Assembly (NCBI GenBank): GCA_039680605.1
Contig: JBDKTA010000029.1
Span: 1-37,232, forward strand
Origin: Planctomycetaceae bacterium
Lineage (GTDB): Bacteria; Planctomycetota; Phycisphaerae; SM23-33
Reading direction: 5' to 3'
DNA: 37,232 nt
This document shows positions 1 through 37,232 of the stretch, one piece after another (position 1 is the stretch's first letter; each line of letters opens with the position of its first letter). A program made the position numbers and the translations under genes. The notes under the pieces were generated by a model, which had not been told where the DNA came from, ran no database searches, and worked only from the letters and a program-made list of their open reading frames with translations.

Positions 1-2
1 CC

Positions 3-431
3 GCCTACAGCCTCTACTTCTCCGCCAACGCCGCCCTGATCGACTATGGGCGCATCTATGACGGAACCGACACCAACGGAACCCTCTGGCGGCGAGTGCA
101 GTTGCTCGTGCCCGGCGCCAAGGAAACCCGCGATGACGTCATCAAGGTTGCCCCCGGCAAAGTAACTGACGCCATCTATACCGCCCACTGCTCGGCGGCC
201 CCGGTCATTACCCTGCCCCCCAAGAAGTTCGCCGACTGGTGGGCGTTCATGGCCAACCAGTGTACCGAACTCTCTGCCGCCGTTTACGTCTACAATACCA
301 GTACCGGCGCCGGGGCGTGGACCAGCAACTGGAGCAGTGCTTCAAAGTTGGCCGCCGAGGTTCCAACGGCCATCAAGGTGACCTTCACGATCCGCGGCAG
401 GCGCTGCGAGGTCGTCTCCAACATTAACTGA
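3..431 (+). CDS. 3' end of an unidentified gene (5' end outside window)
   Basis: The frame is open from the left edge, so only the last 142 codons are present; the first in-frame GTG at 96 is internal and not a convincing start. The fragment has no motif I can name. It is rich in Thr, Ala, Asn and Trp and ends in a beta-strand-like segment (VPTAIKVTFTIRGRRCEVV). That style, and the following lipoprotein gene, would suit an exported protein such as a minor pseudopilin of a type II secretion system (GspJ-like), but this is a guess from texture. It stops 15 nt before the ankyrin lipoprotein gene and could share its transcript. Confidence 0.55.
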   Translation, partial: AYSLYFSANAALIDYGRIYDGTDTNGTLWRRVQLLVPGAKETRDDVIKVAPGKVTDAIYTAHCSAAPVITLPPKKFADWWAFMANQCTELSAAVYVYNTSTGAGAWTSNWSSASKLAAEVPTAIKVTFTIRGRRCEVVSNIN

Positions 432-446
432 CGGCGGGAAGCGACC

Positions 447-1214
447 ATGACATACTTGCGCTATCTTGCGTTGGGAATGGCGGCGATCAGCGCGGTTTCG
501 AACCTCTCCGGCTGCCGCGGGTGCTCGTACCAGGAAAAGGCGCCGGACAAGTTCTACCAGCCTCCGCCCCCGCCGCCGACGACGGACGTGATCCAGATCA
601 TCCGCCAGTCGCCCCGGGGGCGACTGGACCTGACGCGCCTGTCCAAGCTCGCCGATGCGCCGGGATTCGACGTCGAAGGCGGCGAGCGAGGCAAAAAGGA
701 AGGCTCGCCGCTCTACTGGGCCGCCCGCACGAATAGCGCCCCAGCCGTCAGCCTCCTGATTCAGAAAGGGGCCGATGTCAACAAGCCCGACTCCGCCGGC
801 GAAACGCCGCTGATCGTCGCCGCGGCGCGCGGGCACGCGCAGGTGACTGTCGCCCTTGCCCAGGCCGGCGCCAATGTGAATCATCAAAGCGCTAACGGCA
901 GGACCGCTCTGCATTCGGTTGCCGCTCAGGGCAATATCGAACTGGCCAAGGCGCTGGTAGATCGCGGCGCCAACATCAATGCCCAGGACCAGGGAGGCAT
1001 GACGCCTCTTTTCACGGCCGCCAACGGCGGACAAGGCGAAATGGTGGAATGGCTTATGGATCACGGCGCCGACGCCAATATCGCCTCGGCCGACGGGATC
1101 CGCCCCATCCGGGTCGCTTTTCTGACCGGGCACGATGCGATTGTTCAACTGCTGCGAAAGAAAGGCGCCCGGGCCACCGCAGCGGATTTCCTCAAGCCCA
1201 AGGGATTACGCTGA
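447..1214 (+). CDS. Ankyrin-repeat lipoprotein
   Basis: A 255-residue protein with a hydrophobic N-terminal signal ending in a lipobox (L20-S-G-C23), so it should be lipidated at Cys23 and anchored in a membrane. A proline run (about residues 40-47) follows as a linker. Four to five ankyrin repeats fill residues about 85-245, with typical phrases such as GETPLIVAAARGH, GRTALHSVAAQGN and GMTPLFTAANGG. Ankyrin repeats bind other proteins; the partner is unknown. A GGGAAG ribosome site lies just upstream. The gene faces a paralog across an 18-bp gap, and both mature proteins would begin C-R-G-C. No catalytic domain is visible. Confidence 0.88.
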   Translation: MTYLRYLALGMAAISAVSNLSGCRGCSYQEKAPDKFYQPPPPPPTTDVIQIIRQSPRGRLDLTRLSKLADAPGFDVEGGERGKKEGSPLYWAARTNSAPAVSLLIQKGADVNKPDSAGETPLIVAAARGHAQVTVALAQAGANVNHQSANGRTALHSVAAQGNIELAKALVDRGANINAQDQGGMTPLFTAANGGQGEMVEWLMDHGADANIASADGIRPIRVAFLTGHDAIVQLLRKKGARATAADFLKPKGLR

Positions 1215-1232
1215 GGCGACGCTCGCCGCCGG

Positions 1233-2054
1233 TTATCGCCGCGGCGCGTCCACCAAGGCAGGGTTCACCGCCCGCTTGCCAGGAGCTACGGCTTTCTTGG
1301 CGCCCAGCCGCCGCAGAAATGCTTCCATTTCGTGCTCTTCCTGCAGTATCGACGACGCCAGCGGCGTCATACCCTGGCACTCCGCATCGATGTCGGCGCC
1401 GTGCTTGACCAGCAGTTCGATCAGTTCATAGTTGCTCTGATTATACGCCTCGTAGATCGGCGTTGTGCCGTGCTTGGTCCTGGCGTTGACGTTGGCGCCC
1501 TTGGCGATCAGCATTTCGACGATCTCCGGCTTGGAGCCGCGGATCGCCTGGTGGATCGGCGCCTGACCGAAGTTGTCCTGGGTGTCAATCTTCGCCCCGG
1601 CCTTGATCAGATCCTCCACCACTTCCTTCGATCCGCCCAAGGCGGCCTCATGCAGCGCCGTCGTGCCCTGCCGCCCCTTGGCGTTGACGTCGGCGCCCTT
1701 GGCGATCAGCGTCTGCACCGAGGCGGGTTTGGCCATGCGGGCGGCCGATATCAGCGGCGGACCGGTCCGCTTGGCCTCTTCGCCGCCGTTGGGATCGGCC
1801 CCGCCGTCGATCAGCGCCGCCAGGCGCCGGGCGGCCGTCTGATCGTTGTCGCTGCGGAGAATCGCTTCCGGCGTCGGAGGCGGCGGGGTCTTCACCTTCG
1901 CCTTGTACGAGTCGTCGAGCGGGTTGGGCGGCGCCGTCGGGGCGCATCCGCGGCAGCCGCCGAGGTTCATGATGACTCCAGAACCCACAACCGCCAGAAC
2001 CATGCCGGTGAAAACGCGAATCCATGTGCGGGAACTTTGTGCCGTCCTGTTCAT
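1233..2054 (-). CDS. Ankyrin-repeat lipoprotein, convergent paralog
   Basis: A 273-residue protein with a signal segment ending in lipobox L31-G-G-C34, a proline-rich linker, and ankyrin repeats from about residue 80 to 250 (GTTALHEAALGGS, GQAPIHQAIRGS, GTTPIYEAYNQSN). It shares architecture, the C-R-G-C mature start and the proline linker with the gene it converges on, so the two arose by inverted duplication or were paired later. The family binds proteins; the target is not predictable. Its promoter should lie in 2055-2230, a divergent region with an AT-rich patch around 2127-2150 that includes TATAAT on the minus strand, but I see no matching -35 box. Confidence 0.88.
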   Translation of the reverse strand: MNRTAQSSRTWIRVFTGMVLAVVGSGVIMNLGGCRGCAPTAPPNPLDDSYKAKVKTPPPPTPEAILRSDNDQTAARRLAALIDGGADPNGGEEAKRTGPPLISAARMAKPASVQTLIAKGADVNAKGRQGTTALHEAALGGSKEVVEDLIKAGAKIDTQDNFGQAPIHQAIRGSKPEIVEMLIAKGANVNARTKHGTTPIYEAYNQSNYELIELLVKHGADIDAECQGMTPLASSILQEEHEMEAFLRRLGAKKAVAPGKRAVNPALVDAPRR

Positions 2055-2230
2055 CGTCCTCTCGCAGTGGGCTCAAGAGCCCGTTAGGCTGGCAGTGCTT
2101 ATCGACCGGTACGGGGGGGCAAATCTTCTTCTACTATTATACAAGACAACACCGCCGCTGACTACTGGCACGAAATACTTCACTTATCGAAAGGCCTGAA
2201 TATGACGGCAAAACGTGATAGGATCGTTCC

Positions 2231-3271
2231 ATGTCCGCCCTGGCGCATCTGAGCCATCTGGCCCGCTACCATCTGCTGGGCCGCATGGAGCATCTGGTCC
2301 TTCATGTCACCGGCCGGTGCAATCTTCGCTGCGCCCATTGCTTTGTGGACTTCGCCCCCAGCGCCGATCTGCCCCTGGAGCGCTACCGCCGCCTGGCGCG
2401 CGAGGTGGGCAGCTTCTTCTGGCTCGACATCGGCGGCGGCGAACCGTTCCTGAGGGAGGACCTGCCCGAGATCGTGGCGCCGTTCAACTGCCACGTCCTG
2501 CACATTCCCACCAACGGCTTGAACACTGACGCGATCGTCGAATCGGCGCGGCAGATCCGCCGCCGCACCAAGGCGCGGTTGACGATGTCTATCAGCATCG
2601 ACGGCCTGGAGGCCACGCACGATGAAATCCGAGGCCGCCCGGGCGTCTGGCGGCAGGCGTGGAAGACGTTCGACGCCCTGCGCGAGCTGGGCGTCAGCCT
2701 CCGCATCAACACGGTGCTGATGCGCCGCAACGCCGGCGAAATCATCCCGCTGATGCGCGAAGTGCGCCGCCGCAATCCGGACTTCCACTCCATCAGTTTC
2801 CATCGCGGCCACGCCGATGACCCGATGTTCGCCCTGCCTGACCTGGCGCAAGTGCGGGAGTTGGCCGGCGGCGTGTTCGAAATCCTCGGCACGTACGACT
2901 ACGGCCAGAGGCCGCTGACCGCCGGCCTCCTGCGCAACTACCACCGCTATCTCTGGAAGCTGAGCGTCGAGACGCTCCAGCAGCAGCGGCAGGTAATCCC
3001 CTGCCTGGCCGGGCGGGCGCACCTGGCCGTGCTCGGCGACGGCAGCGTCAGCAGTTGTGAGATGCTCCCCAGCGTCGGCACGATCGCCACGCAGTCCTGG
3101 GCGGAGATTCTTTCGGGCGAAGCCTTGCGCCGACAGGTCGGCATGATCCGCGCCGGCGGGTGCTGCTGCACCCACAACTGCGCCATGCTCGACAACGTCC
3201 TGATGCGCCTGCGAAGCTTCTGGCCGCTGATCTGCCAGCGCGTGCCCGACGGCCGGGCGGAGAGGCGCTGA
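2231..3271 (+). CDS. Radical SAM protein with SPASM-like C-terminus
   Basis: A 346-residue protein. The radical SAM iron-sulfur motif C-x3-C-x2-C is at C30, C34 and C37 (CNLRCAHC), followed by the SAM-binding GGGEP at 68-72. Further cysteines at C258, C276 and a cluster around 311-318 (GGCCCTHNC) resemble the auxiliary-cluster region of SPASM or twitch-domain enzymes. Such enzymes modify peptides or small molecules; the substrate here is unknown. The start has an AGGA site 7 nt upstream. Its stop is one base before the ATG of the GT2 glycosyltransferase, so the two are surely co-translated. That suggests a joint role in modifying a surface glycan, lipid or peptide. Confidence 0.88.
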   Translation: MSALAHLSHLARYHLLGRMEHLVLHVTGRCNLRCAHCFVDFAPSADLPLERYRRLAREVGSFFWLDIGGGEPFLREDLPEIVAPFNCHVLHIPTNGLNTDAIVESARQIRRRTKARLTMSISIDGLEATHDEIRGRPGVWRQAWKTFDALRELGVSLRINTVLMRRNAGEIIPLMREVRRRNPDFHSISFHRGHADDPMFALPDLAQVRELAGGVFEILGTYDYGQRPLTAGLLRNYHRYLWKLSVETLQQQRQVIPCLAGRAHLAVLGDGSVSSCEMLPSVGTIATQSWAEILSGEALRRQVGMIRAGGCCCTHNCAMLDNVLMRLRSFWPLICQRVPDGRAERR

Positions 3272-3272
3272 C

Positions 3273-4193
3273 ATGCCTGACGCGCCCGGCCTGAGCCTGT
3301 CGGTCGTCATTCCGTGCCTGAACGCCGCCGCCACCCTGCCAGCCCTTCTGGAAAGCCTCCAGGACCAGACGCTCAGCCGCGACCAGTACGAAATACTGCT
3401 GCTGGACGACGGCTCGGCCGACGGTACGTGCGGGGTCGCCCAGCGCTACCCCCGCGTCGCGATCAGCCGCCAACACGGCCGCGGACCCGGGGCGGCGCGC
3501 GAGGCGGGCACAGCAGAGGCCCGTGGCGAACTGGTCCTGTTTCTTGACAGCGACACCCGCGCCGCGCCCGATCTGCTCCAGCGGCACCTGCGGTATCACC
3601 GGGCGAATCCCGGCGTCGCCGCCACCGGCGGCAGCGTGCTGCCCGCAGCGCCGTTCAAAATCCTGAGCTGGCAGACGGTCGATCATCTCAGCAGTTGGTT
3701 CAACTGCCACCCCGCCGCAAGGTGCAAGGCCCCCCCGGAGTATCTGCCTTCCCTCAATTTCTGCATCAAGAAAGACCTCGTGCGAGGCTGCCACGTGCAT
3801 TGGGCCGGCGGCCTGGAACACTCCGGCGAGGACGTGCTCTTCTGCCACGACCTGCGCCGCGAAGGGCTGACGCTGGCGTTTGTCCCTGAGGCGAGGGTCT
3901 ATCACCACGATCGCCGCACCGCCGGGGCATACCTGCGCCACATGTACCGATGGGGACGCCATGCCCCGCACGTGCGCGGGCGGTTGGCGTCGCTGAAGTA
4001 TTCGTTTCTCTTCCCCCGCAGCCGCGTGAAACTGCTCTTCACGCTGCCGCTGATCGTGATGGGCTACACGGCGCTGATCGCCGCCGCATGGCTGCACGCC
4101 AAACCGCTGACGGTTCTGATGTGCCTCCCGCAAATCCTTCTAGGCCGCCTCGCCTACGCCGCCGGCGTGTGGACCGGCACGCGCCGCCCCTGA
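3273..4193 (+). CDS. Glycosyltransferase family 2, membrane associated
   Basis: A 306-residue GT-A fold enzyme. The N-terminus SVVIPCLNAAATLPALLESL is the typical GT2 opening; DDGS near residue 46 and DSD near residue 90 are the nucleotide-sugar and metal-binding motifs. An acidic SGED motif near 188 is a plausible catalytic base region. A hydrophobic segment at about 250-285 would attach it to the inner face of the membrane. It starts one base after the radical SAM stop codon. The gene ends inside an 8-bp sequence that is repeated on the far side of the palindromic element downstream. Donor and acceptor are unknown. Confidence 0.9.
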   Translation: MPDAPGLSLSVVIPCLNAAATLPALLESLQDQTLSRDQYEILLLDDGSADGTCGVAQRYPRVAISRQHGRGPGAAREAGTAEARGELVLFLDSDTRAAPDLLQRHLRYHRANPGVAATGGSVLPAAPFKILSWQTVDHLSSWFNCHPAARCKAPPEYLPSLNFCIKKDLVRGCHVHWAGGLEHSGEDVLFCHDLRREGLTLAFVPEARVYHHDRRTAGAYLRHMYRWGRHAPHVRGRLASLKYSFLFPRSRVKLLFTLPLIVMGYTALIAAAWLHAKPLTVLMCLPQILLGRLAYAAGVWTGTRRP

Positions 4194-4194
4194 C

Positions 4195-4390
4195 CTAATG
4201 CCTCAGTCACGGGGGGGGGGGAAAGTCGCGGCGGAGGCACCAAGTATTTATCAAAGCCGTTGTTTGGCTTTGATGAATACTTGCGCCGACAGGTGGAAAC
4301 AGCCCTAAATGAAGAAGTAATTCAAGAAAACGAATTACTTCTTCATTTAGTGCCTCCGCCGCGACTTTCCCCCCATAACTGAGGGGGTAC
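4195..4390 (+). repeat. Palindromic element able to fold into a three-way junction
   Basis: No protein is encoded here. Outer arms 4201-4240 and 4350-4384 pair: the innermost 24-25 bp are perfect, then two mismatches and a longer G run on the left (11 G against 6 C), then seven more pairs. Inside are two independent AT-rich hairpins. The first is 4241-4258 with 4266-4283 (18 bp, one G-T pair, 7-nt loop); the second is 4305-4323 with 4332-4350 (19 bp perfect, 8-nt loop). They are joined by a 21-nt single-stranded linker, 4284-4304. The eight bases CCCCTGAC flank the whole at 4187-4194 and 4391-4398, as a target duplication would. It could be a non-autonomous mobile element, a structured RNA, or an elaborate terminator. 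Confidence 0.9.
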
Positions 4391-4445
4391 CCCCTGACGC
4401 TGGTTTCACTTGGTCACCATCAGACCGTGTGCTATTCTTAATGCC

Positions 4446-6572
4446 ATGAAGCAACAGCGCGGGCGCATCAAGTCTCCCAAGACCGTGTCAACGCGATCCC
4501 AGATTCTGGTCTTCGCCGCGGCCATCGTCGTGATGGCCGTCGCTTCATACCAAAACACCATCCAGGCCCCATTCATCTTCGACGACATCGAAGGCGTCGT
4601 CACCAATCCCACCATCCACCACCTCTGGCCGCCGGGCTGGCTGCATCCGCCGTACGACTCGCCCATGCAGAACCGGCCGGTCGCCAACTTCACATTCGCC
4701 GTCAACTTCGCCGTCGGCGACACCGACGTCCGCGGCTACCACATTGTCAATCTGCTCATCCACATCCTGGCGGGCCTGACGCTCCTGGGCCTGATGCGGC
4801 GCACGCTTGAACTCGAACCGCTGCGCCATCGCTTCGGGAGCGTCGCAGCGCCGCTGGCTGGCACGATTGCGCTGATCTGGCTGGTCCACCCCGCCGCCAC
4901 CGAAGCCGTCACCGTCGTCACCAACCGCACCGAGTCGCTGGTCTCGCTGTTTTATCTGCTGACGATGTACCTGTCGCTGCGCGCCGCCACCGCCGAGAGC
5001 AAACCTGCAATCTGGACGATGGCCATTCTGGCCGCAGCGGCCTGCTGGCTGGGCATGGGCTCTAAGGAAATCATGATCACCGCTCCGCTGGCGGTGGTTC
5101 TGTTCGATCGTGTCTTTGTCTATTCCTCATCCAAGGACATGCTCCGCCGGCGATGGGGCCTGTACCTCGCCTTGGCGGCGGGGTGGGCCATCGTGGCCGC
5201 CCGTGCCCTGCCGACCGGCGCGTTCAACCCCGCCGTCGGCTTTGGGCATGGCGTGACGGTCTGGCAATACGCGTGCACGCAATGCGTCGCTGTCGCGAGG
5301 TACCTGGCCCTGGCGTTCTGGCCCTGGCCGCTGGTCCTCGACTATGGAAAAGTCATCATCACCAACCCGTGGGCCGTCATCCCATGCGCTCTGCTCCTGG
5401 CGGCGCTGCTGGGGCTTTCCGTCTGGGCCCTGGCTCGGCGCAAGGGGGCGGGCTTCCTGGGCGTGTTCTTCTTTCTGGCGCTGATCCCCAGCTCCAGCAT
5501 CGTGCCGCTGGTCACGCACACCATCGCGCAGAAACGCATGTACCTGGCTCTGGCCGCCGTCGTGACGCTGGCGGTCCTCGGCGCGTGGCGACTCTGGACC
5601 CTCCGCACTCGCCGCCCGGGCGCATGGAAATGGCCCGCTGCCGCCGCCGCTCTTGTCGTGGCGATGCTGGGCGCTCTGACCGTCGCTCGCAATCACGACT
5701 TCCGCTCCGGTGTGACGATCTGGTCCGACACCGTGACCAAGTGCCCCAGGAACTCCCGCGCTCACAGCATGCTCTCGGCCGAATTGCTCGCCGTCAACAA
5801 CCTGAAACGCGCCTTGCACCACGCTCAGATCGCCAGCGATCTCGAGAGCGATTCGGCCAAGCTGCACGTCAACCTGGCCAATCTGCTCCTGGCCAATAAT
5901 CAACACGACCAGGCCATCGAGCAATATCGCCAGGCATTGATGTGGAACGGCGACCTGGCCGAAGCCCACAATAACCTCGGGCACGCGCTGCTGCTGACCG
6001 GGCGCCCGGGCGAAGCCCTGCAGTGCTTCCGCGAGGCGCTCAAACGCAAACCCGTCTATACAGCCGCACAAACAAATCTCGCCGATGCGCTGATGATCGA
6101 CGGAAAACCCCAGAGCGTCGCCGAGGCTGTCACGTTGTACAGCCAGGCCCTGACGACAAACAGCGGCGACCCTGCGCTCGAGAACGCCCTGGGCTCGGCC
6201 CTGCAGGCCGCCGGACGCGTTGACGAAGCCATGGCGCACTATCGCCGTGCCGCGGCCTTGGCGCCATGGTTTCCCCAGGCCCGCTACAATCTCGGGATGG
6301 CCCTGCTCAAGGGAAACCAGGTCGCCGAGGCGCTCGAACACCTGCAGCAGGCCTGCCGGACACCCATGCCGCCGGCGCACTGCCTCGACGGGCTCGCGCA
6401 GGCCTATGCCGCCGCCGGCCAATACGTCCTGGCAACCGAAGAGGCCCAGCGGGCGCTCGAAGCCGCCCAACTGCAGGGACGCGCGGAACTGATCCCGCAG
6501 CTCCGCCAACAACTCGAACAATATCGCCGGGCCGCCACCAGCCAGCCCGCGTCGCGGCCGGGAAACACTTAG
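4446..6572 (+). CDS. GT-C-type membrane protein with C-terminal TPRs (TMTC-like)
   Basis: A 708-residue protein read from ATG 4446; a TTG at 4410 is in frame, but the segment before 4446 lacks any family character. The first 420 or so residues hold about ten membrane helices. An acidic pair in the first periplasmic loop (FDDIEG, D46-D47) and the downstream NRPVANFTFAVNF and YHIVNLLIHIL phrases are typical of GT-C glycosyltransferase-like proteins related to eukaryotic TMTC O-mannosyltransferases. Residues about 435-690 are TPRs (for example AEAHNNLGHALLLTGRPGEAL). By family it would move a sugar from a lipid carrier onto a protein outside the cytoplasm; here that is inference. Three nt separate it from the next gene. 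Confidence 0.85.
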   Translation: MKQQRGRIKSPKTVSTRSQILVFAAAIVVMAVASYQNTIQAPFIFDDIEGVVTNPTIHHLWPPGWLHPPYDSPMQNRPVANFTFAVNFAVGDTDVRGYHIVNLLIHILAGLTLLGLMRRTLELEPLRHRFGSVAAPLAGTIALIWLVHPAATEAVTVVTNRTESLVSLFYLLTMYLSLRAATAESKPAIWTMAILAAAACWLGMGSKEIMITAPLAVVLFDRVFVYSSSKDMLRRRWGLYLALAAGWAIVAARALPTGAFNPAVGFGHGVTVWQYACTQCVAVARYLALAFWPWPLVLDYGKVIITNPWAVIPCALLLAALLGLSVWALARRKGAGFLGVFFFLALIPSSSIVPLVTHTIAQKRMYLALAAVVTLAVLGAWRLWTLRTRRPGAWKWPAAAAALVVAMLGALTVARNHDFRSGVTIWSDTVTKCPRNSRAHSMLSAELLAVNNLKRALHHAQIASDLESDSAKLHVNLANLLLANNQHDQAIEQYRQALMWNGDLAEAHNNLGHALLLTGRPGEALQCFREALKRKPVYTAAQTNLADALMIDGKPQSVAEAVTLYSQALTTNSGDPALENALGSALQAAGRVDEAMAHYRRAAALAPWFPQARYNLGMALLKGNQVAEALEHLQQACRTPMPPAHCLDGLAQAYAAAGQYVLATEEAQRALEAAQLQGRAELIPQLRQQLEQYRRAATSQPASRPGNT

Positions 6573-6575
6573 ACC

Positions 6576-8504
6576 ATGTTCTTCTTCATCCCGCTCATCC
6601 CACTGTGCGTGCTGCTGATCGTCTATAAGAGGCGCGGCTGGCCGCTGCGCCGCGCAGTGCTGATGGCCGCCACGACCTGGGGCGTCATGCTCGTCGGCGT
6701 CACCGAGACGCTGAGCCTGCTGCACGCCCTGGCGTTCGGGCCACTCTGCGCAGCGTGGCTGGGTCTGACGGCTGCCATTGTGATTCTCGCCGCCGCCCTG
6801 CCCCGGCCCGCCCGAGCCCCCGAAGCAATCGACGTTTCAGGCACACTGGGCCCTGCGGCATGGCTGCTGCTGCCGGGGGCGTTCATCATCGGCGGGTCGC
6901 TGGTGACGGCCCTGCTGTGCCCGCCTAATAACTACGATTCGATGACGTACCACATGGCCCGGGTGGCCCATTGGGTGCAGGACGGCAGCGTGGCATACTA
7001 CCCCACGCACATTCTGCGGCAATTGCACATGCCGCCGCTGGCCGAGTACGCCATCGCCCACCTGCAGATCGCCTCCGGCGGCGACCGATTCGCCAACTGC
7101 GTGCAGTGGCTGGCGATGGCCGGATGTCTGACGGGCATCTCGCTCATCGCCGCCCAACTCGGCGCCGGCCGCGTCGGACAGTTTCTGGCCGCGGGGATCT
7201 GCGCGGCCATCCCCATGGGCGTGCTGCAGGCCTCGACCACGCAGAATGATTACGTCCTGGCGCTGTGGCTGGTGTGTCTGGCCTCGTTTACCCTCTCTGC
7301 CGCGCGGGCTCAGGGGCGCCAGCGGTGGATGTACGTTCTAGCCGCCGGCGGCGCGATGGGGCTGGCCGTGCTGACCAAGGGAACGGCCTATCTGCTGGCG
7401 GCGCCGTTTGTCCTCTGGCTCGTGGCGTCCCAGTTGCGTCGGCACCGCCTTGCGGCCGTCCCCGCACTTGCCGCCGCAGGGGCGATCGTGCTGGCCATCA
7501 ATGCGGGTTTCTACTGCCGCAATCTCGATCTGTACCACACGCCGCTGGGCTGGGGGCTGGCCGGGCCGCATCAGGATATGTCCGCGGGCAACCGGCTGGA
7601 CAACCAGGCCCACGGTCCGCGGGTGCTGGCGGCCAACGTGCTGCGGAACCTCGCGATGGAACTTGCACTGCCGATCAACCATCCGCAGGGCCTGCGCGAA
7701 AGCAGCGCGGCCGACCGGGCGGTCGCTTCCGCTGCGCGCGGCGCGCTCAACGCCATCGGCGTCGATCCCGACGACCCGCAAACCACATACGCCGACTTCG
7801 GTCGCCGCCAGCGATTCGAGGTCTATGGCCACTTGTGGAATGACGAAAACTTTGCTGCAAACCCTCTTCATCTGCTCCTGTTTGCAGCGGCGGGTTTCAG
7901 CCTGATATTCGTTCGCCTGCCTCAGAGGCGACGGTTGCTGCTCTATGGGGCCGCCATCGCCGGCGGTCTCTTGCTCTTCTGCTTCTTTCTCAAGTGGCAG
8001 CCATGGCACACGCGGCTGCACCTGCCACTGCTGGTGCTGGGCTCGGCGCTGACGGCGGTGGTGCTGGAGCATCTGGCTGGCCGATGGATCGGCGGCGCGA
8101 TCGTGGCTCTGCTGCTGGTAGCGGCAGCTCCAGCACTGCTGTGGGCGGCGAATCGCCCGATGCTGGGCCAGCGGAACATCTTCAACACCCCACGCGACGA
8201 ACTGTACTTTGCGGCTGCCGGTCCGCAGCAAGAGGCGATCTATCGCGGCCTGCTGCGGGAGCTGCCCCTGCGGCGATTCAACAAGATCGGCCTGGTGCTT
8301 GGCGGCGACAACATCGAGTATCCGATCTGGGTGCTGCTGGGCGGCAGTTCGCCGACAATCGAGATTCGCCACGTCGAGGTCGTGAACGTCTCGGGCGTTC
8401 TCGCAAAGCGCCCGCCGGCCGCCGCGTTCAAACCGGACATTATTTTCGAGAACGTCCCAGCCCCGGGCGGGGCGTACACCATCCGCCTGCGACAAGCGTT
8501 CTGA
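6576..8504 (+). CDS. GT-C glycosyltransferase (GT39/ArnT-like membrane protein)
   Basis: A 642-residue polytopic membrane protein starting 3 nt after the TPR protein's stop. An early loop after the first helices carries NNYDSMTYHMARVAHW (D121), a typical acidic-loop signature of GT-C enzymes that take sugars from polyprenyl phosphate. The phrase LHMPPLAEYAIAHL follows, then a series of about ten helices and a soluble C-terminal domain from about residue 530. The family glycosylates proteins or lipids on the outer face of the cytoplasmic membrane. Its place between two TPR proteins suggests the three act together on one surface polymer. The sugar and acceptor cannot be read from sequence. Confidence 0.82.
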   Translation: MFFFIPLIPLCVLLIVYKRRGWPLRRAVLMAATTWGVMLVGVTETLSLLHALAFGPLCAAWLGLTAAIVILAAALPRPARAPEAIDVSGTLGPAAWLLLPGAFIIGGSLVTALLCPPNNYDSMTYHMARVAHWVQDGSVAYYPTHILRQLHMPPLAEYAIAHLQIASGGDRFANCVQWLAMAGCLTGISLIAAQLGAGRVGQFLAAGICAAIPMGVLQASTTQNDYVLALWLVCLASFTLSAARAQGRQRWMYVLAAGGAMGLAVLTKGTAYLLAAPFVLWLVASQLRRHRLAAVPALAAAGAIVLAINAGFYCRNLDLYHTPLGWGLAGPHQDMSAGNRLDNQAHGPRVLAANVLRNLAMELALPINHPQGLRESSAADRAVASAARGALNAIGVDPDDPQTTYADFGRRQRFEVYGHLWNDENFAANPLHLLLFAAAGFSLIFVRLPQRRRLLLYGAAIAGGLLLFCFFLKWQPWHTRLHLPLLVLGSALTAVVLEHLAGRWIGGAIVALLLVAAAPALLWAANRPMLGQRNIFNTPRDELYFAAAGPQQEAIYRGLLRELPLRRFNKIGLVLGGDNIEYPIWVLLGGSSPTIEIRHVEVVNVSGVLAKRPPAAAFKPDIIFENVPAPGGAYTIRLRQAF

Positions 8505-8523
8505 CACAGGATATACTCAGGGC

Positions 8524-10737
8524 ATGGAATCCCAAGCCAGCAAGCCCCGCCGCCGACGCCTCAGGCAGGTCGCCTTCAAGATAGCGGCACTGCTGTTGAG
8601 CGTTGCGGTAGCGATTGTAGCCGGCGAGGTGATCACCCGCATCGCCGGCTCAGCCCCTCCGGTGGCCGGCATCGATGTCAGCAACGCCGACAGCCCTTAC
8701 CGTCTTTGCGACAATCCGATCCTCGGATATGAGTTGGTCCCCAACCGCCCCGGCGTCAATTCCGTCGGCCAGCGCGACGTCGAGCACACGATTGAAAAGC
8801 CCGCCGGCGTGCGCCGCATCGTGATCCTGGGCGACTCCGTCGTCGAAGGAATTACGCTCGAGACGAAGTGGGAGAACCTGATCGCCTGGCACCTGCAGAA
8901 GCGCTATGACAAGAGCAAGACCGAGATCCTGAACTTCGGCGTGCGCGGCTACTGCACGCTGGCCGAGGTCGAACTGCTGGAAAGCAAAGCCCTGCAGTTC
9001 AAGCCCGACGTGGTGGTGCTGGTGTTCGTCGACAACGACTTTCGAAACTTCAACGCCGACATTGCCCTGGCCGCTCGGCAGAGGCCGGCTGCGGTTGATT
9101 GGCTCTTTCGCAACAGCGATCTGTTTCGAATCTTGTGCCTCAAGACCGGTATCTTTCATTATGGGCAAGACGCCGACCCGACGCAGTGGAACCAAACCGC
9201 CATCGGCGACGATAACGTCCAGCGCGGCCTGGAACGTCTGAAGGCCCTGGCACAGAAGCACAACTTCCAGCCGCTGATCGCAATCTGGCCGACATTTCTT
9301 GACGATCGCGTCATTGACCGTGCGTGTCTGCCCGGCACGGAAACGCCGGCCGTCGAAGTCATGGCGGCCCAGAGGGAGATCCCGACGCTTCGCCTTTCAA
9401 CCTTCTACAATCGCGGGAACAAGAACCCTCGCAAAGCCTTTACCAACGGCGACACGCTGCACCCCAACGAGACCGGCTGTCATCTGGCTGCAGATGCCAT
9501 TAAGTTCCACATAGATCGTCTGGCCTCCGCAGCCGCCCAGACGCAACCGGCCTCACGGTACGCCGCCAGCCAGATGACCGGCGCCGCGGCCGTGGCCAAA
9601 AGTGGAGCGATGCAGGGATGGGACCGTGTGGCGGCGATGACGCTGGCGGGAGAGATCTGGCAGAACCGCGGCGAGGCTGCCGCCGCCATGGCGCAGTACG
9701 AAGCCGCGCTGCGCCTGCGCCCCAACGACCTGCTGGCCAACCTGTCGCTGGGCCGCATGCTGCTGCAGACGCGAGGCAACCTCAAGATCGCTCGCGATTG
9801 CTTCGAGCGCGCCCTGCGAACCGACCCCACCAGCGCCGACGCATGCAACGGTCTGGGCGTGGTGCTCTCGCGGACGGGGGACGCGTCTGAAGCGATGGAA
9901 CAGTTCGATCGCGCGGTCCGATTGAACCCCCAACTCATCGAGGCGAGAAATAATCTGGGCACGGCCCTGTTGGCCGCCGGGCGCCCCGGCGAGGCCGTCG
10001 ACCATCTTAGCGCCGTCTTTAAGGCCTCCAACGATTCGGCCGAAATCGCCGCCAATCTGGGCATGGCCTTGGCGGGTGCGGGACGCTGCGACGAGGCCAT
10101 CGCCCCCCTTCGCCGCGCGCTGGAACTGCAGGCCGATTACCCCCAAGCCCACCTGGCGCTGGGCAATGCCCTGGCGGCCGGAGGCAACAATCCCGAGGCC
10201 ATCACGCATTATCATCAGGCGCTGAAGGCCTGGCCGCACGTGGCGGACATCCGCGTGAATCTTGGCGCCGCCCTGATGGCCGTCGGACGCGCCGCTGACG
10301 CCATCGAGCAGTACCGCCAGGCGCTGACGATCGATGGCGCGCTGCCTGAGGCACACAACAATCTCGCCGTCGCGCTGGCCAGCATCAACAAGAGCAGCGA
10401 GGCCGTCGAGCACTATCGCCAGGCGCTGCGCCTGCGACCCGATTACGTGCAGGCAAGCTATGGCCTGGGGCTGGCACTCAACAAGACCGGGCAATTTCTC
10501 CAGGTGATCGAACCGCTGCAGCGTGCGTGCGAGCTAAGCGGTTGGCGCGTCGCCGAATGTGCCGACGCCCTGGCGATCGCCCATGCGGGAGCGGGCGATT
10601 TTGTCGCCGCTGCCGCAATGGCAGAAAAGGCGATGACCCTGGCGAAGGATTCCGGAAAGGACGACTTGGCCAGGCAGATCGCCCGGCGCCTGGAGGCATA
10701 TCGCGCGGGGCCTCCGAGGGTACCAAACAAACCCTGA
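8524..10737 (+). CDS. SGNH/GDSL hydrolase fused to TPR domain
   Basis: A 737-residue protein with an N-terminal signal anchor (about residues 17-38). An SGNH hydrolase domain follows: block I GDSV with the nucleophile S105, a Gly block in NFGVRGYC, and block V D310-T-L-H313 with the catalytic His. From about residue 370 to 720 there are eight or more TPRs. SGNH enzymes of this type deacylate or transfer acyl groups on glycans, which fits the two GT-C genes immediately upstream (19-nt gap). The TPRs may dock onto the TPR-bearing transferase. The order membrane anchor, esterase, long TPR array is unusual enough to note. Confidence 0.87.
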   Translation: MESQASKPRRRRLRQVAFKIAALLLSVAVAIVAGEVITRIAGSAPPVAGIDVSNADSPYRLCDNPILGYELVPNRPGVNSVGQRDVEHTIEKPAGVRRIVILGDSVVEGITLETKWENLIAWHLQKRYDKSKTEILNFGVRGYCTLAEVELLESKALQFKPDVVVLVFVDNDFRNFNADIALAARQRPAAVDWLFRNSDLFRILCLKTGIFHYGQDADPTQWNQTAIGDDNVQRGLERLKALAQKHNFQPLIAIWPTFLDDRVIDRACLPGTETPAVEVMAAQREIPTLRLSTFYNRGNKNPRKAFTNGDTLHPNETGCHLAADAIKFHIDRLASAAAQTQPASRYAASQMTGAAAVAKSGAMQGWDRVAAMTLAGEIWQNRGEAAAAMAQYEAALRLRPNDLLANLSLGRMLLQTRGNLKIARDCFERALRTDPTSADACNGLGVVLSRTGDASEAMEQFDRAVRLNPQLIEARNNLGTALLAAGRPGEAVDHLSAVFKASNDSAEIAANLGMALAGAGRCDEAIAPLRRALELQADYPQAHLALGNALAAGGNNPEAITHYHQALKAWPHVADIRVNLGAALMAVGRAADAIEQYRQALTIDGALPEAHNNLAVALASINKSSEAVEHYRQALRLRPDYVQASYGLGLALNKTGQFLQVIEPLQRACELSGWRVAECADALAIAHAGAGDFVAAAAMAEKAMTLAKDSGKDDLARQIARRLEAYRAGPPRVPNKP

Positions 10738-10794
10738 ACTTTTCATTGAATCCGGCCGACAGGTTCTCTAGGATTTGTGCTTCAGGACGCCCTC

Positions 10795-11676
10795 ATGAAC
10801 GAAACGGATGGAACCAGCCGCCCCCGCGCGCAGGACGTGCGCCAAGGGTTGATCAAGCGTCTCGGCCGAGCGGCCCCGGCGGCGCCGCTATTTTCGCCGC
10901 GTCCGTCGCAGGCCCTGGCCGACATTCGCGCCGCGGCCGGCTGCCGCGTGGATCTGGTCGAGGCCACCGGCGCCGTCGAGGTGCAGGCCCCGCGCGGTGG
11001 TGCGACGCTTCTGATCGAGAATCGCCTGGCCGACATGAGCGGCGGCTGGGACCGGCTCTGCACGGCGTTCAAGAATTCGCTGGCCGATGCGAGTTGGCAT
11101 GGGTGGAATCATCTGAAGGGGCTGGGCCCGGTCAGGCCCGAGGACGTGCTCTTTCTGGACCTCGAGACCACCGGGCTGCACTCGACGCCGGTTTTTCTGA
11201 TCGGCGTGATGGTGTTTGAGGACGACTCGCTGGTCGTGCGGCAGTATTTTGCCCGGGACTATTCGCAGGAGCGGGCAATCCTCTCGCTGCTGGCCGATGA
11301 GCTGCCCTCGCGGCGGCTGCTCGTGTCGTTCAACGGCAAGAGCTTCGACGTGCCGTTCGTCCACACCCGCGCCGCGGCGACGGCCGTCTCCTGCCGACTG
11401 CAAATGCCCCACTGCGACCTGCTGCACACCAGCCGTCGCATCTGGGGCGCCGCGCTGCCCAACTGCCGCCTGCAGACGCTCGAAACGTATATCTGCCGCC
11501 GCGGCGCCCGCGAAGACGACATCGATGGCTCGCGCATCCCCGAGGCGTACCACGCGTTCGTCCGCACCGGCAACGGCGCCGAGATGGCCCTGTGCGTCAA
11601 ACACAACCGCCTGGACCTGATCACGCTGGCCGACATCCTGACGCGCCTGCCAGTAGCACGGGCATCTCGCCCATGA
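10795..11676 (+). CDS. mrfB: MrfB/YprB-like ribonuclease H-fold exonuclease
   Basis: A 293-residue protein read from ATG 10795, which has AGGA 7 nt upstream; an in-frame GTG at 10777 is the alternative. The C-terminal half is the YprB RNase H-like exonuclease domain: FLDLETTGL with the first acidic pair, LVSFNGKSFDVPF, and HNRLDLITLADIL near the end with the last His and Asp. In Bacillus subtilis MrfB is the metal-dependent nuclease of a UvrABC-independent pathway that repairs mitomycin C damage, working with the helicase MrfA. Two MrfA-like genes follow here. The last residues and the TGA stop are supplied by the hairpin repeat that begins near 11654, so the native C-terminus has been replaced. 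Confidence 0.85.
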   Translation: MNETDGTSRPRAQDVRQGLIKRLGRAAPAAPLFSPRPSQALADIRAAAGCRVDLVEATGAVEVQAPRGGATLLIENRLADMSGGWDRLCTAFKNSLADASWHGWNHLKGLGPVRPEDVLFLDLETTGLHSTPVFLIGVMVFEDDSLVVRQYFARDYSQERAILSLLADELPSRRLLVSFNGKSFDVPFVHTRAAATAVSCRLQMPHCDLLHTSRRIWGAALPNCRLQTLETYICRRGAREDDIDGSRIPEAYHAFVRTGNGAEMALCVKHNRLDLITLADILTRLPVARASRP

Positions 11677-11790
11677 GTTCTCGCCCGTGGTGTGGGGCGA
11701 GACCGGGTGCCACGCACAACTCCGTTGTGCGTGTCCCTGAACGTGAAGTCAGAAGTCAGGGAGCATGGGCGAGACGCCCATGCCACAAAA
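11654..11790 (+). repeat. Composite 24-bp-type hairpin repeat between nuclease and helicase genes
   Basis: This stretch joins three hairpins. 11658-11676 is a degraded copy whose CCCATGA gives the nuclease gene its stop codon. 11712-11719 pairs with 11725-11732 (ACGCACAA with TTGTGCGT, loop CTCCG). 11764-11782 is a perfect copy, with CATGGGC and GCCCATG around the loop GAGAC. It ends in GCCACAAAAC, just before the helicase start. The second and third hairpins recur in the same order inside the sulfatase gene at 24330-24452 on the other strand. No ordinary ribosome site for the helicase is visible in it. Confidence 0.9.
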
Positions 11791-11791
11791 C

Positions 11792-14569
11792 ATGAACGTC
11801 GATGCGTTTCTTGATGACCTTCGCCGCGGCAAAGACTACGCCGACCAGATCGCGTACGTCCGCACGGTCGAGCCGCGCGCCGCGGTCTACGCCCAGCCAT
11901 CGCGGCCGCTGCCGCCGGAGCTTGCCGACATGCTCCAGGCCCGCGGCATCGAGCGGCTCTACAGCCACCAGGCCGCGGCGATTGACAAGCTCGCGGAAGG
12001 ACATAATGTAGTTGTGGTTTCCGCCACGGCCGGGGGCAAGAGCCTCTGCTATCAGCTCCCGCTGCTGGCGTCGCTGCTGGCCGATCCGCAGGCCACCGCC
12101 CTGCTGCTGTTTCCGACCAAGGCCCTGGCGCAGGACCAGCTCCGCTCGCTCAACGCGGCCATGACCGGCGCGGGCATCGGCGCCTTGGCCGGCGTATACG
12201 ACGGCGATACCCCCGCGTCGCTCCGCCGCCGCCTGCGCGACGGCGCGAGCGTCATCCTCACCAACCCTGACATGCTGCACGCGGCCATCATGCCCCAGCA
12301 CGGGCGCTGGCAGCGGTTCCTGTCGAACCTGCGCCTGGTGGTGCTGGACGAGCTGCACGTCTACACCGGTCTGCTGGGCTCGAACGTCGCCAACCTGATG
12401 CGTCGCTTCCACCGCGTGTGCGGGCACTATGGCAGCAGTCCGCAGATGGTCGCGTGCTCGGCCACGGTGGCTAATCCGCTCGAGCTCGCCCAACGCCTCA
12501 CCGGTCGGCCGTTCGAGCTCGCCGACAACGACGGCTCGCCGCGCGGGCAGCGCACGTACGTGTTCTGGAATCCGCCGCGCCTGCGCGACACGCCCTGGCG
12601 CAGCCGCCGCAGCGCCAACGTCGAGGCGCACAGCCTCATGGCCGAACTCATCCGCCGCGGCCACGGAACCATCACGTTCTCCAAGGCCAAGATGACCGCC
12701 GAGATGATCCACCGCTACGTCTGCGAAAACCTGCACGCGAGCGATCCGGCGCTGGTGAAGAAGGTTACGCCGTATCGCGGCGGGTACGAACCCAGCCAGC
12801 GCCGCGAGATTGAGAAACGCCTCTTCGCCGGCGAGTTGCTGGGCGTCTCGGCCACGCGGGCCCTCGAGCTGGGCATCGACGTGGGCAGCCTTGAAGCCGC
12901 CATCATCGTCGGCTACCCCGGCACGCGCGTGAGCTTCTTCCAGCAGACCGGCCGTGCCGGGCGCGACGGGCGCGACACGCTGATCATCCTGGTCGGCCTG
13001 GATACCTCGGTCAATCAGTACATCCTGGGTCATCCCGAGTACCTCTTCGGCCGGGCGGTCGAAGAGGCCGTGATCGATCCGGACAATCCGTTCATCGTCA
13101 CCGGGCACCTGCGCTGCGCCGTGCATGAGCTTCCGCTGGAAGACTCGCAGCGCTTCGGGCCCGATGCGGACCTGGCGCTGTCGGTGCTGGCTGAAAACGC
13201 CAAGGTGCGTCGCATCGACGGACGCTGGTATCACGCCGCCGGCGAAACGCCCCAGCACGAGATTTCGCTGCGCGACTGCGTCGACGCCAACGTGCTGATC
13301 CAGGACGCCGACACAGGCGCCGCGATGGGTGAGGTCAACCGCTTCGACGCCCCGCCGATCCTCCACCCCGGGGCGATCTACATGCACCTGGGCCAGACGT
13401 ACCGCGTGACCGACCTGGACCTCGACCGCAACGTCGCGACCGTCAAGGCCGTCGAGGTCGACTACTACACCGACCCCCACGGCGGCACGGACGTGCATCA
13501 TGTCGATCAGCCGATGCGCGAAAAGCCCTTCGGCGGCGGCAGGGCGTTCTGGGGCGAGGTCACGGCCTACTTCAACACGTACGCCTACGACAAAGTACAC
13601 TTTTACACCCTCGATGCCGTCTCGACGCACCCGCTCGACCTGCCGACCTTCACCCTGGAGACCACCGCCTTGTGGCTCGTGCCGCCGGAGCCGTTGATGG
13701 CCGACGTGCTCGCCCGCGGGATCGACCACAGCGGGCTGATGGGCATCGGCTATGCCACGCGCATGCTGCTGCCGCTGCTGGTCACATGCGACACGCTGGA
13801 CTTCTCGCACTCGATCGGGGCCGTCAACGCCCCATGGAACAGCATCTTCATTTACGAACGATACCCGCGCGGGCTGGGGTTCACGCAGACCGCCTTCGAG
13901 CGCCTGGGCGAACTCATGCCGGCCGTGCTGGCGAATATCAAGGCCTGCGATTGCGACGATGGTTGTCCGTGCTGCGTGGGCAAGCCCCTCCGCCAGGACG
14001 CCACGTGGTACTACGACCGCCACGAGGCGTTCATTCCGTCCAAGCGATCGGCCATCGCGATTCTTGAAGGCACGCTCGCCGGCGGCGCGCTCAATGCCCC
14101 GGCCGTCGAGGAGTTGGTCGAGAGCGACGAGGCCCGCCGCACGCGCCTGGAGCGCATGCTCCGCCGCCGCCTCGAACAGATGCGCAAGCCCATCATGTTC
14201 CACCCCATCGAGCCGGTGATCAAGACAGAGATCCCGGCGCCAACGCCCGCGGCCAAGCTCAAAGGCGCCGACACCGCCGCCCGCAGCCTGCACCGCAAGG
14301 ATCTCACGCGCGAGCTGCGCAAGCGCCTGGCCAACAAGATCGTGACCGACCAGCTCGACGCGATGACCGCAAAAGTCTCGCCGCCGCAGAAGGTCATCAA
14401 AGCGCACCACCCGCCCGCCGGATACCCCGGCAGGCCCAACGTGGTTGCCGAGTCGGCCGATCAGATTCTGCCCGCTGCCGCGCCCGCGCCGCCGGCAGCG
14501 CCCAAGAAGCCCATCATTCTGGGCAATCCCCTAGCCGCCCGAGCGCGACGGAAGAAACACGAAGGCTGA
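11792..14569 (+). CDS. mrfA: MrfA/YprA-like DEAD/DEAH helicase with DUF1998, copy 1 (long form)
   Basis: A superfamily 2 helicase of 925 residues. I start it at ATG 11792 because its first residues (MNVDAFLDDL) align with the start of the next gene; ATGs at 11765 and 11780 lie inside the hairpin repeat. It shows Walker A (SATAGGKS, about residue 80), the DELH box, SATVANP and QQTGRAGRDGR. The C-terminal DUF1998 region has C719-x-C-x3-C-x2-C728 (CDCDDGCPCC), the four-cysteine metal site of MrfA. A basic, Ala/Pro-rich tail of about 150 residues after it is absent from the second copy. MrfA is a 3'-5' DNA helicase of mitomycin repair. Three nt separate it from copy 2. Confidence 0.88.
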   Translation: MNVDAFLDDLRRGKDYADQIAYVRTVEPRAAVYAQPSRPLPPELADMLQARGIERLYSHQAAAIDKLAEGHNVVVVSATAGGKSLCYQLPLLASLLADPQATALLLFPTKALAQDQLRSLNAAMTGAGIGALAGVYDGDTPASLRRRLRDGASVILTNPDMLHAAIMPQHGRWQRFLSNLRLVVLDELHVYTGLLGSNVANLMRRFHRVCGHYGSSPQMVACSATVANPLELAQRLTGRPFELADNDGSPRGQRTYVFWNPPRLRDTPWRSRRSANVEAHSLMAELIRRGHGTITFSKAKMTAEMIHRYVCENLHASDPALVKKVTPYRGGYEPSQRREIEKRLFAGELLGVSATRALELGIDVGSLEAAIIVGYPGTRVSFFQQTGRAGRDGRDTLIILVGLDTSVNQYILGHPEYLFGRAVEEAVIDPDNPFIVTGHLRCAVHELPLEDSQRFGPDADLALSVLAENAKVRRIDGRWYHAAGETPQHEISLRDCVDANVLIQDADTGAAMGEVNRFDAPPILHPGAIYMHLGQTYRVTDLDLDRNVATVKAVEVDYYTDPHGGTDVHHVDQPMREKPFGGGRAFWGEVTAYFNTYAYDKVHFYTLDAVSTHPLDLPTFTLETTALWLVPPEPLMADVLARGIDHSGLMGIGYATRMLLPLLVTCDTLDFSHSIGAVNAPWNSIFIYERYPRGLGFTQTAFERLGELMPAVLANIKACDCDDGCPCCVGKPLRQDATWYYDRHEAFIPSKRSAIAILEGTLAGGALNAPAVEELVESDEARRTRLERMLRRRLEQMRKPIMFHPIEPVIKTEIPAPTPAAKLKGADTAARSLHRKDLTRELRKRLANKIVTDQLDAMTAKVSPPQKVIKAHHPPAGYPGRPNVVAESADQILPAAAPAPPAAPKKPIILGNPLAARARRKKHEG

Positions 14570-14572
14570 ACC

Positions 14573-16945
14573 ATGGACGCCAATACCTTTATAGAGCGGC
14601 TCAAGAAGTCGGAGTTTTTTGACTGGCAGATCGCCCACGTCGAGGCTCTGCCCGCGCGGCCGGCGACGTTCGCCGACGTGGCGGGCGGGCTGGCCCCGCC
14701 GGTGCAGGCGGCGCTGACAGCCGCGGGCATCGAACGGTTGTACGCTCACCAGGCGCAGGCGATCTCGCTGGTGCGCCAGGGTCGCAGCGTGGTGATCGTC
14801 ACCGGCACGGCCAGCGGCAAGACGCTGTGCTACAACATCCCGGTCGTCGAGGCGATCGCCGAAAACCCGCTGATGACCGCTCTGTACATCTACCCCACCA
14901 AGGCCCTGACGCAGGACCAGCTCCGCTCGCTGGGGATGTTCCAGGGCGAGGGGGGCGTGCCGCTGATGTGCGGTACATACGACGGCGACACGCCGGCGAC
15001 GCTCCGCCGCAAGCTGCGCGACTCGGGCAACATCGTGCTGACCAACCCCGACATGCTGCACCAGGGCATTCTGCCCCATCACGCGCGGTGGAACCGGTTC
15101 TTCGCGCACCTCAAGTACATCGTGCTCGACGAGGTACACGCGTACCGCGGCGTGTTCGGCTCGCACCTGGCCAACGTGCTGCGGCGGCTGCAGCGAATCT
15201 GCCAGCACCACGGCGCCAGCCCGCAGTTCATCTGCTGCTCGGCGACGATCGCCAACCCGGCCGAGCACGCCGGGCGCATCTGCGGACGGCAGATGGACCT
15301 GGTAGACCGCGACGGCTCCCCGCGCGGGCCCAAGCGATTCGTGCTGTGGAACCCGCCGCCGCTGGAGACCGCCGCCCGCGGCCAAGCCGACAGTTGGCGC
15401 GTCGGCGGCGACCGCAAGAGCCCGCTGTGGGAAGCCGTCCACCTTATGACCGCACTGGTCAGCCATGGCGTGCAGACCATCACCTTCGCCCGCACGCGCC
15501 TGCAGACCGAGCTGATCTTCAAGAACTGCCGCGACCTTCTCCGCGGCCGCAGCCCGCGCCTGGCCAAGGCCGTCCACGCCTACCGCGGCGGCTACCTGCC
15601 CGAGGAGCGACGCGAGATCGAGCGCAAGCTCGTCTCCCGCGAGATCCTGGGCGTGGCCAGCACCAACGCCCTCGAACTGGGGATCGACATCGGCAGCCTC
15701 GACGCGTGCATTCTCTCGGGCTACCCCGGCACCATCGCAAGCCTCTGGCAGCAGGCCGGACGCGCGGGGCGCGGCAGCGACGAGTCGCTGATCTTCCTGG
15801 TGGCCCACAACGCCCCCGTCGATCAGTACCTGATGATGCACAGCGATTACATCTTCCGCAAAAGCCCCGAGCAGGCCGTCATCGACGCCGACAACCCGCA
15901 TATCACCATCGACCACCTTAAATGCGCCGCCTTCGAACTGCCCATCCCCGACGATCAGATCGAACGCTTCGGCCCGTACTCGCAGGTGATCCTGGAGCTG
16001 CTGGAAGAGCAGGGCCAGCTCAAGCACATCGACGGCCGCTGGTACTGGGCCAGCACCGACTACCCCGCCGCGCAAACGAACCTTCGGAACATTTCCGGCT
16101 GCGTGTACACGATCCAGGTCGAGCCCGAGGGGCGCGTCATCGGCACGCTCGACGAGATCAGCGCCCTGAGCCAACTGCACGACCACGCGGTGTACTTGCA
16201 CGCGGCCGAGACGTACTTCGTCAACGAACTGGACATCGAGCAGAAGATCGCCCGCGTGGAGAAGCGCGAGCTGGACTACTACACGCAGGCCGTGACAGCC
16301 TCGCAGATCCGCATCGACGAGGTCGAGCTTCAGGAGCCGTGGTGTGGCGGGGGCAAGAAAGGCTACGGCGACGTGACGGTCACGACGACGATTCCGATGT
16401 TCAAGAAGATCCGCTTCCAGTCGCGCGACAGCCTGGGCTTCGAGCAGCTTGAACTGCCGCCCCAGACGCTCGAAACCGTCGCGATGTGGGTCTGCCCCTC
16501 GCCGGCCGCGCTGCAGGCGCTTCAGCAGGCAGGCATGGTGCCCGGCGAGGCCCTGATCGGCATCGCCAACGTGCTGGTCGAGGTCGCGCCGATCTTCGTC
16601 ATGTGCGACACCACCGACATCGGCGCCGTCGCCGACAGCGCACCGCTGGGCTGTGAGGCCCTGTTCGTACACGACCGCTACCCCGGCGGGATGGGATTTG
16701 CCAAAAAGTGCCTCGAATCGATCGACCAGATCATGCAGACGTGTTACGCCGTGATCAAGAACTGCTCCTGCCCCGACGGCTGCCCCTCGTGCGTCGGCTC
16801 AGCCGTGCCGCCCTTCGCCGCCAGCGACCTGGACAGCTCCACCCGCGGCCGCATCCCCAATAAGGCCGCCGCCAAGTTGCTGCTGGAGGTCATGCTGGGA
16901 GAGTTCACCGCAGAGATCGCAGAGATCGCAGAGGAAGAAAGATGA
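14573..16945 (+). CDS. mrfA: MrfA/YprA-like DEAD/DEAH helicase with DUF1998, copy 2
   Basis: A 790-residue paralog of the upstream helicase, closer to the usual length of the family. Motifs: TGTASGKT Walker A, DEVH box, SATIANP, QQAGRAGRG, and the DUF1998 cysteine site C731-x-C-x3-C-x2-C740 (CSCPDGCPSC). Both copies keep every core motif, so both are probably active, but they have diverged throughout, so the duplication is old. The last residues (FTAEIAEIAEEER) are not family sequence: they translate an intergenic repeat at 16906-16933. It is the last gene of the operon and faces the methyltransferase gene across about 200 bp. Confidence 0.88.
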   Translation: MDANTFIERLKKSEFFDWQIAHVEALPARPATFADVAGGLAPPVQAALTAAGIERLYAHQAQAISLVRQGRSVVIVTGTASGKTLCYNIPVVEAIAENPLMTALYIYPTKALTQDQLRSLGMFQGEGGVPLMCGTYDGDTPATLRRKLRDSGNIVLTNPDMLHQGILPHHARWNRFFAHLKYIVLDEVHAYRGVFGSHLANVLRRLQRICQHHGASPQFICCSATIANPAEHAGRICGRQMDLVDRDGSPRGPKRFVLWNPPPLETAARGQADSWRVGGDRKSPLWEAVHLMTALVSHGVQTITFARTRLQTELIFKNCRDLLRGRSPRLAKAVHAYRGGYLPEERREIERKLVSREILGVASTNALELGIDIGSLDACILSGYPGTIASLWQQAGRAGRGSDESLIFLVAHNAPVDQYLMMHSDYIFRKSPEQAVIDADNPHITIDHLKCAAFELPIPDDQIERFGPYSQVILELLEEQGQLKHIDGRWYWASTDYPAAQTNLRNISGCVYTIQVEPEGRVIGTLDEISALSQLHDHAVYLHAAETYFVNELDIEQKIARVEKRELDYYTQAVTASQIRIDEVELQEPWCGGGKKGYGDVTVTTTIPMFKKIRFQSRDSLGFEQLELPPQTLETVAMWVCPSPAALQALQQAGMVPGEALIGIANVLVEVAPIFVMCDTTDIGAVADSAPLGCEALFVHDRYPGGMGFAKKCLESIDQIMQTCYAVIKNCSCPDGCPSCVGSAVPPFAASDLDSSTRGRIPNKAAAKLLLEVMLGEFTAEIAEIAEEER
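16906..16933 (+). repeat. CGCAGAGAT-type repeat forming the helicase C-terminus
   Basis: Three direct copies of a short CGCAGAGAT-like unit are read in frame as TAEIAEIAE at the end of helicase copy 2. A related block lies inverted at 17166-17187, and a third, diverged block lies just after recA at 36808-36840. Confidence 0.85.
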
Positions 16946-16990
16946 GGGGGACGGGGAGTGGGGGATGAGGATTGAAGGCCGCCAGCAGGA

Positions 16991-17117
16991 CCGGGTGCCG
17001 TGGCGCGCAGGGCCGAAGGCCCGGAGAGCCACGATCCCCGAAACGTGCAGTAAGTTATTGCGATAAAGTTGTGACTGTCGTGGCTGTCGGGCTTCGCCCT
17101 CCCGCCACGGCACCGGG
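16991..17117 (+). repeat. Inverted pair of GTGCCGTGGC hairpin repeats
   Basis: Two copies of a roughly 40-bp element stand in opposite orientation, 16991-17034 and 17078-17117, about 43 bp apart, between convergent genes. Each copy is itself a hairpin: GTGGC pairs with GCCAC around an inner GGGC-GAAG-CCC-like stem. A third copy is at 27177-27217. In this position the pair could act as a two-way transcription stop. The rest of the gap 16946-17145 holds no gene. Confidence 0.8.
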
Positions 17118-17145
17118 TTGGCCTTCTCGTCATTCGAATCTTCCA

Positions 17146-18357
17146 TCATTTCTTCTGCTGTGTGTTCTCCGCGATCTCTGCGGTGAGCTCCTCGCCGATG
17201 AGGACTTTCTGCTGATCGCCGAGGCGGTACCAGAAGACCACCAGCGGGCGGTCGCCTTTGCCGCGGAGGGTTTTCTGCATGCGGTCGGTGTCGACGTGCA
17301 GGCCGCGGGGCTTGATCACCACCAGCCCGCCACCCAGGGCGTTGATCGCTTTCTTCACATCCTCGCGCCGCCCGGGCGCTTCCTGCAGGATGCGATAGCT
17401 TCTCGCCAGCGGCGTCTCGGCGGGGCGGTCGCCGAACAACCACACCACGCGATGATCGATGCGCCACAATCCGTGCTGCTGCGCCAGCGTGTCCACCGCG
17501 TCAGCGGCGATGACGGCGGCGTCAGGTTCGACCAGGAACTCGCCAATCGCAGCGATCCGCTTCGGAGCCTCGCTGGCACCGATGGTCGCCGCTTGTGGCT
17601 TGGCGTCTTTTCCGTGAACGACCGTCGCCGATACCAGATGCTCCCGCGCCGCCTCGCCCCACCAGAGGACAAGCTGCCTGCACGTCCCGCCCTCGCTGAC
17701 GTACTCGAGGCTCGCGCCTTTCCAGAACCCCAGCGCCTGCCACTCGAGCATCGGCGAGAGCTTGATCGCCCCCGCCCGCGTCGTCTCGACGAGCCTGCGC
17801 AGAAACGCCGGCGGCGGATCGTAATCTTCCATCTGAACCGCGCGGCGCCCCGCCGCGCGGCGGTCCGGGTCCAGATGCACCACCGATGCCGGATCGATCT
17901 CTATGCTCACCACGTCATCGCGATGGAACGTGCAGCGCTCGCCCACGCCGGCGGCAGCGGCGTTGGATTGGGCACACAAGATCGCCACGTCACTGCGGTC
18001 ATATCCGACAACCCTCGCGCCGGCCTTCGCCATGCCGATGGCGTCGCCGCCGATGCCGCAGCACAGGTCCACGATGGGCGACTCGCCCGCGATGAGCGCC
18101 AGCCGTCCGCTCGATGCCTGTTGCAGCAGCGTGTCGGTGGCCAGCAGGTTGTCCGCCAGTTCGGGCGGGAACTTGCCTGATGCCCGCGCGCGGCGGCGGA
18201 GTGCTTTGAGCACGACGACGGCCACCGCCTCGCGCGCGTCGCACCGTTTGCGCAAGGCGCGCTGGGCGGCTAGTTCATCACCGGGCAGGTCCAGTGCGAG
18301 CAGTTCGCGCCCCAGCGGGGTCGCGAGAAACCGCAGTTGTTCCAGGTCCAGGCTCAT
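17146..18357 (-). CDS. SAM-dependent methyltransferase with THUMP-like C-terminal domain
   Basis: A 403-residue class I methyltransferase. Motif I is VDLCCGIGGDAIGMA (about residues 96-110), with YDRSD as the acidic ribose-binding loop. HLDPDRRA near residue 161 is the DPxR-like active-site motif seen in nucleic-acid methyltransferases of this family. The C-terminal 140 or so residues match the THUMP-like domain commonly attached to these enzymes and ending in GLHVDTDRMQKTL. RNA or DNA is the expected substrate; the exact target is unknown. Its ATG overlaps the stop of DNA polymerase IV by 4 nt (ATGA), so it is translationally coupled. The last residues (LTAEIAENTQQKK) derive from the repeat at 17166-17187. 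Confidence 0.82.
   Translation of the reverse strand: MSLDLEQLRFLATPLGRELLALDLPGDELAAQRALRKRCDAREAVAVVVLKALRRRARASGKFPPELADNLLATDTLLQQASSGRLALIAGESPIVDLCCGIGGDAIGMAKAGARVVGYDRSDVAILCAQSNAAAAGVGERCTFHRDDVVSIEIDPASVVHLDPDRRAAGRRAVQMEDYDPPPAFLRRLVETTRAGAIKLSPMLEWQALGFWKGASLEYVSEGGTCRQLVLWWGEAAREHLVSATVVHGKDAKPQAATIGASEAPKRIAAIGEFLVEPDAAVIAADAVDTLAQQHGLWRIDHRVVWLFGDRPAETPLARSYRILQEAPGRREDVKKAINALGGGLVVIKPRGLHVDTDRMQKTLRGKGDRPLVVFWYRLGDQQKVLIGEELTAEIAENTQQKK
17166..17187 (-). repeat. CGCAGAGAT-type repeat forming the methyltransferase C-terminus
   Basis: On the minus strand it reads CTCACCGCAGAGATCGCGGA and is translated LTAEIAE at the end of the methyltransferase. It is inverted relative to the copy in helicase 2, about 230 bp away. 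Confidence 0.85.
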
Positions 18358-19529
18358 TCGTCGTCCCTCGCCTTGGGTCCGCGGCGCAGGGCGCCGCTGC
18401 CGAATCGCCGGGCAATCGTATCCAGTGCCAGGTCCACCTTGGACTGTTTCTCGCGCTGCGGCTCGACGAAAAGCTTCTGCTGGCTGCCGGCCTTGGGCGA
18501 CAGGCCCGCCACGCCCATCCCCAGCAGGCGCAGCGGGCGAAAGTCCTTCGCTGCCCAGGCATCGAGAAGCTTAGTCGCTGTCGCACGGATCTCGGCCGTC
18601 ACGTCGGTGGGTTCATCCATCGTCAGGCGTCGTGTGAGCGTGGTGAAGTCGCCGTAGCGCAGCTTGAGAGTGACTGTGCGAGCCAGCATTCCGCTGCGCC
18701 GCAGGCGGCGGGCGACGGTTTCGACGTGGGCCAGCGTGACGCTTCGCATCTCGGCCCGGTCGGACAGGTCCTGGGCGAAGGTGACTTCCTGGGAGATGCT
18801 TTTGGCCGCGCTGTCGGGCGTGACGGGGCGGTCGTCGACGCCTGCCGCCAGCTCCTGCAGCTCGCACCCGCCCTGGCCGAAGTGCTGCACGAGCAGCTCC
18901 GTGTCGATGAGTCGCAGTTGGCCGATCGTCTTGATGTTCAGCCGCCGCAGCAACTCGCCCTCCAGCGCCGGTCCGACGCCCCAGAGCTTGCGGACTGGCA
19001 GCGGGTCGAGCGTCTGGTGAATGTTGGTCTCGGTGATGACGGTGAAGCCGTCGGGCTTGTGCAGGTCGCTGGCAAGTTTGGCCAGGAACTTGTTGGGCGC
19101 CACGCCGACGCTGGCGGTCAGATGCAGTTCGTCGGCGATGGTGCGCTTGATCGCCCAGCCGATGTCTTCAGCCGCCCCGAGCAGCCGGCGGCTGCCGGTG
19201 ACGTCCAGGAATGCCTCGTCGATGCTGATCGGCTCGACCAGCGGCGTGAAGCGCAGGAAGATCTCGCCAAGCTGCTCGCTGATCTCAGCGTAGCGAGACA
19301 TGTTGCCGGGCAACACGATCGCGTGCGGGCATAGCCGCACCGCCTGCGCCATCGGCATGGCCGAGTGGCAGCCGTACTCGCGGGCCTCATAGCTGGCCGT
19401 GCTGACGACGCCGCGGGCCTTGGGGTCGCCCCCGATAAGCAGGCACTTGCCCCGCAGCTCCGGATGGTCGAGCTTCTCGACGGCCGCGAAAAACTCGTCC
19501 ATGTCCACATGAATAATCCGCCGGTCCAT
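18354..19529 (-). CDS. dinB: DNA polymerase IV (Y-family translesion polymerase)
   Basis: A 391-residue Y-family polymerase, slightly longer than the E. coli enzyme. Catalytic acids are D9 in HVDMDEFFA and D104-E105 in SIDEAFLDV. The fingers motif YEAREYGCHSAMP and the helix-hairpin-helix region (KLWGVGPALEGEL) are intact. The sequence QQKLF at 350-354 is a standard sliding-clamp binding peptide, here followed by about 37 further residues. The enzyme bypasses damaged template bases. It is first in a two-gene operon with the methyltransferase and lies near the MrfAB-like operon, giving a local repair neighbourhood. Upstream is a short inverted repeat that could be an operator. Confidence 0.95.
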   Translation of the reverse strand: MDRRIIHVDMDEFFAAVEKLDHPELRGKCLLIGGDPKARGVVSTASYEAREYGCHSAMPMAQAVRLCPHAIVLPGNMSRYAEISEQLGEIFLRFTPLVEPISIDEAFLDVTGSRRLLGAAEDIGWAIKRTIADELHLTASVGVAPNKFLAKLASDLHKPDGFTVITETNIHQTLDPLPVRKLWGVGPALEGELLRRLNIKTIGQLRLIDTELLVQHFGQGGCELQELAAGVDDRPVTPDSAAKSISQEVTFAQDLSDRAEMRSVTLAHVETVARRLRRSGMLARTVTLKLRYGDFTTLTRRLTMDEPTDVTAEIRATATKLLDAWAAKDFRPLRLLGMGVAGLSPKAGSQQKLFVEPQREKQSKVDLALDTIARRFGSGALRRGPKARDDE

Positions 19530-19559
19530 ACAGACAGGATACCATGGCCGGGATTGAAG

Positions 19560-19578
19560 ATAACGCGGGGAACGTTAT
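19560..19578 (-). promoter_or_regulatory. Possible operator upstream of dinB
   Basis: ATAACG (19560-19565) and CGTTAT (19573-19578) form an inverted repeat with a 7-nt spacer, 31-49 nt upstream of the dinB start, in the divergent gap to the WG-repeat gene. It does not match the Gram-positive LexA consensus, and I do not see the same box before recA or mrfB. The call rests only on symmetry and place. Confidence 0.22.
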
Positions 19579-19626
19579 GATGATTTCACACAATGCCAGC
19601 GTCTGGGGCGACACGGGAGCGAGATC

Positions 19627-21483
19627 ATGTGCATTTCAAGACAGCGTCTCCAAAGCATCATGGCCTGCGGCCTCGTGGCGATCTGCTGCATCGGCGGGTG
19701 CGGGCCAGTTCCCATCGTGGGCGACAGCCCGTGCTACCGCGAACCGGTGCGCGGGACGCTGTATCCTTTTCGAGCAGGGTCATCCTACGACAGCCATTGG
19801 GGCTATATAGACCGAAGCGGCCGTATTGTGGTCCCGCCAATTCTGGATGATGCGACAGAGTTTGTCGATGGCGTGGGTGTAGCTTCCGTTTATATGTTCT
19901 ACCAGGCAGTTGGAATGGGCGATGACGGCCGATTCTTTGCTCGCGGTAGGGATGTGCAGTCGTGGGATAATATGCACAATACCCATTGTTGTTTCATGAT
20001 CGATGCCCAAGGCAAGATTGTCATGGGGCCTTTCCTCTGCGACTACCCAGGCGTGGGGCAAAGGATAGGTAATAACATTGTCATGGTGGAGCGAACAGTT
20101 GGTGCTTTCCTCTTCTACCGGGTATCCCACGGATACATCAATTTGAAGGGCAAATGGGTTCACTTGCCCGATCTGGCATACGCAAGCCCCTTCTCGGAAG
20201 GGCTGGCCAAGATCACTCGCGGGATCAACCAGGGCCGGGGCGGCACGCACCTGGAGTCCGGAGAAGGATTCATCGACATCACCGGCAAAGAGGTCATCCC
20301 CTGCGTGTATACCCACTGCAGCCGGTTTTCCGAAGGTTTGGCGGCAGCATGCCAGCAAGGGAAATACGGATTCATCGACAAGAAGAACACTTTTGTAATC
20401 GCCCCACAGTTTGATGCGGCTTGGGCTTTCTCAGAAGGTTTGGCCGAAGTGACAACCCGCAAGAAAGCTGGGTTCATTGATAAGACCGGCAGGTTTGTGA
20501 TCCCCCCGCAGTTTGCTGCTGCCACGTATCAGTTGGCCGGGTTTGACGAAGGCGGATTCAGCGAAGGGCTTGCTGTTGTGGCCGTGGACAAAAAGGCCGG
20601 GTACGTCAACCGACAGGGCCGCATGTCAATCGAGCCAAGATTCCAGGAGGCTGCCAGCTTTCACTGCGGGCGGGCGCGGGTCCGTGATGACTACAATCAC
20701 GGATGGTACTACATAGATACCACAGGCAAGCGGGCGTTTCCGGGCGACTTCAAGGAGGCGCGGGATTTCAAAGACGGCATCGCTCTGGTGAACGATACAA
20801 CGTACATCGACACATCGGGCAAGACTGTTTTCCCGCGCCATCTTGCCCCGCCTGATGACGCCGAGATTGGCAGGCTCATAGAGCAGCTCCGATCGCCCGT
20901 TGAATACACCCGCAGCGATGCGGCGGAACTCCTGGGACTGGCCGGTCCGCGGGCCAAGACGGCCTGCCAGCCGCTGACGGCAGCGCTGTCCGATCCCAGT
21001 CGGCTGGTCAAGAACGCGGCAATGAGCGCCTTGGTGGCAATCGGCAATCCCGGCTCACCGGCGGTCGATCCTCTGGCAGCCTGGCTTGGGGATGCCGATG
21101 AAACGATGAGCAGCGGGGCGGCCGTGCTGCTGGCCCGGATCGGTCAGCCGTCCGTCAAGCGGGTTCTCGTCGCAGCCAAAGGCAGTGACGAAGTGACAAC
21201 CTCCCGCGCTATCAATGTGCTGGGGGACATCGGCCCGGCAGACTCGGCTGTCATTCCCGCCTTGATCGGATTCGTGAAGGGCCCGCATGAGGGTATCCGC
21301 ATCGAAGCGGCAAAGGCGCTGGGCAAGATGGGGCCGGCGGCAGCAGAGGCTATTCCTGCCATCGAGCAGGCGCGCAAGAGGAGTTCGGAGTTCTGCGGCA
21401 ACAATCCGTTCATAGAAGCACTGGCGAACATCCGCCCGCCCCGGCCGGCAAAGGCGCCGCAGTCGCAACCCGCCGTCAAGTAG
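19627..21483 (+). CDS. WG-repeat lipoprotein with C-terminal HEAT repeats
   Basis: A 618-residue protein with a signal ending in an I22-G-G-C25 lipobox, so lipidated and outside the cytoplasm. From about residue 55 to 415 it carries WG (KWG) repeats, for example GYIDRSGRIVVPP, YGFIDKKNTFVIAPQF and AGFIDKTGRFVIPPQF. From about 415 to 600 it carries HEAT-like helical repeats (SDAAELLGLAGPRAKTACQPL and others). Both are binding or structural repeats with no catalytic site. GGAG 7 nt upstream supports the start. Base composition in 19800-20700 is visibly less GC-rich than in neighbouring genes. Role unknown; a surface scaffold is plausible. Confidence 0.85.
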   Translation: MCISRQRLQSIMACGLVAICCIGGCGPVPIVGDSPCYREPVRGTLYPFRAGSSYDSHWGYIDRSGRIVVPPILDDATEFVDGVGVASVYMFYQAVGMGDDGRFFARGRDVQSWDNMHNTHCCFMIDAQGKIVMGPFLCDYPGVGQRIGNNIVMVERTVGAFLFYRVSHGYINLKGKWVHLPDLAYASPFSEGLAKITRGINQGRGGTHLESGEGFIDITGKEVIPCVYTHCSRFSEGLAAACQQGKYGFIDKKNTFVIAPQFDAAWAFSEGLAEVTTRKKAGFIDKTGRFVIPPQFAAATYQLAGFDEGGFSEGLAVVAVDKKAGYVNRQGRMSIEPRFQEAASFHCGRARVRDDYNHGWYYIDTTGKRAFPGDFKEARDFKDGIALVNDTTYIDTSGKTVFPRHLAPPDDAEIGRLIEQLRSPVEYTRSDAAELLGLAGPRAKTACQPLTAALSDPSRLVKNAAMSALVAIGNPGSPAVDPLAAWLGDADETMSSGAAVLLARIGQPSVKRVLVAAKGSDEVTTSRAINVLGDIGPADSAVIPALIGFVKGPHEGIRIEAAKALGKMGPAAAEAIPAIEQARKRSSEFCGNNPFIEALANIRPPRPAKAPQSQPAVK

Positions 21484-21496
21484 AGAAATCATGCGT

Positions 21497-21524
21497 TTGC
21501 CGCTATGGCGCCGTCTGATATAGT
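21497..21524 (+). promoter_or_regulatory. Candidate sigma-70 promoter of the esterase gene, with overlapping palindrome
   Basis: TTGCCG (21497-21502) and TATAGT (21519-21524) are separated by 16 nt and match 4/6 and 5/6 of the consensus. They lie about 30 nt before the ATG at 21554, which has GGAAGG as its ribosome site. A 7-bp inverted repeat, CGTCTGA at 21512-21518 and TCAGACG at 21524-21530, straddles the -10 box and could be a repressor site. It could equally belong to the end of the upstream gene. Confidence 0.4.
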
Positions 21525-21553
21525 CAGACGCTCTCACTACAGGAAGGATCGCA

Positions 21554-23092
21554 ATGAGATCACTTTTAACGACCGCTCTCGCACTGGCCGTGGCCGCATC
21601 CGTCTGTCAAGCCCAGGTGCGCCTGCCGCATTTTCTCAGCGACCACATGGTGCTCCAGCGCGAGGTGCCGGTGAAGATCTGGGGATGGGCGGCGCCGGGG
21701 GAAAAAGTCACGGTCGCCTTTGCCGGCCAGACGAAGACTGTAGCGGCCGGGGCAGACGGTGCTTGGATCGTGACGCTGGACCCGATGACCGCCAGCAGCG
21801 ACGGGCGCACCCTGGTAGTTTCATCTGCGATTTCCAATTTCAAATCTGAGATCAGAGACGTCCTCGTCGGCGAGGTGTGGATCGGGTCGGGGCAGTCGAA
21901 CATGGCATGGCCGCTGAAGTTCTCCGACGACGGCAGGGACATCCCCGCCGCCGGCGGCAACAAGCAGATCCGTTTGCTGCGCCTGCGCAGCATTGCGGCG
22001 TTTACGCCGCAAGACGACATCAACAATGTCTGGCAGGAGTGTTCGGAGACATCGCTGCCGAACTTCTCGGCCGTGGCGTATCACTTCGCCGATTCGCTCC
22101 AGAAGGAGTTGAAGGTGCCGGTGGGGTTCATCCAGACATCCTGGGGCGGAACGTTCATCATGCCTTGGACGCCGCCCGAGGGCTTCAAGAACGTGCCCGC
22201 GCTGGCGGATGTTTACAAGAAGGTCTCCGCACCGGCCCCGGCGTCGCAGCCGACGACCAAGCCCTCGCAGAACGACCCGTGCGTGGTTTACAACGCGATG
22301 GTCCACCCGCTGCGCCACTTCGCCGTCCGCGGGGCGATCTGGTACCAGGGCGAGGCCGACGTCATGAACGACGACGGCATGCTCTACTATGAAAAGATGA
22401 AGGCCCTGATCGCCGGGTGGCGCGGCGCCTGGGGCCAACCGGACATGCCCTTCTACTGGGTGCAGCTTTCGCCGTTCTACTACTCGGTGGTCTTCAAGGC
22501 CATGCCCGGAATGACCGAATACTCCCTGCCGAAAATCTGGGAGGCCCAGACCGAGGCGATGAAGATCCCGCACACGGGCATGGCCGTCATCACCGATGTC
22601 GGGGCCGTCAAGAACATCCACCCGCCATTAAAGAAGCCCGTCGGGCAGCGATTGGCGCTGTGGGCGCTGGCGAAGACGTACGGCCGCAAGGTGGTCTATA
22701 GCGGACCGACGTTCAAGTCGATGCGGATCGAAGGCGGCCGGGCGGCCATCACGTTCGACCACGTTGGCGATGGCTTGCAGATTCGTAGCGCAGGCGTCTC
22801 GCCCGTACAGCCCAAAGAGCATGGGCGGGACGCCCATGCGACTCACGGGCAAGATGCCCGTGCTACTGGGGACACCCATGCCACAAAAGACCTGACGTGC
22901 TTCGAGATCGCCGGCGCGGACATGAAGTTCGTCCCAGCCCAGGCAAAGATCGACGGCAAGGACCGCGTCGTGGTTTGGTCCGACAAGGTGCCACAACCCG
23001 CCGACGTGCGATTCGCCTGGCATGAAATGGCCCAGCCGAACCTGGTCAACAGCGCTGGCCTTCCGGCATGCACGTTCCGCACGAGCCGGTGA
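21554..23092 (+). CDS. Sialate O-acetylesterase-like secreted SGNH hydrolase
   Basis: A 512-residue enzyme with a cleavable signal peptide (about residues 1-20). The hydrolase domain has block I GSGQSNM with nucleophile S115, GAIWYQGEAD, and DVGAVKNIHPP with the catalytic His. It should remove O-acetyl groups from sugars such as sialic acids or other acetylated polysaccharides outside the cytoplasm. Two foreign segments are seen: ISNFKSEIRD (93-102), translated from an AT-rich repeat, and residues about 410-445, translated from tandem 24-bp hairpin repeats. The second falls in the C-terminal beta domain and may leave the catalytic core intact. The sulfatase gene converges on it 6 bp away. Confidence 0.9.
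   Translation: MRSLLTTALALAVAASVCQAQVRLPHFLSDHMVLQREVPVKIWGWAAPGEKVTVAFAGQTKTVAAGADGAWIVTLDPMTASSDGRTLVVSSAISNFKSEIRDVLVGEVWIGSGQSNMAWPLKFSDDGRDIPAAGGNKQIRLLRLRSIAAFTPQDDINNVWQECSETSLPNFSAVAYHFADSLQKELKVPVGFIQTSWGGTFIMPWTPPEGFKNVPALADVYKKVSAPAPASQPTTKPSQNDPCVVYNAMVHPLRHFAVRGAIWYQGEADVMNDDGMLYYEKMKALIAGWRGAWGQPDMPFYWVQLSPFYYSVVFKAMPGMTEYSLPKIWEAQTEAMKIPHTGMAVITDVGAVKNIHPPLKKPVGQRLALWALAKTYGRKVVYSGPTFKSMRIEGGRAAITFDHVGDGLQIRSAGVSPVQPKEHGRDAHATHGQDARATGDTHATKDLTCFEIAGADMKFVPAQAKIDGKDRVVVWSDKVPQPADVRFAWHEMAQPNLVNSAGLPACTFRTSR
22782..22886 (+). repeat. Tandem 24-bp hairpin repeats inserted in frame in the esterase gene
   Basis: Two perfect hairpin units stand exactly 24 bp apart (22821-22844 and 22845-22868), one with the CATGGGC stem and one with CACGGGC. 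A degraded unit precedes them (from about 22782) and a partial one follows, ending in CCCATGCCACAAAA. They are translated as HGRDAHAT, HGQDARAT and GDTHAT. Confidence 0.92.
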
Positions 23093-23098
23093 TTGCGC

Positions 23099-24997
23099 TT
23101 AAAGTGCCTCCACGCGCCGGACGTAGACGTAGAAGGCCCCGAACTGCTGCCCATGGGCGTCAGTGAAGGTGGCCCAGAGGGACGATCGGCCGGCGGGCAG
23201 GTCGAGGGTAAAGACGGCCCCGCACGACTCGGGGGCGACGGGGGCGGTTTCTACCTGGCCGGCGATCTCGATCGTCGCCGAGCGGACGCGCATCGCCTCA
23301 CCGCCGACGTACCAGCCTTCGGCGCCGGGCTGGATGCCCTCGGGCAGGGGCTCTTCGGCGTCGTCGGCAATGCCCTGGGTGATGCTCGAGGGCACTTCGT
23401 GCGGCCAGCGGCACAGTTCGAACTCATAGCGGCCTGCCGCGGCGACATCCACGGCCCAGTAGCCTTTCCATAGTTTCTGCGGGTGTCGCACGTCGCCCTG
23501 GTTCCAGGGGCAGAAGCCCTCGGGCGTGTGCCAGTCGTGACTGGACAGGCGGGCCACCGGCTCGTGGGCCGTGCCCAGGACGATCGCCGGTTCGTCGTTG
23601 AACTTCTCCGAGACGATCTGCCACCATTTCTCATATTCGCCGCGCAGGCGCGCGACAACGTCGGGATGCTCGCCCGCCACGTCGCGCCGCTGACCGGGGT
23701 CAGCCTGGATGTCGTAGAGATCGACGCCGTTGACCAGCCGCCACCGGTCGGTCATCGTGGCGCTCTTGCGCCATTTCTGCGGCGTCTCGACGCGCTGCGA
23801 GTCGGTCACGATCACACGGTCGGGCCAATTGCTCTCGTCACCACGCAGCAGCGGCACGATGCTTTTGCCGTAAACGCCATCGGGAGCCCGCCCGCCGCAC
23901 AGTTCGGCCAGCGTCGGCAAGACGTCGATGTTGGCCGTCAGGCGCGTCACGTCGCGCCCGCCGGTCAACCCGCCGGCCGGCCAACGCACAAACAGCGGCG
24001 TGCGGTGCCCGCCGTCGTACTCCGAGCCCTTGACCCCGCGCATGCCGGCATTATACCCGCCGGTGACGAAGCTCTGGGCGTCCAGGTCACACCCGTCGGC
24101 CGTGCCGTTGTCGGTCATGAAGATAAAGATCGTGTTTTCACTCAGGCCCAGTTCGTCCAGGCGCGTTCGCAGGCGGCCAAGGTTTTCGTCGATATTCTCG
24201 ATCATCGCGTAGAAGCGCGCTCGGTGGTCGGGCACTTTGCCCCGGTAGGGCTCGATGTACCGCGGCGGAACGTTCAGCGGGCCATGCGGGGCGTTGGTTG
24301 CGATATAGCAGAAGAACGGCTGGTTTTGTGGCATGGGCGTCTCGCCCATGCTCCCCTGTGGCACGGGCGTCCCGCCCGTGCTCCCCGGACCCGGACGATC
24401 AGGGACACGCACAACGGAGTTGTGCGTGGCACCCGTCTGGCCCATGCCACAGCAACGCTCGATGAACGCCGTGCCCTCGCGGAACCACACGTCGGTGCAG
24501 TAGCCCTCGTGGGGTTCGGGCGTGCCGTTGCGGTAGTACGTGTCGTCGAAGTAGTCGTTGCGCCACCAGTCCGGAGCCTGGCTGATGCCGCCGCCGCGGT
24601 GGTAGAGCGCCTCATCGAACCCGCGGTCGTGCGGGCGGAAGGGGTAGTTGTCGCCCGGGTGCCACTTGCCGAACAGGCCCGTGCGGTAGCCGGCCCCGCG
24701 CAGCACCTCGGCCAGCGTAACCTCGCCGGCCCGCAGCATCGACCATCCGGCGATGGTGTGCCAGACGCCCGTGCAGTTGCAGTAGCGCCCGGTCATCAGC
24801 CCCGCCCGCGTCGGGGCGCACGTTGGCCCGACGTGGAACTGCCTCAGCCGCACGCTCTGGCCATGCAGGGCGTCCATGTGCGGGGTGCGGATGATGGGAT
24901 TGCCGTGGCAGCCCAGGTCGCCGTAGCCCTGGTCGTCGGTGATCACCAGCACGACGTTCGGTCTTTCAATTTCCAATTTGCGATTTCCAATTCCCAA
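23099..24997 (-). CDS. Formylglycine-dependent sulfatase
   Basis: A type I sulfatase of up to 632 residues. Metal ligands D21-D22 lie in VITDDQGYGDLGC, and the C60-A-P-T-R motif holds the cysteine that is oxidised to formylglycine. The GKWHPGDNYPFRPHDRGFDE block follows. It should cleave sulfate esters, probably of algal or host polysaccharides. The start is doubtful: only TTG 24997 or an internal GTG is available, and the first ten or so residues (GIGNRKLEIE) translate an AT-rich repeat. The usual secretion signal is therefore missing and may have been lost. Residues about 182-223 are a second foreign insert from a hairpin repeat. The C-terminal 150 residues look like an extra beta domain. 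Confidence 0.88.
   Translation of the reverse strand: MGIGNRKLEIERPNVVLVITDDQGYGDLGCHGNPIIRTPHMDALHGQSVRLRQFHVGPTCAPTRAGLMTGRYCNCTGVWHTIAGWSMLRAGEVTLAEVLRGAGYRTGLFGKWHPGDNYPFRPHDRGFDEALYHRGGGISQAPDWWRNDYFDDTYYRNGTPEPHEGYCTDVWFREGTAFIERCCGMGQTGATHNSVVRVPDRPGPGSTGGTPVPQGSMGETPMPQNQPFFCYIATNAPHGPLNVPPRYIEPYRGKVPDHRARFYAMIENIDENLGRLRTRLDELGLSENTIFIFMTDNGTADGCDLDAQSFVTGGYNAGMRGVKGSEYDGGHRTPLFVRWPAGGLTGGRDVTRLTANIDVLPTLAELCGGRAPDGVYGKSIVPLLRGDESNWPDRVIVTDSQRVETPQKWRKSATMTDRWRLVNGVDLYDIQADPGQRRDVAGEHPDVVARLRGEYEKWWQIVSEKFNDEPAIVLGTAHEPVARLSSHDWHTPEGFCPWNQGDVRHPQKLWKGYWAVDVAAAGRYEFELCRWPHEVPSSITQGIADDAEEPLPEGIQPGAEGWYVGGEAMRVRSATIEIAGQVETAPVAPESCGAVFTLDLPAGRSSLWATFTDAHGQQFGAFYVYVRRVEAL
24330..24452 (-). 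repeat. Composite hairpin repeat inserted in frame in the sulfatase gene
   Basis: On the minus strand it holds, in order, an ACGCACAA/TTGTGCGT hairpin (24407-24427), a CACGGGC/GCCCGTG unit and a CATGGGC/GCCCATG unit, ending in GCCACAAAAC. The same order is found at 11692-11790. Translation gives phrases such as GSTGGTPVP and GSMGETPMPQ, which have no place in the sulfatase fold. Confidence 0.92.
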
Positions 24998-25003
24998 TTT
25001 AAC
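24964..25003 (-). repeat. AT-rich AATTTCCAATTT-type repeat at the sulfatase start
   Basis: An AT-rich run in a GC-rich region, built from overlapping copies of a CCAATTT-like unit. It encodes the present N-terminus of the sulfatase. Related sequence is found at 21826-21858 in the esterase gene and, more loosely, at 35140-35170 in the four-helix-bundle gene. The gap 24998-25072 also holds a short CTCACCACT direct repeat. Confidence 0.75.
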
Positions 25004-25072
25004 AACTCCGCGGCCGTTGGACGTCTATCGCTCACTGCCCCGATCTTCTCTCACCACTCACCACTCACAACT

Positions 25073-25504
25073 CTACTCATAGCCGTACGCGGCCTTGTCG
25101 GCTGTCAGGTCTCGGCCGTCGGTGGTAATCAGGCCGCCGCGGCGGCAACTGAGGCGATAGTCGGCAAAGCCCGCGCCTTCGAGCTTTCCGGGAAAGTCGA
25201 TCTTGCCCAGCAGCGTCGAGACGACGCCGGCCTCGGCCAGGCGCTGCGCCCAGGTGCGCAGGTCTGCCGGCACGGGCACGCCGTTGGCCCAGTGGCCGAT
25301 CTCGAAGTTGTACTTGCCCGACATGTAGCAGCTTCGCGCCGGTCCGCAGACCGGGCTGTTGCAGTAGGCGTTGGTGAAGACCGCCCCGCCCGCGGCCAGA
25401 GCGTCCAGCGCCGGCGTCCGCACGTGCGGATGGCCGAGATATCCCGCCATCCGCCAGTGGTGATGGTCGCTGACGATCACGAGAATGTTGGGCTTTGTTT
25501 TCAT
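25073..25504 (-). pseudogene. Truncated sulfatase (N-terminal third only)
   Basis: 143 residues that begin as a normal sulfatase: NILVIVSDHHHWRMAGYLG with the metal-binding SD, and the formylglycine motif C-G-P-A-R (NSPVCGPARSCYMSG). It stops at KAAYGYE, whereas the family is normally 450-500 residues long. The break falls at a stretch of short repeats that runs into the start of the intact sulfatase. The central and C-terminal metal-binding and substrate residues are missing, so it cannot be active. It follows the arylsulfotransferase fragment by 9 nt on the same strand, as in an operon. Confidence 0.82.
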
Positions 25505-25513
25505 GGCGGCGGC

Positions 25514-25783
25514 CTACTCCAGCGGTGCGTCGGGCGCGATGCGCAGTTCCGTCGGCGGCGTGACGGGAATTTCCTTTGGGCGGCCCAGGGCCGCGGCGGG
25601 CGGGCAGAAGTCGTAGGGATAGCGGTATGAGCGGCTGGCGTTGCCGACGTGCTCCCAAACGATTTCCTTCTCGGGCGTCACTTCAAACGCCCGCCGCTCC
25701 TGCGACGAGCAGATCAGCGTGTACCCGTTGCAGCAGCGCTCGGGCTTGTAGAGCGTCATGCCGATGGGATAGGCGGTAAGCAT
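25514..25783 (-). pseudogene. C-terminal fragment of an arylsulfotransferase-like beta-propeller protein
   Basis: Only the last 89 or so codons look like protein: NGYTLICSSQERRAFEVTPEKEIVWEH and the following YRYPYDFCPP resemble the repeating blade and closing segment of arylsulfotransferase-like (ASST) propeller proteins. The frame stays open upstream to about 26041, but that part is hairpin-repeat sequence, not family sequence. The upstream blades and the catalytic His are gone. With the truncated sulfatase beside it, it looks like what is left of a sulfate-ester operon. Confidence 0.6.
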
Positions 25784-26093
25784 GCCGGGATTATAGGCTG
25801 CCCCCACCCGTCTGGGCCAGCACTGGTGGCTATGGCCGGCCACTGGTGCGGAGGAATGTGTTTGGGTACACTTTGCCAGCCGTGCCGCGGCATGATTTCT
25901 TCGGGGAGCATGGGCGAGACGCCCATGCCACACAGACGCGCGGGCGAGACGCCCGCGATACGGGAAGGATGCTTGCATCTGCGATTGCGAAGGGCATAAT
26001 TGAACGCCCCGGGGACATGGCGGCTGGGCGACGGCCGCCACGGCACCTGGGCAAATTAGATCGTATCCTGACTAGATACCAAAGGAGACCATC
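25784..26093. other. Gene-free gap holding hairpin repeats and the isomerase promoter region
   Basis: No gene is seen. Two hairpin units lie at 25906-25965: CATGGGC/GCCCATG, then CGCGGGC/GCCCGCG, both with loop GAGAC. The second is the only CGC-type stem in the window. A short inverted repeat, GTATC-7 nt-GATAC, lies near 26064-26080, just before the ribosome site AGGAG of the isomerase gene. Confidence 0.7.
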
Positions 26094-27056
26094 ATGAAGC
26101 TTGGCGTGATGTCGGCGTGTTTCGGCGGTATGGAACTTAAGGACGCCCTGGCGTACTGCCAGAAGGTCGGGCTCGACGCCATCGAGCTGCCGGCCGGCGG
26201 GTACCCCGGCGACCCGTGGAAGCTCTCGGGCGTACACAAGAACAAGGCCCGCCTGGCCGAGCTCAAGAAGATGGTCGCAGGCGCCGGCCTGGTCGTGCAG
26301 GGCATCGCCGTGCATGGCAACCCGGTCAGCCCCGACAAGAAACTCGCCAAGGCCCACGCCGACGCCCATCGCAACGCCGTGCTGCTGGCGGCCGAGTTCA
26401 ACACCGTCGTGATCAACTTCTCGGGCTGCCCCGGCGGCTCGCCGACGGACAAGACGCCCAACTTCATCACCTGCCCGTGGCCGGATGAGTTCGCGGCGGC
26501 CTCGAAGTACCAGTGGGACAAGGTCATCATCCCCTTCTGGAAGAAGGAGAACGATTTCGCCGCCAAGGCCGGCGTGAAGATCGCCTTCGAGGCGCACCCG
26601 GGCATGGTGCTGCACAATCCCGAAGACATCGTCCGCCTGCGCAATGCCGCCGGCAAGGCCCTGGGCGCCAACCTCGACCCGAGCCACTTCTTCTGGCAGG
26701 GGATCGACCCGGTCGAGTCGGCCCGCTACCTGGGCGAGAACAAGTGCATCTTCCACGTTCACGCCAAGGACTGCTGGATCAACCCGGCCGCCCGCGGCAC
26801 GTGCGGCAACCTGGACGTCAAGAGCTACGGCGATGTCAAGAACCGCGGCTGGGTCTTCCGCACCGTCGGCTACGGCCACGGCGACGAGTTCTGGAAGCCG
26901 TTCATGGAAATGCTCCGCCTGTACGACTACGACGGCGTGATCTCGATCGAGCACGAAGACTCGCTGATGAGCATGGGCGAAGGCTTCGAGAAGGCTGTCA
27001 ATTACCTCAAGGGCCTGATCATCCGCGATAAGGTCGGCAAGGCGTGGTGGTTCTAG
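26094..27056 (+). CDS. Sugar phosphate isomerase/epimerase-like TIM barrel
   Basis: A 320-residue protein of the xylose isomerase-like TIM barrel superfamily. The expected metal-ligand set is visible: E166 (AFEAHPG), D195 and H198 (NLDPSHF), H221/H223 (FHVHAKD) and E286 (ISIEHEDS). Length and motifs are complete. The start has a strong AGGAG site 6 nt upstream. Members isomerise or epimerise sugars or related polyols; planctomycetes carry many, and the substrate cannot be assigned. No signal peptide, so cytoplasmic. It stands alone between repeat-rich gaps, and a CTAGCGGC-GAA-GCCGCTAG hairpin overlaps its stop codon. Confidence 0.9.
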   Translation: MKLGVMSACFGGMELKDALAYCQKVGLDAIELPAGGYPGDPWKLSGVHKNKARLAELKKMVAGAGLVVQGIAVHGNPVSPDKKLAKAHADAHRNAVLLAAEFNTVVINFSGCPGGSPTDKTPNFITCPWPDEFAAASKYQWDKVIIPFWKKENDFAAKAGVKIAFEAHPGMVLHNPEDIVRLRNAAGKALGANLDPSHFFWQGIDPVESARYLGENKCIFHVHAKDCWINPAARGTCGNLDVKSYGDVKNRGWVFRTVGYGHGDEFWKPFMEMLRLYDYDGVISIEHEDSLMSMGEGFEKAVNYLKGLIIRDKVGKAWWF

Positions 27057-27217
27057 CGGCGAAGCCGCTAGAGCGGGAGAGCGGAGAAAGTAGAGAGTTG
27101 AGGCGGCCGGATAGGTCCCGATTCAAACCAGGCCGCTCTTCCGCGGTCTACTTTCTCCTCTCTACTTTCCGGGATGCCCGGTGCCGTGGCGGGAGCCCAA
27201 AGGGCGACAGCCACGAC
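27053..27217 (+). repeat. Cluster of inverted repeats after the isomerase gene
   Basis: Three structures lie in the gene-free gap 27057-27296. CTAGCGGC (27053-27060) pairs with GCCGCTAG (27064-27071) across the isomerase stop codon. GAAAGTAGAGAG (27086-27097) pairs perfectly with 27158-27169. A third copy of the GTGCCGTGGC hairpin element lies at 27177-27217. None has a T tract, so none is a classic terminator. Confidence 0.75.
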
Positions 27218-27271
27218 GAAGCAGCGACAACAGGCGGCGGGTCGAGCATCACTCGGCCCGCCGCTTCTCTG

Positions 27272-27277
27272 TATAAT
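27272..27277 (+). promoter_or_regulatory. Candidate -10 box of the RHH antitoxin gene
   Basis: A perfect TATAAT stands 20 nt before the ATG at 27297. I see no good -35 at the normal distance. Confidence 0.3.
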
Positions 27278-27296
27278 AATGATGCGGGAGTTCATC

Positions 27297-27527
27297 ATGC
27301 GCAAGACTGTCACGCTCAAGCTCGATAATCACGTTTACGAACTGTTTCGCTCCGCCGCGCGAGCACAGGGGCAAACGGTTTCGCAATTCATTATCGATGC
27401 GGCCTTGTCACATCTTGATGACTTCGACGCGGAGATGGAGGAGATTCTCTCGGACACCAAACTCCTGAAGCGCCTCAAGAAGGGTTCGCGAGATGGGTGT
27501 GCGCTGAGGGGCAAGTTCGTTGATTGA
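27297..27527 (+). CDS. Ribbon-helix-helix antitoxin-like protein, orphan
   Basis: A 76-residue protein. The start is set by GGGAG 6 nt upstream; earlier in-frame starts lie in repeat sequence. The N-terminal MRKTVTLKLDNHVYELFRSA and QTVSQFIIDAAL form a strand-helix-helix of the CopG/Arc type that binds DNA as a dimer. The acidic middle and basic tail (LLKRLKKGSRDG) look like the toxin-binding extension of type II antitoxins. No complete toxin gene follows. A 14-codon frame, TTG 27520 to TAG 27562, overlaps the antitoxin stop the way a toxin start would and may be a toxin remnant. It could also be an independent regulator. Confidence 0.72.
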   Translation: MRKTVTLKLDNHVYELFRSAARAQGQTVSQFIIDAALSHLDDFDAEMEEILSDTKLLKRLKKGSRDGCALRGKFVD

Positions 27528-27630
27528 GCCTCATAAAGAACGCTCGCAGTATTCGGCGAGTTAGCATATTCTTCTGTGGTCGTACCGGGGCCGGCCAGGA
27601 GCCGGCGCCGGCTAACTGAAAGGGAACGCC

Positions 27631-28263
27631 ATGAATGCGTTGCAGCTTCGTCGTTCGTCGGGCAAGGCCGCTGGGTGGATCATTGCCCTGGTGGTCATCG
27701 CCCTTATCGTCCTGTCGGCGGTGATGTACTACATCTCGACGTACAACACGCTGGTGAAGCTGGACGAGGGCGTCAAGAGCGCGTGGGGCGATGTCGAGAC
27801 GACCTACCAGCGCCGCATGGACCTGATCCCCAACCTCGTCTCGACGGTCAAGGGCTATGCCGACTTCGAGAAGTCGACGCTGACGGCCGTCATCGAGGCC
27901 CGCGCCAAAGCCACCCAGACGGTCATCAAGGCCGACCAGGTGACCAACCCCGAGCAGTTCCAGAAGTTCCAGCAGGCCCAGTCGGAGCTCTCGTCGGCGT
28001 TGTCGCGGCTGATGGTCGTCGTCGAGCGTTACCCCGAGCTCAAGGCCAACAACAGCTTCCTGCGCCTGCAGGACGAACTGGCCGGCACGGAGAACCGTAT
28101 CGCCGTGGCGCGCAAGCGGTTCAACGACGCCGCCCGCGACTACAACACCACGCGCCGCGGATTCTTCGCCTCGATGGTCGCCGACCGCGCGGGCTTCAAG
28201 GAAGCCCAGTACTTCAAGGCCGAAGAGCGGGCAGCCACCGCCCCGGCGGTGAAGTTTGACTAG
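27631..28263 (+). CDS. lemA: LemA family protein
   Basis: A 210-residue LemA protein. One membrane helix at about residues 15-38 is followed by the family signature VKSAWGDVETTYQRRMDLIPNLV and a long helical domain with RIAVARKRFNDAARDYNT near the end. The C-terminal domain usually faces outside. LemA's biochemical role is not settled; it is commonly found next to TPM-domain genes, exactly as here. AAGGGAA upstream supports the start. The preceding 103-nt gap contains a perfect 14-bp palindrome, AGCCGGCGCCGGCT, at 27600-27613. Its stop lies inside the next gene. Confidence 0.92.
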   Translation: MNALQLRRSSGKAAGWIIALVVIALIVLSAVMYYISTYNTLVKLDEGVKSAWGDVETTYQRRMDLIPNLVSTVKGYADFEKSTLTAVIEARAKATQTVIKADQVTNPEQFQKFQQAQSELSSALSRLMVVVERYPELKANNSFLRLQDELAGTENRIAVARKRFNDAARDYNTTRRGFFASMVADRAGFKEAQYFKAEERAATAPAVKFD

Positions 28264-29134
28264 GCGCCTCAAAAGCCGATTCGCCGCAGCGGTTCTGGCG
28301 GCATGCATGCTGGCGCTGGCGGTGCCGGCGCGAGCCGACGCCCCGCCGCTGGGCAGCCCCCAGGGCTTCGTGAACGATCGCGCGGGCGTTCTGACGGCCG
28401 AGCAGCGCAGTGCTCTGGAGCAGAAGCTGCGCGGCTACGCCGATGGCGAGCCGTTCGTCCAGATCGTCGTGCTGACGGTGGAGACGCTGGGCGGCGAGCC
28501 GGTCGAGGATTATGCCCAGAAGGTCTTCGACACCTGGAAGATCGGCCAGAAGGGCAAGGACAACGGCGTGCTGCTGCTGATCGCCGTCAAGGACCGCAAG
28601 CTGCGCATCCACAGCGGCTACGGCGTCGAGGGCAAGCTGACCGACGGGACGGCCGGCGACATCATCCGATACGAGATCACGCCGGCGTTCAAGAACAACG
28701 ATTACGCGGCCGGCATCAACGCCGGCTGCGAGGCCATCGCCAAGGTGCTCACCGGCGAGTTTGACGCATCGAGCCGCTGGCAGCGTGACTTCGACAATCT
28801 CAGCGAAGGGCGCTTCTTCCTGGGCGCGATTGTCGCCATGATCGGCGGCGGCGTTGCGGGCCTGATATGGAAGAAGCACAAGATCGGCGGGTTGCTGGGG
28901 CTGATCGTCGCCATCGGGGCAATTGGGTTGCTGATCTGGTCGTGCATAGCGGCTTTCTTCTGGCTGTTTGCGATCATCGCGTTTATGAAGGGGCTGGGTG
29001 CCGGGGGCGGCCGCAGCGGAGGATTCTTCGGCGGCTCGGGCGGAGGCTGGAGCAGTGGCGGCGGCGGGGGTGGGGGCTTTGGCGGATTCGGCGGCGGCAG
29101 CAGCGGCGGCGGCGGGGCGTCGGGGAGCTGGTGA
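28256..29134 (+). CDS. TPM-domain (YgcG-like) exported membrane protein
   Basis: A 292-residue protein. The start is TTG 28256, overlapping the LemA stop by 8 nt; this gives a good signal peptide ending near PARA-DAPPL. The TPM domain covers about residues 35-170: VNDRAGVLTAEQRSALE, QIVVLTVETLGG, GVLLLIAVKDRKLRIHSGYG. Two or three membrane helices follow (about 185-245). The last 45 residues are almost all Gly and Ser, as in many YgcG proteins. TPM domains are linked to membrane-protein repair or phosphatase-like roles in other organisms. The function here is inferred only from the LemA-TPM pairing. Confidence 0.9.
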   Translation: MTRRLKSRFAAAVLAACMLALAVPARADAPPLGSPQGFVNDRAGVLTAEQRSALEQKLRGYADGEPFVQIVVLTVETLGGEPVEDYAQKVFDTWKIGQKGKDNGVLLLIAVKDRKLRIHSGYGVEGKLTDGTAGDIIRYEITPAFKNNDYAAGINAGCEAIAKVLTGEFDASSRWQRDFDNLSEGRFFLGAIVAMIGGGVAGLIWKKHKIGGLLGLIVAIGAIGLLIWSCIAAFFWLFAIIAFMKGLGAGGGRSGGFFGGSGGGWSSGGGGGGGFGGFGGGSSGGGGASGSW

Positions 29135-29138
29135 CGAC

Positions 29139-29828
29139 ATGAAGAATATCGCACTGACACTGCTCAATGACGACCAGAAGGCCCGCGTGCGGGCGGCTAT
29201 CGTCGACCTGGAGCGCACCACCAACGCCGAGGTCGTCGCCGCGCTGGTGGATTGCTCGCGGCCTTACTATCGCGTCGAGCTGCTGGCCGGTGCCGTTGCA
29301 CTCGCCGCGTACGCCATCGTGGCCGGAGCGATGGTGACCGTTTGCACGATCATGGCCGCGCGCTCGTGGGCGGTGTGGGTTACGCTGCTGAGCAGTTGGA
29401 CGCCGTGGGTCATCGGCGCGCCGATCGTCTTCGTGCTCGGAGCGCTGCTGGGCAAGGTGCGGGCGGTGGCGTCGCGGCTGATCTCCGCCGCCGAGCGCCG
29501 CCAAGCCGCCCTGGAGCGCGCCGAGACCCTGTTCATCAAGCAGCGAATGTTCAAGACCGGCGACGGCACGGGCCTGCTGCTGGCGGGGTTCCTCTTCGAG
29601 CGCGTGGCGGTGGTCTACGGCGACGCGGCCGTCAACGCCGTCGTGAAGACCCAGGACTGGCAGGCGGCTGTCGACACGCTCGTGGCGGGCCTGCACAGCG
29701 GCAAAGGCGAGATGATTGCCAACGCATACGTACAGGCGCTGGGGCAGCTCCGAACGTTGCTGGCCGACAAGCTCCCCCCGACGGCCGCCAATCCCGATGA
29801 GTTGCCCAACGAGTTGATCGTCGAGTGA
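29139..29828 (+). CDS. Second TPM-domain membrane protein
   Basis: A 229-residue protein starting 4 nt after the YgcG-like gene; a longer upstream frame is only the out-of-frame reading of the Gly-rich tail. The opening LNDDQKARVRAAIVDLERTTNAEVVAALVD and the later YGDAAVNAVVKTQDWQAAVDTLVAGLHSG match the two halves of a TPM domain. Two membrane helices (about residues 48-105) are inserted between them. It completes a LemA-TPM-TPM operon. A short gap with a TTCCACTATTCC-type AT-rich stretch separates it from surE. Confidence 0.82.
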   Translation: MKNIALTLLNDDQKARVRAAIVDLERTTNAEVVAALVDCSRPYYRVELLAGAVALAAYAIVAGAMVTVCTIMAARSWAVWVTLLSSWTPWVIGAPIVFVLGALLGKVRAVASRLISAAERRQAALERAETLFIKQRMFKTGDGTGLLLAGFLFERVAVVYGDAAVNAVVKTQDWQAAVDTLVAGLHSGKGEMIANAYVQALGQLRTLLADKLPPTAANPDELPNELIVE

Positions 29829-29913
29829 TAAAGCATCCGCCTCCGATTTTCATGCTTCAATATTCCACTATTCCATCCTTCCGTTTCTACGTTGTAAGGC
29901 ATAATCTTCTGCC

Positions 29914-30690
29914 ATGAAGATCCTCGTGTGCAATGACGATGGCATTCTCGCGCCGGGGCTGGCGGCGCTGCGGTCTTGCGTGGCCGATGTCGGCGACGTG
30001 ACGGTCGTCGCGCCGGACACGCCGCAGTCGGCGGCGGGGCATGCCATCACGCTGACGCACCCGCTGACGGCCCAGCACGTCAAGGTCGGCGAGGGGGCGT
30101 GGGGGTTCGGGGGCATCAGCGTTGACGGGCGACCGGCTGACTGCGTGCGGCTGGCCGTGCGCAACCTCATGGAGACTCCGCCGGACCTGGTGCTCTCGGG
30201 CATCAACGCCGGGGCCAACGTCGGCGTCAACGTGTTCTACAGCGGCACGGTCGCCGCGGCCGTCGAGGCGGTCATGTGCGGCATCCCGGCGGTGGCGTTT
30301 TCGGCCAAGATGACCGGCGGGACGGCCGACTTCGCCCGCTGCAGCCGCCTGTGCCGCTGGGTGCTCGACCGCCTGCTGGCCGGGCCGATGTCACGCGACG
30401 TGGTCATCAACGTAAATATCCCGCTGCTCAAGGAAGGCTGGCCCATCGGCGTGCGGGTCTGCGTCCAATCCACCGCCGGCCTCGACGATCGCTACGAGCT
30501 CGACGTGAACATCCCCGGCCGCGCGTACCGCCTCAGCGACACGTACGGGTTCTTCCCCACCGAGCACGAGACCGACGTGACAGCCCTGGACGAAGGCTTC
30601 ATCACCATCACCCCGCTGCACGTGGACCTGACCAGCCGCACGAACATGGCCAAACTCGAAGAAATCCCCTGGGGCGCCCCGCCGGCGTAA
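29914..30690 (+). CDS. surE: 5'/3'-nucleotidase SurE
   Basis: A 258-residue SurE. All metal ligands are present: D8-D9 (CNDDG), S39 (DTPQSAAGH) and N98 (SGINAGANVG). It dephosphorylates nucleoside monophosphates in the cytoplasm and is often tied to stationary-phase survival. Here it stands alone between the TPM operon and a terminator-like hairpin (30699-30721), facing a minus-strand gene. Confidence 0.95.
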   Translation: MKILVCNDDGILAPGLAALRSCVADVGDVTVVAPDTPQSAAGHAITLTHPLTAQHVKVGEGAWGFGGISVDGRPADCVRLAVRNLMETPPDLVLSGINAGANVGVNVFYSGTVAAAVEAVMCGIPAVAFSAKMTGGTADFARCSRLCRWVLDRLLAGPMSRDVVINVNIPLLKEGWPIGVRVCVQSTAGLDDRYELDVNIPGRAYRLSDTYGFFPTEHETDVTALDEGFITITPLHVDLTSRTNMAKLEEIPWGAPPA

Positions 30691-30698
30691 TATGGAGT

Positions 30699-30721
30699 GC
30701 GGCGGCCAGAGCCGCCGCTTT
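30699..30721 (+). terminator. Terminator-like hairpin after surE
   Basis: GCGGCGGC (30699-30706) pairs with GCCGCCGC (30711-30718) around a 4-nt loop and is followed by TTT. It sits in the 61-bp gap between convergent genes and could serve surE. The T tract is short. Confidence 0.55.
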
Positions 30722-30751
30722 GGCAGTTCTTCGAGCAAAGCAACACGTTAG

Positions 30752-32314
30752 TCACCGCTTGAGCATCGCCTCGATCTGCCTGATGGCCTCTTCCGCCTCG
30801 GCGGCCGCGCGACGGGCATCAGCCAGCTCATGGGGATCAAGGCTTTTCTGCATATCTTCTTCCCGGAGCGTCGAAAGGTCGCTTTTCATAACTGGAACAA
30901 GCTTTTCGACGACTTCAACTCGAACAGCCTGCTGAGCCAGCATCTGCCGCAGCAGAGTCGCTCGCTGCTGTAATCTCTTAATCGTGTCCTTAATCACACC
31001 AGAGAAGTCGACCAGGTAGCAGGTCCCTCGGACTCGTTCAAGACTGACCAGGTCGCGACCAATGTTCTGGGCGGCAGAGGTCAAAGCCTTTGCCTCGGCC
31101 GCTGTCAGCAGCTTTCGTGCCGCCAATGTCTCCGCGGCTTGAGGTATTCGCTGGAAATACGTGGCAATGAAATCCATCTGCGCATCAGACACCGCTTGGC
31201 TAGGCCAAGCCTCCAAGGCCCAGGCCATAACGATCATTTTCCATTGGCTCTCTTTTGCCAGATCGCCGGAGACGCTGGCCTTCTCTACCAGGCGATCCAG
31301 GATGTCCCAAGTCTGCTTTGCGAGCTCGCCGGAATTATTCTTCGACAGGGCCAGGTCAGTACCGGCGCTGAAGGCAAGAGCGAGGAGTACCTCTTTTCGG
31401 ATCGAGGGCGCCTCGGCAAGTTTTTGCAGGTAGGGCAGACGACGTTCTATCCGCTTCAGGACATCGTGCTCAGGTTCATTCAAAAGAAGTTCTCGGAACC
31501 GTTCCAAAAAACGCTGGCGGTCCTGCGGTGAAGCTTTCTTCCACTCCGGCGCAAGCGAATCCGGGATTTGCGTCGCGTACAACATCTCAGCCATCATCTT
31601 GAATTCATTGCGAACTGCAAAAGCTTCCGGCAGGCCCAGGTATCCCCCCAGGTACAGCCCATCAATCTGCTTTATGCACAGGCAGAGCGACTCGCTCTTG
31701 GTCTTGCGATCGCCGATCTTGTCCGGGGTTTGATATTTTGACGTTGCCTCGGCCAGACAAGTTTGCCAAAGACTCTGCAGCCCTGCCCAATACTTCCCCG
31801 CCTCCCCTAGAGGGATCTCAGACGCCTGAGCATTGTAGATCGCCTCGAGTACCTGCTCAGATCGCGCATCAAGCTTCTTCACGGTCGCTTGCTGCTCGGC
31901 ACTCAGGGTCCGATCCTTGACGGCTGTGTGGAAGGCTTCCGATTCGGTGCTGTGCCATTTGATCAAGTGGCTGGCGAGCCGGTCGGAGATTATCTGATTG
32001 TCCGGATAATCCTCGATCTTATCAAGGTTGCGGGAAAAACGCTCCGCCGCCTGGTCGAACTCCGCCGGCGCTGGGGCCGAGGCGGGGGCTTTGTGCCCGC
32101 TGAAGCTCTTGAGCCAATCGCTCGAGGGGTCGCTATTGCATCCGCTCGCGATGCCCAGCAGCCCCAGCGCCGCGGCCACGAGGCGGCGTTTCCATGCCGG
32201 GCCGGTCTCCGCCGCGCACGAGGGGGAACGGCCGACCAGAAAGAGGATGGCGATCAGGATCAGCCCCAGGATGCCCAGCGCAACCCACCCCGCCGATATC
32301 AGTCTTTGTGGCAT
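30752..32314 (-). CDS. Unidentified membrane-anchored helical protein
   Basis: A 520-residue protein I do not recognise. A first hydrophobic helix (about residues 8-27) is followed by a second one (about 46-57) that ends in a lipobox-like I-A-S-G-C59, so it may be held by a helix, a lipid, or both. An Ala/Pro linker follows. The rest is predicted to be almost all helix, with a charged coiled-coil-like end (ADARRAAAEAEEAIRQIEAML). No catalytic motif stands out. GGGGAG 8 nt upstream supports the start. Codon use is visibly less GC-rich than in the genes on either side, which hints at later acquisition or relaxed selection. Confidence 0.8.
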   Translation of the reverse strand: MPQRLISAGWVALGILGLILIAILFLVGRSPSCAAETGPAWKRRLVAAALGLLGIASGCNSDPSSDWLKSFSGHKAPASAPAPAEFDQAAERFSRNLDKIEDYPDNQIISDRLASHLIKWHSTESEAFHTAVKDRTLSAEQQATVKKLDARSEQVLEAIYNAQASEIPLGEAGKYWAGLQSLWQTCLAEATSKYQTPDKIGDRKTKSESLCLCIKQIDGLYLGGYLGLPEAFAVRNEFKMMAEMLYATQIPDSLAPEWKKASPQDRQRFLERFRELLLNEPEHDVLKRIERRLPYLQKLAEAPSIRKEVLLALAFSAGTDLALSKNNSGELAKQTWDILDRLVEKASVSGDLAKESQWKMIVMAWALEAWPSQAVSDAQMDFIATYFQRIPQAAETLAARKLLTAAEAKALTSAAQNIGRDLVSLERVRGTCYLVDFSGVIKDTIKRLQQRATLLRQMLAQQAVRVEVVEKLVPVMKSDLSTLREEDMQKSLDPHELADARRAAAEAEEAIRQIEAMLKR

Positions 32315-32397
32315 AGGTCATCTCCCCGAAGATGGGAGTATTGTACCGCCCGTCGGCGGGTTCGCCCATTGCGCACAAATGGAAAAACAGAGAATGG

Positions 32398-32473
32398 GGA
32401 GCACGGGCGAGACGCCCGTGCCACTCACGGGCAGGATGCCCGTGCTACTCATGGGCGGGACGCCCATGCTACT
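32398..32473. repeat. Three tandem 24-bp hairpin units
   Basis: Units start at 32402, 32426 and 32450, exactly 24 bp apart. Stems and loops: CACGGGC-GAGAC-GCCCGTG, CACGGGC-AGGAT-GCCCGTG, CATGGGC-GGGAC-GCCCATG. The last unit runs to the stop codon of tex. The remainder of the gap up to 32314 shows no gene. Confidence 0.93.
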
Positions 32474-34766
32474 GCTTCAGCAGGTCCGAGAACCAACCGC
32501 CGCCTTGGGGTTCTCGGCCGTCTTTGCCGCCCTTGCCGGATCGTTTATCGGTTTCGCGCGGTTTGGAGTTTCCCGCCTCGCGCGGCGGCGGGGCGGTTTT
32601 CTGGCCGGGGTTGGTCTTGAGCGACAGCGAGATGCGGTTGCGCTGCGTGTCGACGGCCATCACCGTCACCATCACGCGCTGCTGGACTTTCACGACCTCC
32701 GAGGGGTCTTTCACGAACCGGTCGGATAGCTCGCTGATGTGTACCAGGCCGTCCTGGTGTACGCCGATGTCGACGAACGCGCCGAACGCCGCGACATTGG
32801 TGACGATGCCCGGCAGCTTCATGCCCGGCTGCAGGTCGCCCACGCTGCGCACGCCGTCGGCGAAGCTGAAGGCCTCGAACTTCTCGCGCGGGTCGCGTCC
32901 GGGCTTGGCCAGCTCGGCCATGATGTCCGTCAGCGTGGGCATGCCGACGGTGTCGCTGACGTAGCGTTTCAGGTCGATCTTCTCGCGCAGTTCCGGCTTG
33001 GCCATCAGATCGGCGACGGTGCATCCGGCGTCGCGGGCCATCGCCTCGACGAGAGGATATCGCTCCGGGTGTACGGCGCTGGCATCGAGCGGGTTGGCGC
33101 TGGAGCGGATGCGCAGAAAGCCCGCGGCCTGCTCGAACGTCTTGGGTCCCATGCCCGAGACCTTGAGCAGTTCGGCGCGGCTCATCAGCGCCCCGTTCTC
33201 GTTGCGGTACGCCACGACGTTGGCGGCCAGGCGCGCGCTGAGCCCGGCCACGTAGCTGAGCAGTTCCTTGCTGGCGGTGTTGACCTCGACGCCCACGGCG
33301 TTGACGCAGCTCGAGACCACGTCGTCGAGCGAGTGCTTCAGGGCGCCTTGGTCGACGTCGTGCTGGTACTGTCCCACGCCGATGCTCTTGGGGTCGATCT
33401 TCACCAGCTCGGCCAGCGGGTCCATCAGCCGCCGCCCGATCGAAACCGCCCCGCGCACCGTCAGGTCATAGTCGGCGAACTCCTCGCGGGCGACCTCGCT
33501 GGCCGAGTAGACCGACGCGCCGCTCTCGCTGACCGACACCACCGCCACGCCCGCGCCCAGGCCCAGGTCGCGGCAGAACGCCTCGGCCTCGCGCCCGCCG
33601 GTCCCGTTGCCCACGGCGATGGCCTCGATGGCGTAGCGCTGGCAGAGGAACTTGATCATCGCCGCGGCGTCGTCTTTGCGGTTGGCAGGCTCGAGCGGGA
33701 AGATCACGTCGTGGTGGAGCATCTTGCCCTGCGCGTCGAGCACGACGATCTTGCAGCCGGTGCGCAGGCCCGGGTCCACCGCCAGCACGCGCTTCTGTCC
33801 CAGCGGAGCCGCCAGCATCAACTGCCGCACGTTGTCGGCGAAGACGCGGATGGCCTCTTCGTCGGCCCGCTTTTTGCTCTCGAGGCGCACGTCGGTCTCG
33901 ATCGAGGGCGACATGAGCCGCTTGTAGCTGTCATGCACCGCTGCCTTCACCTGCGCCGCAGCGGGGCCGCTGCCCTTGACGAACCGCCGCTCGAGCAGCG
34001 CGACCGCTTCCTCGGCGTCGGGCTGAATTTCCAGGATCAGGAAGCCTTCCTTCTCGCCGCGGCGCACGGCCAGCACGCGGTGCGAGGGGGCCTTGGCGAT
34101 CGGTTCGGACCAGTCGAAGTAGTCCTTGTACTTGATCGCGTCGGCTTCTTTGGAGGTGATGACGCGCGACTTGAGGATGCCTTTGCTGGCGAAGAGGTGA
34201 CGGATCTCCGCACGGGCGCCGGCGTCTTCATTGATCCATTCGGCGATGATGTCGCGCGCCCCGGCCAGGGCGGCCTCGATGTCCTCGACGCCCTTTTCGG
34301 CGCTGACGAACGCTGCGGCCGCCGCGGCCGGGTCTGCCGCCGTCTGCTCGAAGATGCTCTGCGCCAGCGGCTCGAGGCCTTTCTCTTTGGCGATGGTTCC
34401 GCGCGTGCGGCGCTTGGGGCGATACGGCAGGTAGATGTCTTCCAGCGCCGACAGCGTCGCCGCGCCGGCCACCTGGGCCTTGAGAGCGTCGGTGAGCTTG
34501 CCCTGCTCGGTGAGGGATTTGAGGATCGCCGCGCGGCGGGCCGTCAACTCGCGCAGCTGCTCCAGGCGATCGCGCACGGCGATGACGGCCACTTCGTCCA
34601 TCCCGCCGGTGGCCTCCTTGCGATAGCGGGCGATGAACGGCACCGTGCCGCCTTGTTCGAGCAGCTCGGCCGTCGCGATCACCTGCCGCGCCGAGAGCTT
34701 GAGTTCGTTGACAATCTGCGGCACAAACGCCGCCAGGTCAGCTACGGGAACGTCCATGGTCGTCAC
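32469..34766 (-). CDS. tex: Tex family RNA-binding transcription accessory protein
   Basis: A 765-residue Tex protein read from GTG 34766, which has AGGAG 5 nt upstream; an ATG three codons later is the alternative. Domains in order: the helical Tex N-terminus (VPFIARYRKEATGGMDE), a YqgF-like RNase H fold (RVLAVDPGLRTGCKIVVLD), helix-hairpin-helix (VAYRNENGALMSRAELLKV), and an S1 RNA-binding domain near residues 640-715 (GIVTNVAAFGAFVDIGVHQD). A basic, Gly-rich tail follows. Tex binds nucleic acid and affects transcription and virulence genes in other bacteria; the mechanism is only partly known. Confidence 0.95.
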   Translation of the reverse strand: MTTMDVPVADLAAFVPQIVNELKLSARQVIATAELLEQGGTVPFIARYRKEATGGMDEVAVIAVRDRLEQLRELTARRAAILKSLTEQGKLTDALKAQVAGAATLSALEDIYLPYRPKRRTRGTIAKEKGLEPLAQSIFEQTAADPAAAAAAFVSAEKGVEDIEAALAGARDIIAEWINEDAGARAEIRHLFASKGILKSRVITSKEADAIKYKDYFDWSEPIAKAPSHRVLAVRRGEKEGFLILEIQPDAEEAVALLERRFVKGSGPAAAQVKAAVHDSYKRLMSPSIETDVRLESKKRADEEAIRVFADNVRQLMLAAPLGQKRVLAVDPGLRTGCKIVVLDAQGKMLHHDVIFPLEPANRKDDAAAMIKFLCQRYAIEAIAVGNGTGGREAEAFCRDLGLGAGVAVVSVSESGASVYSASEVAREEFADYDLTVRGAVSIGRRLMDPLAELVKIDPKSIGVGQYQHDVDQGALKHSLDDVVSSCVNAVGVEVNTASKELLSYVAGLSARLAANVVAYRNENGALMSRAELLKVSGMGPKTFEQAAGFLRIRSSANPLDASAVHPERYPLVEAMARDAGCTVADLMAKPELREKIDLKRYVSDTVGMPTLTDIMAELAKPGRDPREKFEAFSFADGVRSVGDLQPGMKLPGIVTNVAAFGAFVDIGVHQDGLVHISELSDRFVKDPSEVVKVQQRVMVTVMAVDTQRNRISLSLKTNPGQKTAPPPREAGNSKPRETDKRSGKGGKDGREPQGGGWFSDLLKQ

Positions 34767-34818
34767 GGGAACTCCTTTTCTTGCTCCGAAGACATGCAGT
34801 GATTGTATCGCATGGTGG

Positions 34819-34838
34819 CACAGGCTTTCCAGCCTGTG
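34819..34838. repeat. CACAGGCT hairpin between tex and the four-helix-bundle gene
   Basis: CACAGGCT (34819-34826) pairs with AGCCTGTG (34831-34838) around TTCC. It lies in the 94-bp divergent gap. It resembles the 24-bp hairpin family in style but not in sequence. Confidence 0.75.
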
Positions 34839-34860
34839 ACATGGCGGGTAGGATGAACCC

Positions 34861-35385
34861 ATGAAATACAAACGTTTTGAAGACCTGCCCGTCTGGCAGG
34901 CGGGGATGACGCTGACAGAGAAGGTTTTTACCATCACCGCCGATAAGGCTTTCGCCTTTCAAGGCGACCTGGCCAACCAGCTTCAGCGGGCGGCCCTGTC
35001 AGTCTGCAACAACATCGCCGAAGGTTTTGAGCGGGGCACGACGAATGAGCTGCTTACATTCCTTTATTACTCTCGCGGTTCGGCCGGCGAGGTGCGGTCG
35101 ATGCTGCTGCTGATGGACCGCCTGGGGCGGTTCAAACATCCCAAATCTGAAATTTCAGATCTCAAATCACTCGCCGAGTCCATCTCGCGTCAACTGCGCG
35201 CCTGGGCCGATACGCTCCAGAACTCCCCCATCAAAGGGCAGCGATATCTCAATGAGCAGGTGCGGGAGAAGGATCAAGGCGCCACGCGGCGTAAAGCATT
35301 CGAATCGCAGCTCCAGCGGATCGTGGAAGAGGGACAGGCCACCAAGAACACTCCACCCCCAGGCTCGAGCCAATCAACCGGTTAA
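34861..35385 (+). CDS. Four-helix-bundle protein (S23, rRNA intervening-sequence type)
   Basis: A 174-residue protein. The first 120 residues match the S23 four-helix-bundle family: FEDLPVWQAGMTLTEKVF, LANQLQRAALSVCNNIAEGFERG and YYSRGSAGEVRSML. Relatives were first seen inside 23S rRNA intervening sequences, but most, as here, are free-standing genes often near mobile or repeat sequences. The function is unknown. KSEISDLK, about residues 94-101, translates an AT-rich repeat and lengthens the loop before the last helix. The C-terminal 50 residues are not family sequence. The stop codon lies in a 16-bp tandem repeat. Confidence 0.87.
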   Translation: MKYKRFEDLPVWQAGMTLTEKVFTITADKAFAFQGDLANQLQRAALSVCNNIAEGFERGTTNELLTFLYYSRGSAGEVRSMLLLMDRLGRFKHPKSEISDLKSLAESISRQLRAWADTLQNSPIKGQRYLNEQVREKDQGATRRKAFESQLQRIVEEGQATKNTPPPGSSQSTG

Positions 35386-35403
35386 CGAATCAACCAGTTA
35401 ACC
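35372..35403 (+). repeat. 16-bp tandem direct repeat at the end of the S23 gene
   Basis: Two adjacent units (35372-35387 and 35388-35403) differ at two positions, both built around AATCAACC-GTTAAC. The first contains the stop codon TAA. Confidence 0.8.
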
Positions 35404-35678
35404 AGCCCTCCAACCCAAGTCGCCACTTGCCGCTTGCGATGTATCGACGCGCGGCGTAGACTGCCGGGCAGTTCGGCGGCACGGTCTCCCGAAATAATCT
35501 AAAGTTTAGGTTTGTGTTAGCCGAACAGGTACCTTACAGTAGTTGCGGCCGCCGGGCAAAGGCTTCGGCGGCAATGGTGCCCGCTTTTGTGTGGGCGCCC
35601 CGGCGCCGCAGCGCGACGCCGCAGCAAGGTATGCCCGCGGCCTGGATGGGCTGGCGGGGCAGTTCGGGAGACAGAGCA
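35404..35678 (+). other. Leader region of recA without a gene
   Basis: A frame joined to recA is open from 35514, but its translation (Arg, Ala, Pro, Trp-rich) is unlike any RecA N-terminus. Two symmetric sites are seen: CTAAAGTTTAG at 35499-35509, and a GCCGCCG/CGGCGGC hairpin at 35548-35572. The sequence CGAACAGGTACC at 35522 is the nearest thing to a damage-box half-site. I cannot place the promoter. Confidence 0.45.
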
Positions 35679-36803
35679 ATGGTCAAGGTAGCGGACACTA
35701 TGGAACCCAAATCGCGCAAGAACGCCGGGCCGGACAAGGAAAAGGAAAAGGCCGCCGTCGACAAGAAGCGTCACGACGCTCTCGACACCGCCCTTAAGCA
35801 GATCGAGAAGAACTACGGCGTCGGCGCGATCATGAAGATGCGCGAGGACCAGATCGTCTCGGTGCAGGGCATCTCGACTGGCGCGCTGAGCCTGGATATC
35901 GCCCTGGGCGGCCAAGGCATGCCGCGCGGGCGCATCTGCGAGCTGTTCGGGCCCGAAGGCTCGGGCAAGACCACCCTGGCGCTGCACGTGATCGCCTGTG
36001 CCCAGAAAGAGGGCGGCGTGGCGGCCTTCATCGACGCCGAGCACGCCCTGGACCCCACCTGGGCCCGCCGCCTGGGCGTGAACCTCGAAGAGCTGCTGAT
36101 CAGCCAGCCCGACACGGGCGAGCAGGCGCTGGAGATCTGCGAGATGCTCGTGCGATCCAACGCCGTCGACGTGATTGTCGTCGACTCCGTCGCGGCGCTG
36201 ATCCCCAAGGCCGAGATCGAAGGCGACATGGGCGACAGCCACGTGGGCCTGCAGGCCCGCCTGATGAGCCAGGCCATGCGCAAGCTCATTGGCGCCATCG
36301 CCAAGAGCCGCGGCAGCATCATCTTCATTAACCAGATCCGCATGAAGATCGGCGTGATGTTCGGCAACCCCGAGACGACCCCCGGCGGCAAGGCGCTGAA
36401 GTTCTACAGTTCCGTGCGCGTCGACGTGCGCCGCATCAGCACCCTCAAGAGCGGCGAGACGGCCATCGGCAGCCGCACCCGCGCCCGCGTGGTCAAGAAC
36501 AAGGTCGCCCCACCGTTCAAGACCGCCGAGTTCGACATCATGTTCGACTCGGGCATCAGCTACACCGGCGACCTGATCGACCTGGCCGTCGAACGCGACA
36601 TCGTCGCCAAGCAGGGCGCCTGGCTGAGCTACGGCGACATCCGCCTGGGCCAGGGCCGCGAAAACGCCAAGGCGTTCCTGAAGGACAACCCCGACGTGAC
36701 CGAACAGATCCGCGCCGCGGTCATGGCCGCCCACGCGACGGCCTCCGACGCCGGCCCGGTTAAGACCGCGGGGGAAGAAGACGAAGGCGAAGCAGAAGAA
36801 TAA
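35679..36803 (+). CDS. recA: Recombinase RecA
   Basis: A 374-residue RecA read from ATG 35679 with GGGAG 8 nt upstream; ATG 35700 is possible. Walker A is GPEGSGKTT (91-99), Walker B is [12 protein letters not shown], loop L1 is [12 protein letters not shown] and L2 covers [13 protein letters not shown]. The C-terminus ends in an acidic tail (EEDEGEAEE) as in most RecA proteins, which damps DNA binding. It drives strand exchange and LexA self-cleavage. A lysine/glutamate-rich N-terminal extension of about 25 residues precedes the usual start. The gene appears monocistronic, ending at the hairpin 36873-36901. Confidence 0.97.
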
Positions 36804-36807
36804 GACT

Positions 36808-36840
36808 CTCACCGCGGAGTCCGCAGAGACCGCGGAGAGG
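36808..36840 (+). repeat. CGCAGAGA-type repeat after recA
   Basis: Three diverged copies of the unit (CGCGGAGTC, CGCAGAGAC, CGCGGAGAG) begin 5 nt after the recA stop. The unit is the same family that forms the C-termini of helicase 2 and the methyltransferase. Confidence 0.8.
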
Positions 36841-36872
36841 AATAGAGAAAAGTTAAGGCGCTGCCAGAATCT

Positions 36873-36904
36873 CGGAGCCCGGGCCATGTGCTCGGGCTCC
36901 GTTT
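36873..36904 (+). terminator. Rho-independent-type terminator of recA
   Basis: CGGAGCCCG (36873-36881) pairs perfectly with CGGGCTCCG (36893-36901) around an 11-nt loop and is followed by TTTC. Stem and place fit; the T run is short. Confidence 0.65.
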
Positions 36905-36911
36905 CATGTGT

Positions 36912-37017
36912 GTTAGCGGCGGAGCTTGCTCCGCGCGGTTGTTTCGCTCAAGTGGAAAGAACGTATTTGGGGCAAGTCGCGCGGCAGAAAACGCGCGGGG
37001 CAAGCCCCGCCGCTAAC
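36912..37017. repeat. Inverted pair of REP-like hairpins
   Basis: Two 26-bp arms, 36912-36937 and 36992-37017, are inverted copies with 24 of 26 positions equal. Each arm is itself a hairpin, GCGGAGC-TT-GCTCCGC on the left and GCGGGGC-AA-GCCCCGC on the right, preceded by GTTAG at the outer edge. The two differences between arms are the two partners of one base pair. This is the layout of a REP doublet (BIME). Confidence 0.85.
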
Positions 37018-37209
37018 CCAACTTCCGCAGTTATAGATTTATGCAGATTATTTTCGGTCGATTTGTGCAGGAATGGCGGTGCAATGGCGGCATTCTGCTA
37101 CCCCAAAAGGGTCTTTTCACTTGTTTTGGATCCGATCAGCCCGCCAAACGCAATGTAGTGAAGACCAAGTGGATTGCACCCTGGCAACGCCCGTCGCCAC
37201 AATGGCGGC
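37018..37209. other. Gap before the right edge, probably including an insertion-sequence end
   Basis: No gene is seen. CAATGGCGGCAT occurs twice, at 37082-37093 and 37200-37211. Between them, the stretch from TACCCCAAAAGGG (about 37098) on has the look of an insertion-sequence end, but the partner end is outside the window. Confidence 0.4.
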
Positions 37210-37232
37210 ATGTATCTTCGACGCTGTTACAA
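37210..37232 (+). CDS. Probable transposase, first seven codons only
   Basis: The last bases read M-Y-L-R-R-C-Y, which matches my memory of how IS1634-type (IS4 superfamily) transposases common in planctomycetes begin. Seven residues are too few for a firm call. The gene would continue beyond the right edge. No convincing ribosome site is visible. Confidence 0.35.

Follow-up and report, generated by a model that had tools for sequence, protein, structure and literature searches.

The long palindrome at positions 4195-4390 of the window, i.e., the 37,232-nt stretch of a Planctomycetaceae bacterium contig analyzed here, is very probably a non-autonomous MITE of the IS66/ISBst12 type. It is identified as such because the ends of its relatives in another genus match the terminal repeats of IS66-family transposase loci and because copies are flanked by 8-bp duplications. 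While MITEs are usually held to need their ends only, with an interior free to drift, this view is reversed here, as the stems inside the element vary least of all its parts, even in copies without ends. A folded core that is kept by paired changes across three genera while the remainder drifts is unusual for a MITE. A repeat that is abundant between the genes of a planctomycete lineage is now linked to a known transposase family, and it becomes a testable question whether small transposons succeed in bacteria by virtue of DNA shape or of an insulating/terminating function.

The limits 4195 and 4390, proposed by a first-pass annotation, proved to be the element ends to the base and lie between two identical direct repeats of 8 bp, the target-site duplication CCCCTGAC, at 4187-4194 and 4391-4398. 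The left terminal end CTAATGCCTCAGTCAC (4195-4210, family consensus GTAATGCCTCAGTCAY) is followed by the 5' arm of the outer stem GGGGGAAAGTCGCGGCGGAGGCAC (4217-4240), which leads from an A-tract into a GC-rich stem. Hairpin A (4241-4283) consists of an AT-rich stem of 18 bp (4241-4258/4266-4283) with the loop GTTGTTT and one T-G pair, and a variable, unpaired linker of 21-22 nt (4284-4305) connects it to hairpin B (4306-4349), whose stem is likewise AT-rich and 18 bp long (4306-4323/4332-4349). The 3' arm GTGCCTCCGCCGCGACTTTCCCCC (4350-4373) leads from the GC-rich stem into a T-tract. All of these parts are given on the plus strand, while the right terminal end (4374-4390) reads on the minus strand as the reverse complement GTACCCCCTCAGTTATG (family form GTATCCCCTCAGTTAY). 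The outer stem, the two AT-rich hairpins, and the linker had already been described, and they were recovered both by an inverted-repeat search (outer arms 4216-4243/4347-4374, 28 nt, 96%) and by folding, with z-scores of about -13 relative to dinucleotide shuffles. The 281 nt of surroundings folded as DNA into a three-way junction of -91 kcal/mol (z -12.7, reached by 0 of 200 shuffles), and the identical three-way junction was obtained as RNA at -161 kcal/mol (z -13.0). By its Pfam match, the gene upstream encodes a family-2 glycosyltransferase, whereas TPR repeats are the only Pfam match of the downstream gene, so the earlier placement between two glycosyltransferase genes holds for the upstream side only. 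The TGA stop of the glycosyltransferase ORF (4191-4193) lies inside the left copy of the duplication, and the insertion therefore occurred directly behind the gene and left its stop intact.

When the window copy was compared by BLAST with its source genome (5.23 Mb in 72 contigs), about 38 whole or partial elements were identified across many contigs, with about 35 dispersed copies of ~200 bp that hold no coding gene. Lined up on the core, the copies occur in both orientations, and outside the core many of them share the left end GTAATGCCTCAGTCAY and the right end GTATCCCCTCAGTTAY, which are imperfect terminal repeats that follow the pattern GTAAnnnnTCAG. Direct repeats of 8 bp were found at clear-ended copies, namely CCCCTGAC in the window, GCCAAACG at L002, GCAGACGC at L012, and CCCGTGGC at L025, while the flanking duplication of L020 agrees at 7 of 8 positions. 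Among the two-ended copies, 8/8 duplications occurred in 4 of 11 and a 7/8 duplication in one, with none in the shuffled control. Dispersed gene-less copies, terminal inverted repeats, and a fixed 8-bp target-site duplication are the marks of a MITE, and a non-autonomous element was indeed among the suggestions of the first-pass annotation. Approximately half of the copies lack one or both ends. The nearest-neighbor distance of the linker was 0.12, 0.18, and 0.22 for copies with both, one, and no ends, respectively, and judged by this distance the end-less copies are older. Viral, phage, and plasmid collections contained no match to the element.

Relatives in other genera were reached by the covariance model only, where BLAST against 34 other genomes of the family gave none. 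The model (R1), a check that had been suggested beforehand, returned diverged relatives in two genomes of other genera in the same family, with 21 matches in G005, a Planctomycetales MAG whose copies share the layout of the window element, and 8 in G022. Together with the source genome, these account for 3 of the 397 genomes of the class, with none further found by the covariance model. An exact pattern search of GTDB contigs yielded 39 stretches, all from Planctomycetales bacterium CSMAG_1105, and the exact hairpin-B pattern had no match in the genome contig collection. The 34 copies collected from G005 showed an 8/8 duplication in nine cases and a 7/8 duplication in eight (17/34; control 1.9%), those with duplications being bounded by the ends GTAAGAGTTCAGCC and GTAACTATTCACCC, and many of the G005 elements are young. 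For the eight G022 copies, ends could not be defined. Two cores lie about 110 bp apart in inverted orientation in this genome (L102:1501-1653 and 1764-1916). In the first 250 bases of two G005 contigs of 12106 and 9367 bases (L114 and L202), an element with inverted-duplicate flanks and reverse-complement "duplications" at the contig start was observed, an arrangement that is probably a fold-back assembly artefact.

Ends that start with GTAA and an 8-bp duplication are found in the element as in the IS66/ISBst12 group, and at the level of sequence they point to the IS66 family. ISDge4 of the ISBst12 group, with the ends GTGACTACTCAGCA/GTAACTGCTCAGCA, has a repeat of 8 bp (PMC12898284). Such insertion sequences share with the element the GTAA ends, TCAG at the same offset, and the length of the duplication, but they are autonomous, 1.6 kb long, carry their transposase, and have no palindromic core. 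The G005 ends GTAAGAGTTCAGCC (sister type GTAACAGTTCAGCCGTTTGCAA) match the terminal repeats GTAACTCTTCAGCCGTYTGCAA of single-ORF IS66-family transposases in sister genomes, whose ends are near-identical to those of the short G005 elements. One of these loci (L170, 1640 bp) carries a single ORF of 526 aa (NCBIfam NF033517, E 1.2e-80) between terminal repeats of this type agreeing at 22/22 positions, and the other (L168, 1617 bp) has an internal stop and terminal repeats of the same type agreeing at 21/22. A sister set of short G005 elements has the ends GTAACAGTTCAGCCGTTTGCAA, which are identical to the right end of L168 at 20 of 22 positions, and this match ties the short elements to IS66/ISBst12 transposases. 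The end motif occurs 69 times in G005, while its reversed control does not occur. The window copy's own ends agree with those of L170 at only 10 of 15 positions, GTAA and TCAG among them. The IS66 transposase domain PF03050 is present in 13 of 35 family genomes and was found neither in the source genome nor in G005, the assemblies of which are both incomplete and broken at repeats. The window copy would have been moved in trans by an IS66-family transposase that is now missing from its own assembly. For some copies a different mode of spread is conceivable, since copies without ends occur in the source genome and no ends were definable in G022. In the parts of the literature available to a search for IS66/ISBst12-type MITEs, no paper naming both was found, though IS66 and MITEs are mentioned in eight.

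Across the 32 aligned copies of the source genome, 97.6% of 1882 pair cells were standard pairs. Two-sided changes were detected at 7 pairs and in 20 cells, compared to 3.0 and 4.2 in shuffles, and covariation with compensating changes was present in all three stems. The outer stem of 24 bp has changed at most positions from genus to genus (GGGGAAAAGTCGCGGCGGAGGCAC, AAGAAAAGAGCAAGTCAGGCACAC, GGGAAAAACCTCCGGCGGGGACAC) and yet remains 97.6-100% paired. Hairpin B, at least 98% paired, persists in each of the three genera; hairpin A persists in two, whereas G022 has it replaced with the total length nearly unchanged. The cross-genus alignment is guided by the model, but that the new arms are complementary can be seen directly in the raw sequences. 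Divergence from the consensus in the source genome amounted to 1.5% in the GC stem and 3-4% in the hairpin stems versus 13% in the loops and 27% in the linker, and the end-less, older copies still keep their stems at 0.5-3%. G005 copies with near-perfect duplications diverge by 0.6-1.4% in the stems, 4-11% in the terminal 14 bases, 17% in the linker, and 30% in loop B, so that the variation of linker and loop predates their jump. Even in freshly inserted copies, linker and loop divergence reaches 32% versus ~1-4% in the stems. As the constraint is already present in recently inserted copies, the stems are constrained in the spreading lineages and, it seems, after insertion too.

In the copies examined, extra hairpin modules (CCTGCCTGCCGGCAGGCAGG and others) were located in loop B or the linker and never in a stem. 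In G005, nested modules CCTGCCTGCCGGCAGGCAGG, GGGTGGCACGGTCAAG..., and CTCGTCAGGGCGACCC... were observed in loop B or the linker of L112, L116, L145, L150, L163, and others, and several of the module-bearing copies retain duplications of 7-8/8. The alternative hairpin-B loops AGAAGAT, AACGGAT, and AAAAGA recur in G005 and G022 although the stems differ. Kissing of loops A and B was rejected as a general feature, because the complementary pair GTTGTGT/ACACAAC is confined to the main subfamily of the source genome and absent from the subfamily of the window copy as well as from G005 and G022. A small ORF from hairpin B (ATG AAG AAG TAA; MKTKSRR in G022) was also discarded, with the start lost in L102:1764-1916 and the frame not kept.

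All 33 source-genome copies placed in gene context were intergenic, with 16 in divergent, 13 in tandem, and 4 in convergent gaps, and stem conservation was equal in the three types of gap. Genes were called with a home-made codon-usage caller, and distances to start codons are therefore approximate. Tandem copies lay within 30 nt of a stop codon in 10 of 13 cases in the source genome (G000; P 0.005 with promoter space barred) and in 13 of 22 cases in G005, where the same test was not significant. Relative to their neighboring genes, the tandem copies are in the same and opposite orientation at a ratio of 5:8 in the source genome and 17:5 in G005 (22 tandem copies, binomial ~0.02). G-U and C-A deviations from standard pairing were found in 19 versus 16 types across copies, and in 11 versus 10 cells when tandem copies were read on the transcribed strand. 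These similar frequencies indicate a strand-neutral upkeep of the stems and give no sign of a strand-specific RNA. While the G-T pair noted earlier in hairpin A is real and such pairs are common, its reading as a sign of selection on an RNA or a single strand is not supported, given that G-U and C-A are equally frequent.

For the function of the core, we tentatively favor a bidirectional terminator/insulator, with somewhat less than even confidence. The core would act alike on both strands, most likely to end transcription in either direction or to insulate. Its layout of A-tract, ~16 bp stem, and T-tract is common to the three genera on both strands and is, by analogy, that of a bidirectional intrinsic terminator, in which the AT-rich inner hairpins would bring the stem arms together. 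Termination would make insertions behind genes harmless or tolerable. Several observations count against this reading. A scan for intrinsic terminators in the simple sense (a GC stem with a short loop and then 5 or more T in 8) found none, the loop being too long and the T-tract being TTTCCCCC. The T-tract of the window copy has only 3-4 T, and G-C pairs continue outside it. Furthermore, the stems are just as well conserved between divergent genes, neither of which reads into the element, and 16 of 33 copies lie in such gaps, where no terminator is needed.

The core might instead be a mobility device, although we consider this rather unlikely. A cruciform whose base coincides with the inner margin of the terminal repeats would place both ends side by side for the transposase. 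The strand-neutral constraint on the stems, which recently inserted G005 copies already show, is consistent with such a fold, as are the strongly palindromic but unrelated interiors that occur between the same ends (L085; L148, L149, and L145:2019-2249). In contrast, copies without both ends, which are hence immobile, retain their stems, and core-less mini-elements of 38-52 bp exist, which may or may not have moved as such. With similarly low expectation, some IS66-type MITEs might form a class that relies on a three-way-junction palindrome as a folded DNA module, either to move or to be tolerated. Its marks would be selection on shape in both strands, loops free to vary, hairpin modules that can be exchanged, and an outer stem whose sequence changes from genus to genus while its pairing persists.

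It is improbable that the stems are kept without any selection, through self-repair of the palindrome and hypermutability of its exposed loops. The high variability of loops and linker even between young copies agrees with this, as does the restriction of inserted modules to the linker or loop B. However, repair from arm to arm matches the arms without slowing their change, yet the stems have hardly departed from the family sequence and diverge less than the terminal ends of the same young G005 copies.

A slightly poorer prospect is a strand-specific structured RNA carried by the element, be it a small RNA, a riboregulator, or a 3' UTR structure. The strong fold, the covariation in three stems, and the excess of G005 tandem copies in gene orientation would fit. 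Nonetheless, G-U is not in excess over C-A, orientation is mixed with the opposite tendency in the source genome, half of the copies sit in divergent gaps, and Rfam returned only chance-level matches (best 26.6 bits versus a gathering threshold of 56.8). With stems independent of context, an RNA acting from one strand, as the first-pass annotation had offered, is not favored; its statement that no named family has this layout holds for Rfam.

Mobilization as folded single-stranded DNA, also raised beforehand, is very improbable as the work of a RAYT/Y1 (HUH) transposase: linker-separated inverted hairpin units, intergenic and in many copies, do recall REPINs, and 15 Y1_Tnp matches occur in the source genome, but none of these genes adjoins a copy, the element of ~200 bp with its 24-bp outer stem is unlike a GTAG/GGAG-tagged REP unit of 20-40 bp and has no linked RAYT, and the IS66-type ends and 8-bp target duplications, which HUH/Y1 elements are not known to make, speak against this route.

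The element has partial parallels in other bacteria. In the Bacillus cereus group, bcr1 is a dispersed repeat of ~155 bp with mobile-element features and a conserved fold, properties it shares with the element described here, but neither its sequence nor its host nor its target duplication is the same. QMITE2 of Coxiella exemplifies bacterial MITEs with stable transcripts, and in the part of its description available, MITEs of this type are similar in being ~200 bp long and gene-less, with terminal repeats, direct repeats of 7-9 bp, and a strong fold; a three-way-junction core kept between genera by compensating changes sets the present element apart from that part of the description (PMC10969869).

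Other elements with related ends were also observed. In the source genome, L085 (C25:94097-94243) has ends of the same kind (CTAACGCCTCAGTTAT...GTAACTGAGGCATTGC) and a 7/8 duplication CCTGACRA, while its interior consists of unrelated GC-rich REP-like hairpins, i.e., other palindromic cargo between the same ends. Sister MITE types with the ends GTAACAGTTCAGCCGTTTGC and other palindromic interiors were found in G005 at L148:3626-3743, L149:6729-7031, and L145:2019-2249 (contig coordinates), one copy of 231 nt folding at -121 kcal/mol. Two mini-elements of 38 and 52 bp in G005 (L164:4092-4129 and L157:13139-13190, contig coordinates) comprise little beyond the two ends.
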